Of a stretch of DNA of 64,000 bases, positions 1-64,000 are shown piece by piece; within the stretch, counting starts at the first letter, position 1, and the number at the start of each line of letters is the position of its first letter. Where the stretch lies: NCBI RefSeq assembly GCF_019801965.1, contig NZ_JAHVIA010000006.1, forward strand, positions 1-64,000, in the 5' to 3' direction. A model generated the notes under the pieces. The model was not told the DNA's origin. It worked only from the letters and a program-made list of their open reading frames with translations, and did no database searches. The DNA comes from Salipiger bermudensis. GTDB lineage: Bacteria > Pseudomonadota > Alphaproteobacteria > Rhodobacterales > Rhodobacteraceae. The position numbers and the translations under genes were made by a program.

Positions 1-706
1 GCATCGGGATCGGTGACGTCGAGCTTGCCGGAGGTGGTGAGGCGGGTGTCTTCGGTGACCGTGCCGACCGGGGTACCGGTGACCTGCGCGCCGTCGTCGG
101 TGCCGTTGATCGTCACGGTGATCTGCTGCGTCGTGCCGTCGAGCGTCGAGACCGTCACCGTATCGGTGAGCTGGCCGCCGCCGGAGGTCAGCGCCTGCAC
201 CGCCGGTTGGGAATTGTCGAGCTGGTAGGTCCAGTGGCCATCGGCATCGATGCTGAAGGTGCCGTGTGCACCTGCGGCGGATGGCATCGGCACGAAGGAC
301 GCCTCGCCTGCATCGGGATCGGTGACGTCGAGCTTGCCGGAGGTGGTGAGGCGGGTGTCCTCGGTGACCGTGCCGACCGGGGTACCGGTGACCTGCGCGC
401 CGTCATCGGTGCCGTTGATCGTCACGGTGATCTGCTGCGTCGTGCCGTCGAGCGTCGAGACCGTCACCGTATCGGTGAGCTGGCCGCCGCCGGAGGTCAG
501 CGCCTGCACCGCCGGTTGGGAATTGTCGAGCTGGTAGGTCCAGTGGCCATCGGCATCGATGCTGAAGGTGCCGTGTGCACCTGCGGCGGATGGCATCGGC
601 ACGAAGGACGCCTCGCCCGCGTCGGCATCCGTGACGTCGAGCTTGCCGGAGGTGGTGAGACGGGTGTCTTCGGTGACCGTGCCGACCGGGGTACCGGTGA
701 CCTGCG
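1..706 (-). repeat. 309-bp tandem repeat encoding 103-residue VCBS units
   Basis: Period 309 bp: copies at 1-309 and 310-618, plus a partial copy at 619-706. Only a few substitutions separate the copies, for example cgtcgtcggtgcc versus cgtcatcggtgcc. The period is an exact multiple of three, so the frame is kept. The array continues beyond the window start. Such near-identity at DNA level indicates recent duplication or gene conversion. Confidence 0.95.
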
Positions 707-1592
707 CAGGATGGGCGGGGGACAGCGGCGGGGTCTTGTCGTTGCCAAGGGTTGGCGGCACGACGTCCGGGCCCTTCAGTGGCGGTGCCTTCAGTGGATC
801 CGGCGTCAGTGGTGGGGTCTTGTCGTTGCCAAGCGTCGGTGGCGGGATGTCCGGGCCCGTGTGCGGGTGGGCCAGGACGGGGTCCGGTTTCAGAGGCGGG
901 ATCTTGACGTCCGGCGGCGTCGTTGTGGTGACTGGGGTCGGGCCCGTCCCGGCGCCGGTGCTCGGCGTGGTGCCGGTTCCGGTAACGGTCCCCGTGTTTG
1001 GTCCGGGGCCCGTCGCGGGGCCGGTAGTCGGCGTGGTTCCGGTCGTAAGGCCGGGGCCAGTGCCCGTCCCGGTGCTCGTCCCGATCCCGGTGCCAGTGCC
1101 CGGCCCGGTGGTGGCGGTCCCGCCGGGTGGCGTGCCGTGGTCCGGACGGTCCGGCACGCCACCCGGCACGGCACCCGCAATCTGGGCCGCGACGGCGGGC
1201 GGCAGATCGGGCAGCACCGCCGGGAGCCGCGGCACGACATGCTCCGGCACCACGACATGGTTCTGCGTCACCTCTGCACCGATGCCGGTGAGCAGCCGGT
1301 GCAGACTTGGCGACAGCGGCGGCGACAGGGGCACGCTCGAGAGCGATGGCGCCGCATCGGACCCCTGCCCTGCCGCCGAGCCGAGCGCGGCATGGGGCAG
1401 GACGAAACAGCGGGCCGGTGCCTGCGCCGCGCCGGTGTCGCTCTCGGAGGCCGCCTCGCCTGTCGCCTCGGGCACCGGCACCAGCCCCTCGGGGGTCTGG
1501 TAATACCAGCCGAAGATCTCCTCTCGGACCTGCCGCTCCGCGGCCACGCCCGTGGTTGCGCCAATCGGTGTCTCGGGGTCGGATCCAGCCAT
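1..1592 (-). CDS. VCBS-repeat secreted adhesin-like protein, 3' end outside window
   Basis: Open frame from ATG at 1592 running off the window edge with no stop (530 codons visible). Residues 1-130 have no recognised domain. A Gly/Thr/Pro-rich linker follows (about 150-240), then two short repeats of the type PPTLGNDKTPPL, then VCBS repeats. Each VCBS unit carries the usual elements: GTFSIDADGHWTYQLDNSQP, QALTSGGGQLTDTVTV and QITVTINGTDDGA. VCBS proteins are typically very large, T1SS-exported surface or biofilm proteins, and the HlyD and ABC genes immediately upstream on the same strand fit that role. Ten bases separate it from the HlyD stop. There is no N-terminal signal peptide, as expected for a type I substrate. 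The C-terminal secretion signal cannot be seen. Confidence 0.85.
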   Translation of the reverse strand, partial: MAGSDPETPIGATTGVAAERQVREEIFGWYYQTPEGLVPVPEATGEAASESDTGAAQAPARCFVLPHAALGSAAGQGSDAAPSLSSVPLSPPLSPSLHRLLTGIGAEVTQNHVVVPEHVVPRLPAVLPDLPPAVAAQIAGAVPGGVPDRPDHGTPPGGTATTGPGTGTGIGTSTGTGTGPGLTTGTTPTTGPATGPGPNTGTVTGTGTTPSTGAGTGPTPVTTTTPPDVKIPPLKPDPVLAHPHTGPDIPPPTLGNDKTPPLTPDPLKAPPLKGPDVVPPTLGNDKTPPLSPAHPAQVTGTPVGTVTEDTRLTTSGKLDVTDADAGEASFVPMPSAAGAHGTFSIDADGHWTYQLDNSQPAVQALTSGGGQLTDTVTVSTLDGTTQQITVTINGTDDGAQVTGTPVGTVTEDTRLTTSGKLDVTDPDAGEASFVPMPSAAGAHGTFSIDADGHWTYQLDNSQPAVQALTSGGGQLTDTVTVSTLDGTTQQITVTINGTDDGAQVTGTPVGTVTEDTRLTTSGKLDVTDPD

Positions 1593-1602
1593 GGTGTCCT
1601 CG

Positions 1603-2894
1603 TCAGCGTTCGCTCAGAGCAAGGTCGAGATTGGTGTAGACCGGCTTCCAGACATACTGGAACACCGTCTTGGCGCCGGTGACGATATCGGCCTCGCCGG
1701 TCATCCCCGGCATCAGGTCGAGCCCGTCGCCGGGCGCGCGGAAATAGGTCTGATCGATGCCGACCAGCACCTCGTAGAAGCTCTCGCCGTTCTGATCGAC
1801 GGTCGAGGTGGGCGAGATCTCGGCCACCCTGCCCTCCAGCGCGCCGTAGCGGCTGAAATCGTAGCTGTCGATCTTCAGCCGCACCGGCTGGCCCTGACGC
1901 ACGAAGCCGATGTCGCGCGGCGCCAGCCGCCCGGAGAAGCGCAGATCGCCATTGCCCGGCACGATGGTCGCCACGACGCCGCCCGGGTCGATCACGTCGC
2001 CGGTGGTCTCGTCGGGCAGGCTCTGGACGAAGCCCGCGACCGGGGCGCGGATGTCGACCTCGACGACCTCCTGCTCGAGCGCCGCCTCGCGCGCCTTCAG
2101 CCCGCGCAGCTGCGCCTGCGCCTCGGCGATCCGGGCCCGCGCCTCGGCCACCGCATCGAGATCGATGCGGCGCAGCGAGGCCTCTAGCTCCTCGATGTTC
2201 TGCGTGGCCCGCGCGCGCTCGCCGCGCAGCTCCTGCTGCCGCAGCCGGAGGGCATCGAGCCGCTGAACCTGCTCGTCGGCCTGCTGCTGCGTCGCGAGGT
2301 TGCGGGCGCGCAGATCCTCGGTGACCGCCTGCGAGCGCTCCAGCATCGCCAGTTCCTCGGCGATCAGCGGCAGCTGCTCTCCGACCGCGGCGATGTCTGA
2401 ATTGCGCTGCGCGATCCGGGCCTGGATCTCGAGACGCTGGACCTCGAGCAGCGCCAGCGCGGCCTGAAGCGAGGCCTCCTCGCGCGCCACGAGGGTCGGG
2501 AACGCGTCCTCCCAGCGGGAGAAATCCGCCGGCCGCCGCGAAACCTGGGCGTCGAGCATCTCTGTCTCGATCTCGAGCCCGGCGATCTGGGCCCGCAGCT
2601 CATCGCGGCGCGAGACGACCTCGGAGCGCGACAGCGAGACCAGCAGCTCCCCTTCTTCGACGTATTCGCCAAGCTCGACCGCGACGAGCGCGACGCGGCC
2701 GCCCTGCCGGCTCTCCACCGGCCGGGTCTGGTCGACCGGCTCGACCACGCCATGCGCCTTGGCGACCTCGTCGACCTCGGCGAAGACGCTCCACGCCACG
2801 ACCGCCGCGATGGCGAGGACGATGACCAGCGCCGCGAGCCGGGCAAGCCGCACGGAAGGCCCGTCATGCAGCACGAAATCGAGGGTCTTGCGGT

Positions 2895-2898
<4 letters not shown>
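1603..2898 (-). CDS. HlyD-family type I secretion membrane fusion protein
   Basis: 431 residues from ATG 2898. Short cytoplasmic tail, one membrane anchor at about residues 18-40 (LAALVIVLAIAAVVAWSVFA), then a biotinyl-lipoyl half-motif (GGRVALVAVELGEYVEEGEL), a long alpha-helical coiled-coil hairpin rich in Glu/Arg/Ala/Gln (about 100-270), the second lipoyl half (VDIRAPVAGFVQSLP) and a beta-barrel domain. This order is that of the periplasmic adaptor that bridges an inner-membrane ABC exporter and a TolC-like channel. The start overlaps the end of the upstream ABC gene by 4 bases, so translation is coupled. An upstream in-frame extension exists but lies inside the ABC gene. No TolC-family gene is in the window. 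Confidence 0.93.
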
Positions 2899-4900
<2,002 letters not shown>

Positions 4901-4904
<4 letters not shown>

Positions 4905-6466
4905 GCCACGCCCTCCGCCTCGGGGATCCGCTCGGGATCGGCGAAGCTCAGCGTGTGCCCCGCGATCGCCAGAAGCTCGGGCCGCTCGGTGGCCATGATG
5001 ATCGTCATGCGCCCGGTCTGCGCCGAGAGCGTCTCGGCCAGCGCCTGCACACCGGCGATGTCGAGCCCGATGGCCGGGCGCTGCAGCAGCACCAGCCCGG
5101 GCCCTCCCACCAGCACCTGCACGATCGCCGCGCGGGTCGCCATGCCCGGGGTCACCGTCGTCTGGCTGGGTCCGCACAGGGTCTGGTAGCCATGCGGCAG
5201 CCGCGCGACACCGGCATCGAGGCCGATCATCCGCGACAGCTCCATCGCCTCCTCGGTGAGCGCGGGATCGAAGCGGGTGATGTTGTCGAGCAGGGTGCCG
5301 TCGATGAGCTGCGGCCGCGCCGCAAGGAAGCGCACGCCGCGATCGACCTTGGCAAAGCGCACCGGCCGCCCGTCGAGGCGCAGCGAAACCGACGCGCGCC
5401 CTTTCCAAAGGCTGTCGACCATATGGGTGAGGGCGCGCCCGTTGGCCACGGCGCCACCGCCCTGCACCGCCGCGATCTCGCCGGGGGCGACAGAGGCGGT
5501 GTAACCGTCGAGCTCGAGTTCGACGCCAAGCGCGGCGGAGGGCATCGCGGGCGCCGCGTGGCTGCCGGCCGGCGCACTGGCGATCAGCCGCTCGAGCTCG
5601 GCATGGGCGACCTTCGCCCGTTGCCGCCGCACCAGCGCTGCGGCCAGCCCGACGATCTGCAGCGTCCCGCGCGAGCCGAGAAGCGTGCAGGCCGCGAGCC
5701 CGCCGGATGTCAGATCGCCCGACAGCACCTGTGACGCGCCGAAGCCGAGCAGCAGGAGCATGACGAAGAGGCTGGCGCTCTGCGTCACGTCGCTGAGCAG
5801 CCCGTCCATGCGGTCGAGCCGGGATTGCGCCGCCGCCATGATGCCGCGCTCGCGGCAGAGCGCCGCGTAGAGCCGGGCGCTGACGCCCTTGATCAGCGCG
5901 CCGCCGCCGGTCCGCGCCAGCGCCGCAAACACCGCGCTGACCCGGCCTTCGCGCTGCAGCTCGGTCCTGAGCGCCTCCGGATGCGCCGCTGCGGCCAGCG
6001 CGATGAGCCCGATCGCCAGCCCCGCCACCGCCAGCGGCGCGAGCACCAGCGGGCCGCCGAGGAACCAGACGAGCCAGATGAAGACCAGCCCGAACGGCGC
6101 ATCGAAGATCGGCAGCATCGATTGCCCGACAAGCGCATCCTGCGCGCGGCCCGGCGAGGTGAAGAGGATCTCACGCTGTTCGGGGCTGAGCCGGCCGTCA
6201 TCGCGATCGGCGAAGGCCGCCTGCACCACCTGTGTCCAGAGACGATACTCCGCCTCTGCGCCGGCCCGGGCGAGGATTGCCGACCGCACGTAGCGCAGGA
6301 AGGCCGCTACCGCGACGCTGACCGCCGCCACCGAGAAGATCACGTAGGCCGTGCCGATCGACTGGTTCGGCAGGATCCGGTCATAGACGTGCAGCAGGGC
6401 CAGCGGGACGGCCAATGCCAGTAGGTTGATGGCAACGCTCAGGGTGAAGGTCCAGACGCGCGTCAT
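4901..6466 (-). CDS. Type I secretion ABC transporter half-subunit, strongly degenerate NBD
   Basis: 521 residues from ATG 6466, starting directly in a membrane segment (residues 6-26). Further membrane segments lie at about 40-56, 118-160 and 228-248. Residues about 312-510 align in order with an ABC NBD but the hallmarks are eroded. The Walker A position reads QGGGAVANGR without the GKS/T lysine, the signature position reads TVTPGMAT, Walker B reads VLLQRP instead of a DE pair, and the H-loop reads ATERP. A Q-loop-like stretch (ARPQLIDGTLLDNI) survives. Likely the non-hydrolytic partner of a heterodimeric exporter for the VCBS protein. First gene of the minus-strand ABC-ABC-HlyD-VCBS operon. 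Confidence 0.82.
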
Positions 6467-6585
6467 AAATTCGGCCTCGTTTCCGGCGCCCCCGCGAAGC
6501 CGGCAACGGGCTGGCGCGGAGGGATTGGTCTTCCATGAGAAGATATTGCCGGGCTCATTTCAACTACAATCAGAAGATGAGTGCT

Positions 6586-6615
6586 GCAGGCATGACTTAC
6601 GCTATACATGCCTGC
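6586..6615. other. Inverted repeat upstream of the type I secretion operon
   Basis: GCAGGCATG (6586-6594) and CATGCCTGC (6607-6615) form a perfect 9-bp dyad with a 12-nt spacer. It lies between the lipoprotein stop and the start of the ABC operon, both on the minus strand. No T-tract follows, so it may be an operator or a weak terminator of the lipoprotein gene. Confidence 0.45.
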
Positions 6616-6655
6616 TGCAGAGGGCCGCGGCCACGGCCGGGGGCTTGCTCGCCGC

Positions 6656-6964
6656 TCAGCAATCCTCCGCTGGCAGCATGGTGACGGACGAGTAGCGTCC
6701 GTCGGAGGTGGTGATCTCGGCGCAGGCCCCGGTCTCTCGGTTGAAATACCAGGTCGTAAGTCCGTCAGAGCGCACCGGCTCGTAGCCGAGGTTGCGAATT
6801 CCCATCTCCGCCTGCCCGGCGCGGGCGCCTTCGAAAGAGCTCAGGTCGGAAGAGCTTCCGACTGCGGGGGCGCTTGGCGCGCTGCTCTCCTCGGTCGTCT
6901 CGACACAGCCGGCGAGGATCGTGAGGCCGGCGAGGCTGGCGACAAGCATTGCGTTGCTCTTCAT
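6656..6964 (-). CDS. Small predicted lipoprotein of unknown function
   Basis: 102 residues from ATG 6964. Residues 1-20 are a lipoprotein signal peptide ending in the lipobox LAGC (Cys20), so the mature protein should be a lipid-anchored periplasmic or outer-membrane protein. A Ser/Ala-rich linker follows, then a compact domain of about 60 residues (GIRNLGYEPVRSDGLTTWYF, then TGACAEITTSDGRYSSVTML). This resembles small lipoproteins with a C-terminal fold that carry a GACxEI motif, but I cannot name a family. It sits 189 bp upstream of the type I secretion operon on the same strand, separated by the 6586-6615 dyad. Confidence 0.75.
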   Translation of the reverse strand: MKSNAMLVASLAGLTILAGCVETTEESSAPSAPAVGSSSDLSSFEGARAGQAEMGIRNLGYEPVRSDGLTTWYFNRETGACAEITTSDGRYSSVTMLPAEDC

Positions 6965-7674
6965 GGATGGGTCGTCCTTTCTCTCGGGGCGGACCAATTC
7001 CGGCCCCTCCCGAGCATCTTGGCGCGCCCGACGTGCCACACCAAGGAAAATGGACAGCACGAGAAGGGCCAAAGCGATACTTTCCAATCGCTAGAGCCTC
7101 GGGCCGACTGGCAGAGATATCGCTATCTATTGATTAAAAATAAACACTTATGAAGACTTCATGATCCTTGAAAACTTGCGGACTGCAGCAATCCGGATCG
7201 CCAAGAGACAATCCGAAACGTGTCGCTTAGGTCCGATCAATTTCCTGCATTCCCGCGTATTGCCGCTGAAAGAGCCGCTTGGAGGCGCTGTCGCGTCCTA
7301 ATTTTCCGCATTTTTCGAGCGAACTAGCCCAGGTGATTCGCGTAAAGCGCGAATAGTCGGCGCCAAACCTGCGGCGCTGCTCGGTCAGATCCGCGGCCCC
7401 TGCGCGTTCCGGGCCGATCCCGGCGCGCGACGGACGCCGTTCTCGCGAAGCGCCGGAGGATTGAACGCCGCGGCAAGCCAGCCCTCGAAATGCCTCTGCC
7501 CGCCGCGTCTGCCGCAGAGTCGCAGAGTCGCAGAGTCGCAGAGTCGCAGAGTCGCTGACAAAGCTTGCAGGATCAAGCGAAGGCCGAAGCTGCGCCGGAG
7601 CCCTGCCCCGCAACCGATACGAGATATCTCTCCGGAGACCGAGCGCCGTCTGCGCGCGGCCCGCCCGGAGCCGC
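6965..7674. other. 710-bp intergenic region, no gene supported
   Basis: Between the RTX-glycosidase stop and the lipoprotein start, both on the minus strand. The 6980-7230 part is relatively AT-rich and should hold the lipoprotein promoter on the minus strand. The rest is GC-rich and holds the 8-bp tandem repeat at 7514-7553. A 190-codon minus-strand frame (7227-7799) overlaps the RTX 3' end and is Arg/Ser/Ala-rich low-complexity translation, so I do not call it a gene. Confidence 0.6.
7514..7553. repeat. Five tandem copies of an 8-bp unit (gcagagtc)
   Basis: Five perfect copies of gcagagtc followed by a partial gctgac, in non-coding DNA 120 bp downstream of the RTX-glycosidase stop. It is a microsatellite-like array. 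Copy number may vary between strains. Confidence 0.95.
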
Positions 7675-10600
7675 CTAGAGGAAGACGAAATTCCGCGCCA
7701 CGTTGACCTCGGCGAGGCGCAGGTCGCCCTGCAATAGCAGGCTGCCCTCCGATCCGAAGCGCAGAGTGATGCCGTCATTCCCGGCGACGAAGGTGACATC
7801 CGACAGGCTCCTGATGCCAGGCAGATCGACCTCGATCACGTCTTCTCCCGGGGTGAAATCGGTTACCACGTCGCCCGGGGTCAGGTCGCCCGCGGCCAGC
7901 GCGAAGATGTCCCGACCGGCCCAACCGGTCACCGTGTCGGCCCCGGCGCCTCCGGCGAGCCGGTCATCGCCCACCATGCCATTGAGCTCGTCATCATCCT
8001 CGGCGCCGTTCAGCGTGTCGTTGCCGAGGCTGCCGACCAGCGTGTCATCGCCCTGGTTGCCTGAGATCTGGTCATCGCCATCGCCGCCCTTGAGGTAATC
8101 ATCGCCGCCCCAGCCGCGCAGCCGGTCATTCCCGGCGCCGCCAAGCCCGCGATCATCGCCCTTGCCGCCGGTCAAGGTGTCATCCCCGGCGAGGCCCTGG
8201 ATGGTGTCGTCCCCGTCGCCTCCGTCGAGTATGTCGGGCCCGGCGCTGCCGGTCAGCACACGGCCCTCTGGCACGAGCTCAGATGGCGGGGCTTCCACGC
8301 CCGTCGTGTCGAAGGTGATCTCGATCACCTCGAAGGGGCGCAGCGTGACCGGCACCGTGGTGCCGTCGATCTCGAAATCGGTGAGCTCCGCCCGTACGTC
8401 ATTTTCATTGATGTAGTAGCGCTGGCCGTCGATCAGCAGGCTCTCGGCCTCCTGGAAGCCCGCCCCCGGCACGAAATGCACACCGTCGCTGGAATTGGCG
8501 GAGAAATCCGCCGAGATCCGGACCGCGGACGCTTGCACATACTCGGGCACCAGCTCCGACAGGTCGAGCGCCAGCTCCAGCGTATCGGTGGCGCGCGAGG
8601 CAACGTAGACCACGGTGCTGTCCTCGCCCTGCCAGGCATGGAAGGTGAAGCTGCCATCGTCACTCGAAAGCTCGGTCTCGAGCGCCTCGAGCCCGACGAG
8701 GCTCGAGGACATCAGGTCAAAGGCGGCGCCGTTGATGGTGTTGATCACCCGGCCCTCGGCATCGGTGATCACGTCTTCCTGCTGCTTGCCGGCAAGATCG
8801 GTCGGGGTGTTGTGCTGCACCGGCCAGACATGCGCCGCATCGACGCCGAGATCGCTCATGTTGGCGGTCATCTCGAGCATCACCGAGGCCGAGCGCAGCC
8901 CGGTCTCGGAAGTGGTCGAGGTGCGCACGTTCCACTCGGTTATGTAGAGGTCGAGCTCCTTGTCGAAGGCGTCATCCCAGGTCGAGAAATCGCGGTTGAT
9001 GAAGTTGACCTCGCCGGTGGTGCCCTCGAACGCCAGCACCTGCTTGTCGAAATAGTAGTGCTCGACCACGCCATCGATGGCGTCGCGCGCCGCGTCGCCG
9101 AGCTGGTCGATGATGGTCTGGTTGGCCAGGTCGACGCGCTGTGCGAATGGCCGGTCATCGACGGAGACGTGAAATTCCGAGCCCGCGAAGGGCGAGGCCA
9201 TCTGCACCAGGATCGCCGGCTGATCGTCTGCCTCGAAACCCGCCGCCTCCATGCCGCGGGCCAGCGCGACGGCGGCGACGTCGGCCTTGGAGCCATAGGC
9301 CGTCTCGCCCATGCTCCAGTATTCGTTGCCGATCTCGAAGGCTTCGACGACATCGGCGTGATCGCGCATCACCGCCTCTGCGAAGCGCGCGATCTCGCGG
9401 TCGAGCGCCTCGTATTCGGCGACGGTGTAATTCTTTGTGGGCAGCACCAGCGTCAGCTGCGCATCGTTCTCGCGCGCCCAGTCGAGCGCCGCGACGAGTT
9501 CGTCGCGCAGCTCCCAGTCGCCATCGGGCCCCTGCTCCATGACGAGGATGTTGAGGAAGCCCTCGCCATCCACCTCGAGATCGCCCGCATCCCCCTGCCC
9601 GGCGGGGAAGCGCAGATGGCTGATGTCGAGGGCCTCGGCGGCGGGGCCGAAGGTCGGCTTCGGGACGCCGTCGACGGTGTTGACGCTGAACACCATGTTG
9701 CCGCCGAAATAGGCCTCGTCGATGATCTCGCCGGTGCCGGTGGCCGACAGCACGGTAATCCCGGTCGCCGCCGAGAACGGCACCGGCGGCGCTGCGGGCG
9801 GCAGCGGCATATCGGAGGCGAGATTGCCGAGCCAAAGCTCGGGCGCGTCGAGATTTTCGGGGGCGACGCCGTCGATCACCGCCAGCTCTGCCCCGCCAAA
9901 GACCAGCGCCGCGCCGCTGCCATCGTTGGCGAGGCGCACCGAGAGACCCGCGGCCGCCTCGCGCGCCGAGAGCGGCGTGCCCGCCGCATCGGTGAGCGTG
10001 ATGCGCTCCGGGGCGCCGCCACTGCCGGCGAGATCGTAAGTATAAAGGCGCATCGGCGCGCCCGCCGCCTCGCCCGCGGGGACCACCAGCTCATAGCTGT
10101 CATTGCCCGGCCCGCCGGCGAGCAGGTCGCCCGCATCGCCGCGCAGCGTATCGTCGCCGCCATTGCCGACCAGCGAATCGCCCACCGCCTCGGCGCCCGC
10201 GCCATCGACGCCAATGACGACATCATCACCCGCCTGACCATCGAGGTAATCGCCCCCGCCGAGGCCGGTGATCGTGTCCGTGCCGAGGCCAGCAAACAGC
10301 TCGTCGCGCCCTTCGGTGCCGGTCAGCGCGTCGTCGCCATCGTAGAAGCCGGTCAGCGCCGGGGAGAAATTTCCGATCCAGATCGTCTCGTAGAACAGCT
10401 CGTCGGCGGTGTAGCCCTCGATGATCGCGACGGTGTCGCTGCCGTTGACGATGTAGGCACCGCTGCCATCCTGCAGATCGCCGATGCCGACGGCATAGCT
10501 GCCGTCGAAGAAGGCGGCGCGCGGGATCAGCTCGCCCTCGGGGGTGACAAACACCACCCGGTCGGCGACCTGCTGATCGGTGAAGCGCGTGAAGTCGAGA

Positions 10601-11067
10601 TCGGTGATGGTGACCGGCGCAGCCCCCTCCTGCCCGATCGGCACGATGAAGATATCGGCATTGGCGCCGCCAGTCAGGGTGTCACCGTCATCGCCCCAGA
10701 GCACATCGTTGCCGTCGCCGCCCTCGACGAGGTCGGGCGCGCCGAGATCGGTGTCGGAGAAGATCATCACGTCGACGCCCATCCCCCCGGTGGCGCTGTC
10801 CGAGCCGAGCGCGTCGATGATGAGATCGTTGCCGGGGCCACCATCGATCAGGTCATCCCCGGCCCCGCCGCCAAGCGCATCGTTGCCGCCGCCGCCGCTG
10901 ACCGTGTCATCGCCGTCACCGCCCTCGAGCGTATCGCTCTCTTCGCCGCCCCGCATGAGCTCGCCCTCGCCGTCATCCTCCGGCTCGAACGCCTCACCAT
11001 TGCCAGAGCCGCCCGCGCTGGCGAGGAGCCCCCCGAAAAGCAGCATGAAAAGAACGAACGGGGTCAT
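7675..11067 (-). CDS. RTX calcium-binding protein with embedded GH-A-like glycoside hydrolase domain
   Basis: 1130 residues from ATG 11067, preceded by GAGAGG. Order: a hydrophobic N-terminus (2-17), a first block of GGxGxDxx calcium-binding nonapeptides (about 40-100), a second (about 240-325), a catalytic-looking domain (about 435-915), then a C-terminal RTX array (about 938-1060) and a terminal beta-rich segment typical of T1SS export signals. In the middle domain FEIGNEYW (N581, E582) and LYITEWN (E711) match the Asn-Glu acid/base and Glu nucleophile pattern of clan GH-A enzymes, closest in feel to GH39/GH51/GH44-type arabinosidase or xylosidase folds. The substrate is unknown. The exporter is presumably the T1SS at 1.6-6.5 kb. 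Confidence 0.85.
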   Translation of the reverse strand: MTPFVLFMLLFGGLLASAGGSGNGEAFEPEDDGEGELMRGGEESDTLEGGDGDDTVSGGGGNDALGGGAGDDLIDGGPGNDLIIDALGSDSATGGMGVDVMIFSDTDLGAPDLVEGGDGNDVLWGDDGDTLTGGANADIFIVPIGQEGAAPVTITDLDFTRFTDQQVADRVVFVTPEGELIPRAAFFDGSYAVGIGDLQDGSGAYIVNGSDTVAIIEGYTADELFYETIWIGNFSPALTGFYDGDDALTGTEGRDELFAGLGTDTITGLGGGDYLDGQAGDDVVIGVDGAGAEAVGDSLVGNGGDDTLRGDAGDLLAGGPGNDSYELVVPAGEAAGAPMRLYTYDLAGSGGAPERITLTDAAGTPLSAREAAAGLSVRLANDGSGAALVFGGAELAVIDGVAPENLDAPELWLGNLASDMPLPPAAPPVPFSAATGITVLSATGTGEIIDEAYFGGNMVFSVNTVDGVPKPTFGPAAEALDISHLRFPAGQGDAGDLEVDGEGFLNILVMEQGPDGDWELRDELVAALDWARENDAQLTLVLPTKNYTVAEYEALDREIARFAEAVMRDHADVVEAFEIGNEYWSMGETAYGSKADVAAVALARGMEAAGFEADDQPAILVQMASPFAGSEFHVSVDDRPFAQRVDLANQTIIDQLGDAARDAIDGVVEHYYFDKQVLAFEGTTGEVNFINRDFSTWDDAFDKELDLYITEWNVRTSTTSETGLRSASVMLEMTANMSDLGVDAAHVWPVQHNTPTDLAGKQQEDVITDAEGRVINTINGAAFDLMSSSLVGLEALETELSSDDGSFTFHAWQGEDSTVVYVASRATDTLELALDLSELVPEYVQASAVRISADFSANSSDGVHFVPGAGFQEAESLLIDGQRYYINENDVRAELTDFEIDGTTVPVTLRPFEVIEITFDTTGVEAPPSELVPEGRVLTGSAGPDILDGGDGDDTIQGLAGDDTLTGGKGDDRGLGGAGNDRLRGWGGDDYLKGGDGDDQISGNQGDDTLVGSLGNDTLNGAEDDDELNGMVGDDRLAGGAGADTVTGWAGRDIFALAAGDLTPGDVVTDFTPGEDVIEVDLPGIRSLSDVTFVAGNDGITLRFGSEGSLLLQGDLRLAEVNVARNFVFL

Positions 11068-11689
11068 ATCGACCTCTCGGAAAAGGATTCGGCAAACAAA
11101 GTTTGGGCGGTAGAATTCCGCGCCATGAAGGTAGCACCACATTCTTGCCACAATCGAAACGGTTTTGCGAAAGAAACGATCTCTCGAGCGATATCGCAGG
11201 CGGATGGCCGGGTGATTGCGCCTGACAATGCCGCCCGAGCCGCCGCGTTATTCCCCGCTCCGAGCTTGCCGACGCAATTGGCGAACGTGCTCGAGCGCGG
11301 GTGGCGCTTCAAGAGTGAATGGGCACCCGTCGGGCGACTGCCGCTGCGCGGGGCCGCACAACACGCTCAGGGTTGGAGCTTGGTAGGGTATACGCCGCTC
11401 CGCGCAGCAATAACGCAGTGCGCCGCGTATCAGGCCCCCCCCCTGCTGACCATCGGGAGATGCGTGTAGATGCTCGGGGGCCGAAATCAAAGAACGGCGG
11501 TCCATGAGAGACCCGCATTCATGCGCCGGAACAATGTCACGATTGCAAATGCAAGGCGCCGGGCGAGAAACCGAAACGCCGGCGCCATATCTCTGACCTC
11601 GCCCACCGCGAAATAGCCGAGGAGTCCGCGCGCGAGACCGCTATCCAGAGAGCGGCATCCCAGTTTCTCCCGAGCCCGGCCCCCGCCGC
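11068..11689. other. 622-bp intergenic region upstream of the RTX-glycosidase gene
   Basis: The first 90 bp before the RTX start hold a perfect short dyad, CAAAC-AAA-GTTTG (11093-11105), and the shared 19-bp motif at 11136-11154. Both are placed as regulatory elements for the minus-strand RTX gene. From 11155 to 11689 I see no convincing gene; the frames there are Arg/Pro/Ala-rich shadows. The cytochrome gene ends at 11690, so a terminator for it would lie here, but I do not see a clear hairpin. Confidence 0.5.
11136..11154 (-). promoter_or_regulatory. 19-bp motif shared with another RTX gene upstream region
   Basis: Plus-strand ACCACATTCTTGCCACAAT, 69-87 bp upstream of the RTX-glycosidase ATG. 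It matches 63895-63913 (ACCACATTTTCGCCACATT) at 16 of 19 positions in the same orientation relative to its RTX gene. Read on the gene strand it contains two TGTGG elements 11 bp apart, about one helical turn. The binding factor is unknown. Confidence 0.5.
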
Positions 11690-13708
11690 TCACTCTTCCG
11701 AGGGAGGCGGCAGCAGGTCGAGCGCCTCGCCGGTCAGCTCGCGGCGCATGATCTGCAGGTTCATATCGCCCGGGTTCTTCGCCAGCGCCTGCTCGACAAG
11801 CGCGCGGGCGCCGGGCGCGTCGCCGCTCGCCGCGGCAATGCGGATCTGCATGATCCAGGCATCGCGGAGCTGCGGGTCGAGCCGCGTCGCCTCTGCGAAG
11901 GCCCGACTGGCGGCGGACATGTTGCGCATGGTGAGCGCCATGCCGCCCAGCTGGAGATGGGTCTCGGGATAGTCGAGCCGGCTGGCCATCGCCGCCTGCC
12001 ACTCCGCGAAGGCATTGCGCAGCGCGCGCTCGTAGCGGCCGGGCATGTGGGCGATCGGCGCGTCGAGCATCGACTGGGCGGCGGCCATGCGGACCGAGCG
12101 CGAGGGGTCCGACAGCGATTTCATGAGACGCGGCGTCCGTTCCATCGCCGGGGCTGTGCGCTGAAGCTTCACGGCGGCGGTGCGCACCAGCGGATCGGGA
12201 TCGTGCAACAGCGCCTCCAGCGCCGCCGCGTCGGACGGGTCGCCCGCCTGCTCGAGCAGGTAGAGCGCCGTCGCGCGCACGATGCCGGACATCTCGCCAT
12301 CCTGCGACAGGCTGCGCAGCTGCGGTGCGGCGCGCTGCGGATCGCGACGGCCCTGCGCAAGCACCTCGCCGTAATGCGGGCCGCGATGGCGGCTCTCGGG
12401 GAACCAGTCTTCGAGTATTTCGGCGGCCCAGGACGCGCTCTGATCTTCGTGGCAGGTGGTGCAGGCATCGGGCGCGCCGGTCTCGGCGGCCAGGTCCGGA
12501 CGCGGGATGCGGAAGGAATGATCCGCCCGCCAGTCATTGCCCATGTAGACCCGTTCGGTCATGTGGCAGGCCTTGCATTCGGCCCCTGCCGAGCCTTGCG
12601 GGTGACGGCTGTGCCCGGGCCCGTCGAAGACCTGCAGCGGCAGCGAGGGAAACTCCGGATTGCCAGCCGGGCTGTGGCACTGGGTGCAGACCGCGTTGCC
12701 CTCCGCGACAAGCTCCGCCTCGTGCGGCAGGTGGCAATTCGAGCAGGTGACGCCCTTCTCGTGCATCTTCGACTGCAGGAACGAGCCGTAGACATAGACC
12801 TCGTCGAGGATCTGCCCGTCCGCCTCGTAGGCACCCTCGCGCAGCAGCGAGAGATTGTAGGTGTCGTGATAGGGGGTTCCGGGCACCGGGTTGCCGTCGA
12901 GATAGGGCTCGCGCCGCGAATGACAGCTGGCGCATTGCTCGACCAACTGCTCCGGCTGAGAGAGGTCGATCGTGAAGCCATAGGCCTCCGGCGGAGGCTC
13001 CCGGGTCGTCGCGAGGCGCTCGGCCCAGTCCGCATGCGCGCTGCCGGGGCCGTGGCAGGCTTCGCAGCCGACACCGATCTCCACCTGCGTCGAGGCGAAG
13101 CTCCGGGTCCGGGGATCGTAATTGGCCTCGAAGCCGGTGGCGTGGCAGGCGGCGCAGCGGCTGTTCCAGGTCTTGTAGGGCCCGGTCCAGTGCAGCCCGT
13201 CCTCCGGGCCGACGTTCTGATCGGGGTAGAGATGAAACCAGCCGCCCTTCTCCGTATCCCAGACCACGTCGAAGCTCTGAAGTCGGCCGGGCTCCGTCTC
13301 GAGGAGATATTGCTGCAGCGGCTCAACCCCGATCACCGAATGCACCTCGTATTCGGTGGTCACCTGATCGCGCTCGGTGACGCTGACCTGCGGCTTGCCG
13401 TCGGGGGAGAGCCGAAACCGCGCCTGCATGTCGCCAAGCGTGAACGCGGTGCCATCGAAATCCGCCGCGATGGTCTCGGGCGTTGCAGGGGTCCAGGCGA
13501 GCTGGTGGTGGGAGCCCGCCCAGGCCGCGCCGGCGTCGGTGTGGCAGGCGATGCAGCGCTCCGATCCAAGATACTCCTGCCCGATGGCGGGGGCGGCGAT
13601 CAGGACGAGCCATGCCGAGATCCAGGCCCGCAGAGCGCGGCGGGCCATCCCGGGCCGGGCTGTGGATCCGCTGCCTTTGCGGTAACGGGCTTTCGGGGTC
13701 TGTAACAT
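11690..13708 (-). CDS. Octaheme c-type cytochrome with HEAT/TPR-like C-terminal domain
   Basis: 672 residues from ATG 13708. ATG 13648 is an equally good start, since it begins exactly at the signal peptide MARRALRAWISAWLVLIAAP. Eight CxxCH haem motifs can be counted (first Cys at residues 52, 185, 215, 259, 322, 341, 378 and 416). The pairs around CSNCH/CTQCH resemble doubled-CXXCH and cytochrome c-554-like proteins. Residues about 455-545 look like HEAT repeats (DPDPLVRTAAVKLQ, DPSRSVRMAAAQSM) and 585-650 like TPRs. It should be an exported periplasmic electron-transfer protein or multihaem oxidoreductase. It stands alone on the minus strand, so its redox partner is not evident. Confidence 0.85.
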   Translation of the reverse strand: MLQTPKARYRKGSGSTARPGMARRALRAWISAWLVLIAAPAIGQEYLGSERCIACHTDAGAAWAGSHHQLAWTPATPETIAADFDGTAFTLGDMQARFRLSPDGKPQVSVTERDQVTTEYEVHSVIGVEPLQQYLLETEPGRLQSFDVVWDTEKGGWFHLYPDQNVGPEDGLHWTGPYKTWNSRCAACHATGFEANYDPRTRSFASTQVEIGVGCEACHGPGSAHADWAERLATTREPPPEAYGFTIDLSQPEQLVEQCASCHSRREPYLDGNPVPGTPYHDTYNLSLLREGAYEADGQILDEVYVYGSFLQSKMHEKGVTCSNCHLPHEAELVAEGNAVCTQCHSPAGNPEFPSLPLQVFDGPGHSRHPQGSAGAECKACHMTERVYMGNDWRADHSFRIPRPDLAAETGAPDACTTCHEDQSASWAAEILEDWFPESRHRGPHYGEVLAQGRRDPQRAAPQLRSLSQDGEMSGIVRATALYLLEQAGDPSDAAALEALLHDPDPLVRTAAVKLQRTAPAMERTPRLMKSLSDPSRSVRMAAAQSMLDAPIAHMPGRYERALRNAFAEWQAAMASRLDYPETHLQLGGMALTMRNMSAASRAFAEATRLDPQLRDAWIMQIRIAAASGDAPGARALVEQALAKNPGDMNLQIMRRELTGEALDLLPPPSEE

Positions 13709-13930
13709 GGGTCCCAATCGGCAAGGGCAAGGGCGGCGGCGCGATCGCACTCGTATCGCGCGAGTATGTGCAACTTATGACGCAAACAAAAGCCTGTCCT
13801 GCATCTGCGCCCAGCTTGGCGGCGGCCAGCGTCGCCGGCTTCCGGGGCACCGCCCGCCGCGCCGAGGAGGGCCGCGATGCCGTGGGACCGGCGTGGCTTG
13901 CGGAATGAAGATTGGACCCGCGTGCTGAAT

Positions 13931-13942
13931 ATTGTATAAAAT
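13931..13942. promoter_or_regulatory. Putative operator ATTGTATAAAAT upstream of the GntR gene
   Basis: Differs by one base from the perfect palindrome ATTGTATACAAT. It lies 49-60 bp before the regulator ATG, and an identical 12-mer is found at 14960-14971 before the catabolic operon. The placement suits autoregulation by an FCD-type GntR repressor. Confidence 0.6.
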
Positions 13943-13990
13943 AATTCTGCCGCCATGTCGGCCGCAGGATGATCCGGGAGCACCACGGGG

Positions 13991-14713
13991 ATGAAGCAAC
14001 CCAAGACCGCCGCCCCTCACGGGGCTCCTGTCCTCGAGGCCAGCACCGCCCCGCAGCGCGACAGCTACCCGACGCTGCACGCCCGCATTCTCGACAGCCT
14101 GCGCGAAGACATCCTCTCCGGCGCGCTGATCGAGGGCACCGCCCTGCGGCAGGACCAACTCGCCAGCCGATACGGCGCCAGCCGCATCCCGGTGCGCGAG
14201 GCGCTTCTGCAGCTCGAAGGCGAGGGGCTGGTGCGCCAGCAGGCCAATCGCGGCTATACCGTCTCGAAGCTCTCCCTTGCCGAAATCAGCGAGGAATTCG
14301 ACCTGCGGGCGATGCTGGAATCCGATCTCATCATGCGCGCCATTCCCTTCATGAAGCGGCAGCACCTGGCAGATGCACGCGAAGTGCTTGATAGGTTGGA
14401 AGGAAAAGGCGGGAAGATCGTGGACGCCCGCGAGTGGGGCGAGCAGAATTGGCTGTTCCACCGGCTGCTGCTCGAGCCGGCGGGGCGCGAGCGCACCTTG
14501 CGCATCATCCACAACCTGCACCGCAGCGGCGGGCGCTACGTGCGCATGCACATGAGCCTCACGGATCGCACCAAGGAAGGCGCGGACCGCGAACACCGCA
14601 AGCTCCTGCGGGCCTGCGCCGAGCGCGACGTGCACGAGGCGCGCCGGGTGATGGCCGAGCATATCCTGCTGGCGCGGGACGAACTGCTCGTGGTGCTCGG
14701 CAACCGGCGCTAA
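13991..14713 (+). CDS. GntR-family transcriptional regulator, FCD (FadR/VanR-type) subfamily
   Basis: 240 residues. An N-terminal winged helix-turn-helix spans about residues 30-95 (LRQDQLASRYGASRIPVREA, then the wing NRGYTVSKLS). The all-helical FCD ligand domain spans about 100-225, with the usual histidines in FHRLLL, DREHRKLL and AEHILL that bind a metal near a carboxylate effector. Members usually repress uptake and catabolic operons and are released by a pathway metabolite. The next operon on the same strand (cupin through SDR, including a TRAP transporter) is the obvious target, supported by the identical 12-mer in front of both. The effector is unknown. Confidence 0.92.
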   Translation: MKQPKTAAPHGAPVLEASTAPQRDSYPTLHARILDSLREDILSGALIEGTALRQDQLASRYGASRIPVREALLQLEGEGLVRQQANRGYTVSKLSLAEISEEFDLRAMLESDLIMRAIPFMKRQHLADAREVLDRLEGKGGKIVDAREWGEQNWLFHRLLLEPAGRERTLRIIHNLHRSGGRYVRMHMSLTDRTKEGADREHRKLLRACAERDVHEARRVMAEHILLARDELLVVLGNRR

Positions 14714-15099
14714 ACGACGCGCCCGGATCTCGGTCCGCATTGCCTTTAGGCGAAAGCTCCTGCGAAGAACGCGTCACGACCAGCGCCTCCGCGCGGTGGA
14801 ATCCTTGCACCCGGCGCGTGGAGCGGGCGAAGATGTGGATTTGAACAGTGTATTTAGGCGCTGGATCCAGCACGAACCTCGCTAACTGCCCAATATTCGT
14901 GCCAAAACCTGCATCTTCCGCATTCTTTTCGGCCGAGCTCCGCGAATCTCTTCCGGCAGATTGTATAAAATGTAGTGTCGGCCCAACGGTCGGACCGCTG
15001 TCGTGCCCCGGTGATCAACGCGGGCCAGCGCAGCATCCGACCCTCGCACACAGACCTGTCGCGCCGGACTACGGCGGATACATCCAAGGAAGAGACATC
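14714..15099 (+). other. 386-bp leader region of the catabolic/TRAP operon
   Basis: No gene is supported here. It holds the operator-like 12-mer (14960-14971) about 130 bp before the cupin ATG. A moderately AT-rich patch near 14840-14860 could belong to a promoter, but I cannot assign -35/-10 elements with confidence. Confidence 0.5.
14960..14971. promoter_or_regulatory. Putative operator ATTGTATAAAAT upstream of the cupin/TRAP operon
   Basis: Identical to 13931-13942 and again one mismatch from a perfect palindrome. It is proposed as the binding site of the GntR protein encoded at 13991-14713. Confidence 0.6.
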
Positions 15100-15486
15100 A
15101 TGACCGTCCTCAAGCACGACCCGACCGACACCGAGCTCTGGCGCGATGGCGTCAAGACCGAGATGCGGGTCTCGGCGCTGAACGGGGCCTACCAGCTCTG
15201 CATCTTCGAGCAGTGGTGCGACCACGGGCTCGGCGCTCCGATCCATGAGCACGCGGTTGAAGAGGTGCTGGAAGTGATTGGCGGAACTGCGGAAATCTGG
15301 CTCGACGACGAGACCATGATCGTCACCGCGAACCAGTCGGTGCTGATCCCGCGCGGCGCAATGCACGGCTTCAAGAATATCGGCGACGATATCCTGCACG
15401 TTCGCGCCACGCTCGCCGCGGCGGTCTTCGAGGCCAGCTACGACGACCGCGCCGAACTGTCGCGCCGCTATTCGCCGAAAGCCTGA
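15100..15486 (+). CDS. Small single-domain cupin protein
   Basis: 128 residues from ATG 15100; an AAGGAAGAG stretch ends about 4 bases upstream and serves as the ribosome site. It is a single cupin barrel. Motif 1 is PIHEHAVEEVLEVIGG, with the HxH...E metal ligands, and motif 2 is IPRGAMHGF, with the remaining His. Small cupins in catabolic operons act as isomerases, dioxygenases or lactone/enol-handling enzymes, but the sequence alone does not decide which. It is the first gene of an operon that continues with two dehydrogenases and a TRAP transporter, so it most likely acts on the imported acid or a derivative. Confidence 0.85.
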   Translation: MTVLKHDPTDTELWRDGVKTEMRVSALNGAYQLCIFEQWCDHGLGAPIHEHAVEEVLEVIGGTAEIWLDDETMIVTANQSVLIPRGAMHGFKNIGDDILHVRATLAAAVFEASYDDRAELSRRYSPKA

Positions 15487-15519
15487 ACGGTGAGCAAGGG
15501 CGATCAGAGGCCGGACCAG

Positions 15520-16470
15520 ATGACCTTCCGCAAAATCGCGATCCTCGGCTCGGGCGTCATCGGCGCGTCCTGGGCGATTGTATACGCCCGCTCCGGCTGC
15601 GACGTCGCGATCTACGAGCGCAGTGACGCATTCCGCGACAGCGCGATGGCGCGCCTGAAAGCCAGCCTCGAAAGTTCGGCCTCGCTGCTGCGCGAGGGGG
15701 AGAGCATCGACGACGTGCTTGCCCGCATCAGCCTGCACGAGCCGCTCGAGGCGGCGGTCTCGGGGGCCGGGTTCGTGCACGAGTGCATCGAGGAGAAGCT
15801 CGAGAGCAAGATCCAGATCTTCGCGGCGCTTGATGAGGCCGCCGCGCCGGATGCGATCCTCGCCAGCACCACGTCGAGCTTCCCGGTGTCGCATTTCGCC
15901 TCGGATCTCGCCTGCCGCGACCGCTGCATCATCGTCCACCCGGCGACCCCGCCGCACCTGCTGCCGGTGACCGAGATCTGCCCCGCCCCCTTCACCTCCG
16001 CGGAGGTGAGCGACCGGACCACCGCCTTCATGCGCGCGTGCGGCCAGATCCCGGTGCGCATCAAGAAGGAGGTCGAGGGCTTCGTGCTGAACCGCATGCA
16101 GGCGGCGCTGCTGGTGGAGATGCTGACCCTGCTGCGCGAGGACCTGATCGACGCGCGCGACATCGACGCCATCATCAGCGAGGGGTTCGGCCTCCGCTGG
16201 GCCTTCCTCGGACCGTTCGAGGGGGTCGACCTGAACGCCCCCGGCGGCATCCGCCAGTATCTCGAACGCTACGGCTTCCTGTCGCGCGATCGCGGCCGCG
16301 AATACGGGCTCGGCGACGTGCTGCCGCCCGAAACCATCGACACGCTACACGAATACGCCCGCAGCCGCATCCCGCTCGAGGCGCTGCCGGAGAAGGTGGC
16401 GTGGCGCGATGAATCGATCCTCGCCCTCCGGGCGCTCAAGGCCGAGCGCGGCAGCGTGGACAGGGCATGA
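15520..16470 (+). CDS. 3-hydroxyacyl-CoA dehydrogenase-family NAD-dependent dehydrogenase (L-carnitine/L-gulonate dehydrogenase type)
   Basis: 316 residues from ATG 15520, chosen because AGAGG lies about 10 bases upstream; a GTG at 15490 would add ten residues. The N-terminal Rossmann fold carries GSGVIGASW, and HPATPPHLLPVTEI matches the HP(x)NPPHLLPxxE active-site region shared by L-carnitine dehydrogenase, L-gulonate 3-dehydrogenase and lambda-crystallin. The C-terminal helical domain begins about residue 180 (EVEGFVLNRMQAALLVE). It should oxidise a secondary hydroxyl on a carboxylate without CoA. The stop overlaps the start of the aspartate dehydrogenase-like gene by four bases. Confidence 0.88.
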   Translation: MTFRKIAILGSGVIGASWAIVYARSGCDVAIYERSDAFRDSAMARLKASLESSASLLREGESIDDVLARISLHEPLEAAVSGAGFVHECIEEKLESKIQIFAALDEAAAPDAILASTTSSFPVSHFASDLACRDRCIIVHPATPPHLLPVTEICPAPFTSAEVSDRTTAFMRACGQIPVRIKKEVEGFVLNRMQAALLVEMLTLLREDLIDARDIDAIISEGFGLRWAFLGPFEGVDLNAPGGIRQYLERYGFLSRDRGREYGLGDVLPPETIDTLHEYARSRIPLEALPEKVAWRDESILALRALKAERGSVDRA

Positions 16471-17261
16471 GCTTGCCAGCCGGGAATACGCCGCTGCGGG
16501 TCGGGCTGATCGGCTTCGGCGCCATCGGCCGCTCGGTCGCCACGCTGCTGCCCGCGGGCGCCGCGCTCGGCGTGCTGACGCGCCACCGCCCCGACGCGCT
16601 GCCAGCCGGTGCCGAGGCGCTTGCCGACCTTGAGGCGCTGCTGGGCTGGGGCCCGGACGTGGTCATCGAGGCGGCCTCGGCCGAGGCCTTCGCAAACGCC
16701 GCGCCGGCCTGCCTCGCGCGCGGCATCGATGTCGTCGCGGCGTCGGTCGGGGCGCTGCAGGACAGCGCTCTTCTCGAGCGCATCGTCGCGACCTGCGACA
16801 AGGCCGGCAGCCGGCTGGTGGTGCCCGCGGGCGCTGTTGGCGGGCTCGACCATATCGCCGCCGCGGCGCTGCATCCCGGGACCACCGTGACCTATGTCTC
16901 GCGCAAGCCGCCCGCCGCATGGACCGCCGAACTCGACGCGATGGGCCAGACCGAGGCCGCGAGCCGCGGCGAGGTCAGCCTCTACGAGGGCGATGCCCGC
17001 GAGGCGGCGGCCCGCTACCCGCGCAACCTCAATGCCGGGCTCACCATCGCGCTCGCCGCCGGGTTTGACCGCGTCCGCGTGCGTGTCGTCGCCGACCCGG
17101 GCGTGGCGCGCAACACCCACGAGATCCTCATCTCCGGCCCGCTCGGCACCAGCACCATGAGCTTCTGCAACACGCCCGACCCGGCCAATCCAAAGACTTC
17201 CGCGATCACCGCCTACAGCCTCGTCGCGGCCACGCTGCGGCGGTTCGGAGCGTTGCAATGA
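16467..17261 (+). CDS. nadX: L-aspartate dehydrogenase-like protein
   Basis: 264 residues, the normal family length. The N-terminal dinucleotide fold has GFGAIGRSV. The substrate domain has VPAGAVGGLDHIAAAAL and the conserved NLNAGLTIALAAGFD stretch, followed by VVADPGVARNTHEI. NadX oxidatively deaminates L-aspartate to iminoaspartate or runs in reverse. Here it is co-transcribed (ATGA overlap) with a hydroxyacid dehydrogenase and a TRAP transporter rather than with nadA/nadC, so a catabolic role on an amino- or imino-dicarboxylate is more likely than NAD synthesis. The symbol reflects the family and is not proof of function. Confidence 0.85.
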   Translation: MSLPAGNTPLRVGLIGFGAIGRSVATLLPAGAALGVLTRHRPDALPAGAEALADLEALLGWGPDVVIEAASAEAFANAAPACLARGIDVVAASVGALQDSALLERIVATCDKAGSRLVVPAGAVGGLDHIAAAALHPGTTVTYVSRKPPAAWTAELDAMGQTEAASRGEVSLYEGDAREAAARYPRNLNAGLTIALAAGFDRVRVRVVADPGVARNTHEILISGPLGTSTMSFCNTPDPANPKTSAITAYSLVAATLRRFGALQ

Positions 17262-17346
17262 CGCCTTCGGCTGGGCCGCCCTTTCAGCGGCCCGCCGCAA
17301 CCAGAACTCATACCATAACCAACAGATCCAACAGGAGACCCCAACC

Positions 17347-18402
17347 ATGAAGACACTGGCGAACACCACCGCCGCCGCGGCCCTTGCCATCGGCCTCGCC
17401 GCCACCGGCGCCGCGGCGCAGGATACCGTCGAGCTGAGCATGGCCACGCCCTGGGCCGGCGGGCACTGGCTCGAGATCGGTGCAAACAGCTACGCCGAGA
17501 ACGTCGCCGCGCTGACCGAAGGCCGTGTCACCATCAACGTCTTCCCCGCCGGCGCGCTCGGGCCGGCGCTCGACGTCACCGAGACCGTGCAGATGGGCAT
17601 CGCCGACATGGGCCATGCCTGGGGCGGCTACGATTGGTCGGTCGACCGCACCAGCGCGCTCTTCGGCGGCTGGCCGGGTGGTCCGACCCCCGAGGAATAC
17701 ATGATGTGGCTCTACAACGGCAACGGCCTGGAGCTCTGGAAGGAGTGGCGCGCCGACGTGTTCGACGTCGTCGCCATCCCCTGCGGCGTGACCGAGACCG
17801 AGGTCTTCATGCACTCGCACAAGAAGGTGCAGACGCCCGAGGATCTGCAGGGGCTGAAGCTGCGCACCTCCTCGGCCTGGGCCGAGATTGCCCCCAAGCT
17901 GGGCGTGTCGACCGTCACCCTGCCGGGCTCCGAGGTGTTCTCGGCGCTGGAGCGCCAGGTCGTCGACGCGATCGAATGGGGCGGCCCGGGCGGCAACATG
18001 CAGGAAGGCTTCGACAAGATCGCACCCTACATGATGATGCCGGGCGTGCACTCGCGCGCTGCCGTGCATGACTGCATCTTCAACGAAGCCGCCTGGGACA
18101 AGATCTCGGATGGCGATAAGGCGCTGATGGAAATCGCCGGCCGCCTGACCATGCTCGACACCTATCTCGGCTATGCCGAGAACGACCTCGTTGCCTTTGA
18201 GAAGCTGAAGGAGGAGTCGCCGGTCGAGATGGTGCAGATCGACCAGAGCCTCGTCGAGGCGGCCACCGAGGCGTCCAACGAATGGGCGAGCGAGCAATCC
18301 GCCGAGAACGAGTGGTTCAAGCGCGTCTTCGAAGACCAGTCCGCCTTCCTCGAAGGTCTGTCGGGCCTCTCCGAGTTCCGCTTCGCGCCCGGCTCGCGCT
18401 AA
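17347..18402 (+). CDS. dctP: TRAP transporter solute-binding protein (DctP family)
   Basis: 351 residues from ATG 17347 with AGGAG upstream. Signal peptide at residues 1-24 (MKTLANTTAAAALAIGL, cleaved after AAA). The mature protein has the DctP pattern: ELSMATPWAGGHW at the start, then the strand LKLRTSSAWAEIAPKLGV that contains the conserved carboxylate-binding Arg (LRTS). VDAIEWGGPGGNMQEGFDKI follows. It captures an organic acid in the periplasm for the DctQM membrane pair encoded next. The EWGGP signature is typical of binding proteins for 2-oxo acids such as lactate, pyruvate or alpha-ketoacids, so the ligand may be of that class (inference). Confidence 0.93.
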   Translation: MKTLANTTAAAALAIGLAATGAAAQDTVELSMATPWAGGHWLEIGANSYAENVAALTEGRVTINVFPAGALGPALDVTETVQMGIADMGHAWGGYDWSVDRTSALFGGWPGGPTPEEYMMWLYNGNGLELWKEWRADVFDVVAIPCGVTETEVFMHSHKKVQTPEDLQGLKLRTSSAWAEIAPKLGVSTVTLPGSEVFSALERQVVDAIEWGGPGGNMQEGFDKIAPYMMMPGVHSRAAVHDCIFNEAAWDKISDGDKALMEIAGRLTMLDTYLGYAENDLVAFEKLKEESPVEMVQIDQSLVEAATEASNEWASEQSAENEWFKRVFEDQSAFLEGLSGLSEFRFAPGSR

Positions 18403-18418
18403 GCCTTCAAGCCGTCCA

Positions 18419-18441
18419 GGCGCGCCCCGTCGCGGCGCGCC
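18419..18441 (+). terminator. Hairpin between dctP and dctQ
   Basis: GGCGCGCC (18419-18426), a 7-nt loop and GGCGCGCC (18434-18441), extendable by TCC/GGA around a bulge. No T-tract follows. The position suits an mRNA-stabilising or partially attenuating hairpin that raises binding-protein level over the permease. Confidence 0.6.
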
Positions 18442-18569
18442 GGACACCGCAATTTCATGACACGACCGGCGCTGGCGGCCCGACCGCTGGCGCTTCCATC
18501 CGCGTATCGGCGCGGGCGGCGCGCCGCGGCGTGCCCCAGGCGCCGAGCCATGCCCAGGGGAGTTCCACC

Positions 18570-19115
18570 TTGAGGACCCTGATCTCACTCATCGAAACCA
18601 TCTCGCTCTGGACCGGGCGGCTCGCCGCGTTGCTGCTGGTGCCCTTGGTCTTTGCCATGGTCTACGAAGTGGTCAGCCGCTACGTCTTTGCCGCGCCGAC
18701 CCAGTGGGCCTTCGAGATCAGCTACATGCTCATGGGCACGATCTTCACGCTGGGGCTGTCCTACTGCCTGCGCAACGACGCGCATGTGAATGTCGACATC
18801 CTTCCCTCGATCCTGCCCCGCCGCGCCAACGCGGTGATCGAGGTGCTGGCCTATGGCGGCATGACCGTCGTTCTGGTCTGGCTTACGATCACGCTGGGCG
18901 AGGGCGTGGCCCGCACCTACCGCACCGGTGAGGGCTCGGGCCTGTCGGCCTGGAACCCGCAGGTCTGGCCGTTCCGGCTGGTCTACACCATCGGCTTCGC
19001 ACTGTTCACGCTGCAGGTCTTCGGGCGGCTTCTGGAGGCGCTGCTTGTGCTGTTCGGCGGCACCCCGCCCAAGCACCCGGAAGCGACAACCGACGAGCAG
19101 GCGGGGGCGGCGTAA
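18570..19115 (+). CDS. dctQ: TRAP transporter small permease (DctQ family)
   Basis: 181 residues from TTG 18570. This start is chosen because AGGGGAG sits 7 bases upstream and no in-frame ATG gives a normal N-terminus; longer in-frame extensions run back into dctP. Four membrane segments are visible at about residues 13-35, 48-68, 90-112 and 130-155, with the family motif ISRY-like VSRYVFAAPTQWAFEIS after the first. It pairs with DctM in the Na+-driven uptake of the DctP ligand. Its stop overlaps the dctM start (TAATG). Confidence 0.88.
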   Translation: MRTLISLIETISLWTGRLAALLLVPLVFAMVYEVVSRYVFAAPTQWAFEISYMLMGTIFTLGLSYCLRNDAHVNVDILPSILPRRANAVIEVLAYGGMTVVLVWLTITLGEGVARTYRTGEGSGLSAWNPQVWPFRLVYTIGFALFTLQVFGRLLEALLVLFGGTPPKHPEATTDEQAGAA

Positions 19116-20425
19116 TGGGTGATGCAGTCCTTCTGATGTTCCCGGCGCTGATCGTCCTGATCGCGCTCGGCATCCCGATCGCCTTCTCGATGGTGCTGGT
19201 GGCCAGCGTCTTCGGCTTCATCCGCTTCGAGGAGATCGTCTTCCGCCAGTTCGCACAGCGGGTCGACGAGGTTGCCTCCAACTACGTGCTCGGCGCGATC
19301 CCCCTCTTCATCTTCATGGGCGCGATCCTCGAGCGCGCCGGCATCGCCGAACGCCTGTTCGACGCGATCTACATGTGGACCCGGCGCCTGCCCGGCGGTC
19401 TTGCCATCGCGGCGCTCGTCATGTGCACCATCTTTGCCGCCGCCTCGGGTGTGGTCGGCGCCACCGAGACGCTGGTGGGGATGCTGGCGATCCCGGCGAT
19501 GCTCAAGCGCAAGTATGACAATTCCCTGATCGCGGGCACGATCTGCGCCGGCGGCTCGCTGGGCACGGTGATCCCGCCCTCGATCCCGGTGATCGTCTTG
19601 GCGCCGATCATGACCCTCCCGGTGGGCGATCTCATGGCCGGCATCCTGGTGCCCGGCCTGATGATGGCGGGGATGTTCTCGCTCTACATCATCATCTCGG
19701 CCACGCTGAAACCCTCGCTCGCGCCGCGCGACACCGATCCCGACCCGTTCACCATGGGCGAGAAGATCCGTTTCACCCTCAAGGCGCTGGTGCCGCCGGT
19801 GGTGCTCATCGCGCTGGTGCTTGGCACCCTGTTCAGCGGCCTCGCGACGCCCACCGAAGCCGCCGCCTGCGGCTCTGCCGGGGTCCTGTTCCTGGCGCTC
19901 TGCTACGGCAAGCTGAACTTCAAGATGGTGCTCGACGCCTCGCTGCAGACCGTCTCGCTGACCGCGATGATCCTCGCCATCGTGCTGGCCGGGGTGATGT
20001 TCTCGGGCGTGCTTTTCGCCTCGGGCGGGATGATGGCGATCCGCGGCTTCCTCGACAGCTTCGGGTTCGGCACCGCTGGCGTGATCGCGCTGATCCTGAT
20101 CATCACCTTCATCCTCGGCTTCGCCGTCGAGCTGACCTCGATCGTGCTGATCATGACCTCGATCTCGGTGCCGATCCTGAAGCTCTACGATGTTGATCTG
20201 CTGTGGTTCTCCATCGTGTTCCTGATCACCCTGCAGACCAGCTACCTGACCCCGCCGATGGCGCCGTCGATCTTCTATCTCAGGGCCATCGCCCCGCCGA
20301 CGATGACGCTCAAGCAGATGTATTGGGGGGTCATTCCCTTCATCCTCTGCCAGCTCATCGTGCTGGCGCTGGTCATCACCTTCCCCGAGCTGGCGACCTG
20401 GATGCCAAAGCTGATCTACGGCTGA
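19115..20425 (+). CDS. dctM: TRAP transporter large permease (DctM family)
   Basis: 436 residues, the usual DctM length, with about twelve hydrophobic segments. Typical elements are IPLFIFMGAILERAGIAERL and the GSLGTVIPPSIPVIVLAPIM loop with its IPPS motif. LFSGLATPTEAAACG forms the second internal-repeat hallmark, and SYLTPPMAPSIFYL lies near the C-terminus. It forms the transport channel with DctQ. The first codon overlaps the dctQ stop, so expression is coupled. Confidence 0.95.
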   Translation: MGDAVLLMFPALIVLIALGIPIAFSMVLVASVFGFIRFEEIVFRQFAQRVDEVASNYVLGAIPLFIFMGAILERAGIAERLFDAIYMWTRRLPGGLAIAALVMCTIFAAASGVVGATETLVGMLAIPAMLKRKYDNSLIAGTICAGGSLGTVIPPSIPVIVLAPIMTLPVGDLMAGILVPGLMMAGMFSLYIIISATLKPSLAPRDTDPDPFTMGEKIRFTLKALVPPVVLIALVLGTLFSGLATPTEAAACGSAGVLFLALCYGKLNFKMVLDASLQTVSLTAMILAIVLAGVMFSGVLFASGGMMAIRGFLDSFGFGTAGVIALILIITFILGFAVELTSIVLIMTSISVPILKLYDVDLLWFSIVFLITLQTSYLTPPMAPSIFYLRAIAPPTMTLKQMYWGVIPFILCQLIVLALVITFPELATWMPKLIYG

Positions 20426-20484
20426 TCCGTGCCCTCGCCGGCCACCGCTCGCAAGCGCCCCTCACACACAGGACCGACACCCGC

Positions 20485-20799
20485 ATGATCTACGAAGAAC
20501 GCGACTACCACATCAAACCCGGCAAGCTGCAGACCTTCGTCGGCCTCTACCGCGATCACGGCGTCGAGCTGCAGAAGAAGCATCTCGGCACCTTCATCTC
20601 CTACTTCACCACCGAGATCGGCGAGCTGAACCATGTCGTCGCGCTCTGGGGCTACGAGAGCCTCGACCAGCGCGCCGAGATGCGCGCGCGGATGCTGGCG
20701 GACCCGGAATGGTCCGCCTATCTCGGCATGGTCGACGGGCTGATCCAGAGCCAGAACAGCCGCATCCTGACCCCCGTCGATTTCTCGCCGCTGCAATGA
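20485..20799 (+). CDS. NIPSNAP-family protein
   Basis: 104 residues from ATG 20485. The pattern MIYEERDYHIKPGKLQTF, then ELNHVVALWGYESLDQRAEM and a closing Trp/Leu-rich helix, is that of the ferredoxin-like dimeric alpha/beta-barrel NIPSNAP family. No catalytic residues can be assigned. Bacterial members are common in roseobacter catabolic operons and their role is unclear. It overlaps the following hydrolase by an ATGA and so belongs to the operon. Confidence 0.82.
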   Translation: MIYEERDYHIKPGKLQTFVGLYRDHGVELQKKHLGTFISYFTTEIGELNHVVALWGYESLDQRAEMRARMLADPEWSAYLGMVDGLIQSQNSRILTPVDFSPLQ

Positions 20800-21611
20800 C
20801 CGAGCGCCTCGTCACCACCCAGGACGGCGCCACGCTCAAGGCCCGTCGGCACGGCCAGGGCCGGCCCCTGGTGCTGGTCAGCGGGCTTGGCGGCACCGCT
20901 GGGTTCTGGGATCCCGCGATCGCGCTGCTGGGCTCGGAGTTCGAGCTCATCACCTTCGACCAGCGCGGCATCGCCGGATCGAGCCGCGGCGGCGCGCCGG
21001 TCGACATCGCGCAGCTCGCGACCGACGTGCTGACGGTCTGCGACGCGATGGGCATCGCGGAGGCGGATTTCCTCGGCCATTCCACCGGCGGCGCCATCGT
21101 GCAGACCATCGCCGCCACCGCGCCGGAGCGGGTGGGCAATCTCGTGCTCAGCGCCGCGTGGCTGCGCCCCGGCCATTACCTGAAGGCGCTGTTCGAGTTC
21201 CGCCTGCGCCTGCTCGCCAGCGATCCCGCCGCCTATGCCGAGAGCGCGGCGCTGCTCTCCTATGCGCCCGAGTGGCTCGAGGCGAACTGGGCGAAATACG
21301 AGCGCGCCACCGCCAACCCACCCGCCGATCCCACCAAGCAGGCCATCGTCGCCGAGCGCATCCGCGCCCTGCTGGCCTATGACGGCACCGACCAGATCGG
21401 CGCCATCGCGGCCCGGACCCTGGTGCTGGGTGCGCGCGACGACATGATCGTGCCGGCCTTCCTGCAAGCCGAGCTCGCGGAGCACCTGCCGGGTGCCGAG
21501 CTGCGGCTTCTGGACGATGGCGGCCACTTCTACCCCGGCTCGCGGACCGAGACCTTCGCGCCGCTGGTCGCGGACTGGCTCGCCGGCCGCGCCGACACCA
21601 TGACAAGCTGA
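20796..21611 (+). CDS. Alpha/beta hydrolase
   Basis: 271 residues from ATG 20796, overlapping the previous stop. Alpha/beta-hydrolase elements are: oxyanion-hole region LVLVSGLGGTAGFWDP, strand ELITFDQRGIAGSS, nucleophile elbow GHSTGGA (Ser), a late Asp in LVLGARDDMIVP and a His in DDGGHFYPGS. The layout resembles 3-oxoadipate enol-lactonase and RutD-type enzymes, which open lactones or cleave small C-C/C-N bonds. In this operon it may hydrolyse a lactone or ester intermediate formed by the dehydrogenases (inference). Confidence 0.88.
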   Translation: MTERLVTTQDGATLKARRHGQGRPLVLVSGLGGTAGFWDPAIALLGSEFELITFDQRGIAGSSRGGAPVDIAQLATDVLTVCDAMGIAEADFLGHSTGGAIVQTIAATAPERVGNLVLSAAWLRPGHYLKALFEFRLRLLASDPAAYAESAALLSYAPEWLEANWAKYERATANPPADPTKQAIVAERIRALLAYDGTDQIGAIAARTLVLGARDDMIVPAFLQAELAEHLPGAELRLLDDGGHFYPGSRTETFAPLVADWLAGRADTMTS

Positions 21612-21620
21612 GAGGACAGT

Positions 21621-22382
21621 ATGAGACTGCAAGACAAGATTGCCGTGATCACCGGCGCCGCGTCGGGGATCGGCCACGAAACCGCCAGGCGCTTCGCCCG
21701 TGAGGGCGCGGTGGTGATCGTCGCCGACCGCAATGCGGAGGCCGCAGAGGCGGTCGCGGGGGAGCTGCGGGGCAGCGGCGCGGTGGCCGAAGCCGTGGCC
21801 TTCGACGTCTCCGTCGAGACCGAGGTCAAGGCGCTGCTCGATGGCGTCGTCGCGCGGCATGGCCGGCTCGACATCCTCGTCAACAACGCAGGCTACGGCA
21901 TCGCGGGCACCGTCGCCGACACCAGCGTCGAAGATTGGGACGCGCTCTTCGCGGTCAACGTGCGCGGGGTCTATCTCGGCTGCAAGCACGCGGTGCCGAT
22001 CTTCACCGCGCAGGGCGGCGGCATCATCGTCAGCACCGCCTCGGGCGGGGCCATCGTTGGCATCGCCAACCGCGCCGCCTACACCGCCTCGAAGGGCGCG
22101 GTCTCGGCGCTGACCCGCGCCATGGCCATCGACCACGCCGACGCCAATATCCGTGTCAACTGCGTGGCGCCCGGCACCATCGAGACACCGTATTTCACCG
22201 AGATCTTCGCTAAGTCTCCGGACGCGGCGGCGCTGCGCAAGGGGCTCGAGGACCGGCAGGTCATGGGCCGGATGGGCCGCCCTGAAGAGATTGCGAATGC
22301 GATCTTCTTCCTCGCCAGCGACGACGCGACCTTCTGCACTGGCTCGACGCTGGTGGTCGATGGCGGCTGGACCATCCGCTGA
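21621..22382 (+). CDS. Short-chain dehydrogenase/reductase (classical SDR)
   Basis: 253 residues. Cofactor motif TGAASGIGHETA, NNAG motif (LVNNAGYG), catalytic Ser in IIVSTASGG and YxxxK as YTASKGA; all SDR catalytic residues are present. An acidic-type environment after strand 2 (VADRNAEAAE, Asp) suggests NAD rather than NADP. Preceded by GAGAGGACAG. Last gene of the TRAP catabolic operon, followed by a strong hairpin. The substrate is unknown. Confidence 0.92.
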   Translation: MRLQDKIAVITGAASGIGHETARRFAREGAVVIVADRNAEAAEAVAGELRGSGAVAEAVAFDVSVETEVKALLDGVVARHGRLDILVNNAGYGIAGTVADTSVEDWDALFAVNVRGVYLGCKHAVPIFTAQGGGIIVSTASGGAIVGIANRAAYTASKGAVSALTRAMAIDHADANIRVNCVAPGTIETPYFTEIFAKSPDAAALRKGLEDRQVMGRMGRPEEIANAIFFLASDDATFCTGSTLVVDGGWTIR

Positions 22383-22385
22383 TAC

Positions 22386-22422
22386 CGTGGCGCGCCGTCA
22401 CGCCCGACGACGGCGCGCCACG
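22386..22422 (+). terminator. Strong 14-bp-stem hairpin ending the TRAP operon
   Basis: CGTGGCGCGCCGTC (22386-22399) pairs perfectly with GACGGCGCGCCACG (22409-22422) around a 9-nt loop, directly after the SDR stop. The T-tract is short (ttct). It marks the boundary between the catabolic operon and the RiPP-like cluster. Confidence 0.75.
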
Positions 22423-22756
22423 TTCTGAGCCTTTCGGCGAGCGGTCCCTGACCGGCCCGCCGCCGCGGCACTGAGCGCAAGAGGTGCCCGCCCCGGCCCC
22501 TCGACAAGCCGCCCACCTTCTCCCCGCTTTACCACCCCCGCCACGCGGCGCCGTAGCTGCGAAAATCCGGCCCGCCGGAAGCGGCAGATCTGCGTCAAAA
22601 TCCCAAGCTGGTATGGCGATCAGGCGAAACTTTCAGCCTGTATGGCCCGCATCGCTAAAAAAATATCCTTTGACTCAACGCGATCCGTTGCGGCTTTATG
22701 CATCCTTAAGGTGATTTTACCTTACGTAATCTTTAGCGGACCATTGGAGGGCACCC
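22423..22756 (+). promoter_or_regulatory. AT-rich promoter region of the RiPP-like cluster
   Basis: No gene is supported here. The last 110 bp are markedly AT-rich against the surroundings. A possible -35 TTGACT (22670-22675) with a weak -10 CTTTAT (22694-22699, 18-bp spacing) is followed by a perfect dyad TAAGGT-N6-ACCTTA (22707-22724) and the ribosome site GGAGG (22746-22750). The dyad lies just downstream of the candidate promoter, where a repressor would act. The promoter call is tentative; the dyad is exact. Confidence 0.45.
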
Positions 22757-23428
22757 ATGTCGAACGTCGCGGGAAAAGCCTATGCGATGAACGTGGTGAC
22801 CCCCAGTCGCCCCAGCGTCACCTGGATCAACCGATTGCTTTTCATGGCGGCGCGCGGCCTGCCGTCGAACCTGATGGGGCTGCTCGGGCTGTCGCTCATC
22901 CACTTCGCCAGATGGGTCATCATCAAGCGCGACCAGTGGCCCGATCTCGGCCAGGGCAAGGAGACGCTCGACAACGACTACATGCTGTTCTGCTCGAATT
23001 TCAACGGCACCTGGGACCAGTATATCGATGCCTTCTCCGACGGCATCCCGAACGGTCTGAACCTGTTCTGGTACTCGGCCAGCAAGTATCCGCTGTCGAT
23101 CCCGATCACCCCGTTCAAGAACTACATCACCTACAACCAGATCGGCACCGATTACTATTACAACGCCACCCCCGGCTCGGCGCAGCGCGACATCAAGTCG
23201 GCGCTGAAGGTCTATGACCAGGTGCTGAAGCTGGCCGAGGCGCATGGCAACGGCACGCCAGAGGCCTTCTCCAAGGCCTTCCGCGAGGCCTATCTCGAGA
23301 TCCAGAGCGATCTCGGCGATCCCGGCTTCGGGCCGGTCGCCAGCCTCGACACCGAGCGCGCCGACGTCAACCGGCTGGCCTATGTCGAGGCGGCGCAGGC
23401 CTGCTTCACCGCCAAGCGGGAGGCGTGA
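22757..23428 (+). CDS. Hypothetical protein, first gene of the RiPP-like cluster
   Basis: 223 residues from ATG 22757 with GGAGG seven bases upstream. I do not recognise the family. The N-terminus has a hydrophobic, possibly membrane-associated stretch (about 25-55). Aromatic-rich segments follow (FCSNFNGTWDQYIDAFSDGI, YNQIGTDYYYNATPGSAQRD), then a charged helical C-terminus. FNGxWDQYIDAFSDxIPxGL looks like a conserved block. The next gene starts one base after its stop, and the DyP peroxidase follows, so it probably works with that enzyme or its partner protein. Confidence 0.8.
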   Translation: MSNVAGKAYAMNVVTPSRPSVTWINRLLFMAARGLPSNLMGLLGLSLIHFARWVIIKRDQWPDLGQGKETLDNDYMLFCSNFNGTWDQYIDAFSDGIPNGLNLFWYSASKYPLSIPITPFKNYITYNQIGTDYYYNATPGSAQRDIKSALKVYDQVLKLAEAHGNGTPEAFSKAFREAYLEIQSDLGDPGFGPVASLDTERADVNRLAYVEAAQACFTAKREA

Positions 23429-23429
23429 C

Positions 23430-24443
23430 ATGGCCGATCTCGACACCGGACACCTGTTCCTGACCTACCTCGTTCCGATCAAGCGCGGCGGGCCGCATGG
23501 CGATGTCTCCTACAAGCAGAAGGTGCGCATCGAGCTCGCCCGCCTGCCGCCGGCACACCAGACCCCGGCAACCCAGAAGACCAAGTTCGCCGCGCCCTTC
23601 GCCCGCAACACCCGCAACCACTTCGCCCGAATGTTCGTGCTCGATGACGTGGTCTACAACGGCCGCAGCGCGCAGGATGCGCTGGTGGCGACGGTGAAGG
23701 GCGTGAACACCATCGTTCCCGGCCAGGTCGACCGGCTGCGCTCGGCCTACCTGGTCTTCACCGCCGATATCGACGCCATCGTGAAGGATGGCGATCCCCT
23801 TCCCGCGACGCTCAGCGCCGAGGAGCAGCGCAAGGTGCGGCTGGCCTATGCCCAGACGCTCTGGGACACGATGGGCGAGGAGATCGAGGCGATCTTCGAC
23901 AGCTGCCACGGCTTCGACGGCATCAAGGACGGCGCCGCCTTCGGCGCCTATCTCGAACGCTGCCACGTCGAGACGACGATGCCCTACCACGATTATTACC
24001 TCTCGCTGCCGGCCTTCAACACGCTGCCGCTCAAGGGTCTGATCGCCGCCGTGGGCATTCCGGCGGTGGTGGCGCTGGCGGCGCTGGTGCTGCGGATCCT
24101 CGGGGTGATCCACGTTCTTGGCATGAACACGCTGGGGCTCGCGCTGGTGGCGCTGGTGCTGACGGTGCTGGCCTTCCTGCTCTCGGTGCGCTTCGCACTC
24201 GCGAACGGCGCCAAGCCGCTGGCCCCGGCCCAGCATGACGACCTGCCCACCGTGCTCAAGGCGCTCTACACCCAGCAGGCCTTTGCCGATTTCATCGCCA
24301 CCAACCAGCACGCCCGGCCCGACGCGCTGCACGCGGCCTTCGGCGATTTCCTGAAACGGCACGCGCCGGGCGATGTCTCCGGCCCGACGCAGCAGCCGGG
24401 CGTGATCTCGGACGCGGCGCCGCAGCCGCGCGCCGGTCTGTGA
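23430..24443 (+). CDS. Hypothetical protein with two C-terminal membrane segments
   Basis: 337 residues from ATG 23430, one base after the previous stop. The family is unrecognised. Residues 1-195 are soluble, mixed alpha/beta (LFLTYLVPIKRG, HFARMFVLDDVVYNGRSAQD, LRSAYLVFTADIDAIV). Two hydrophobic helices at about 203-223 and 233-253 are followed by a cytoplasmic-looking tail. A soluble-TM-TM-soluble layout could anchor a multi-enzyme complex at the membrane; the P450-like protein of the same cluster also has a hydrophobic N-terminus. The DyP peroxidase gene starts 13 bases later. Confidence 0.8.
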   Translation: MADLDTGHLFLTYLVPIKRGGPHGDVSYKQKVRIELARLPPAHQTPATQKTKFAAPFARNTRNHFARMFVLDDVVYNGRSAQDALVATVKGVNTIVPGQVDRLRSAYLVFTADIDAIVKDGDPLPATLSAEEQRKVRLAYAQTLWDTMGEEIEAIFDSCHGFDGIKDGAAFGAYLERCHVETTMPYHDYYLSLPAFNTLPLKGLIAAVGIPAVVALAALVLRILGVIHVLGMNTLGLALVALVLTVLAFLLSVRFALANGAKPLAPAQHDDLPTVLKALYTQQAFADFIATNQHARPDALHAAFGDFLKRHAPGDVSGPTQQPGVISDAAPQPRAGL

Positions 24444-24456
24444 GGGAGGGAGAGCG

Positions 24457-26166
24457 ATGGTCGACCAGCTGAACCTGCACGATATCCAGGGCAACGTCAC
24501 CCGCGCCTACGGGCGCTTCTCCTTCCCATTCGCGCGCTACCTGTTCTTCCGCATCACCAACCCCGCGGGCGGGCGCGCCTTCGTCGATGCGGTGCGCAAG
24601 AAGGTCACCACCTCGGCGCGCTGGCCCGAGGAGGCCGACAAGCCCGAATGCACCGTCAACATCGCCTTCACTTTCATGGGGCTCTACTGGCTCGAGGTGC
24701 CCGACCGGACGCTGCAGGGCATGCCCGACGTGTTCATCTCCGGCATGCGCAGCCGCGCCTCGATGCTCGGTGACCGCGACCCGACCAAGACCGCCGATGA
24801 CGATCCCGACTGGGATCGCGACTGGGATCCGATCTGGCAGGGCAACCGAAAGGAGGGCAAGGGCGGCGCGGAGGACGTGCATATCCTCATCACCCTCAAC
24901 GCCCAGCCCGATCTCGGCGGCGCCGACCCCGAGACCCCTGAGGGTCTTGCCCGGCTGAAGCTGCCGCATCCCGAGCTCGAGGAGAAGACCGCGTGGCTGC
25001 GCTCGCTCACCGGCAGCGGCGTCGAGTTGATCGAGGCCAACGGCAAGGCGGGCGACCAGCCCTACCAGGCGGCCTCGGCGGTGTTCGACGATTTCGGCGG
25101 CCTCACCCTGCCGACCGCGCGCGAGCATTTCGGCTTCACCGACGGCATTGGCGACCCGGTGTTCAAGGGCCAGTATCCGAAAGAGACGGAGAAGACCGCC
25201 CTCATCGGCCGCGGCAAGCGCATGGGCGGTGACTGGGAGCCGCTGGAGCCGGGCGAGTTCATCCTCGGCCATCCCGGCGAGAGCCAGGAGCTGCCGCCCA
25301 CCGCGATGCCGCCCGAGTTCATGCAGAACGGCACCTTCATGGCCTACCGCAAGCTCCACGAGAACGTCGCGAGCTTCCACGAGGTGGTCGATGCCGAGGC
25401 CGCGCAATACGCCGAGTGCATGGGGGTCGACCTGCCGGAGGCGCGCGAGACCATCCTTGCAAAGATGTGCGGGCGCTGGTCCGACGGGGTGCCGCTGGCG
25501 GTTGTCCCGGGCTACGCCGAGTGGATCGCCTTCGGGCAGCAGGGCGGCTGGCGCGACGAGAGCGGTTCGATGCTGATGACCCCGATCGCCTGGGAGAAGA
25601 ACCTCGCCTATATCCGCAGCCCCGCGGCCTCGGATTTCCGCTATGCCGACGACATGGCGGGGTTCAAATGCCCCGGCGGCGCGCATATGCGGCGGATGAA
25701 CACCCGCGATTATCTCGACCCGCTGAACCAGTTCGGCATCGATCCCGAGACCGGCAAGCAGTTCGAGAATCCCAAGGCCACCCATGCCCTCAACAAGCGC
25801 CGCCGGGTGCTGCGCCGTGGCCTGCCCTACGGCCCGCCGAATTTCGAGCCGCGCGACGATGCCTCCGAACAGGGGGTGATCATGATGGTGATGGGGGTCG
25901 ACCTGTTCCGGCAGTTCGAGTTCGTGCAGCAGCAATGGATCCAGTACGGGCTCGATTTCCACCAGGGCAACAACACCTGCCCGATGCTCGGCCGCCACGA
26001 TCACCACACCCGCCACATGATCCCGTCCGACCCCAAGAGCGGTAAGCCGCCCTACATGATGACGCGGCTCAAGACCTTCGTGGAATGCCGCGGCGGCGAC
26101 TATTTCTTCGTGCCCTCGATGATCGCCCTGCGGATGATCGCGATGGGCATCGTCGATCCGACGTGA
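24457..26166 (+). CDS. DyP-type haem peroxidase
   Basis: 569 residues, longer than typical bacterial DyPs. Family landmarks: FGFTDGIGDP (catalytic Asp229 in the GxxDG motif), CPGGAHMRRMNTRD (proximal haem ligand His410) and the RRRVLRRGLPYG block that supplies the distal Arg. It also has GVIMMVMGVDLFRQFEFVQQ near the C-terminus. DyPs use peroxide to oxidise dyes, phenolics, Mn or peptide/iron-porphyrin substrates. There is no Tat or Sec signal, so it acts in the cytoplasm. Position inside a YcaO/SagB cluster suggests oxidative tailoring or protection rather than lignin-type chemistry (inference). Preceded by GGGAGGGAGAG. Confidence 0.92.
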   Translation: MVDQLNLHDIQGNVTRAYGRFSFPFARYLFFRITNPAGGRAFVDAVRKKVTTSARWPEEADKPECTVNIAFTFMGLYWLEVPDRTLQGMPDVFISGMRSRASMLGDRDPTKTADDDPDWDRDWDPIWQGNRKEGKGGAEDVHILITLNAQPDLGGADPETPEGLARLKLPHPELEEKTAWLRSLTGSGVELIEANGKAGDQPYQAASAVFDDFGGLTLPTAREHFGFTDGIGDPVFKGQYPKETEKTALIGRGKRMGGDWEPLEPGEFILGHPGESQELPPTAMPPEFMQNGTFMAYRKLHENVASFHEVVDAEAAQYAECMGVDLPEARETILAKMCGRWSDGVPLAVVPGYAEWIAFGQQGGWRDESGSMLMTPIAWEKNLAYIRSPAASDFRYADDMAGFKCPGGAHMRRMNTRDYLDPLNQFGIDPETGKQFENPKATHALNKRRRVLRRGLPYGPPNFEPRDDASEQGVIMMVMGVDLFRQFEFVQQQWIQYGLDFHQGNNTCPMLGRHDHHTRHMIPSDPKSGKPPYMMTRLKTFVECRGGDYFFVPSMIALRMIAMGIVDPT

Positions 26167-26176
26167 GGGCGCTTTG

Positions 26177-27523
26177 ATGCTGGCAAGGCTGACAGGATGC
26201 CTCATTACCCTCGCCCGCTTCGTCATGGTGTTGGTCGAGGGGCTGGCGGCGCTGGTCTGGCTGATCGCCAAGGGGGCCGCCGTCTTCGCCAAGGGCGGCA
26301 AGGCAGCGCTGACACCGTTCTTCACCGCCGCCGGGACGCAGGAGAAGGTCTTCGCGGTGCTGCGCGCCTTCTGGCCCAACCTGTCGCTCAAGGCGGTTCT
26401 GATGAAGGCCTATGACAATACCGGCACCGCCGTCGTCACCCGCCACGAGGATTGCATCGACGTATTGAACCGCAACGCGGATTTCGAGGTCGTCTATGGC
26501 CCGCGCATGCGCAAGCTGACCGGGGGCGAAAACTTCTTCCTCGGGATGCAGCCCGGCTGGGACTACACCCGCGACACCTCGGCGATGCGCCTCGCCGCCC
26601 GTCGCCCCGACGTGGCCGAGATCATCCTGCCGCGCGCCACCAAGCTCGCCGACGAGATCGTCGCCAATACCGGCGGCCGCATCGACGCCGTGCCCGAGCT
26701 GTTCCTGCAGGTGCCGTGGGACATGACCGACAGCTATTTCGGCGTTGGCGGAGAGCGCGAGACCATGCAGGACTGGACCACGGTGCTGTTCTGGTATCTC
26801 TTCGAGGACCTGCCCGCCGATCCCGAGCTCGACGCCCGCGCCGTGCGCTGCGCCGCCGGGCTGCGCGACTATCTCGACGGCGCCATCGCGGCGCGCAAGG
26901 CGGCCCCGAACGACCGCCCGCAGATCCTCAACCGCTGCCTCGCGCTGCAGGGCGCGGGCACGCCGGGGATGAGCGATCTCGGCATCCGCAACAACCTGCT
27001 GGGCCTGCTGATCGGGGCCATTCCCACGATCTCCAAGGCCTGCTGCCTCGCCCTCGACGAGCTGCTGAACCGGCCCGAGGAGCTGGCGGCGGCGCACCGG
27101 GCGGCGCTCAGCCATGACCCGGTCTTCGAGCAATATGTCTGGGAGGCTTTGCGCTTCAACCCGCACAACCCGGTGATCTACCGCCGCGCGCTGCACGACA
27201 CCGTGGTGGCGCGCTCGACCCTGCGCGAGGCGAAGATCCGCAAGGGCCAGATCGTCTTCGCCGCCACGCTCTCGGCAATGTTCGACCGCTACCGCATCGC
27301 CGATCCCACCGCCTTCCGCACCGACCGCGCCTGGGAGGATTACATCATCTGGGGCTACGGCATGCACACCTGCTTCGGGGCCGCGATCAACAAGGCGGTG
27401 ATCCCGGCGATCCTGCGGCCGCTCATCGCCCAGCCCAACCTGCGCCGCGCCGAGGGGCCCGCCGGCCAGATCGACACCGGCGGCACGCCACACCCGCAGC
27501 ATTTTCATCTGCTCTACGACTGA
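26177..27523 (+). CDS. Membrane-anchored cytochrome P450-like protein
   Basis: 448 residues from ATG 26177. A long hydrophobic N-terminus (about 8-36) is unusual for bacterial P450s. The K-helix ExxR is present (EALR, E323/R326) and the haem-ligand loop reads WGYGMHTCFG with Cys399, a variant of FGxGxHxCxG. The I-helix region GLLIGAIPTI (276-285) lacks the usual acid-alcohol pair used in O2 activation. It may therefore be a peroxygenase-like or otherwise divergent P450, which would fit the adjacent peroxidase. A TTG three bases earlier is an alternative start. It sits between the DyP and GST-like genes. Confidence 0.85.
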   Translation: MLARLTGCLITLARFVMVLVEGLAALVWLIAKGAAVFAKGGKAALTPFFTAAGTQEKVFAVLRAFWPNLSLKAVLMKAYDNTGTAVVTRHEDCIDVLNRNADFEVVYGPRMRKLTGGENFFLGMQPGWDYTRDTSAMRLAARRPDVAEIILPRATKLADEIVANTGGRIDAVPELFLQVPWDMTDSYFGVGGERETMQDWTTVLFWYLFEDLPADPELDARAVRCAAGLRDYLDGAIAARKAAPNDRPQILNRCLALQGAGTPGMSDLGIRNNLLGLLIGAIPTISKACCLALDELLNRPEELAAAHRAALSHDPVFEQYVWEALRFNPHNPVIYRRALHDTVVARSTLREAKIRKGQIVFAATLSAMFDRYRIADPTAFRTDRAWEDYIIWGYGMHTCFGAAINKAVIPAILRPLIAQPNLRRAEGPAGQIDTGGTPHPQHFHLLYD

Positions 27524-27532
27524 AGGCCCGCC

Positions 27533-28330
27533 ATGTCCCTGCCGCTCCTCGTGACCCTGCTGCCCTCCACCGATGTCGATCTCGGGCGCTGGCTGCTGAG
27601 CCATTACGGCGTCGCCTATCAGGAGCGGCCGCACGCGCCGATCTTCCACGTGCTGGCGCTGAAGAGCTGGGGCGTCAGCGCGGAGGGCTACCCGCTGCTG
27701 GTCTCGGCCGACCGCAAGACCAAATCGGCGGGCATCGAGGCGATCCGCGACGTGCTCGAGCCGCAAGCCGCGCCCGGCACGCGGCTCTGGCCCGACGAGA
27801 GCACCGAGCCCGAACGCTGGAAAGAGGTCGACAGCCTGCAGCACGACGCCCGGTTCGGCATCGGCGGCGCGGTGGTCGAATGGTCCTACTGGAACCTGCT
27901 GAAATACAAGTCGGTGGTCTGGCCCTCGCTGACCACGGGCGTGCCGTGGTACGAGACGCTGACCCTGCGCGTCGCCTTCCCGGTGATCCGGGCGCTGATG
28001 TACAAGGGGCTCAAGCTCGATCAGGGCGTCGCCGACGCCGCGCTCGAGACCATCCATGCCGGGTTCGACAGGCTCGATGCGCGGCTCTCGGACGGGCGCC
28101 GCTACCTGCTGGGCGACAGCCTGACCTTCGCCGATCTCGCCACTGCTGCCTCGCTTGCGCCGATGGTGCTGGCGCAGGGCTATCACGGCATGCTGCCGCT
28201 CGAGGCGCGCTGTCCGGTCTTCATGCAGGAGATCTACAAGCCCCTGCGCCAGCGCCCAACGGGACGCTTCATCCAGCGCCTCTACGACACCCATCGCGCC
28301 CCGCAGCTGCTGCAATTGCGCTCATCTTAG
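27533..28330 (+). CDS. Glutathione S-transferase-like protein
   Basis: 265 residues from ATG 27533. The C-terminal part has the GST all-helical hallmark (RLSDGRRYLLGDSLTFADLA, the N-capping box with Asp, then a long helix). The N-terminal half has a thioredoxin-like start (LPLLVTLLPSTDVDLGRWLL) but is divergent, with an insertion near residues 100-150. A glutathione-using step, such as thiol conjugation or isomerisation, is plausible in a pathway with Cys-derived groups. This is inference. It lies ten bases after the P450-like gene, and a likely promoter for the precursor follows. Confidence 0.75.
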   Translation: MSLPLLVTLLPSTDVDLGRWLLSHYGVAYQERPHAPIFHVLALKSWGVSAEGYPLLVSADRKTKSAGIEAIRDVLEPQAAPGTRLWPDESTEPERWKEVDSLQHDARFGIGGAVVEWSYWNLLKYKSVVWPSLTTGVPWYETLTLRVAFPVIRALMYKGLKLDQGVADAALETIHAGFDRLDARLSDGRRYLLGDSLTFADLATAASLAPMVLAQGYHGMLPLEARCPVFMQEIYKPLRQRPTGRFIQRLYDTHRAPQLLQLRSS

Positions 28331-28354
28331 AGGTGATCCGACCGCACTCTACAG

Positions 28355-28383
28355 TTTCAAATTGATCCTGTTAGCGGTATAAC
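28355..28383 (+). promoter_or_regulatory. Candidate separate promoter for the precursor gene
   Basis: TATAAC (28378-28383) is a good -10 match. TTTCAA (28355-28360) stands 17 bp upstream as a weak -35. The whole 28331-28433 gap is strikingly AT-rich for this genome and precedes a strong ribosome site. A private promoter would allow the precursor to outnumber its enzymes. Confidence 0.4.
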
Positions 28384-28433
28384 AACTATACGATGATTTG
28401 ATTCGCTAATTGCAACTTTGGGAGGAGTTTCTT

Positions 28434-29507
28434 TTGGCCGATAATGCACAAGACGAGTCCGCCGACACGCCGGAGGGCCCGGACGAGACCGCGCTCATTC
28501 TCGCCGATCTCGCGCTCCGCGCCCGACAAGACCCCAAATATTATGACGAGCTCAAAGCCGCCAAGGCGGCAGATCTGAAGGAGCTTGGGCTCTCGGATCT
28601 GACCCTCGCGGAGTTCAGAAAACGCCTTTCCTCAACCATCGATCAGATAGGAGCATTAGAGATGGCCATGCAGCAAGCTGGAACGTCGGCGGCGACGATG
28701 GGATCCTCGACACAGGCCGGTGGCACCGCCGCCTCGGTCGGCACCGTAGGCTCGGTGGGAAGCGTCTGCGGCACCGCGGCAACCTTCGCGACCGCCGGCA
28801 GCGCCGGCACGGCCGGGGCCGCCTCGACACCGCTCGGCAGCGGTGCGCCACAGGGCGCGGCAGCGACCTCGGTAACGATCGCGAGCCTGCGGCCGCCGCC
28901 GCCCTGCCTGCCCTGCGGCACCATCGCGACCCTGCCGCCTCCTCCCCCGCCGCCCTGCCTGCCCTGCGGGACGATCGCGACCACGCCGCCGCCTCCGCCG
29001 CCCTGCGCCACGATCGCAACCATGCCACCGCCGCCGCCGCCCTGCCTGCCCTGCGGCTCGGTCGCCAGCATCATGGCGCCGTCGGCGCAAAGCGGCGACG
29101 CGACCCAGGCCGGCGGCACCGCCGGCAGCGCCGGCACCGCGGGCTGCCTCGGCTCGGTCTGCGGCACCGCGGGCTCGGCCTTCACCGTGGGCAGCGTCGG
29201 ATCGGCAGGCGCCGCCTCGACGCCACTTGGCGGCAGCGGCATGGGTGACAGCTCGACCCAGGCAGGCGGCACGGCGGGCACCGCCGGAAGCGTCGGCAGC
29301 GTCGGATGCTTCTGTGGCACCGCCGGCACCTTCGCCTGCGGCGGCACCGTGGGCTCCGCCGGTGCGGCCTCGACACCGCTCGGCGCCGACAGCTCAACGC
29401 AATCGGGCGCCACCTGGGGCAGCGCCGCCACCGCGGGCTGCGTCGGCACCTTCTGCGGCACCGCCGGCTCGATCGGCAGCGCCGGTACCGCCGGCTCCAA
29501 GAGCTGA
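28434..29507 (+). CDS. Putative RiPP/TOMM precursor, 357 residues, repetitive Cys/Ser/Thr/Gly-rich core
   Basis: Start at TTG 28434, chosen because GGGAGGAG lies 6 bases upstream; the alternative TTG 28410 lies upstream of that site. Residues 1-83 are charged and helical and look like a leader (RARQDPKYYDELKAAK, LKELGLSDLTLAEFRKRL), with a spacing reminiscent of NHLP/Nif11 leaders. Residues 84-357 have almost no charged side chains and 15 Cys. Modules of about 50 residues recur (about 93-135, 224-266, 275-317, 322-357), with TQAGGTAG, GSVxCGTAG and GAASTPLG. A polyproline block (154-212) repeats PPPPCLPCGTIAT-like units. The gene immediately precedes the cyclodehydratase and SagB-type genes, which makes it the candidate substrate. 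It could instead be a structural protein, since its size is exceptional for a TOMM. Confidence 0.75.
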   Translation: MADNAQDESADTPEGPDETALILADLALRARQDPKYYDELKAAKAADLKELGLSDLTLAEFRKRLSSTIDQIGALEMAMQQAGTSAATMGSSTQAGGTAASVGTVGSVGSVCGTAATFATAGSAGTAGAASTPLGSGAPQGAAATSVTIASLRPPPPCLPCGTIATLPPPPPPPCLPCGTIATTPPPPPPCATIATMPPPPPPCLPCGSVASIMAPSAQSGDATQAGGTAGSAGTAGCLGSVCGTAGSAFTVGSVGSAGAASTPLGGSGMGDSSTQAGGTAGTAGSVGSVGCFCGTAGTFACGGTVGSAGAASTPLGADSSTQSGATWGSAATAGCVGTFCGTAGSIGSAGTAGSKS

Positions 29508-29516
29508 GCTCTCCTC

Positions 29517-29547
29517 GGAGCGGCCCGCATCTCCTGCAGGCCGCTCC
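29517..29547 (+). terminator. Hairpin after the precursor gene (first of two)
   Basis: GGAGCGGCC (29517-29525) pairs perfectly with GGCCGCTCC (29539-29547), 13-nt loop, starting 10 bases after the precursor stop. A second GC-rich hairpin follows. Partial termination here would keep enzyme levels below precursor levels, as in many RiPP loci. Confidence 0.6.
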
Positions 29548-29551
29548 TCCA

Positions 29552-29576
29552 GCGCCCCTCGCCCGGCGGGGGGCGC
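29552..29576 (+). terminator. Second GC-rich hairpin between precursor and cyclodehydratase genes
   Basis: GCGCCCC (29552-29558) and GGGGCGC (29570-29576) with an 11-nt loop, followed by gcgctttccc with only a short T run. Together with 29517-29547 it looks like an attenuator or mRNA-processing site. Confidence 0.5.
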
Positions 29577-29617
29577 GCTTTCCCACATTCCCAGTCCCAC
29601 GCCGCCGAGTGAGCTCC

Positions 29618-31876
29618 ATGCACCCGATCCAACGCCCTGTCATCAAGTCGAAATACGTCGTCGTTCCGGTCTCGGGCGAGGGCATCTATCTGCTTAGCGA
29701 GAACGAGAAACACGTGCTCGAGGGCGAGACCATGATGCAGCTCGTGCCGCTGCTCGACGGGCAGCGCGGCTGGCCGGAGATCCACGCCACGCTCGCCCCC
29801 GCGCTCGGGCCCGACGCGGTTGGCCAGGGCATCGAGGTGCTGCTTGCCAACGCCCATGTGGAGGAGGCGCAACCCGATGACCGGCGCCGCTTCCAGATCT
29901 TCTGGACCGAGCTCGGCCTCAGCCCGCAGGCCACCGCCGAGCTCCTGGCGCGCACCAACGTGCATGTCGTGCCGCTCGGCGAGGTCTCCGCGCAGGCGGC
30001 GCTGCAGGGGCTGGCCTCGCTCGGGCTGCAGGCCGACCCGCAGCGCATGGCCTCGTTCACGCTGGTGCTGACCGACGATTACGAGAACCCCAGGCTCGCC
30101 GAGATCAACCGCCACATGCTGGCCACCGGCGCGCCGTGGATGCTGGTAAAGCCGCGCGGCCTGCTGCCGCTCGCCGGGCCGGTCTTCCGCCCCAACTCCG
30201 GCGGCTGCTGGGCCTGCCTCGCCACCTGGCTGCGCCACAACCGCGAGGTCGAGACCTATGTCCGCCGCCGCACCGGGCAGGAGGCCCCCTACAGCACCTC
30301 GCGCGCCGAGGTGCCGCTTGGCGAGACGCAGGCGATCTCGCTGGCGCTGTTGCAGATGGCACGGCTGCTGGCCCGCGCCGAGAGCCCGGTGATGGACGGG
30401 CGGCTGGTGGCGATCGACACGCTGACCGGCGAACAGAGCCACCACGCCGTCACCCGCCGTCCGCAATGCCCGGACTGCGGCGATCCCGCCTGCGCCCGGG
30501 TCGCGGGCCGTCCGGTGGTACTCTCGGAGGGGCTTGGCCGGGTCGCCAACGAGAACGGATTCCGCCCCGAGGCACCAGAGATCACCTACCAGCGCTACCA
30601 GCATCTGGTCTCGCCGCTGACCGGGGTGATCAAGGCGGTCTACCCGATCCCGGCCTCGTTCTCGACACCGATCCGCTCCTACATGGCAGGGCACAACTTC
30701 GCGCTCAAGAACGATCACCTGTTCTTCCTCAAGGACGGGCTCCGCACCCATTCCTCCGGCAAGGGCAAGACCGATGCGCAGGCCCGCACCTCGGCGCTCT
30801 GCGAGGCGCTCGAGCGCTACTCCGGCACCTTCCGGCAGGAGGAGGAGTGCATTCAGGCAAGCTTTGCCGAGCTTGGCGACGAGGCCGTCGATCCCCGCGA
30901 TGTCATGCTCTACAGCGAGCGCCAATATGCCGAGCGCGATACCTGGAACGCCAAGGGGGCGCGCTTCCAGGTGGTGCCGCAGCCCTTCGACGAGACCGCG
31001 CGGATCTCGTGGTCACCGGTCTGGTCCTGGACGCAGGAGCGGCGGCGGCTGATTCCGACATCGCTGGCCTATTACAACGTCAACGAGGGCGACAATGCCT
31101 TCTACTGCTGGGGCGACAGCAACGGCGCCGCGGCCGGCGGCAATCTCGAGGACGCGCTGCTTCAGGGCGCGCTCGAGGTGATCGAGCGTGACGGTGTGGC
31201 GATCTGGTGGATGAACCGGCTGTCGCGCCCCGGCGTCGATCTCGAGAGCTTCGGCGATCCGTATGTCGAGGAGCTGAAGGCCTTCTACGCCGCCTGCGAC
31301 CGCGAGTTCTGGGTGCTCGACCTGACCAACGACATGGGCATCCCCTGCATGGCGGCGATCAACCGCCGGCTCTCGGGCGCGAGCGAGGATATCGTCATGG
31401 GCTTCGGCGCCCATCTCGACCCCCGCATCGCGCTGTCGCGCTGCCTCACGGAGATGAACCAGTTCATGCCGGCGGTGCTGAGCGTGAACCCCGATGGCAG
31501 CACGCTCTATGCCTATGACGACCCCGACTCGCTGGAGTGGTGGCGCACGGCGACGCTGGAGAACCAGCCCTATCTCAAGCCCTCGCGGGCGAAGAAACGC
31601 AGACCGGAGGATTTCGACTTCAAGGCCGAGGGTTCGGTTTCCGACAACGTACGCAAGGTTTTCGGCCAGTTCGAGGACCTCGGCCACGAGGTGCTGATCC
31701 TCGACCAGTCGCGCCCCGATATCGGCCTGCCTGTGGCCAAGGTCATCGTGCCGGGGATGCGGCATTTCTGGGCGCGCCACGCGCCGGGGCGGCTCTATGA
31801 CGTGCCGGTCAAGATGGGCTGGCGCAAGGCGCCGCTGACGGAGGACGGCCTCAACCCGGTCGCGATGTTCATATGA
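29618..31876 (+). CDS. Fused E1-like/YcaO cyclodehydratase (TOMM C+D protein)
   Basis: 752 residues from ATG 29618; a GTG at 29609 is an alternative. Residues 1-90 form a winged-helix-like leader-recognition segment. About 95-320 is the E1-like partner domain with four zinc-type cysteines (CWAC 197-200, CPDC 284-287, plus Cys292). About 325-752 is the YcaO domain. Its ATP-binding signatures are GKGKTDAQARTSALCEALERY (381-401; E396, E399) and QGALEVIERDGVAIWW (E520, E523). This three-part layout is that of cyanobactin LynD/TruD-type enzymes, which phosphorylate the peptide backbone and cyclise Cys/Ser/Thr to azolines. The C-terminus (GLNPVAMFI) lacks the Pro-x-Pro-x-Pro tail seen in many azoline YcaOs. 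It overlaps the SagB gene by ATGA. Confidence 0.93.
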   Translation: MHPIQRPVIKSKYVVVPVSGEGIYLLSENEKHVLEGETMMQLVPLLDGQRGWPEIHATLAPALGPDAVGQGIEVLLANAHVEEAQPDDRRRFQIFWTELGLSPQATAELLARTNVHVVPLGEVSAQAALQGLASLGLQADPQRMASFTLVLTDDYENPRLAEINRHMLATGAPWMLVKPRGLLPLAGPVFRPNSGGCWACLATWLRHNREVETYVRRRTGQEAPYSTSRAEVPLGETQAISLALLQMARLLARAESPVMDGRLVAIDTLTGEQSHHAVTRRPQCPDCGDPACARVAGRPVVLSEGLGRVANENGFRPEAPEITYQRYQHLVSPLTGVIKAVYPIPASFSTPIRSYMAGHNFALKNDHLFFLKDGLRTHSSGKGKTDAQARTSALCEALERYSGTFRQEEECIQASFAELGDEAVDPRDVMLYSERQYAERDTWNAKGARFQVVPQPFDETARISWSPVWSWTQERRRLIPTSLAYYNVNEGDNAFYCWGDSNGAAAGGNLEDALLQGALEVIERDGVAIWWMNRLSRPGVDLESFGDPYVEELKAFYAACDREFWVLDLTNDMGIPCMAAINRRLSGASEDIVMGFGAHLDPRIALSRCLTEMNQFMPAVLSVNPDGSTLYAYDDPDSLEWWRTATLENQPYLKPSRAKKRRPEDFDFKAEGSVSDNVRKVFGQFEDLGHEVLILDQSRPDIGLPVAKVIVPGMRHFWARHAPGRLYDVPVKMGWRKAPLTEDGLNPVAMFI

Positions 31877-33210
31877 GCGGGCCCGAGATGCGCGCCGTGC
31901 TCCGCCGCGAGGGGTTCGAGGCCAACGCGCCCCGCGCCCTCGCCGCCACCGGCCTGCTCGGCGACCGCGCCAGCCACGCGCTGCACGAGGGGCTGGCCAA
32001 TGGCGGCGTGTCGCTGGCCGATGCCAGACCGCCCGAGCGCGCCGCCATCGAGCAGCTCGCCCGCGGCGGCCTCGTGGCCTTTCGCGACAGCGAGGACGTG
32101 GCGACACTGCTGCCCGTCGCCGATAGCTTCGCGCTCGGTCCCGACGATCCGCTGGTTGAGGCCGAGCGCTGGAAGCTGTCGAAGTTCCAGTATGTCCAGA
32201 GCGAGGGCGGCCAGCCGGTGGCGCGCTCGGCGCTGGGGCTCGCGATGGTGCAGATCCACGACCCCGCCGCGCTGGCACTCATGGGCCGCTTCACCGTGGC
32301 CAGCGCCCCGGGCGAGGCGCTCGAGAAAGGCGATCTCGGCAATCGCGGCGCCGGGTTCCTCGGGCTGCTGGCCTGCGCCGGCATCCTCTTGCCCTGCGAT
32401 GGCGAGGGCCGCACCGCCGACGAGACCGACGACCAGCGCCGGATGTGGGATTTCCACGAGCTGGTCTATCACAGCCGCAGCCGCCTTGGCCGCTCGGGCT
32501 TCCGCGTCGGCGCCACCTGGGAGTTCCGCGACGAGATCCCGCAGCCCCCGCTCCTGCGCGACAGCCCGTGGCGCGACAACGGCGCCATCCCGCTCTACCG
32601 CCCGATGGTGCTGTCGCGCGACATGCCGCTCTTCGAGGCGATGGAGACCCGCCGCTCGGTGCGCGCCTACAGCCCCGCCCCGATCACCGCGTGGGAGCTC
32701 GGCGAGTTCCTCTACCGCACCATGCGGGTGCGCTCGCACGTCAAGACCGGCGAGCACGAGATCACCTCGCGCCCCTATCCCAACGGCGGCGGCCTCTATG
32801 AGCAGGAGCTCTACGTCACCGTCGAGGCCTGCGCCGACCTGCCGCGCGGCTTCTACCACTACGACCCCAAGGCCCACGCGCTCTGCCCGATCAGCCCGCC
32901 CGATGCCGACATGGCCATGCTGGTCGAGGAGGCGGTGAGCGCCACTGCAGGGCTGGGTCGGCCACAGATCCTCTTCACCATCGCCAGCCGCTTCGGCGGC
33001 TTCAACTGGAAGTACTCGGCCATGTGCTACGCGGCGCAGCTCAAGAATGTCGGTGCGATCTACCAGACCATGTATCTCGTCGCGACGGCGATGGGGCTCG
33101 GCGGCTGCGGGCTGGGGCTCGGCAATGCCGACCGCTTCGCCCGGATGACCGGGCATGACTACGCGACCGAAGGCTCGATCGGGGAGTTCATGATCGGCCG
33201 CCCGCTCTGA
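31873..33210 (+). CDS. SagB/ThcOx-type FMN-dependent azoline dehydrogenase
   Basis: 445 residues. The N-terminal 230 residues are a second, divergent nitroreductase-like or recognition half. The C-terminal half is the catalytic FMN fold: METRRSVRAYSPAPI (FMN phosphate contacts, R260-S267), RPYPNGGGLYEQELYV (300-315), then ALxxGxIyQxxYLVATAMGLGGCGLG. This is the classic SagB pattern. It oxidises thiazolines and oxazolines on the precursor to thiazoles and oxazoles. The gene overlaps the cyclodehydratase stop by four bases, so the two are translationally coupled and almost certainly act on the same peptide. Confidence 0.93.
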   Translation: MSGPEMRAVLRREGFEANAPRALAATGLLGDRASHALHEGLANGGVSLADARPPERAAIEQLARGGLVAFRDSEDVATLLPVADSFALGPDDPLVEAERWKLSKFQYVQSEGGQPVARSALGLAMVQIHDPAALALMGRFTVASAPGEALEKGDLGNRGAGFLGLLACAGILLPCDGEGRTADETDDQRRMWDFHELVYHSRSRLGRSGFRVGATWEFRDEIPQPPLLRDSPWRDNGAIPLYRPMVLSRDMPLFEAMETRRSVRAYSPAPITAWELGEFLYRTMRVRSHVKTGEHEITSRPYPNGGGLYEQELYVTVEACADLPRGFYHYDPKAHALCPISPPDADMAMLVEEAVSATAGLGRPQILFTIASRFGGFNWKYSAMCYAAQLKNVGAIYQTMYLVATAMGLGGCGLGLGNADRFARMTGHDYATEGSIGEFMIGRPL

Positions 33211-33239
33211 CACCGCCTGCCACGAAGGAGAAGACGACC

Positions 33240-34784
33240 ATGGTTTCCTACACCCAGAGCCCGCTGCTGTCCTCCCTTCGCGGCCGCCTGCCCGGCGTTC
33301 CCGCCGAGGCCCGCGAGGCGCTATGCGACCAGCTCGAGATCGGCATGCGCGAGCTCTACACCCACCTGCCGCAGAAGATGTCGGCCTTCGGCATCGACCC
33401 GATCGCACAGCTGCGTGCGCTCAAGGCCAACAGGCAGGCGAATTTCACCCGACGCCTGCTCCGCATCATCAACGGCCTGAAGGACCGCCACACCACCCTG
33501 CGGATGCCACCGCCCTGGTCGGCGCTGGTGGCCTACGTGCCCTTCGTGATCGAACGGGTCTATTGCGAGGACCGGCCGCATTACGTCGTCACCAAGCAGC
33601 TCTTCGGCTACGACGAGATCCCGGTCGGCGCCACCGTCACCCACTGGAACGGCACGCCGATCCACCTGCATGTCAACGCGCTGGCGCGCGACACGCAGGG
33701 CTCGAACTGGGCCGCGGCAATGCGGCTGGCGATGGCCAACCTGACGATCCGGCCACTGGCCTACGTGCTGATGCCGGGTGAGGACTGGGTGACGATCAAT
33801 TACATCGAGCCCGATGGCACCGCCCGCGCCGTCACCACGCCGTGGCGCTTCTACTCGACCGCTGCCGGGGCGCAGAGCCATGGCGGGGTGAAGGCGGGCG
33901 AGGTGCCCGCCACGGCGCTCAGTGTCGGGCTCGACGAGCAGACGCTGCTGTCGAACAAGTTCCGCTCGATCGCGCAGAAGCCGCCAGAGAAAGAGCGCGA
34001 GGCGCTGACCACCGACGGCATCCTGCGCTACGGGGTGGTGCATAGCCCGAGCGGGCGCAGCGGCTATCTGCGGATCTTCAGCTTCGAGGTGCAAGACCCC
34101 GGCGCCTTCCTAAAGAAGCTCGCCGGCATTCTCGAAAACCTGCCGCAGGACCGGTTGGTGATCGACCTGCGCGGCAATCCTGGCGGCCAGATCCCCGCCG
34201 GGCAAGGCCTGATCCGCATGCTGACCGCGAAGCCCCTGACCCCCGCGCCCATCGCCTTCCGTGCCACGCCCACCACGCTCGGCCTTGCCGCCGCCCCGGC
34301 CTTCCAGGAATGGCGCCGCTCGCTGGAGCTGCAAAGCGCGACCTCGAACGTCTGGGCGCAGGCCTTCCCCATCGCGCCCTATTACGACAACGTGCCGCCC
34401 TACCGCTTCCCCGGCAAGGTGGCCATCGTCATCGACGCGCTGTGCTATTCGACCACCGATTTCTTCGCCGCCGATTTCGCCGACAACGAGATCGGCCCGG
34501 TGATCGGCATCGATTTCAGCACCGGCGCCGGCGGGGCCAATGTCTGGCCCTGGTCGGTGCTGGTGAACTACACCCGCTTTCTCGGGATCCCGGGCCCCGC
34601 GCCCCTGCCCTCGGGCTTCGATCTCAATATCTCGATGCGCCGCGCCTACCGCACCGGGGCGAGCGCCGGGCTACCGATCGAGGATCTCGGCATCCGGGCG
34701 CAGATCCTGCACCGACAGACCATGCGCGACCTGCTCGAGGACAATGTCGATCTCATCGCCCGCGCGGTGGCGAGCATCGCCTGA
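33240..34784 (+). CDS. S41-family peptidase-like protein
   Basis: 514 residues from ATG 33240 with AAGGAG 9 bases upstream. A C-terminal processing/tricorn-type fold is indicated by LVIDLRGNPGGQIPAG (306-321) and by AIVIDALCYSTTDFFAADF, where Ser404 is the nucleophile position. A helical N-terminal region (about 20-90) and a beta-rich domain (about 95-200) precede it. There is no signal peptide, so it should be cytoplasmic. As the last gene of the cluster it is the best candidate for leader removal or for cutting between the core repeats (inference). I cannot confirm the Lys or Glu partners of the catalytic Ser. Confidence 0.82.
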   Translation: MVSYTQSPLLSSLRGRLPGVPAEAREALCDQLEIGMRELYTHLPQKMSAFGIDPIAQLRALKANRQANFTRRLLRIINGLKDRHTTLRMPPPWSALVAYVPFVIERVYCEDRPHYVVTKQLFGYDEIPVGATVTHWNGTPIHLHVNALARDTQGSNWAAAMRLAMANLTIRPLAYVLMPGEDWVTINYIEPDGTARAVTTPWRFYSTAAGAQSHGGVKAGEVPATALSVGLDEQTLLSNKFRSIAQKPPEKEREALTTDGILRYGVVHSPSGRSGYLRIFSFEVQDPGAFLKKLAGILENLPQDRLVIDLRGNPGGQIPAGQGLIRMLTAKPLTPAPIAFRATPTTLGLAAAPAFQEWRRSLELQSATSNVWAQAFPIAPYYDNVPPYRFPGKVAIVIDALCYSTTDFFAADFADNEIGPVIGIDFSTGAGGANVWPWSVLVNYTRFLGIPGPAPLPSGFDLNISMRRAYRTGASAGLPIEDLGIRAQILHRQTMRDLLEDNVDLIARAVASIA

Positions 34785-34828
34785 GCGGCAAGCCGCCCGG
34801 GTGCATATTTGAGCGGGCTGAAGCCGCC

Positions 34829-35836
34829 TCAGAAGCTGACGCAGATCTTGCCGAAATGGGCGCCGCTTTCCTGATAGCGGAAGGCGTCGGACAGCGCCTC
34901 CAGCGGGAAGCTGCGGTCGATCACCGGGCGCAGTTTCAGCGCCTCGAGCGCCTTCACGAAATCCTGCTGGTGTTCGCGCGAGCCGACGATCAACCCCTGC
35001 AGACGCTGCTGCCGCGCCATCAGAAGCGCCGTCGGGATCTCGCCCGAGCGGCCGGTCAGCACGCCGATCAGCGCGATATGGGCCCCGGGACGGCCGGCGA
35101 CGATCGATTGCGCCAGCGTCGCCGGGCCGCCGACCTCGACGATGATATCGACCCCGCGCCCGCCGGTCAGGCGGCGCATCTCCTCGCCCCATTCCGGCGT
35201 GGTCCGGTAATTGATGACATGATCAGCCCCGAGCTCGCGCAGCCGGTCGAGCTTGGCATCCGACGACGAGGTGGCGATCACCGTGGCGCCCATCGCCTTG
35301 GCCAGCTGCAGCGCGTAGATCGAGACGCCGCCGGTGCCCAGAACCGCCACCACGTCGCCCGCCTTGATGCCGGCATCGACCACCAGCGCCCGCCACGCGG
35401 TCAGACCCGCAGTGGTGATCGTCGCCGCCTCCTCGTGCGACCAGCCCTCGGGCGCGTGGGTGAACCAGTGCGCCGGCAGCTTGACCCGCTCGCGGGCATA
35501 GCCGTCGCGGCCATCGCCGGGCGTGGTGGAGAAATCGCAGGGGCGCTCGTCGCCGGTCTGCCAATCCGGGAAGAAGCCCGAGACCACATGGTCGCCCGCC
35601 GCGAACTCCGTGACGCCTTCGCCCACGGCCTCGACGACGCCCGCGCCGTCGGCCATCGGAATGCGCCCGTCGGGCAGCGCGCCCTCGACGGCGCAGACCC
35701 GGTAATCATGGTAGTTGAGCGAGCTGGCATGCAGGCGCACGGTGATGTCGCCAGGGCCGGGGGCCGCCGGGTCGGCAACGTCGCTCAGCACCAGATTGTC
35801 GAGCCCGCCGGGCGCCTTGATTGCCACCTGTTTCAT
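34829..35836 (-). CDS. Medium-chain dehydrogenase, quinone oxidoreductase/zinc-independent alcohol dehydrogenase-like
   Basis: 335 residues from ATG 35836, with AAGGTGA upstream. The N-terminal GroES-like domain has LHASSLNYHDYRVCAVEGAL and ADGAGVVEAVGEGV. The Rossmann domain has VLGTGGVSIYALQLAKAMGA (GTGGV) and a following Ser-rich stretch (ATSSSDAKLDRL) that suits NADPH. The structural-zinc Cys cluster of classical alcohol dehydrogenases is absent. It should be an NADPH-dependent enoyl/quinone reductase. Transcribed convergently toward the S41 peptidase gene, so it is not part of that cluster. Confidence 0.9.
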   Translation of the reverse strand: MKQVAIKAPGGLDNLVLSDVADPAAPGPGDITVRLHASSLNYHDYRVCAVEGALPDGRIPMADGAGVVEAVGEGVTEFAAGDHVVSGFFPDWQTGDERPCDFSTTPGDGRDGYARERVKLPAHWFTHAPEGWSHEEAATITTAGLTAWRALVVDAGIKAGDVVAVLGTGGVSIYALQLAKAMGATVIATSSSDAKLDRLRELGADHVINYRTTPEWGEEMRRLTGGRGVDIIVEVGGPATLAQSIVAGRPGAHIALIGVLTGRSGEIPTALLMARQQRLQGLIVGSREHQQDFVKALEALKLRPVIDRSFPLEALSDAFRYQESGAHFGKICVSF

Positions 35837-36437
35837 CGGATCACCTTTCGTCTTCAATCCTTGCGACCCGCCTGACCGCGGGCTTTGGCGCATACCTAGC
35901 ATGCGGAGAGGGCGCGACCATCCCGGCGCGATCTCGGCTCGAAAGCTCAGCCGCGGCATTCGCTGCCCAAGCCCATCTTCCACGCACGACACCGCGGCGC
36001 CCGCGGGTATAAGTATGCATGACCTACGTGCGAAGCCCCTTCACCAGAACAGGTGCCGCCTGGGAGGATGACCTGCGCGCCCGTGGCATCGTGCGCAGCC
36101 GCCTCCCGGGGCCGACCCTCAACACTTACGCGCGGCGGCGTAGGTGGTGCTGGACAGGCATGCGGCCGAGAAGGTCCTCGCGCTTCTAAGCTGAGCACAG
36201 CCGTCGGCGCCCCTCTACCGGAGGGGCGTCGCCTTGCCCGTGCCGCCCGAACCGACAATGCAGCATGGCTCAGTCAGGCGCCGTGCCAGAGCCAGAGCAG
36301 GGCCGTCGCGCAGCGCTCATGGCATCACAGCACCGCCCAGAGCTCACGCGCGGTATCAAGGGGTCGTGACCTGCGCCAAGGAACGGGCCCCGTCGGTGGA
36401 CGTTGGGTGGCAATCGTCAAATTCGAAAGGATACGAC
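35837..36437. other. 601-bp intergenic region between divergent dehydrogenase genes
   Basis: Lies between the minus-strand MDR gene and the plus-strand aldehyde dehydrogenase. It should hold both promoters, but I cannot fix -35/-10 boxes. Frames here translate to Arg/Pro/Gly-rich sequence with no recognisable domain. No gene is called. Confidence 0.5.
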
Positions 36438-37835
36438 ATGAAGGACACCCACACCCCCGACCGCGTCATGACCACGACGAACCCGGCCACCGAGGAGGTG
36501 CTCGAGACCTACCCGCTGATGACCGACGAGGAGATGGTCTCGGCGCTCGAGGCCTGCCACGCGGCGTTCGGCGACTGGCGGCTCAAATCGCACGAGGAAC
36601 GTGGTGAGGTCCTGCGGGCCATCGGCGCCAAGCTGCGGGACCGCAAGGAGGAGTTTGCCGCGCTGATGACGCGGGAGATGGGCAAGCGCCTGCAGGACAG
36701 CCGCGATGAGATCGATCTCTGCGCCGCGATCTGCGACTGGACGGCAGAGGCCGGGCCGAAGGTGCTGGCCGACGAGGAGCGCAGCCTGCAGGACGGGCGC
36801 AAGGGCCTCATCACCAAGTCGCCGATCGGCGTGATCTACGGCATCCAGCCGTGGAACTTCCCGGCCTACCAGGCGGTGCGCTATGCCATCGCCAATCTCA
36901 TGGCCGGCAACGGCGTGCTGCTGAAGCATGCCGAGATCTGCACCGGTTCGGGCCTGAAGCTGCGCGACATCTTCGAAGAGGCGGGCCTGCCGAAGAACCT
37001 CTTCACCGTCATGCTGATCGATCACGACCAATCGGATACGCTGATGGGCCACGAGCTGGTGCGCGGCGTCACCATGACCGGCAGCGCCAAGTCGGGCAGC
37101 ATCATCGCCGCCAAAGCCGGTGAGCACCTGAAGAAGACGGTGATGGAGCTCGGCTCCAACGATGCCTATCTCGTGCTCGAGGACGCCGACATCGAACTCG
37201 CCGTGAAGACCTGCGTCGCGGGCCGGATCTACAACAACGGCCAGACCTGCGTGAACGCCAAGCGCTTCGTCATCGTGGACAAGGTCTACGACGCCTTCGT
37301 CGATGGCTACGTGAAAGCGATGGGCGACGTCTCGCTCGGCGACCCCACCAAGGAAGAGACCGACCTCGGTCCGATGGCGCGCAAGGATCTGCGCGAGACG
37401 CTGCACGAGCAGGTGGAGAAATCCGTCGCCAAGGGCGCGAAGATCGCCGTTGGCGGCGAGATGCCCGAGGGCAAGGGCTACTACTATCCCGCCACCGTTC
37501 TGACGGAGGTCGAGCCCGGGCAGCCCGCCTATGACGAAGAACTCTTCGGGCCGGTCGCCTCGGTGATCCGCGCCAAGGATGACGAAGACGCCATGCGCAT
37601 CGCCAATGACAGCCGGTTCGGCCTCGGCGGCGGCATCTTCAGCCGCGACGAGGCGCGGGCGACCGAGCTGGCGAAGCAGCACTTCGACACCGGCATGGTG
37701 TTCATCAACCACTTCAATCTCGCCACGCCGGAGATGCCGTTCGGCGGCGTGAAGGACAGTGGCTACGGGCGCGAGCACGGCGGCTTTGGGATGTCCGAAT
37801 TCGTCAATGCGAAGGCCATCACCCTGCCGGGCTGA
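36438..37835 (+). CDS. NAD(P)-dependent succinate-semialdehyde-type aldehyde dehydrogenase
   Basis: 465 residues from ATG 36438. Aldehyde dehydrogenase elements are: IYGIQPWNFPAYQAVRYAI (cofactor entry, with Asn), TGSAKSGSIIAAKAGEHLKK (cofactor loop), ELGSNDAYLVLEDADIE (general-base Glu) and NNGQTCVNAKRFVI (catalytic Cys). ELFGPVASVIRAKD follows. The short length and LGSNDAYLV/HFNLATPEMPFGGVKDSGYG pattern match the Sad/YneI-like succinate-semialdehyde dehydrogenase subgroup. It should oxidise succinate semialdehyde or a similar aldehyde to the acid. A clean terminator follows. Confidence 0.92.
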   Translation: MKDTHTPDRVMTTTNPATEEVLETYPLMTDEEMVSALEACHAAFGDWRLKSHEERGEVLRAIGAKLRDRKEEFAALMTREMGKRLQDSRDEIDLCAAICDWTAEAGPKVLADEERSLQDGRKGLITKSPIGVIYGIQPWNFPAYQAVRYAIANLMAGNGVLLKHAEICTGSGLKLRDIFEEAGLPKNLFTVMLIDHDQSDTLMGHELVRGVTMTGSAKSGSIIAAKAGEHLKKTVMELGSNDAYLVLEDADIELAVKTCVAGRIYNNGQTCVNAKRFVIVDKVYDAFVDGYVKAMGDVSLGDPTKEETDLGPMARKDLRETLHEQVEKSVAKGAKIAVGGEMPEGKGYYYPATVLTEVEPGQPAYDEELFGPVASVIRAKDDEDAMRIANDSRFGLGGGIFSRDEARATELAKQHFDTGMVFINHFNLATPEMPFGGVKDSGYGREHGGFGMSEFVNAKAITLPG

Positions 37836-37857
37836 TGCCTTCTTAGAGCTGAGACAT

Positions 37858-37883
37858 GGGCAGGGGCCGACTGGCCCCTGCCC
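37858..37883 (+). terminator. Rho-independent-type terminator after the aldehyde dehydrogenase gene
   Basis: GGGCAGGGGCC (37858-37868), a GACT loop, then GGCCCCTGCCC (37873-37883) followed by TT. A perfect 11-bp GC-rich stem 23 bases after the stop. Confidence 0.85.
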
Positions 37884-38031
37884 TTCCGGTTTGCCAAGTG
37901 TCTGTAGGGCCGTCATCCTGCTGTCGGGGATTGAAGAGCGGCCGCGAAAGCACGACATACATCGCACCAATTGCCTGCTGGAAACATCATGGAGAGCTGG
38001 CCGGATGCCGGAGATCGAAGATCAGGGAAGC

Positions 38032-39351
38032 ATGCCCAAGATCGAGCGTCTGTATCTGGATTTCGACAGTTTCTTCGCCTCGGCAGAGCAGCATTTCAAC
38101 GCCGAACTGCGCGGGCGCCCGCTCGGGGTCGTGCCGCTCGACTCGCCGCATTCCAGCTGCATCGCCGTCAGCCGCGAGGCCAAGGCGCGCGGCGTGAAGA
38201 CCGGCGCCTCGATCCAGGCGGCGCGCCGCATCCTCCCCGACATGATCTTCGTGATCGCACGACACGACGCCTACGTGCGGCTGCACAAGCGCATCCTCGA
38301 CGTGGTCGGCTCGATCCTCCCGGTCGCCAATGTGCGCTCGATCGATGAGGTGGCCTGCCACCTGTCGCCCAGCGAGGCGCGCGAGGGCAAGGCGCTGTCC
38401 GACCGCATCAAGGCGGCTCTCGCGCAGGCGTTCAGCCCGGCGCTCACCTGTTCCATCGGGATGGCCCCGACCGAGCTTCTGGCGAAGGTCGGCGCCGAGA
38501 TGAACAAGCCCGACGGCTTTGCCCTGATCGCTGCGCAGGATCTGCCCGCCGCCCTCTCGAAGCTCGAGCTGCGCGATCTTCCCGGCATCTCCAAGGGCAT
38601 CGGCGCGCGGCTCGCGGCGGCCGGCGTGCACGACATCGAGGGCCTGTGGCGGCTCGCGCCGAAGCAGGCGCGGCGGATCTGGGGCAATGTCGAGGGTGAA
38701 CGGTTCTGGAGTGAATTCCACGGCGTCCATGCCGAGCGGCCAGACACCAAGAAAAGCATGTATGGCCACGGGCGCGTCCTCCCGCGCGATGGCCGAGCGC
38801 CGCAACAAGTCGAGGCCTGCGCGCGGCAATTGCTGCTGAGCGCCGCGCGCAGGTTGCGCCGCGACGGGCTGCGCGCCACCGAGCTTAGCCTGGGCTTCCG
38901 AAGCGGGCGCGGGTCCGACGAGGCGCAATGGACATGGCGCGAGAGCTTCGCTGCGGCGCGCGACGATCGCACCTTCACCCGGGCGCTGTCCAAGGCTCTG
39001 GCCGAGGCCCGCCGTGGTCTGAAATTCTCGCCGCACGCCGTCAGCGTGACCCTGCAGGGGCTGGCCTCCGACAGCGAGCTGACCGGGGATCTGTTTGCCG
39101 GCAGCCTCGACGATGGGGCTGACGAGGCGACGCGCAAGACCTGGGAGAAGGTCAGCGACGTGATGGACAGCCTGCGCCGGCTGCACGGCGCCAAGGCACT
39201 CTCCCTCGGCGTTCAGGACGAGATCCCCGGCGGTTATGTCGGCGCCAAGATCGCCTTCGGCCGGATCCCGGACGAGGCCGATTTCAGCGAGGCGCCAACG
39301 CGGGATGAAGACACCCGCTTCCTCTCGGGCCAGCCCCCCGGCGCTCTCTGA
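38032..39351 (+). CDS. Y-family DNA polymerase (translesion, DinB-like)
   Basis: 439 residues from ATG 38032, preceded by AGGGAAG; ATG 38005 is in frame and would add nine residues. Catalytic carboxylates are in YLDFDSFFASAEQ (Asp8 region) and NVRSIDEVACHL (Asp-Glu). The nucleotide-binding VSREAKARGVKTG and the helix-hairpin-helix-like thumb LRDLPGISKGIGARLAAAGV are present. A little-finger region follows (about 255-370). A beta-clamp-binding peptide is not obvious at the C-terminus. It copies past damaged bases. There is no lexA/imuA neighbour and no LexA-type box that I can identify. Confidence 0.9.
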   Translation: MPKIERLYLDFDSFFASAEQHFNAELRGRPLGVVPLDSPHSSCIAVSREAKARGVKTGASIQAARRILPDMIFVIARHDAYVRLHKRILDVVGSILPVANVRSIDEVACHLSPSEAREGKALSDRIKAALAQAFSPALTCSIGMAPTELLAKVGAEMNKPDGFALIAAQDLPAALSKLELRDLPGISKGIGARLAAAGVHDIEGLWRLAPKQARRIWGNVEGERFWSEFHGVHAERPDTKKSMYGHGRVLPRDGRAPQQVEACARQLLLSAARRLRRDGLRATELSLGFRSGRGSDEAQWTWRESFAAARDDRTFTRALSKALAEARRGLKFSPHAVSVTLQGLASDSELTGDLFAGSLDDGADEATRKTWEKVSDVMDSLRRLHGAKALSLGVQDEIPGGYVGAKIAFGRIPDEADFSEAPTRDEDTRFLSGQPPGAL

Positions 39352-39664
39352 CACGAGGCAGAAGGCTGGGTGGGGCAGCGCCCGGCTCTTCCCTCTCGGC
39401 GGCCGCGCACAAACATCCGCGCGCAGCGCTCATTACGGAGGCCAATCCGGGATGACGCGCCATGCCCTGCAGGCCCGGATCTTGGCAGCGCCCGATCCGG
39501 TGCGACGCAAGCGGGCACCGCCACGGCGCGGCGGTCAATTTGCAGGTTTTGCTTTCCATTTCGGCCCGAGGCACCACGATTACCCACATCATTGGCGTCG
39601 AACCATCCGACAGGACGTGACACAAGACGCCAACACCGGATCGCTCGCGGAAAGGATGATCGAC
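39352..39664. other. 313-bp intergenic region upstream of the arginase gene
   Basis: No gene is supported. The stretch 39535-39600 is somewhat less GC-rich and is the likeliest place for the arginase promoter. The ribosome site GGAAAGG lies at 39649-39655. Confidence 0.4.
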
Positions 39665-40594
39665 ATGCCCGGAACCTGCGCCCTGCTCGGGGCCCCCATC
39701 GAAACCGGCGCCTCGCAGCGTGGCTGCATCATGGGCCCGGCCAGCCTGCGCACCGCCGGCCTTGCCGAAGCGCTGACCGGGCTGGGCTGGCAGGTCTCGG
39801 ACCGGGGCGATGTCACCATCGCGGCGCAGCAGCCGCAGCCCCATGCCAATCCGGCGCTGCATCACCTCGCCGAGACATCGGCCTGGATCGCGGCGCTGCA
39901 GGCCGCTGCCCTCGAGGCGGGCGCGGCCTGCGATCTGCCGATCTTCATGGGCGGCGATCACTCGATGGCGGCCGGAACCGTGCCGGCGATGGCGCGCCGG
40001 GCGCAGGAGGCGGGCCGGCCGCTGTTCGTGCTCTGGCTCGACGCGCATCCTGATCTGCACACGCTCGAGACCAGCGAGAGCGGCAACCTTCACGGCACGC
40101 CGGTGGCCTATTTCACCGGCCAGCCGGGCTGCGACAGCTACCCCGCCCTGCCGGGCCGCGTCGACCCCAAGCAGATCTGCATGATGGGCATTCGCTCCGT
40201 CGACGCCGCCGAGCAGCTTCGCATCCGCGAGCTTGGCGTCGAGGTGCATGACATGCGCGCCATCGACGAGACCGGCGTGCTCGAGCCCCTGCGGCGCTTC
40301 CTGGCCCGGGTGCGGGCGGCGGACGCCATGCTGCACGTCTCCTTCGACGTCGATTTCCTCGACCCTGCCATCGCGCCGGCGGTCGGCACCACCGTGCCCG
40401 GCGGGGCGACGTTCCGAGAGGCCCATCTGATCATGGAGACGCTCTGCGACAGCGAGCTGGTGACCTCGCTCGACCTGGTGGAGCTGAACCCGTTCCTCGA
40501 CGAACGTGGCAAGACCGCGAAGCTGATGTGCGACCTGACGGCGAGCCTCTTCGGCCGGCGCGTGATGGACCGGATGACCCGAAGCGCCTACTGA
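39665..40594 (+). CDS. Arginase (ureohydrolase family)
   Basis: 309 residues from ATG 39665; GGAAAGG ends 9 bases upstream, whereas the ATG at 39656 abuts it. Manganese ligands are all visible: MGGDHSMAAG (His), WLDAHPDLHT (Asp, His, Asp) and SFDVDFLDPAIAPAVG (two Asp). The start LLGAPIETGASQRGCIMGP and the length are typical of arginases rather than agmatinases. It hydrolyses L-arginine to ornithine and urea. It stands alone; no ornithine aminotransferase or cyclodeaminase is next to it. A bidirectional hairpin separates it from the convergent ABC ATPase gene. Confidence 0.92.
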   Translation: MPGTCALLGAPIETGASQRGCIMGPASLRTAGLAEALTGLGWQVSDRGDVTIAAQQPQPHANPALHHLAETSAWIAALQAAALEAGAACDLPIFMGGDHSMAAGTVPAMARRAQEAGRPLFVLWLDAHPDLHTLETSESGNLHGTPVAYFTGQPGCDSYPALPGRVDPKQICMMGIRSVDAAEQLRIRELGVEVHDMRAIDETGVLEPLRRFLARVRAADAMLHVSFDVDFLDPAIAPAVGTTVPGGATFREAHLIMETLCDSELVTSLDLVELNPFLDERGKTAKLMCDLTASLFGRRVMDRMTRSAY

Positions 40595-40601
40595 GCGAAG
40601 T

Positions 40602-40622
40602 GGGGCGTCCGGGGAGCGCCCC
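40602..40622. terminator. Bidirectional hairpin between arginase and ABC ATPase genes
   Basis: GGGGCG (40602-40607) and CGCCCC (40617-40622), 9-nt loop, in the 48-bp gap between two convergent genes. No T-tract. Confidence 0.5.
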
Positions 40623-40642
40623 GGCCGCCGCACCCCTCTGTG

Positions 40643-41719
<1,077 letters not shown>

Positions 41720-41760
41720 GTGGTCCTCCCTGACCTGCGGCCCCGGAAATGTGGGGTTGC

Positions 41761-41796
41761 ATTATCGATATTAGTGATGTTATCGATATTGATAAT
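41761..41796. promoter_or_regulatory. Operator-like AT-rich repeat between ugpC and the GntR gene
   Basis: Two direct repeats TTATCGATATT (41762-41772 and 41780-41790), 18 bp apart, each containing the palindrome TATCGATA. The whole is flanked by ATTATC (41761-41766) and GATAAT (41791-41796). It is centred in a 133-bp divergent promoter region and is much more AT-rich than its surroundings. It is the probable site of the GntR protein encoded at 41853. Confidence 0.7.
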
Positions 41797-41852
41797 GAAC
41801 GACAAGGGCAAAGCCGCCAGGCACCGCCCGACGGGAGGAGGACCGGCACAGA

Positions 41853-42554
41853 ATGGCCGTGGAGAGTTTCACCAGCATGACCGTGAGCGATGTCACGCCG
41901 CGCCGCACGAGCAAGCGCAGCCATGCGCTCTTCGAGGCGCTGGAGAAGGAGATCGTGCTGGGAACCCTCAAACCCGAGCAGGCGCTGACAGAGATGGACC
42001 TCGCGCAGCGCTTCGGCTGCAGCCAGGGCACGGTGCGCGAGGCCCTGATGCGGCTCAACGAGGAGGGGCTGGTCAACCGCCTGCCCAACCGTGGCACCAC
42101 CGTCGCCCCCTGCCACGCCGATGACGCCCGCGCGCTGCTGCATGTGCGCCGCGAGGTCGAATGCACCTATCTCGACCGCGTGGTGGCGCGCGCCGACTCG
42201 GTGCTCGAGCAGGAGCTGCACGACCTGCTCAACACCATGCGCAATGCCGCGCGGGATGGCGACGAGTACCGGCTCTCGGTGTTCGACCGCGCGTTCCACC
42301 GCCGCCTCTTCGAGGCTGCCGAGCTGCCGCTGGTGGCGCCGATCCTGACTCGCTGCCTGATCCACAACCACCGCTTCAAGATCCTCAACGCCCAGCCCAA
42401 CCGGGAGTTGGAGGCCACCGCCGAGCGCCACGTGCCGATCCTCGACGCGCTGGCCGCGCGCGATGTCGCGGCGCTGCGCGAGCTGCTCTCGCATCACATC
42501 TCCACAATCGTCGATTTCGGCCCAGATCTCAGCGACACCGGGGCGCCGGAATGA
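41853..42554 (+). CDS. GntR-family regulator, FCD subfamily, of the sugar locus
   Basis: 233 residues. The winged helix spans about residues 22-85 (MDLAQRFGCSQGTVREALMR, wing NRGTTVAPC). The FCD domain spans about 90-220, with His-containing helices FDRAFHRRLF, HNHRFKIL and ELLSHHIS. Divergent from ugpC and translationally coupled (ATGA) to the esterase gene. It probably represses the ABC/catabolic genes on both sides through the TATCGATA repeats. The inducer is presumably a metabolite of the imported sugar (inference). Confidence 0.92.
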   Translation: MAVESFTSMTVSDVTPRRTSKRSHALFEALEKEIVLGTLKPEQALTEMDLAQRFGCSQGTVREALMRLNEEGLVNRLPNRGTTVAPCHADDARALLHVRREVECTYLDRVVARADSVLEQELHDLLNTMRNAARDGDEYRLSVFDRAFHRRLFEAAELPLVAPILTRCLIHNHRFKILNAQPNRELEATAERHVPILDALAARDVAALRELLSHHISTIVDFGPDLSDTGAPE

Positions 42555-43462
42555 GTGCTCCGTCCCCCACCATGCGCGCCGTGCTCGAGCGGCTGGCGCA
42601 GGAGGATGCCGGGCTTGCCGATCCGACCCTGATGGCGCCGCAGCACGCCCGCGCGCTGGCCGAGTTGACCAATTTGCGCTGGAACGCCCAGCTGCCCGAG
42701 ATGGCCGAGGCGCGCACGGTGATCCATGCCGGCATGCCGGCGCGCTGGGTGGTGCCCGCGAACGACACCGGCACCGAGGCGATCCTGCACGTGCATGGCG
42801 GAGGCTGGGCGCTCTGCTCGCCGATGACCCATGAGGGCGCGGCGCGGCGCATTGCCGAAGCCTGCGCCTGCCCGGTGCTCACGGTGGATTACCGCCTCGC
42901 CCCGGAGCAAGGTTATCCCGCCGGGCTCGACGACATCCTGCGCGCTTGGCAGGCCCGCGACCCGAGCCGCCGCTGGAGCATCGGCGGCGACAGCGCCGGC
43001 GCCAACCTCGCGCTCGCGGCGATGCTGCGGCTGATCGACGAGGGCAGCGAATTGCCGGCCTCCGCGCTGCTGTTCTACGGCGTCTACGGCGCGGATTTCG
43101 AGAGCGAGAGCTACATCCGCAATGCCGAGGGCCCCGGGCTCACCCGCGCCAAGATGATGCGCTACTGGGACTGGTACGCGCCCGCATCCGAGCGCGGCGC
43201 GCCCACCGTGGCGCCGCTTGCCGCCAGCGATGCGCAGCTGCGCACGCTGCCGCCGCTCTACCTGAATGCCGCCGAGCTCGACCCGCTGCTCTCGGACACC
43301 GAGGCGCTGGTCGCACGGCTCCGCGCGCTTGGCCGCGCCGACGCCTACGACCTCGTGAAAGGCGTCGTGCACGGCTTCATGCAGATGGGCTCCGCCCTGC
43401 CGGAGGCGCGTGACGCGTTCACGCGGGCAGGCGAGGTCTTTCGCGAGATTACCGCTCCGTAG
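42551..43462 (+). CDS. Alpha/beta hydrolase of the HSL (hormone-sensitive lipase) family
   Basis: 303 residues from ATG 42551. Oxyanion motif HGGGWALCSP, nucleophile GDSAGANLALAAM (Ser), Asp in AAELDPLLSDT and His in GVVHGFMQM complete the HSL triad. These enzymes cleave small esters and acetylated sugars. In a sugar uptake operon a deacetylase or lactone-opening role is plausible (inference). It overlaps the GntR gene by four bases and is followed 24 bp later by the binding-protein gene. Confidence 0.9.
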   Translation: MSAPSPTMRAVLERLAQEDAGLADPTLMAPQHARALAELTNLRWNAQLPEMAEARTVIHAGMPARWVVPANDTGTEAILHVHGGGWALCSPMTHEGAARRIAEACACPVLTVDYRLAPEQGYPAGLDDILRAWQARDPSRRWSIGGDSAGANLALAAMLRLIDEGSELPASALLFYGVYGADFESESYIRNAEGPGLTRAKMMRYWDWYAPASERGAPTVAPLAASDAQLRTLPPLYLNAAELDPLLSDTEALVARLRALGRADAYDLVKGVVHGFMQMGSALPEARDAFTRAGEVFREITAP

Positions 43463-43486
43463 GGGCGGACACACAGGGAGGAAGTT

Positions 43487-44701
43487 ATGACATTCAAGAC
43501 ATTGACAGGGATCGCCTCGACGCTGGCGCTCTGCGCGGGCATGGCCAGCGCCGACAGCACGGTGCGCTTCTGGTACCACTTCGACAATGCCGACAACCCG
43601 ATGGATGCGCTTGTCGCGGCCTTCGAGGAGGCCAATCCCGGCATTACTGTCGAGGCCGAGAACATCCCGTGGAACAGCTATTACGACCAGCTCTACACCG
43701 CGGTGATCGGCGGCAACGCGCCCGACGCGGCGATGGTAAAGATGTTCGCCCAGCCCCGCCTTGTCGAGATGGGCGCGCTGCAGCCGATCGATGACTGGCT
43801 CGCCAGCTGGGACGGCGCCGACGGCCTGCAGGACAACCTGATCGAGCTCACCAAGGGCCCGGATGGCAAGCAATACTACCTGCCGGTGCAATACGTGGTG
43901 CTGTATCTCTACTACCGCCCCGACATGTTCGAGGAGCTGGGCCTCTCGGTGCCGACCACCTGCGAGGAATTCCGCGAGACCGCCAAGGCGCTGACCCGCG
44001 ACACCGATGGCGACGGCCAGACCGATGTCTACGGCTTCGGCTTCCGCGGCGCCAAGGGCGGCCATGACCATTGGGCGACCTTCACGCTCGGCGCCGAGGG
44101 CGTGAGCCTCACCGAGGGGCTCACCTCCGAGGCGGGCGTTGCCGGCACGCAGTTCGTCGCCGACCTGTTCCAGCAAGACGGCGTCTTCCCGCCCTCGGCC
44201 CCCAATGACGGCTTCCAGGAGATCATCGGCGCCTTCAAGGCCGGCAAGACCGCGATGACCATCCACCATATCGGCTCGGCCAACGGCATGGTCGAGGCGC
44301 TTGGCGACAACGTCTCGGCGGCGCCGGTGCCGGAATGCGGCGGCGGCCACTGGACGGCCTTCGGCGACGAGAGCACCGCGGTGCTGTCCTCGGCGGAAGA
44401 TCCGGAAGCAGCGTGGAAGTGGATCACCTTCCTGTCGTCGGAAGGCAACAACACCATGTTCAACGAGGCCACCGGCCAGCTGCCCGTGGTGAAGGCCGAC
44501 AGCGAGAGCTGGACGCTGCACCCGCAGCGCTTCGTTCAGGCCACGGTCGACAGCCTGCCCTTCGCCGAGATGCTGCCCAACAGCTCGGCCACGGCAGACT
44601 TCGTCAACACCGCCTGGCCCACCAACATGCAGCGCGTTCTGACCGGCGATATCGAGCCGGCCGAGATGAACGCCAAGATCGAAGAGCTCTTCGCCGAGTA
44701 A
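43487..44701 (+). CDS. ABC sugar transporter substrate-binding protein
   Basis: 404 residues with GGGAGGA upstream. Signal peptide 1-22 (MTFKTLTGIASTLALCAGMA, cleaved before DSTVRF). It has the cluster-D sugar-binding fold of MalE/UgpB relatives: FWYHFDNADNPMDALVAAFE, then NAPDAAMVKMFAQPRLVEMG and KTAMTIHHIGSANGMVEAL. AAWKWITFLSSEGNNTMFNE follows. It captures a carbohydrate in the periplasm for the two permeases downstream. A 9-bp-stem hairpin follows before the permease genes. The ligand is not deducible, although the isomerase/dehydrogenase pair downstream suggests a sugar acid, ketose or polyol. Confidence 0.92.
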   Translation: MTFKTLTGIASTLALCAGMASADSTVRFWYHFDNADNPMDALVAAFEEANPGITVEAENIPWNSYYDQLYTAVIGGNAPDAAMVKMFAQPRLVEMGALQPIDDWLASWDGADGLQDNLIELTKGPDGKQYYLPVQYVVLYLYYRPDMFEELGLSVPTTCEEFRETAKALTRDTDGDGQTDVYGFGFRGAKGGHDHWATFTLGAEGVSLTEGLTSEAGVAGTQFVADLFQQDGVFPPSAPNDGFQEIIGAFKAGKTAMTIHHIGSANGMVEALGDNVSAAPVPECGGGHWTAFGDESTAVLSSAEDPEAAWKWITFLSSEGNNTMFNEATGQLPVVKADSESWTLHPQRFVQATVDSLPFAEMLPNSSATADFVNTAWPTNMQRVLTGDIEPAEMNAKIEELFAE

Positions 44702-44717
44702 GCGCGCTCTCCCCGAT

Positions 44718-44742
44718 CCGGGCGCCCCAAGGCGGCGCCCGG
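44718..44742 (+). terminator. Hairpin between binding-protein and permease genes
   Basis: CCGGGCGCC (44718-44726) pairs with GGCGCCCGG (44734-44742), 7-nt loop, 17 bases after the binding-protein stop. No T-tract follows, so it probably attenuates or stabilises the transcript rather than ending the operon. Confidence 0.65.
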
Positions 44743-44778
44743 AGACCCCTGCTCCCCAAGCCGAAAGCCCCGTGCCCC

Positions 44779-45701
44779 ATGACGGACGCGACCATGACCC
44801 ATGTCTCCGAGACACCTAAGCAACGCGCCTCGCTGGGCCGCCAGGTGCTGCCCTACGCGATGCTCACCCCGGCGGTGCTCGTCACCCTTGCCATCGTGTT
44901 CTTCCCGATGCTGCAGACCGCGTGGATGAGCCTGCACGAATACGTCCTCTTCCGCCCCAACGATTTTACCTGGGTGGGGCTCGACAACTTCAAGGCGGCG
45001 CTCAATGACGAGGTGTTCTGGATCTCGCTCAAGCACACCATCGTCTGGATGTGCACCACGATCCCGGCGCAGCTTCTGCTGGGGCTGGTGACCGCGCTGC
45101 TGCTCAACCAGGACTTCCCGTGGCGCCCCGTTGCCCGGGCGCTGATCATCATCCCGTGGGCGCTGCCTTCGGTGGTGATCGCGCTGATGTGGGTTTGGAT
45201 CTATGACAGCAATTACGGCATCGCCAACGAGTTCCTGCTGCGCATGGGGCTGATCCAGCAGGCGATCCCGTGGCTCGCCGATCCCGACACGGCCCTGGCC
45301 TCGATCATCCTCACGCTGACCTGGCAGGGCTTCCCGTTCTTCGCGGTGATGATCCTCGCAGGCCTGCAGTCGATCCCGCAGAGCTACTACGAGGCCGCCT
45401 CGATCGACGGCGCCTCGGCCTGGCGGCAGTTCTGGCACATCACCCTGCCCGGCATCTCCGGCGTGATGATGACCGCCGTGCTGCTGCGGATGATCTGGGT
45501 CGCCAACAGCTTCGACGTCATCTTCGTGATGACCGGCGGCGGCCCCGGCTATGCCACCCACACGCTGCCGCTCTACGCCTTCATCAAGGCCCGGACCAAT
45601 CTCGATTTCGGCTACGGCTCGGCCATCGCCGTGCTCTTCACCCTGCTCTTGATGGTGGTCGTGGTCTTCTACCTCAAGCGCACCGGAAAGGCGGTGTCCT
45701 G

Positions 45702-45702
<1 letters not shown>
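44779..45702 (+). CDS. ABC sugar transporter permease (MalF/UgpA type)
   Basis: 307 residues from ATG 44779. Six membrane segments, and the coupling-loop EAA motif [20 protein letters not shown], which docks on the ATPase. [19 protein letters not shown] is typical of the MalF/UgpA subunit. It overlaps the next permease gene (TGATG). Confidence 0.92.
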
Positions 45703-46536
<834 letters not shown>

Positions 46537-46552
46537 GGAAAGGACAACACCC

Positions 46553-47440
46553 GTGAAAAACCCCATCGGCATCATCTCCATGCAGTTCATCCGGCCCTTC
46601 GCCGGCAAGGATCTGCACTATTTCCAGAAGGCCGCCGATCTCGGCTTCGACTTCGTCGAGCTTCTGGTGCCCGAACCAGAGGACGACCTCAGCATTGCCG
46701 ACGTGAAAAAGGCTGCAGAGGACGCCGGCATCTTCACCGTGCTGGCCGCCCGCGTGAACCAGCAGCGCTCGATCGCCTCCGATGACGCGGCCAACCGGCA
46801 GGGCGGCATGGACTACCTCAAGCTCTGCATCGACGTCGCCGCCGAGCTCGGTGGTGGCATCGTCGGCGGGCCGCTCTATGGCGAGCCCATGGTGTTCGCC
46901 GGGCGCCCGCCGGTGCCGCGCAGCGACGACGAGATCGCCGCCCGGGCCGAGCGCACGATTTCGGCCTTCCAGACAATCGCGCCGCAGGCCGAGGCCGCCG
47001 GCGTGACCTTTGCGGTCGAGGCGCTGAACCGGTTCGAGACCGATATCCTCTCGACCACAAGGCAGGCCTGCGAGGTTGTCGACGCGGTCGACAACCCGGC
47101 CTTCAAGCTGATGCTCGACACCTTCCACATGAACATGGAGGAGCGTTCGATCCCCGATGCCATACGCATGGCGGGCGACCGGATCGTGCATTTCCAGGCC
47201 AACGAGAACCATCGCGGCCATCCCGGCACCGGCCATATCGACTGGACGGCGGTGATGCGCGCGCTGGCGCAGGTGGGCTACACCGGGCCGATCTCGCTCG
47301 AGCCGTTCCGCCGCGCCGACGACCGCGTTGCGCTGCCCATCGCCCATTGGCGCGCGCCGCGCGAGGACGAGAGCGAAAAGCTCATGGCCGGGCTCGGTGT
47401 CATCCGAAACGCCCTCACGCTCGCGGAGGTTGACCAATGA
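46553..47440 (+). CDS. Sugar phosphate isomerase/epimerase-like TIM-barrel protein
   Basis: 295 residues from GTG 46553, with GGAAAGGA 8 bases upstream. Xylose-isomerase-like barrel. Metal ligands in the order Glu-Asp-His-Glu are seen in [42 protein letters not shown] and ISLEPF. The [12 protein letters not shown] loop is that of the D-tagatose/D-psicose 3-epimerase group. It likely epimerises or isomerises the imported sugar or its keto form. The stop overlaps the Gfo/Idh/MocA gene, so the two act in sequence. Confidence 0.9.
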
Positions 47441-48432
47441 TCAATATCGGCTGGATCGGCTGCGGCCGCCACGCACGCCAGATGCTGCTGCCGCAGCTCG
47501 GGCGCAACGACATCCGCATCGCCGCACTTTGCGACCGCGACGGAGAGGCGCTGAAGAAAACGGCGGCGGAATACGGCGTCACCGCGCTGCACGATGATTT
47601 CCGCGAGATGATCAAGACGCCGGGGCTCGACGCCATCGGCATGGCAGTGGGCCCAGAGCTGCACCGCATGGCAACGCTGGCGGCGCTCGAGGCGGGTCTG
47701 CCGGTGTTCATGGAGAAACCGCCCGCCGCCACCGCCGCCGGTGCGCTCGAGATCGCCAAGGCGTCGGAAAAGGCCGGCAAGCCGGTGATGGTCGGCTTCA
47801 TGAAGCGCTATTCCACCGGCAACCGCATGGCGATGAACGTGCTCAAAGGCGGCACGTTCGGCGATGTGCTGGGCGTCACCGGCGCCTACATGACCGCGCC
47901 GACCTATTTCGAGGGCGAGCCCGACTATACCGGCTTCTACCTGCATCACTGCGTGCATTACATGGACCTGATCCCGTGGTTCACGGGCGAGGATTTCGGC
48001 GACATGCAGGTGCGCTCGGTCTCGCCGCAGCCGGGCAAGCTGCTGCTGCATCTCAACTTCACCACCGAGCAGGGCAAGATCGGCAATATCGTCATGGGCA
48101 CGGTGCAATCGCGCGGCACCCCAATGGAGGAGATCCGCATCATGGGCGATCACGCCCGGCTGCATGTCGACAACATCATCAATGTGGCGCTCTACCGCGA
48201 CCCGCCGTTCAAGGCCGACGATCCCGGCGCGGTGCTCGACCCGGCCTGCGACACGCTGAGCTGGACGCCCAACTTCACCGCCGCCGCCAACGAGGATCAC
48301 AAGGGCTACGCCGCGCTCCTGTCGGACGTGGCGGCCGTGCTGCGCGGCGAGAGCCGCGACGTGCCCGATATCGGCGACGGCGTGCTTGCGATGGAGCGGC
48401 TCGAGCGGATGATCTCCCAGATCGAGGCGTGA
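47437..48432 (+). CDS. Gfo/Idh/MocA-family oxidoreductase
   Basis: 331 residues. The N-terminal Rossmann fold has [17 protein letters not shown], followed by the family EKP motif ([14 protein letters not shown]). The C-terminal beta-sheet domain carries the catalytic-region His in [14 protein letters not shown]. Members oxidise or reduce hydroxyls of sugars and inositols with NAD(P). Paired with the epimerase-like gene (ATGA overlap), it resembles sugar or inositol oxidative catabolism. Last gene of the operon; a hairpin follows. Confidence 0.92.
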
Positions 48433-48462
48433 GCACCTCGCGGTCATACAGCTTGCAGGAGA

Positions 48463-48486
48463 GGCGGCGCATGGCACGGCGCCGCC
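48463..48486 (+). terminator. Hairpin after the Gfo/Idh/MocA gene
   Basis: GGCGGCGC (48463-48470) and GCGCCGCC (48479-48486), 8-nt loop, 31 bases after the stop. It probably ends the sugar operon. Confidence 0.6.
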
Positions 48487-48560
48487 GCTGACAGCCGGAT
48501 CGCTGGACTGGTTTTCCTGCCGATGCTGCGCTGCGACAGGTGCAGTGCAGGAGAGATGCG

Positions 48561-48894
48561 ATGGCCAGTAAAGATGCGACGGCAATGCGAATTGTGGCGC
48601 CCTTCGGGGGCGCGGTGAGCCAGCTCTTCCAGATGTGGTCGGGCTGGTTCCAGAACCAGGGCCAGGTCGGCATTATCAACATCGACCTCGGTCGAGGAGC
48701 TAGAGCGCAGGATCCTCGACGATGTCGGCAGCTACGGGCGCCAGATCGGGTGGATGTCGGAGGCGCTTGAGGTGCTGATCACGCAGGCCGATCTCGATCG
48801 CACCAAGCTCAGCGACGGCCAGATCGCGACGCTGCACGCCTTCCGCGAGATGGTGGCCGAGGTGCAACGGCTCAAGGCGCCCCCTCCTGGCTGA
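48561..48894 (+). pseudogene. Small hypothetical gene with a frameshift near 48690
   Basis: ATG 48561 follows a strong AGGAGAG site. Frame 1 reads MASKDATAMRIVAPFGGAVS through GQVGIINIDL, then becomes Arg-rich and stops at 48770. A second frame, shifted by one base at about 48688-48692, continues as a well-formed helical sequence (VEELERRILDDVGSYGRQIG, WMSEALEVLITQADLDRTKL, LHAFREMVAEVQRLKAPP) and stops at 48894. Joined, they give about 110 residues. Either a one-base insertion has broken the gene, or there is a sequencing error or a recoding site. The family is not recognised. No other gene lies in 48433-49087. Confidence 0.6.
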
Positions 48895-49087
48895 CCCGCG
48901 CGCCCCGAGCGGCGCCCTTGCGCGCCGGGTCCGGCGTCTCCCGGCGCGGCCCGCGCGCGGATCGGCGCCCTCTGCTCATTGAGTGACCAGTTCCGCGCCT
49001 CATCGCGCCCGGCACCTCCCTGCGCGGGGGTCTTTGCGGAACCCTTTGGGCTGTCGCCGGTTGCACCTCTAACAAAGAGGTCTTGCT

Positions 49088-49885
49088 ATGAAACTCAACA
49101 TTGATGGACGGTTGGCCGTGATCAGCGGCGCAGCCGGCGGGATCGGCATGGCCACCGCCAAGGTGCTTGCCGAAGACGGGGCGCGGCTCTTCCTGACGGA
49201 TACCTCCGAGGAGGCGGTCGCGCAGGCGGCCGACGCGCTCGGGGATGCGGTGGTCGGTCATTCCGCCGCCGATCTCACCAAGGACGGCGAGGTGGCCGCG
49301 CTTGCCTCGCGGATCGCGGATCACGGCAGTGCCGACATCCTCGTGCACATGGCCGGGATCACCGGCGCCAAGGGCGATCCGCTCGAGATGGCCTATGACG
49401 ACTGGTTCGAGTGCTGGAACACCAATTTCATGTCTGCGGTGCGGATGACCAAGGCCCTGGTGCCGGGCATGGTCTCCAAGGGCTGGGGGCGTGTGGTCTT
49501 CACGGTTTCCGAGAATGCCGTGCAGCCCTATCCCGACGAGGCGGTCTACAACGCCTCGAAGGCGGCTCTGCTGAGCTACACCAAGGCGCTGTCGCTGCCC
49601 TACGGGCCGAAGGGCGTCCTGGTCAACGCGGTGATGCCGGCCTTCATTGAGAGCCCGATGACCGACGGCATGATGGAAAAGCGCGCCGAGGCGCTTGGCG
49701 TCTCGATGAACGAGGCGGTGGAGAGCTTCCTCGACGAAGAGCGCCCCTATCTCTCGCTCAAGCGCCGCGGACAGGCCGACGAGGTTGCCGCCGTGGCCGC
49801 CCTGCTCTGCTCCGACCGTGCCAGCTTCACCAACGGCTCGGCCTGGCGCGCCGACGGTGGCGCCGTGGCCGCGATCAACACCTGA
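49088..49885 (+). CDS. Short-chain dehydrogenase/reductase
   Basis: 265 residues. Cofactor motif SGAAGGIGMATA and active-site YxxxK (YNASKAALLSY) with catalytic Ser in VFTVSENAV. The NNAG motif is replaced by HMAGITG. A longer loop before the C-terminus (MTDGMMEKRAEALGVSMNEA) sets substrate specificity and resembles glucose/3-oxoacyl-type SDRs. Asp after strand 2 (FLTDTSEEA) favours NAD. A second SDR gene follows 34 bp later on the same strand. Confidence 0.9.
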   Translation: MKLNIDGRLAVISGAAGGIGMATAKVLAEDGARLFLTDTSEEAVAQAADALGDAVVGHSAADLTKDGEVAALASRIADHGSADILVHMAGITGAKGDPLEMAYDDWFECWNTNFMSAVRMTKALVPGMVSKGWGRVVFTVSENAVQPYPDEAVYNASKAALLSYTKALSLPYGPKGVLVNAVMPAFIESPMTDGMMEKRAEALGVSMNEAVESFLDEERPYLSLKRRGQADEVAAVAALLCSDRASFTNGSAWRADGGAVAAINT

Positions 49886-49919
49886 TCTTCCCACGATCCT
49901 CCCGCGAAAGGACGATCCC

Positions 49920-50735
49920 ATGAAAGACGGAAACATCTCCCACCTGCCCGAACCGGAATACATCGATGACGGCTATACCGGCGCCGGCAAGCTCGTCGGC
50001 AAGCGCGTCCTGATCTCCGGCGGCGACAGCGGCATCGGCCGCGCCGTGGCGCTTCACATGGCGCGCGAGGGCGCCAGGGTCGCGATCCTCTACCACTCCG
50101 CCGAGGACAAGGCGGAAGAGACCCGCAAGGGGATCGAAGCCGAAGGGACCGAGGCGCTGGTGATCCAGTGCGACACCGGCACCAGCGCCGACTGCGACGC
50201 GGCGGTGGCGCGGCTCGTCGAGGCTTGGGGCGGCATCGACGTGCTGGTCAACAATGCCGGTTTCCAGAAGCCCTACCACTCGCTCGACGAGGTCAGCGAC
50301 GAGGACTGGCGGGCGCATTTCGACGTCAACATGGGCGGCATCTTCTTCCTCTCGCGCGCCGCGCTGGCGCATATGCAGGAGGGCGGCGCGATCGTGAACA
50401 CCACCTCGATCAACGCCTTTGTCGGCAATGACGCGCTGCTGCCCTATTCCGCCACCAAGGGCGCCATCACCACCTTCACCCGGTCGCTGGCCAAGCAGGT
50501 GATGGACCGCGGCATCCGCGTCAACGAGGTCGCCCCGGGGCCGGTGGCCACCGACATCCAGTCGGTGTTCGAGGATTTCGACGAGGACATCCTGAAGAAC
50601 ATGGCAGCACCGATCGGGCGCGTCGGACAGCCGCGCGAGCTCGGGCCAGCCTATGTCTTCCTCGCCTCGCGTGACGGCTCGTTCATCACCGGCCAGACCA
50701 TCCACGTCAACGGCGGCATGATCTTCGGCGCCTGA
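49920..50735 (+). CDS. Short-chain dehydrogenase/reductase (YhdF/general stress protein type)
   Basis: 271 residues from ATG 49920 with GAAAGGA upstream. It has a roughly 20-residue N-terminal extension before the cofactor motif (LISGGDSGIGRAVALHMARE), typical of the stress-associated GSP39/YdaD-like SDR group. NNAG is intact (LVNNAGFQKP), as is YSATKGAITTFTRSLAKQ. C-terminal GQTIHVNGGMIFGA is standard. The substrate is unknown. Convergent with treY across a strong hairpin. Confidence 0.92.
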   Translation: MKDGNISHLPEPEYIDDGYTGAGKLVGKRVLISGGDSGIGRAVALHMAREGARVAILYHSAEDKAEETRKGIEAEGTEALVIQCDTGTSADCDAAVARLVEAWGGIDVLVNNAGFQKPYHSLDEVSDEDWRAHFDVNMGGIFFLSRAALAHMQEGGAIVNTTSINAFVGNDALLPYSATKGAITTFTRSLAKQVMDRGIRVNEVAPGPVATDIQSVFEDFDEDILKNMAAPIGRVGQPRELGPAYVFLASRDGSFITGQTIHVNGGMIFGA

Positions 50736-50742
50736 GCGCGCC

Positions 50743-50771
50743 GGTCGGGGCGCTCAGCCCGCGCCCCGACC
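50743..50771. terminator. Bidirectional hairpin between the SDR gene and treY
   Basis: GGTCGGGGCG (50743-50752) and CGCCCCGACC (50762-50771) form a perfect 10-bp stem with a 9-nt loop in the 41-bp gap between convergent stops. Confidence 0.75.
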
Positions 50772-50776
50772 CGGCC

Positions 50777-52966
50777 TCAGATCCGAGGCGCCTCGAGCTT
50801 CGGCAGGGTCGCCGCATCGGTGGTGAAGCGCAGCGCCACCTCGCGTCCAGAGAGGCTGCGCACCAGGCGCAGCGCCGACCCATCCCGCTCGATCCGGCAC
50901 TCGCCGCGCGCGAAGACATCGCGGTGCTGCCGGCGCAGCGTCAGCAGATCGTCGAGCAGCGCCATCTTGCGCGCCCCGAAGGCGCTCACCGGCGCTGCGG
51001 GATCGAGCGGCGCACGGTTGTCGGGATCGGTGAGCGCGAAGGTCCCCGTCTCGCTGCCCTGGTAGATGTCGGGCACGCCCGGCACCATGCAGCGCAGTGC
51101 CAGCTGGACCAGCGACAGCCGCTCGCCTAGCGCCACTAGATCGCGCAGCGCGGCGGGTTCGGCCCGGCGCCAATCGGCCAGAAGCGCCGTCGCAAACGCC
51201 GCCGCCTGCGCTTCCGCCTCCTCGTCGGGCACGTGCCAGTCTGTGAGCTCCTTCGCCTCGCGCAGCGCCTTCTGCAGATGCGCGGACAGCCGCTCCTCGA
51301 GATCGTCGCGCTGCGGCTCCCAGAGGGCCAGCGCCGATTGCAGGATATACCAGCGTGACGAGTCATCCGGCGGGTGCGGCGCATCGAGCGCCTCGGCCTG
51401 CTGCCAGAGCGCCGCGGCACTGTCCGGCAGATGGGTGAGCGCGATCAGCCGCGCCCGCGCATCCTCGGCGCGCTTTGTGTCATGGCTCGAGCCCAGCGTC
51501 ATGGCGTCGGGCCACTGCGTCAGCCGCTCGGCGCTCCACGCCTCGAACGCCTCCGGCGACAGCGGCGGCGCATCCGGCTCGGAGCCGACCTCGGCCTCGG
51601 CGAGACACCGGGTCTGGCGATAAAAGGCCGTATCTTCCTGCGCCTTCGCCACGACCGCGCCGGTGACCTGCTGGAAACGCCGCACCAGCCCCCTGCCCTC
51701 CGGGCCCGCCGGCTCGAGCAGCACCGCGTGAAGGTGATCGAGCACGGTACGGTCGGAAAGACCGGCGGCGGCGTCGCAAACCATGGTGTCGAGCAATGCC
51801 GCGTCTTCGCCGCTCGGGCCGTCCGCATCGATATAGCTGCGGTAGCGCGGGAAGGCGACGAGCATGGCGCGCAGGGCCTCGCGCACGGTGTCGGGATCCG
51901 AGGGCCGACCGGCCTCTTCGAGCGCCGTGACGCCACGGCGGGTCATCTCGCCGAGTTCCGCGGCCAGATCCTCCGACAGGATCTGGTGCCGCGCCGCGCA
52001 GCAGGCTTCCTCGTAATCGTGATGCGTGCCGGTTGCGCCCCGCCACATGCCGTCGAGCCGCTCCATGCCGTCTTCATCGAGCAAGAGCCGGGTGATCCGG
52101 TCATTGGCCTCGTAGCCCGTGGTGCCCTCGATCGGCCAGGCCGGCATCGCCTCGTCGCCGGTCAGGATCTTCTCGACCCAGACCGGCACATCGGTCCCGA
52201 GCTCGTCTCGCAGCCAGCCGAGGTAACCCGCCGGGTCGGCGAGCCCGTCGATATGATCGATGCGCAGCCCATCCGCGAGCCCCTCGCGCACGAGCTCGAG
52301 CGGCAGCGCCATCATGGCGTCGAACACCGCGCGCTCCTCGACGCGCATGCCGATCAGGCTGGTGATGTTGAAGAAGCGCCGGTGCGAGAGCCTCCGCCGC
52401 TCGCGCACCCAGTGGCGCAGGTGCCAGTGCTGGCGATCGAAGATCGCGGCGACCTCGCCCGCCTCCGCTGTGCCCGGCGCCAGCGGCAGCCAGCCGCCCT
52501 CCCAGCTCACGCGAGCGGCCTCGGGGTCGATCTCGAAGGACCCGGCCGCGAGCATCTCGTCGAGCGGTTCCGGCAGGATCGGCAGGATCAGCCCCTGCTG
52601 CCAGTCGATATCGAAATAGCGCGCGAAGCGGCTGTCGGCGCCGTGGGTCAGCGCATCGAGAAGCCACGGGTTCTCGACGCTGAGAACCGTGTGGTTTGGC
52701 ACCAGGTCGAGGATGATGCCGAGCTGGTGCCGATGCGCAACCCGGGCGAAGCGCTCATACCCCGCGCGGCCACCCAGCACCGGGTCGATCTCGGCCGGAT
52801 CGGCGACGTCATAGCCGTGGGTCGACCCACTCTCGGCGGTGAAGATCGGCGAGAGGTAGACATGGCTGACCCCGAGCCCCGCGATGTAGGGCAGCAGCGC
52901 GATGGCCCGGTCGAAATCGACGCCTTGCCGGAGCTGCAGGCGGTAGGTCGCGATGAGAGGTCTCAC
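50777..52966 (-). CDS. treY: Maltooligosyl trehalose synthase
   Basis: 729 residues. GH13 family landmarks: DLVPNHTVLSVENPWL, GLRIDHIDGLADP (nucleophile Asp), VWVEKILTGDE (acid/base Glu) and GSSHDTKRAEDARARL (transition-state Asp). The HDTKRxEDxRAR string is diagnostic for TreY. It isomerises the reducing-end glucosyl bond of a maltodextrin to alpha-1,1, giving maltooligosyl-trehalose, which TreZ then hydrolyses. It overlaps treZ by four bases. TreX, the usual debranching partner, is not in the window. Trehalose would serve as a compatible solute. Confidence 0.95.
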   Translation of the reverse strand: MRPLIATYRLQLRQGVDFDRAIALLPYIAGLGVSHVYLSPIFTAESGSTHGYDVADPAEIDPVLGGRAGYERFARVAHRHQLGIILDLVPNHTVLSVENPWLLDALTHGADSRFARYFDIDWQQGLILPILPEPLDEMLAAGSFEIDPEAARVSWEGGWLPLAPGTAEAGEVAAIFDRQHWHLRHWVRERRRLSHRRFFNITSLIGMRVEERAVFDAMMALPLELVREGLADGLRIDHIDGLADPAGYLGWLRDELGTDVPVWVEKILTGDEAMPAWPIEGTTGYEANDRITRLLLDEDGMERLDGMWRGATGTHHDYEEACCAARHQILSEDLAAELGEMTRRGVTALEEAGRPSDPDTVREALRAMLVAFPRYRSYIDADGPSGEDAALLDTMVCDAAAGLSDRTVLDHLHAVLLEPAGPEGRGLVRRFQQVTGAVVAKAQEDTAFYRQTRCLAEAEVGSEPDAPPLSPEAFEAWSAERLTQWPDAMTLGSSHDTKRAEDARARLIALTHLPDSAAALWQQAEALDAPHPPDDSSRWYILQSALALWEPQRDDLEERLSAHLQKALREAKELTDWHVPDEEAEAQAAAFATALLADWRRAEPAALRDLVALGERLSLVQLALRCMVPGVPDIYQGSETGTFALTDPDNRAPLDPAAPVSAFGARKMALLDDLLTLRRQHRDVFARGECRIERDGSALRLVRSLSGREVALRFTTDAATLPKLEAPRI

Positions 52967-54678
52967 GAGGTGATCTCCACTTCGATGGCAAAGGGATCGC
53001 GGGTCGGATCGTTGAGGCTGACATCCGGCGCTGCGAGCGAGGCGGCACCGGCGGCCGGCGCGCCGAGCGACAGCAGCATGCGGATCTCGCCGGCCGCGAA
53101 GGGCCAGCTCACCGCGTAGGCCTTGGGGCCGTGGCGCCGGACCTCTCCGAGCCCGGTCTTGCCGGATTTGAGCAGTGGCACGATCTTGCGGCGGCGCAGG
53201 GCAATGAGCTCGCGGGTCAGCGCGCGCCAGCCTTCGGCGCGGGCGGCATCGGCTGAGGGATAGGGACGAGAGACCGCAAGTGCCGCCTCGCCCGTCGGGT
53301 CGGGCATGCCGGAGAGATCATAGCCGATGCGGGTCAGCTCGGCGCTGCGCCCCTCGCGCACCGCAGCGCGACCGGCCTCGTCGGGCGGATCGCAGAAGAA
53401 CAGGAAGGGCGCATCGCTGCCCTCCTCCTCGCCCATGAAGAGCATCGGCAGGAAGGGCATGAGCAGCAGCGCCGCGTGCAGCACCCGCGCGGGCTCTTCG
53501 CCGATCAGCGCGATCAGCCGCTCGCCAAGCGCGCGGTTGCCGATCTGGTCATGGGTCTGGTTGGCGTTGATGAAGGCGGTCCAGGGCAGATGCGCCGCCG
53601 GCGCGCCGCGCGGCCCCTCGGCGTGGGGCTGACCCTCATCGACCTGGCCGTGGCTCAGGGCATGGGCGACATCGGCAAACGGATCGGCGGCGAAGCGGCT
53701 GTAATAGCCGTGGGTCTCGCCGGTCACGGCGACATGCATCGCATTGTGCCAATCGTCGTTCCACTCGGCATCGAACCCGGCTTCGCGCAGGTCGGGCAGG
53801 TTGCGCTCATCCTCGCAGATCAGGTGGATCGGGCGGCCAAGCTCGAGCGCGCGCAGCTCGGCGGCAAGAGTACGCATGAAGCGCTGATCCTGACCGTCGC
53901 GGATCTCGTGCACCGCATCGAAGCGGAAGCCGTCGAGCCGGTAGTCCTGCAGCCAGCCAAGCGCCGCATCGCGGAAGAACGCGGCAACCTCGGGGCGCTC
54001 GAAGGCGATGCCGTCGCCCCAAGGGGTCGGGCGCTGGTTGAAGAAGTCGGGCGCGTAGCTCGGGATCAGGTTTCCGAACGGGCCGAAATGGTTCATAACC
54101 AGATCGAGAAATACCATCATTCCAAGGCTTTGTGCCCGGGCCACAAAATCGCGCAGATCGTCGGGCGTACCGTAGGCGGCATGGGGCGCGCGGATCAAGA
54201 CACCGTCATAGCCCCAGCCCCGCTGGCCGGAGAACTGCGACAGGGGCATGAGCTGGATCGCGGTGACGCCAAGCTCCGAGAGATCAGGGAGACGGCGGGC
54301 GGCCGCCGCGAAGGTGCCTTCGGGGGTGAAGGCACCGACATGCAGCTCGAAGATCACCGCCTCTTCGAGCGGGCGTCCGGCCCAGCTGCCCTGCCAGCGA
54401 TAGCGCGACGGATCGACGAGGCGGGACGGGCCGTCGACACCTTCGGGCTGGGCACGCGATGCCGGGTCCGGGATCTCGGCGCCGTCGACCCGGAAACGGT
54501 AGGTCATGCCATCTTGCGCCAGCGCCTGGCCGCTCCAGAACCCGCGGGAATCCGAGCGCAGGGGAATATCCTGTTGCCCGAGCTGTACAGACACCTGTTC
54601 TGCCGTCGGGGCCCAGAGCCCGAAACGCCACCGGCCCTCGCCGATCGGATGCGCGCCCCAGCGCGGTGTATCGCTCAT
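52963..54678 (-). CDS. treZ: Malto-oligosyltrehalose trehalohydrolase
   Basis: 571 residues from ATG 54678. An N-terminal CBM48/E-set domain (about 5-95: WRFGLWAPTAEQVSVQLGQQ) precedes the GH13 barrel: ELHVGAFTPEGTF, FLDLVMNHFGPFGN, GFRFDAVHEIRD (nucleophile Asp), LICEDERN (Glu) and NQTHDQIGNRALGERL (Asp). The NQTHDQIGNRA string is typical of TreZ. It releases trehalose from maltooligosyl-trehalose made by TreY. First gene of the treZ-treY pair. Confidence 0.95.
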   Translation of the reverse strand: MSDTPRWGAHPIGEGRWRFGLWAPTAEQVSVQLGQQDIPLRSDSRGFWSGQALAQDGMTYRFRVDGAEIPDPASRAQPEGVDGPSRLVDPSRYRWQGSWAGRPLEEAVIFELHVGAFTPEGTFAAAARRLPDLSELGVTAIQLMPLSQFSGQRGWGYDGVLIRAPHAAYGTPDDLRDFVARAQSLGMMVFLDLVMNHFGPFGNLIPSYAPDFFNQRPTPWGDGIAFERPEVAAFFRDAALGWLQDYRLDGFRFDAVHEIRDGQDQRFMRTLAAELRALELGRPIHLICEDERNLPDLREAGFDAEWNDDWHNAMHVAVTGETHGYYSRFAADPFADVAHALSHGQVDEGQPHAEGPRGAPAAHLPWTAFINANQTHDQIGNRALGERLIALIGEEPARVLHAALLLMPFLPMLFMGEEEGSDAPFLFFCDPPDEAGRAAVREGRSAELTRIGYDLSGMPDPTGEAALAVSRPYPSADAARAEGWRALTRELIALRRRKIVPLLKSGKTGLGEVRRHGPKAYAVSWPFAAGEIRMLLSLGAPAAGAASLAAPDVSLNDPTRDPFAIEVEITS

Positions 54679-55107
54679 CGGATCGCGGCCTGCCGGGTCT
54701 CGGCAGCGGCGCCGGGACCGCCGGCGCGGTACGCGGATCGAAGCCTATGCGGGCGTGATCGTGCGGAAGAGCGAAAGCACCGCCGGGGCGCGGCGCATGC
54801 GCGGGACAGGACCGTGTCAGGATGACGATACCGCAAGACAGAACTCTCAGTGCTTGGCGACGCAGGTGGCCGGACCATTCTGGCCTTCGGATGATCCATT
54901 CCGAAAACCGCTGCGAAGCGCTTTGGTTCCGCGTGCAGCGGCCACCGGTCGGCAATCTGTCAGGTGCTGTTCAAATGCGCGGCCCCGCGCGGCGCAAAGC
55001 CCGTTTCTTGCGCAGAATGGCAAGCTTTCGGGTCTCTTGCCCTCCGGAGTGCCGACGCTCTGCCCGTGTTGGCTCTACGGGCAGAGCGCGCGACGCTGTT
55101 CCGACGC
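54679..55107. other. 429-bp intergenic region upstream of treZ
   Basis: Lies between the phosphomannomutase stop and the treZ start, both on the minus strand. Frames translate to Arg/Ser/Ala-rich sequence without domains. It should hold the treZ promoter, but no element stands out. No gene is called. Confidence 0.45.
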
Positions 55108-56478
55108 TCAGGCGACCGCCGCGCGCAATGCGGCGAGCCCCGCGCCCATCAGCGCCTCTGCCCCGGCCTTGTCGCTGGCCTCGACATAGAGCCGCAGCTC
55201 GGGCGCATTGCCGGAGGGGCGGACATGCACGATGCGGCCATCTTCAAGCGTCATCCGGACGCCGTCGGTCAGATCCGTCGCAGCCTCCGATCCGCCGAGT
55301 TTGGAGAGAAACGCCGCCCGCGCCTCGGCGCCGTCGGCGAGCTGCGCCACGAAGGGCTGCGAGCGCTCCTGCGGAACCTCCTGCAGACGGTCGGCCATGG
55401 TGACCACGGGCGGCTCCTTTGCCACCCGCGCCGAAACCGAGCCGTCGCCCGCGGCGATCAGCGTCATGATCAGCGGCAGCATGCAATCGCGGGTCGGCAG
55501 CGGCGCGAGCGCGCCCGCCGGCCCCTGTGCCTCGAAACCGAGCAGGAAGCCGCCATTGGCCTCGTAGCCCACCACCTCGCCGCCGGCCTCTTCCATGCCG
55601 GCGATCACGAAGGGCGAGCCGATGCGGGTCAGGCGCACCGCGCCGAAGCTCTTCTTCTGCACGCCGGAATTCGACGAGATCGGCGTGACCACCGTCTCGG
55701 CACCGAGCATCTCGGCGGTGATCTGGCCCATGACGTCGCCGGGCACGATGGTGCCGGTCTCGTCGGCCAGCAGTGGCCTGTCGCTGTCACCATCGGTGGA
55801 GACCAGCGCGTCGAGCCCATCTGCCGTCACCCAGGCCGCGATCTGCGCGCGGGTGTCGGGATCGACGGCCTCGGTGTCGACGGGGATGAAGGTCTCGGAG
55901 CGGCCATATTCGACCACGTCGGCGCCGAGCCCCCGAAGGATCGCGGCGAGATCGTCGCGCCCGACGGCCGAATGCGCGTAGAGCCCGATCTTCCGCCCCT
56001 GAAGGGCGCTCGCCCCGCAGGCGCTGATATAGCGCTCGACGAAGCGCGCGGCGGCGTCCTCGTCCTCAGCCATCTCGCTTTCGGCCGTGCCCGGTTCACG
56101 CCCGAGCGCGCAGTTGATCGCGACCTCGTCGGTCTTGGTGATCTCGCCGGTGCGGGAGTAGAACTTGAGCCCGTTGCGATCGGCGGGGATGTGGCTGCCG
56201 GTCACCATGATGGCCCCGGCGCCGACCTCCTGCGCCGCCAGCGCCAACGCCGGCGTCGGCAGCTCGCCGCAATCGATGACGCGGATGCCCTCGGCGCGCG
56301 CCGCCGCCGCGATGTCGGCGGCGATGCGCGGGCTCGACGGGCGCAGATCGCGCCCGAGGCAGAGGCCATTGCCGATGTCACAGGCCGCGATGAAAGCGCG
56401 GACATGGTCCGCGACCAGCTCGGGCGTCAGCTCTGTCACCAGACCACGCAGGCCGCTGGTGCCGAATTTCGGTGCCAT
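55108..56478 (-). CDS. Phosphomannomutase/phosphoglucomutase
   Basis: 456 residues. The four-domain alpha-D-phosphohexomutase pattern is clear: FGTSGLRGLV at the N-terminus, phosphoserine loop VTGSHIPADRNGLKFY, metal loop STDGDSDRPLLADE, sugar-specificity region GYEANGGFLLG and phosphate-binding loop HVRPSGNAPELRLYVEA. GYEANGG fits enzymes that accept both mannose and glucose phosphates. With the neighbouring guanylyltransferase it makes GDP-mannose for exopolysaccharide. Confidence 0.93.
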   Translation of the reverse strand: MAPKFGTSGLRGLVTELTPELVADHVRAFIAACDIGNGLCLGRDLRPSSPRIAADIAAAARAEGIRVIDCGELPTPALALAAQEVGAGAIMVTGSHIPADRNGLKFYSRTGEITKTDEVAINCALGREPGTAESEMAEDEDAAARFVERYISACGASALQGRKIGLYAHSAVGRDDLAAILRGLGADVVEYGRSETFIPVDTEAVDPDTRAQIAAWVTADGLDALVSTDGDSDRPLLADETGTIVPGDVMGQITAEMLGAETVVTPISSNSGVQKKSFGAVRLTRIGSPFVIAGMEEAGGEVVGYEANGGFLLGFEAQGPAGALAPLPTRDCMLPLIMTLIAAGDGSVSARVAKEPPVVTMADRLQEVPQERSQPFVAQLADGAEARAAFLSKLGGSEAATDLTDGVRMTLEDGRIVHVRPSGNAPELRLYVEASDKAGAEALMGAGLAALRAAVA

Positions 56479-56520
56479 TTTCCTTGGTCCTTCAGTCAGT
56501 TGCGCGGGAAGGAAGGGCGC

Positions 56521-57954
56521 TCAGCCCTTCGCCCCCTGGCCGCGGGAATAGACATCCTCGTAGCGCACGATGTCGTCTTCACCGACATAGGACCCGGTCT
56601 GAACCTCGATCAGCACCATCGGCACCTTGCCCGGGTTCTCCATCCGGTGAACGGCGCCGAGCGGGATGTAGATCGACTCGTTCTCGGTCACCAGCTTGAC
56701 GGTGTCGTCGCAGGTGACCTTCGCGGTGCCCTCGACCACGATCCAGTGTTCGGAGCGGTGGAAATGGCTCTGCAGCGACAGCGACGCCCCGGGATGCACG
56801 ACGATGCGCTTCACCTGGAAACGCGAGCCGACGACAAGGCTCTCGAACCATCCCCAGGGGCGCCGATCCTTCGGGAATTCGACCGCCTGCTTGGCGCCCT
56901 TCTTCTTCAGGGCGTTGACCGCGAGCTTGACGTCCTGCGCCCGATCCTTGGGCGCCACCAGAACAGCGTCGTTCATCGCCACGGCGATCATGTCGTCGAG
57001 CCCGATGCCGACCACTTCCACGGTCTCGCTATCGGAGCGCAGAAGCGAGTCCTTGCAGTCGATCGCCGTCGCGGTGCCGTGGGTCACGTTGCCGCTCTCG
57101 TCCGGCCCAGCCTCGCGCCAGATCGCGTCCCAGCCACCGAGATCGGACCAGCCGGCATCGTAGGGCACGACCGCAAGGTCGGCAGCCTTTTCCATGACCG
57201 CGTAATCGATCGAGATGTCCTCTGCCTTCGACCACGGCTCGGGCGAGAGCCGCAGGAAGCCCAGATCCGACTCCGCGTCGTTGACCGCAGCCGTCACCGG
57301 AGCAACGAGCTGGCTCGCGTAAGTATCGAAGGCGGCGAGAATATCCTTCACGCGGAACAGGAAGATTCCGGCATTCCAGAGATAGTTGCCGCTCTCGAGC
57401 ATCTGCGCGGCGGTCGCGGCATCCGGCTTTTCGACGAAGCGCTTCAGCGCGACGGTGTCGCCTTCGGCGCCATCGAGCTCGAGATAGCCATAGCCGGTTT
57501 CCGGCCGGTCGGGGCGGATCCCGAACAGCACGAGCTTGCCTTTCTCGGCGGCGGCCATGCCGGTTTCAACCGCCGCGCGGAAGGCATCGGCGTCAGGGAT
57601 TTCGTGGTCGGCCGGCGCCACGAGCATCGTCGCCTCGGGATCCTGCGCGTGCAGATGCAGCGCCGCGGCAAGAACGGCAGGAGCAGTGTTGCGCCCCTCG
57701 GGCTCGATCAGGATAGCGCCAGGATCGATGCCGACGCCGGTCAGCTGTTCGGTGACGACAAAGCGGAAGTCGGAGTTCGTGACCGTGATCGGCTTGGCAA
57801 ACCGGGTGGAGCCGCCAAGGCGACGTGCCGTTTTCTGAAACAGGCTTTCTTCTTCCAGAAGGCTGGCAAACTGCTTCGGAAAGCTCTTGCGGGACACGGG
57901 CCAAAGGCGGGTGCCGGAGCCACCGCAAAGGATGACAGGGGTAATCTGCTTCAT
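56521..57954 (-). CDS. manC: Mannose-1-phosphate guanylyltransferase/mannose-6-phosphate isomerase
   Basis: 477 residues, the usual bifunctional length. The N-terminal nucleotidyltransferase domain has VILCGGSGTRLWPVSRKSFP (GGxGTRLWPxSR...PKQ) and later FVEKPDAATAAQML. The C-terminal type II PMI cupin has RPWGWFESL, FHRSEHWIVVEGTAKV and IYIPLGAVHRMENPGKVPM, with the metal-binding His/Glu residues. It converts mannose-1-phosphate and GTP to GDP-mannose, and the cupin half may isomerise fructose-6-phosphate. 42 bases separate it from the mutase gene downstream, consistent with one operon. Confidence 0.95.
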   Translation of the reverse strand: MKQITPVILCGGSGTRLWPVSRKSFPKQFASLLEEESLFQKTARRLGGSTRFAKPITVTNSDFRFVVTEQLTGVGIDPGAILIEPEGRNTAPAVLAAALHLHAQDPEATMLVAPADHEIPDADAFRAAVETGMAAAEKGKLVLFGIRPDRPETGYGYLELDGAEGDTVALKRFVEKPDAATAAQMLESGNYLWNAGIFLFRVKDILAAFDTYASQLVAPVTAAVNDAESDLGFLRLSPEPWSKAEDISIDYAVMEKAADLAVVPYDAGWSDLGGWDAIWREAGPDESGNVTHGTATAIDCKDSLLRSDSETVEVVGIGLDDMIAVAMNDAVLVAPKDRAQDVKLAVNALKKKGAKQAVEFPKDRRPWGWFESLVVGSRFQVKRIVVHPGASLSLQSHFHRSEHWIVVEGTAKVTCDDTVKLVTENESIYIPLGAVHRMENPGKVPMVLIEVQTGSYVGEDDIVRYEDVYSRGQGAKG

Positions 57955-58345
57955 GAAACTCCACTTTCTTCCGTCCGGAGCGCGAACGCGTTCCTGTTGG
58001 GACGATCGTCCAATAAATCTCTGCTGTCAGCCTAAAGCTGAGTGGGGGCGATCACCAGACATTAAGTGTTGCGAGGTCGCCGCGTGAACAATGCCGGAGC
58101 GATGGGCGGCTTTGCCTCATCTCCTTCACAAATCAGGGTTCTCAGGCACGAGGGCCTCCCAAATCGGGACTGCCTCGCGATGCGGCGCTGCCGGGGAGGC
58201 CTGCGTCCAGTCGGCGCGAAAGACCGCTCGTGATCGCCCTTTGCGCAGGCGGGCGCCTTGCGCGGCACGAGCCGTTTTGAAGAGACGATGTCGGGGATCA
58301 AAAGGTGCGCAGGGCTCGCTCGCCCTGCGCAGTGTCGGACCGGGC
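57955..58345. other. 391-bp intergenic region upstream of manC
   Basis: Holds the terminator of the small RTX gene (58306-58331) and presumably the manC promoter near 57960-58070, which is less GC-rich. A 79-codon minus-strand frame (58062-58301) is Arg/Pro-rich and has no domain, so no gene is called. Confidence 0.45.
58306..58331 (-). terminator. Terminator of the 170-residue RTX gene
   Basis: TGCGCAGGG (58306-58314) pairs with CCCTGCGCA (58323-58331), 8-nt loop, 15 bases past the stop. On the minus strand it is followed by CCTTTTGATC, giving a short T-tract. Confidence 0.75.
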
Positions 58346-58858
58346 TCAGCCCAGAATGATGTCGGAGGCGTCGAAACTGGCGACGGCATCCTCGAGCACC
58401 GCGATGGCGACGCCGTCACCATAGATGGTCACATCGGTGCCGTCGTCGGAGAAGGTGACTTCCGAGAAGCCTTCCACGAGCAGGCTGTCGCCATCCGAGA
58501 AATCGGCCACGACATCGACCGCATCCGCGGTTGCGGCCTTAAAGACGAAGGTGTCGTCGCCGCTTCCGCCGACGAGGGTGTCCGCGCCAAGATCGCCCGA
58601 GAGAACGTCGGCACCAGCGTCGCCGGTGACGTAGTCGTCGCCCTGACCGCCGAAGACCGTGTCCCGGCCGGTTCCGCCACGAACCACGTCAGCGCCCTGG
58701 CCGCCGAGCAGGACATCCGAGCCGCCGCCGCCAAGGATCGTATCGTCGCCGCCATTGCCGGCAATCGTGTCCGAACCATTGAGTCCGATGATCTCTTCGC
58801 TCTCATCGCCGCCGTTGAGAGAGTCTGCTACGATCCCGGCTTCACCAATGATGGGCAT
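58346..58858 (-). CDS. Small RTX calcium-binding protein
   Basis: 170 residues from ATG 58858, with AGGAGG 9 bases upstream. Residues about 17-100 are back-to-back RTX nonapeptides (GLNGSDTIAGNGGDDTILGG and following) that form a Ca-loaded parallel beta-roll. Residues 105-170 form the beta-rich cap with DTFVFKAATADAVDVVADFS, typical of T1SS substrates. There is no enzymatic domain and no signal peptide. It lies beside polysaccharide genes and is one of three RTX genes in the window, so a matrix-associated role is plausible (inference). Confidence 0.88.
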   Translation of the reverse strand: MPIIGEAGIVADSLNGGDESEEIIGLNGSDTIAGNGGDDTILGGGGSDVLLGGQGADVVRGGTGRDTVFGGQGDDYVTGDAGADVLSGDLGADTLVGGSGDDTFVFKAATADAVDVVADFSDGDSLLVEGFSEVTFSDDGTDVTIYGDGVAIAVLEDAVASFDASDIILG

Positions 58859-59208
58859 ATACGTATCCTCCTGATACTATAGAAAAAACTTGGTTTGCGG
58901 CAGCGCCGCCGAAAACGGAGGTACGGGAAATGTGGCGGAAAGTTGCCAAAAAGTTAACGCTGCCATGCCATCGCCTTATTTGTGCACCAACAATGCACCG
59001 CACTTGAGAGGGATGATTATGAAACAGGCAGAAGCGCGATCCGACGCGTCGAAAGACGCTTGAGCGACGCGGCAGCCGCGGCCCCACCGCTGGCCGATCT
59101 CACTCCTCGCGCCAACGCAAAACGCCTGCCGGGCAGCGGATGCCAGGCAGGCGCTTTTAAGAGGTTTCAGCAGATTTTCAGGTGCTCGGGCGCAGCGCGC
59201 CGCTCGCC
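58859..59208. other. 350-bp region upstream of the small RTX gene
   Basis: Contains the RTX gene promoter region on the minus strand: a TATAGT element at about 58874-58879 and AGGAGG before the start. A partial copy of the 19-bp RTX-associated motif lies at 58929-58947 (14 of 19, opposite orientation). The bidirectional terminator is at 59117-59157. No gene is supported. Confidence 0.5.
59117..59157. terminator. Bidirectional rho-independent terminator after the Wzz/BY-kinase gene
   Basis: CGCCTGCC (59123-59130) and GGCAGGCG (59146-59153) form an 8-bp stem with a 15-nt loop. It is flanked by gcaaaa on the left and cttttaa on the right, so it has a T-tract on both strands. It lies 52 bases beyond the stop of the minus-strand 59209-61422 gene. 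Confidence 0.8.
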
Positions 59209-61422
59209 TTATCCGTAGTAGCCGTAGCTGTCCTGCTCCTGGCGCGGGTCTGCCATCGTCATCACCACGGAGATCTGGCGCGCGCCCATCTCTTCGAGGC
59301 TGCGCGCAGAATCCGCGACCGCGCTGCGCTTGGTCTCCTTCTGGCGCACCAGCAGCAGTGTGAGGTCGGCCAGCGAGGCCAGTCGCAGCGTATCGGCGAC
59401 CAGCAGAAGCGGCGCCGTGTCGACCAGAACCGTGTCGTAGCGCGCTTTCAGATCGTCGAACAGCTTGCGCAGGTGATCGTGGTCGGCAAGATCCACGAGC
59501 TGCGGAAGCGGCTCGCGCAGGCTGACGAGATCGAAGCCGAGATCGGGAACGCTGTAGATCGCCTCGCTCACCGGGCGGCCTTCGAGAAGCACGCCCGCCA
59601 GGTCCGACTTCGCCTCGTAGCCGAGCGATTTTTTGAGATGCGAGCGCCGCAGGTCGAAATCGAGCACCACGCAGCGCCGCTTCGCGAGCGCCTCGAGATG
59701 CGCCAGGGCCAGGGCGGTCGAGGTCTTGCTCTCGCCGGCCACGGAGGAGGTCAGCAAGATCGCGACCCCCTTGTCCTTGTCCTGCCGCCGCATGACCAGC
59801 ATCATCCGGAGCTGGCGCAGGCGTTCCGCAAACGGTTGGTAGGGAGCATCGCGCAGCTTCTGAAGCATCTCCTGCGGCGTCTTCCATTTCTGCTTGAGCA
59901 GAGTGGTCAGCACCGGCAGACCGAGATCTTCCTCGACCTCCTTCGCGGTACCGAAACCGGACCGGCTCAGGAAGATCAGGAAGGTCGCAAGCAGGCCGAT
60001 CGCGAAGCCGAGCGTCGCGCCGAACACCGTGAAGAGCATGACGCGGGGCGACGAGGGGGCGCCCGGGATCACCGCCCGCTCCACCTGCCGCGCATCCGCG
60101 CGCTGCAGCTGTTCCGTCGAACGGGTCTCGCTCAGGCGGATCAGCATGGCCTGATAATTCTCGCGCACGGCCTCGGCCTCGCGCTCGAGCTGGCGCAGCT
60201 CGAGGCTGGCGCGCGACAGCTCCGCCGACCGGCTCTCCATCTCCTGCAGGCTGCTGCGGATCGACTGCACCCGGATCTCGGCGACCTCGGCATCGTTGGC
60301 GAGCGTCGCCACGATCTGGCGCACCTCGCTGGCGAGATCCTCTTCGAGACGGGCGATCTCGGCCCGCACCTCGACGCGCTCCTCGTAATCCGGGCTGTAG
60401 CGGGTCGCCAGTTCGGCCTCTTCGCGGCCGGCCTCGGAAAGCTGCTGCCGCAGTGACAGCACGAAGGGCGATGTCAGGAGTTCGGCGGCGCGCTGGATGC
60501 CGTCACGCTCGATCACCGAGCTGATACGGTCGTAGCGCGCGCGCACCTGCGCGAGATCTGCCTGCGCAAGGGCGAGTTGGGTCCCGAGTTCGAGCATCTG
60601 CTGCGAAACCGTCTCGCTGGAGATGCCGGCCTGTTCGAGCTGGTTGGAGCGGAAATCCTCGATCCGGGACTCGGCCTCTTCCACCGCGGCCCGCATGCCC
60701 TGCACGCGCTCTTCAAGGAAGGTCGTCGCGTTGCGCACGACATCCGTCCGCATCGTGATCTGCTGGGCGATGTAGGATTCCACGACCTGGTTCGCGATGG
60801 TGGTGGAGAGCGCCGGGTCCGGCGTCTCGACGGTGAGCGAAATCAGGTAGGATTGCCCTTCGCGCCAGACCGTCATCGACCGGCGCAGCGCCCCGACGAG
60901 GCGACGCAGCTGGCGCTCCTCCGGCGAGAGCCCCGGGGCGGCCTGCCCTGCCGGGGCCTCGTTGCCACCGCGTGACGGCGACAGCAGCCCCTTCAGCCAC
61001 CCGACCTGCCGCGCGATCAGCGACGGCTCGGCATTCGCCGGATCCAGGGGAGCCATCTCGTCGACGCCGACGGCGCGGACAACCTCTTCGAGCAGCACGT
61101 TGGAGCGCAGCACGGCGACCTCGGTGTCGAGCACCGGATTGTTCAGATTGAGATCCGACACGACATTGTCGGAGGACAGGACCTGCACCGAGCGGGGATC
61201 CAGCATGACGCTGGCCCTGGCGGTATATTGCGGCTCGATCCGGCTCATCATGACAAAGAAGAGCGCCGCGAAGAGGAAGGTCGAGCCGATGATCAGCCAT
61301 TTCATCTGCCAGATCGCCTGGAATAAGCGGCCGAACTCGATCCCGTCATGCCCGGCAGTCCCGCTGACGACCATGTCGCGCTCGTCGGCCGGCCCGTAGC
61401 CGTAGGTCTTCGAAATTTTCAA
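59209..61422 (-). CDS. Polysaccharide co-polymerase with BY-kinase domain (Wzz/ExoP-Wzc type)
   Basis: 737 residues from TTG 61422, chosen because GAGGCGA stands just upstream; ATG 61374 is the alternative. The N-terminal Wzz domain is anchored by a membrane helix (about 45-67, MKWLIIGSTFLFAALFFVMM), a long periplasmic coiled coil follows (about 235-460), and the second helix is at about 490-512. The cytoplasmic kinase has Walker A (SSVAGESKTST), Walker A' (VVLDFDLRRS) and Walker B (DTVLVDTAPLLLVAD). The Tyr cluster is short (DSYGYYG). It sets polymer length and controls export of an exopolysaccharide. Divergent from the UGM-like gene. Confidence 0.92.
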   Translation of the reverse strand: MKISKTYGYGPADERDMVVSGTAGHDGIEFGRLFQAIWQMKWLIIGSTFLFAALFFVMMSRIEPQYTARASVMLDPRSVQVLSSDNVVSDLNLNNPVLDTEVAVLRSNVLLEEVVRAVGVDEMAPLDPANAEPSLIARQVGWLKGLLSPSRGGNEAPAGQAAPGLSPEERQLRRLVGALRRSMTVWREGQSYLISLTVETPDPALSTTIANQVVESYIAQQITMRTDVVRNATTFLEERVQGMRAAVEEAESRIEDFRSNQLEQAGISSETVSQQMLELGTQLALAQADLAQVRARYDRISSVIERDGIQRAAELLTSPFVLSLRQQLSEAGREEAELATRYSPDYEERVEVRAEIARLEEDLASEVRQIVATLANDAEVAEIRVQSIRSSLQEMESRSAELSRASLELRQLEREAEAVRENYQAMLIRLSETRSTEQLQRADARQVERAVIPGAPSSPRVMLFTVFGATLGFAIGLLATFLIFLSRSGFGTAKEVEEDLGLPVLTTLLKQKWKTPQEMLQKLRDAPYQPFAERLRQLRMMLVMRRQDKDKGVAILLTSSVAGESKTSTALALAHLEALAKRRCVVLDFDLRRSHLKKSLGYEAKSDLAGVLLEGRPVSEAIYSVPDLGFDLVSLREPLPQLVDLADHDHLRKLFDDLKARYDTVLVDTAPLLLVADTLRLASLADLTLLLVRQKETKRSAVADSARSLEEMGARQISVVMTMADPRQEQDSYGYYG

Positions 61423-61730
61423 AGTCGCCTCAAAATTTAAGTGCAAGAAGGGCGGAATATCATCATTGTTCCGCGGCAGAATGCCCGCTCGACCGGGGGG
61501 CAGCAACAGCTTTTCAGGCCCGGTCCCATCGAAAGCGCCCGCTGTGCTGAACGAGTGACCATCCGGCTTTCCCGCGTCCCGCAATTTCCTATCAATGCGC
61601 CGAAACCTGTCGCATTGTCACCCTGAGCCACATAACGTCGGGCAGACAGGACGCGGTTGATCGGACACGGTTTACACGTATTTCGGGTTGGGCAGGCGAA
61701 TCTGTCCACGCGTTCCATTTGGAGACAAAA
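61423..61730. other. 308-bp divergent promoter region of wzz-like and UGM-like genes
   Basis: Relatively AT-rich, with no gene supported. It must hold both divergent promoters. A GCCACAT element (61625-61631) recalls the RTX-associated motif but is too short to count as a copy. GGAG at 61721-61724 is the ribosome site of the plus-strand gene. Confidence 0.45.
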
Positions 61731-63098
61731 ATGAGTTTGGAATTGGCCACGATCACCCCTGAGCCCGATCGCGGCACCTCCTGTGAAGCTCTGGTTCTCG
61801 GCGGCGGCATCGCCGGGCTCGCGGCGGCAGATCATCTCTCGAGCCGGGGCTTCGCCGTCACGGTTCTGGAAGCCAGCGAGCGGCTTGGCGGCACCCATCG
61901 CGCGATCGAGATCGGCCCCTACACCTATGACGTCGGCAGCATCTTCTACGAAGAGACCGCGCAGCTCTTCAATCTCGCCCCCGGGCTCCGCGAGCAGTGC
62001 CCGCAGGTGAAGCGTGTGCAGCGCCGGATCATCCCGGACGGCAAGCTGCGGCATTATCCGATCGAGCCGCGCGACCTGCTGAAATGGCCCCGTCTCCAGC
62101 TCGCGAAGGCCGTGGCAGGCATGGCATGGGCGCGGGCCACCAAGCGGCGCGACGGCACCCTCGAGGGCGCCTGCGTGGCACGGCTCGGCGATCCGTTCTT
62201 CACGGGCACCGGCCTGAGAGACTACACGCGGCGCTTCAACGGGCTCGAACCGAGCGAGATCGACGAGGAATTCTACGATCACCGCATGAAGTTCATCCAC
62301 AAGGCGACCGATCCCGGCAAGCTGGTGAAGGGGGCCTGGTCGGCCCTGCGGAAGAAATCCTACCGCATCGCCCCGCCGAAGCCGCTTCGGATCCGGCCGC
62401 GGGCGGGCTATGCGCCGCTGTTCGATGCGGTCAGAGAGACACTGGAAGCGCGCGGCGTCGTGTTCAGGATGAACGAAACGGTGCTCTCGATGTCATCATC
62501 CGAAGGGGCCACCACGGTGGTCACCGACAAGGGCCATCTGCGCGCCGAGGTGGTGGTGGGCGCCATCCCGCTGAGCGATATCCACCTCGCGCTCTTCGGC
62601 GAGGAGAGCGGGCTCGAAACGCTCGATCTTCTGACCCTGTTCGTCTCGGCCGAGACCCTGCACAAGGAGGTCGGCAACGTCCTTTTCAATTTCCACCCGC
62701 AAGGCGACTGGAAGCGCGCGACGATCTATTCGAATCTCTATCCCGAACCGGCGACGGAGCGCCCGTTCTTCGCGGTCGAGATCACCCTCTCCCCCGGCGA
62801 GCAAGCGCGCCCTGAACAGGCCTTCGCGGATCTCGAGGCGCATCTTGGCGGGCTCGGCATCGTGACCGGGCTGCGGCTCGAGGGCCACGAGGTGACGAAG
62901 GCCGCCTACCCGCTATACCGCCCCGGGCGCAGCGCGGAGCTGAACCGGGTCATCGAGCGCGTCTCCGAAGCCGGGATCGTGCTCGTCGGCAGGCAGGGCC
63001 GTTTCGAGTATCTTCCGACCTCGACCGGCGTGATCCGCCGCGTTCGCGAAGAGCTTGGCAACGCAGCCGACCGGATGAAAGCCGCAGCGCGTCCGTGA
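61731..63098 (+). CDS. FAD/NAD(P)-binding protein, UDP-galactopyranose-mutase/amine-oxidase-like
   Basis: 455 residues from ATG 61731, with GGAG 6 bases upstream. The N-terminal dinucleotide fold LVLGGGIAGLAAADHLSSRG is followed by VTVLEASERLGGTHRAIEIG (Glu binding the FAD ribose, then the GG-doublet). A C-terminal FAD contact lies in GIVLVGRQGRFEYLPTSTGV. The GRFEYL/xYxxxD-like end and its place among exopolysaccharide genes recall UDP-galactopyranose mutases and related protoporphyrinogen-oxidase-like flavoproteins. It may contract or modify a nucleotide sugar for the polymer (inference). Convergent with the last RTX gene. Confidence 0.8.
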   Translation: MSLELATITPEPDRGTSCEALVLGGGIAGLAAADHLSSRGFAVTVLEASERLGGTHRAIEIGPYTYDVGSIFYEETAQLFNLAPGLREQCPQVKRVQRRIIPDGKLRHYPIEPRDLLKWPRLQLAKAVAGMAWARATKRRDGTLEGACVARLGDPFFTGTGLRDYTRRFNGLEPSEIDEEFYDHRMKFIHKATDPGKLVKGAWSALRKKSYRIAPPKPLRIRPRAGYAPLFDAVRETLEARGVVFRMNETVLSMSSSEGATTVVTDKGHLRAEVVVGAIPLSDIHLALFGEESGLETLDLLTLFVSAETLHKEVGNVLFNFHPQGDWKRATIYSNLYPEPATERPFFAVEITLSPGEQARPEQAFADLEAHLGGLGIVTGLRLEGHEVTKAAYPLYRPGRSAELNRVIERVSEAGIVLVGRQGRFEYLPTSTGVIRRVREELGNAADRMKAAARP

Positions 63099-63110
63099 CG
63101 CGCTGCCGCT

Positions 63111-63126
63111 CCTGCCGGTCGGCAGG
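63111..63126. terminator. Short hairpin between convergent UGM-like and RTX genes
   Basis: CCTGCC-GGTC-GGCAGG in the 32-bp gap between two stops. The 6-bp stem followed by gttctt makes it a weak terminator at best. Confidence 0.45.
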
Positions 63127-63130
63127 GTTC

Positions 63131-63847
63131 TTAGATGTAGGTCGTGGCGAGCGTGACCTCGGCCAGGGTCGCATTCTGCACCAGGCCTTCGAGCATACCG
63201 TCGACATAGATTTCGACATCCGCTCCTGCGGTGACAAGACCGACATCCGCGGGCGCGCTGGCAATCGCGATCGAGTCGATACCGGCCTCGAAATCCGCGA
63301 TTGTCGAGAAGCCGCCGTCGCCCAGGCCGTTGCCCTTGAACTCGAAGGTGTCGGCACCTTCGTTGCCGTAGAGCAGATCGTTGCCCATGCTGCCGTTGAT
63401 GACATCGTCGCCGTCGCCGCCATAGATGGTATCGTCGTCACGGCCGCCATGCAGCGTATCGTCTCCCCCCATGCCCTTGATGAGGTCGTTGTCCTGGTTG
63501 CCGAGCAGGAAATCGTCCTGATCTGCGCCGATCAAGGTGTCATCGCCATTGTCGCCGGCGATGATGCCGTGATTGTCTTCTCCAACGATGTAGAGCTGGT
63601 CGCCGTCGCCGAGCGCAATCTGCTCGAGCTCGCCGTCATTGTCCTGACCACCGATGCCGCCGCCGGGGCCGCCATCATCATCGTCATCGTCATCACCGCA
63701 ATCCCAATCGTCACGATCACGATCGCGATCACGGTCGCCAAACTTGAAGCCCCCGAACTTGGACTCACCGAAACAAAAGGCCGGCTTGGGGGGATTGAAA
63801 AAGGTCGTCGCGAATTTAAAGCAAAACGAGAATACGAAAGCTCGCAT
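63131..63847 (-). CDS. RTX calcium-binding protein with charged Arg-Asp/poly-Asp N-terminal region
   Basis: 238 residues from ATG 63847, with GGAG 9 bases upstream; a TTG at 63862 is less likely. Residues 1-35 are Phe/Lys-rich and moderately hydrophobic. About 37-60 is a highly charged stretch (GDRDRDRDRDDWD, then seven Asp), followed by a Gly-rich hinge. RTX nonapeptides span about 85-165 (GDNGDDTLIGADQDDFLLGN and following), and a beta-rich cap ends the protein. A T1SS substrate is likely. The Arg-Asp and poly-Asp segment is not part of normal RTX proteins and could bind cations or polysaccharide (inference). It lacks enzymatic motifs. Confidence 0.85.
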   Translation of the reverse strand: MRAFVFSFCFKFATTFFNPPKPAFCFGESKFGGFKFGDRDRDRDRDDWDCGDDDDDDDGGPGGGIGGQDNDGELEQIALGDGDQLYIVGEDNHGIIAGDNGDDTLIGADQDDFLLGNQDNDLIKGMGGDDTLHGGRDDDTIYGGDGDDVINGSMGNDLLYGNEGADTFEFKGNGLGDGGFSTIADFEAGIDSIAIASAPADVGLVTAGADVEIYVDGMLEGLVQNATLAEVTLATTYI

Positions 63848-63894
63848 AGCTATTATCTCCAAAAAACTAATAAAGAGTTACACACCCAGACGTT

Positions 63895-63913
63895 ACCACA
63901 TTTTCGCCACATT
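63895..63913 (-). promoter_or_regulatory. 19-bp motif shared with the RTX-glycosidase upstream region
   Basis: ACCACATTTTCGCCACATT, 48-66 bp upstream of the RTX start, 16 of 19 identical to 11136-11154 and in the same orientation to its gene. It lies in AT-rich DNA that runs to the window end (63848-64000), where no further gene is visible. Confidence 0.5.
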
Positions 63914-64000
63914 CACTGCTTTAACCTTTGCGAAAGGCCTTTTTTCTGTGTTTTTTCGAGGGTTTTCGTGCTTTCGATCGGCCTGAGACGGGTGAATTTC

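Follow-up and report, generated by a model that had tools for sequence, protein, structure and literature searches.

The described systems closest to the locus analyzed here include the azole-forming RiPPs (TOMMs) with NHLP-type leaders, the cyanobactins, and heterocycloanthracin. In PMC4603692, TOMM precursors follow an under-150-amino-acid rule, and the cores of both NHLP and cyanobactin precursors are described as hypervariable. PMC12455567 gives the Mpr system 81-amino-acid leaders, short cores, and ten precursor genes, and PMC2674419 gives the heterocycloanthracin precursor 88 residues with Cys-Xaa-Xaa repeats. Here, we describe a Salipiger locus, located in a stretch of 64,000 nucleotides (referred to as the window), whose 357-residue precursor is far larger than the above rule allows. 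We consider it likely, with a probability of roughly 0.7, that positions 28434-34784 encode a complete azole-RiPP (TOMM) cassette of four genes and that the DyP/P450/GST genes upstream of it are an independent operon.

An earlier note on this DNA had reported nine same-strand genes with short gaps or overlaps, an arrangement that our coordinates confirm with some starts corrected. These genes, all on the + strand, form two separable modules, at 22757-28330 and at about 28434-34784. The haem module begins with two genes named g1 (22757..23428; homologues at 70-79% identity in 10 other genera) and g2 (23430..24443, start corrected to 23430, directly behind g1), followed by a DyP-type peroxidase (24457..26166), a cytochrome P450 (26174..27523), and, as the final gene, a GST-like protein (27533..28330). 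The second module consists of the giant precursor (28434..29507), a cyclodehydratase in which an E1-like/RRE part is fused to YcaO (29618..31876, start corrected to 29618), a SagB-type FMN dehydrogenase (31873..33210), and an S41 peptidase, presumed to be the maturation protease (33240..34784). Neighboring genes are separated by 1-29 nt or, for YcaO and SagB, overlap by 4 nt; two wider gaps both flank the precursor gene (∼103 nt before it and 110 nt behind). Relative to S. bermudensis, all nine genes show dN/dS values of 0.07-0.18 (0.136 for the precursor), indicating purifying selection.

The precursor most likely starts at the TTG at 28434, 6 nt after the ribosome-binding site GGGAGGAG at 28420-28427. 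Its leader (approximately residues 1-85) is followed by repeats of a 32-residue core unit with Cys, Ser, or Thr at each third residue, which is kept between phyla. The window precursor contains four such units, at 28722..28817 (residues 97-128), 29115..29210 (residues 228-259), 29268..29363 (residues 279-310), and 29409..29504 (residues 326-357), as well as a proline-rich stretch of repeated PPPPC..CGTIAT segments (28893..29070). Across loci, precursors are about 296-643 amino acids long, and 9 of 12 carry 2-6 copies of the unit, including that of Tenacibaculum, which retains it at a third-position GC of 0.13. A plain pattern found 34 exact copies in these nine precursors versus 0.0 in shuffles, a test that was not blind because the pattern was composed after viewing the sequences. 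In the 10 full-length giant precursors (out of 12), there are 2-6 S-[ST]-x-L-[SGTR] linkers per precursor (0.1-0.3 expected), lying between the repeats, and Cys/Ser/Thr residues recur at lag 3 with z scores of 4.7-14.8, the window giving 4.7. The protein had been called Cys/Ser/Thr-rich, which is correct, but Cys makes up the smallest part: the window core has 15 Cys, 36 Ser, 38 Thr, and 54 Gly. Given that the Bradyrhizobium precursor has no Cys whatever, thiazoles cannot be general. The precursor of a Sinorhizobium relative has another repeat type and no lag-3 signal (z of −0.4).

Profile searches with the window precursor gave no family match up to an E value of 0.1, and its leader did not match NHLP models. 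The leader of the Sinorhizobium relative matches TIGR03793 (E value of 1.2e-9; 37.9 bits, cut-off of 50.9) and, at cut-off, PF02979, and that of a Devosia relative matches TIGR04351 under cut-off (E value of 8.6e-5). Judged by these sequence matches, the ancestry of the window leader appears traceable to NHLP leaders through the two relatives.

The cassette enzymes are assigned more directly. The YcaO fusion matches PF02624 (E value of 3e-97) and, above cut-off, TIGR03604, and its E1-like/RRE part reaches 149 bits with TIGR03882 (cut-off of 36.9); SagB and the S41 peptidase exceed the cut-offs of TIGR03605 and PF03572, respectively. These matches, together with a repeat gene that immediately precedes YcaO in 11 of 11 loci, uphold the proposal of the earlier note that this is a YcaO/SagB TOMM cluster with the repetitive protein as precursor. 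Among solved structures, the fusion is nearest to LynD (E value of 6e-171), followed by MusD and TruD, so that the locus, for which the note knew no matching TOMM class, can be placed by its LynD/TruD-type fused YcaO and its leader of apparent NHLP ancestry. Residues H84, S404, and E481 of the S41 peptidase, K380-Y381 of SagB, and E396, E399, R400, and four Cys of YcaO show no variation across the 12 loci; we take them to be catalytic and the peptidase to be of the Ser-His-Glu type. In the YcaO tree, a single branch sets apart the YcaOs accompanied by S41 (1 change, a value that none of 500 shuffles matched); its support is only 40 when the locus with the other repeat type (L105) is included and 100 for the remaining 11 rows. 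An S41 search across the class returned 8 of 385 at an E value of 0.001, with only one strong match besides our own (E value of 8e-50); the 6.8-kb contig that carries it has neither YcaO nor SagB.

YcaO, SagB, and S41 occur in the same order in at least 11 of the 79 loci fetched with a YcaO alignment, a lower bound from the best 80 of 534 candidates. Within these candidates, the second module is found without the first in at least 10 further named taxa, of which eight are Alphaproteobacteria, one is a gammaproteobacterium, and one belongs to the Bacteroidota. The repeat precursor upstream of YcaO is partial in one of the 11 loci (L111) and of the other repeat type in L105. In the visible flanks, any further gene was shared by at most 4 of the 12 loci, as called by a heuristic gene caller that itself overlooked the precursor in four loci (L088, L093, L095, and L105); contig ends cut three loci (L088, L090, and L111). 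The earlier remark that no dedicated exporter is evident holds, as we found no conserved exporter or immunity gene in the visible parts of these 12 loci, and no protein of the window's own genome exceeded the cut-off for the NHLM exporter TIGR03796 (best score, 345 of 853 bits).

In the haem module, the peroxidase is above cut-off for DyP_N and below it for TIGR01413 (62.9 bits versus 100.5); of 13 aligned sequences, 11 have the GxxDG motif. The P450 matches PF00067 above cut-off and has the haem-binding CxG, with Pro in place of the usual acid ahead of the I-helix Thr in 10 of 10 aligned sequences; the GST-like protein is above cut-off for GST_C_2, and its gene is present in 4 of 14 fetched haem-module loci. 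Profile searches up to an E value of 0.1 gave no match for g1 and, for g2, only Dirigent, below cut-off (E value of 0.014). Structure models of g1 and g2 are of low confidence (pLDDT of 52 and 65), and none of the 49 matches in a fold search with the g2 model reached an E value of 0.001. A search of plasmid sequences with g1 gave one record.

The suggestion that DyP, P450, and GST further oxidize or conjugate the azole product, as a single nine-gene Salipiger pathway, appears unlikely to us. In its favor, S. bermudensis has the nine genes in the same order at 89-95% protein identity while the flanking DNA fails to align (32.5 kb of its contig compared), and dS is similar in both modules (0.27-0.49). 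Moreover, P450s in azole pathways are plausible, since the azole cluster of Thalassospira marina has a SagB-P450 fusion. Against it, g1-g2-DyP, with or without P450/GST and with g2 invariably behind g1, occurs at 11 loci spread over 10 other family members' genomes. YcaO, SagB, and S41 are missing from 11 of the 14 fetched loci, from a Granulicella plasmid with g1-g2-DyP, and from a third Salipiger genome with the first module; the YcaO search of the family scored up to three first-look candidates per genome. Conversely, g1, g2, DyP, and GST are missing from the locus in 10 of 10 non-Salipiger YcaO-SagB-S41 relatives among the best 80 of 534 candidates, with g1 elsewhere in the genome in one (Shimia, on another contig). 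All nine genes lie together in only 2 of 20 Salipiger genomes, the window and S. bermudensis. Tailoring by the haem enzymes is unsupported, with a small probability left for it in Salipiger. The note had regarded YcaO-SagB loci lacking both the haem genes and the repeat gene as contrary evidence; in the 10 relatives, g1, g2, DyP, and GST are absent throughout but the repeat gene is always present. Additionally, about 70 nt of conserved noncoding sequence before the precursor gene, within 28355..28433, hints at a separate promoter and may possibly be one, although a promoter consensus scan lends this no support because it showed no excess over shuffles beyond 2 sites versus 1.0 expected. Membership of the haem genes in the RiPP class is not supported, as the modules occur apart in both directions among the fetched loci, and these genes look like an independent operon adjoining the cassette by chance in two Salipiger species. 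The linkage in both species speaks somewhat against mere adjacency.

For the four-gene cassette, we infer the following chemistry, cleavage sites, and product. Translation would give a precursor with an ∼85-residue leader of NHLP-type descent and four 32-residue units, in which the Cys, Ser, or Thr at each third position, mostly after Gly, would be the ring sites. The E1/YcaO fusion would bind the leader and cyclodehydrate many of these residues, SagB would oxidize the azolines to azoles, and the S41 peptidase would take off the leader and perhaps cleave the S-[ST]-x-L-[SGTR] linkers, releasing several conserved azole peptides per chain. Thus, the kit probably turns a very long regular protein into azole peptides.

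If S41 removed the leader only, the uncut chain could instead be a long, cell-retained polyazole protein, i.e., a structural or metal- or redox-binding polymer, which we regard as improbable. The lack of a conserved exporter or immunity gene, the lack of an NHLM exporter above cut-off, and a core kept between phyla, versus the hypervariable NHLP and cyanobactin cores described in PMC4603692, fit such a polymer, but the recurrent linkers resemble processing sites, and long variable spacers separate the units in Shimia and Roseovarius. A bolder version, that this giant, conserved, largely Ser/Thr-derived polyazole protein (10-11 possible rings in each of the four window units), the product of a minimal, mobile set of genes lacking an exporter, is a new kind of bacterial material made and kept in the cell rather than a secreted peptide, is offered as speculation. 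A further reading, in which the repeat protein stays unmodified, as a low-complexity or surface protein, and the true YcaO substrate is encoded elsewhere, is highly improbable: the repeat protein lacks a family match at cut-off, and distant precursors are known in other TOMMs (PMC2674419), but it lies directly upstream of YcaO, has a relative with an NHLP-matching leader, and has no credible second copy among 248 genomes of the family, where the other 3 of 4 matches contain stop codons.

On sequence grounds, the four-gene cassette likely extends azole RiPPs by a very large multiunit precursor paired with an S41 peptidase; no published account of it was found in the literature searched, which left most subscription journals uncovered. 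If this is correct, a single set of enzymes acts on dozens of residues along one very long substrate, making it a good system for studying repeated YcaO action far from the leader, and S41 peptidases become candidates for RiPP maturation. The core is conserved across Alphaproteobacteria, one gammaproteobacterium, and one Bacteroidota genome, unlike the cores of related classes, described as hypervariable; on this model, that conservation would suggest a single retained target or material property. Studies of the product should begin from the four genes rather than from all nine.

Compared with known systems, the locus combines three of the features that define TOMMs: a YcaO, a fused E1-like/RRE partner, and an adjacent precursor with a leader and a Cys/Ser/Thr/Gly-rich core. 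Cyanobactins (LynD/TruD/MusD) likewise have a fused YcaO and several cores per precursor, but the cassette cores are conserved, the host is not cyanobacterial, and no PatA/PatG subtilisin-type protease is present among the nine proteins, where the peptidase is S41. As described in PMC2674419, heterocycloanthracin (TIGR03601) also has a tripeptide-built core with a heterocyclizable residue in every third place; the cassette precursors are about 300-640 residues long and mainly Ser/Thr, and TIGR03601 is absent from the NCBIfam matches of the window precursor up to an E value of 1. Core units exceed the cut-off of the thiocillin model NF033482 in 3 of 10 scanned precursors (Pseudorhodobacter, Shimia, and Thalassospira), and counted among relatives alone, 2 of 8 scanned exceed it; the window precursor scores 12.8 bits (cut-off of 25), and no thiopeptide dehydratase or pyridine synthase family occurs among the nine proteins. 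NHLP TOMMs such as Mpr (PMC12455567) resemble the cassette in their fused YcaO cyclodehydratase and flavin dehydrogenase and, apparently, in a leader homology that is traceable through relatives, the window leader itself being beyond the reach of NHLP models; unlike Mpr, the cassette has one giant multiunit precursor, an S41 peptidase, and no NHLM exporter. The T. marina plasmid cluster, whose YcaO is 44% identical and whose SagB is fused to the P450, differs in its LanM synthetase, an S53 instead of an S41 peptidase, and a small NHLP precursor of 105 amino acids, the core of which, SCAGSAGSASCPSCSAGTA, resembles one 32-residue unit.

The nine genes lie where the earlier note had placed them, family assignments bear out its domain guesses, and its reading of them as a TOMM (azole RiPP) pathway is strong on sequence evidence. 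Its grouping of all nine into one class is not strong, since they form two modules that occur apart in other genomes: a haem module (g1 and g2, of unknown function, DyP peroxidase, P450, and GST; 22757-28330) and a cassette (precursor, E1/YcaO fusion, SagB dehydrogenase, and S41 peptidase; ~28434-34784). A single YcaO was found in the window genome (4.8 Mb, 32 contigs). Among the 79 loci fetched by YcaO alignment (from the best 80 of 534 candidates), YcaO, SagB, and S41 follow in that order in at least 11, and g1, g2, DyP, and GST are found in only one, that of S. bermudensis itself. Elsewhere in ten other cassette genomes, g1 was seen once, on a different contig in Shimia. Neither S41 nor the haem module occurs at seven YcaO loci that belong to the same family but are more distant. 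A single change accounts for the 12 S41-linked rows on an 87-row YcaO tree (as few in 0 of 500 shuffles); their node has a support of 40 when the row from Sinorhizobium is included and of 100 when the other 11 stand alone. An S41 relative also adjoins a patatin-like protein on a short contig (L080, 355-2319) without YcaO or SagB.

The window precursor has 357 residues, with a leader of ~85 residues and a core of four exact 32-residue units. The unit pattern x-([CST]-x-x)5, C or G at place 16, then G-([CST]-x-x)5, framed after viewing the sequences, finds 34 units in 9 of 12 precursors (four each in the window, S. bermudensis, Pseudorhodobacter, Shimia, and Roseovarius; three in Aestuariibacter and D. 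nitrariae; two in Tenacibaculum; six in Devosia sp.) and averages 0.0 in shuffled precursors. Gly17, Ala19, and Gly29 are invariant across all 34. No unit was found in the precursors of Bradyrhizobium (41% identical overall to that of the window, with other, Cys-free, period-3 repeats), Sinorhizobium (another repeat), or Silicimonas (partial sequence). The linker S-[ST]-x-L-[SGTR] occurs two to six times in each of 10 full-length giant precursors, versus 0.11 to 0.28 expected, and three times, as STPLG, in the window, where there are also proline-rich PPPPC..CGTIAT repeats, as such not seen outside Salipiger. In profile scans, the window leader matched no NHLP-clan model; Devosia leaders matched weakly, and the Sinorhizobium leader matched TIGR03793 (NHLP) under the cut-off (E 1.2e-9) and reached that for nitrile hydratase alpha.

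Among 12 cassettes, S41 H84, S404, and E481, SagB K380-Y381, and YcaO E396, E399, and R400, all of which we presume to be catalytic from their protein families, are invariant, as are four Cys of the E1-like part. The nearest solved structures are LynD, MusD, and TruD for the YcaO fusion and a chlamydial S41 protease (E 5e-6) for the S41 protein, in which no signal sequence was obvious by eye.

A tblastn search with the nine window proteins covered 14 loci retrieved for their homologues of g1 and found g1-g2-DyP in order in 11, representing 10 genomes, each of another genus of the family; P450 adjoins it in some loci, GST is present in four, and YcaO, SagB, and S41 in none. In a family-wide YcaO search that scored up to three first-look candidates per genome, 24 genomes had a match at E 0.001, and these include none of the 13 further genomes in which g1 was matched. 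An operon g1-g2-DyP(-P450(-GST)), two of whose protein families have no known function, recurs at window 22757-28330 and at L017-L028, L084, and L176; the DyP match is split in three pieces in L020, one of the 11, L028 is a second, diverged copy in the genome of L022 (40 to 50% identical in g1 and DyP), and a Granulicella plasmid also carries g1-g2-DyP. Pro replaces the expected I-helix acid in all 10 aligned P450s, which may therefore use peroxide.

Across 20 Salipiger genomes, g1 occurs in three and YcaO in two, the second cassette-bearing genome being S. bermudensis HTCC2601; the third g1 genome has g1, g2, DyP, and P450 (77 to 86% identity) and lacks GST and the cassette. In S. bermudensis the nine genes are 89 to 95% identical in unchanged order, DNA similarity spans 22659 to 34784 and ends there (32.5 kb compared), and synonymous divergence is 0.27 to 0.38 for the haem module and 0.37 to 0.49 for the cassette. 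Given this shared order, identity, and divergence, the modules were probably joined before the two Salipiger species split. This pairing is the best argument that they share a role in Salipiger, a role that we consider unlikely.

In related systems it is established that the RRE is the docking site of the leader and that YcaO makes azolines, which SagB-type enzymes oxidise (PMC12455567, PMC4603692). The enzymes of the cassette would move along several units of the precursor, and S41 would free the product from its leader and perhaps also cut at the linkers. The NHLM exporter model had no match over cut-off in the window genome, and the TRAP-transporter genes upstream lie outside the conserved set. 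An ABC-transporter-like stretch (3246-4448, minus strand; TIGR03796 under cut-off) and a protein with GGxGxD-type repeats (58346-58858, minus strand) are possibly a type I secretion pair.

Related clusters include a Thalassospira marina plasmid locus (L082, 5252-16035) with LanM, a small NHLP precursor, a YcaO fusion, a SagB-P450 fusion, and an S53 peptidase. Unannotated likely precursors lie in Methylovirgula (L085, 8810-9295; Cys-Gly-His repeats) and Bradyrhizobium sp. 155 (L086, upstream of 7369; NHLP-like leader, CCCCCPPCCSCCG core). The literature searched, mostly outside subscription journals, yielded no description of the giant-precursor/S41 four-gene cassette. What is new is that a giant precursor, a conserved period-3 unit, and an S41 peptidase come together in a minimal cassette of four genes in distant bacteria.
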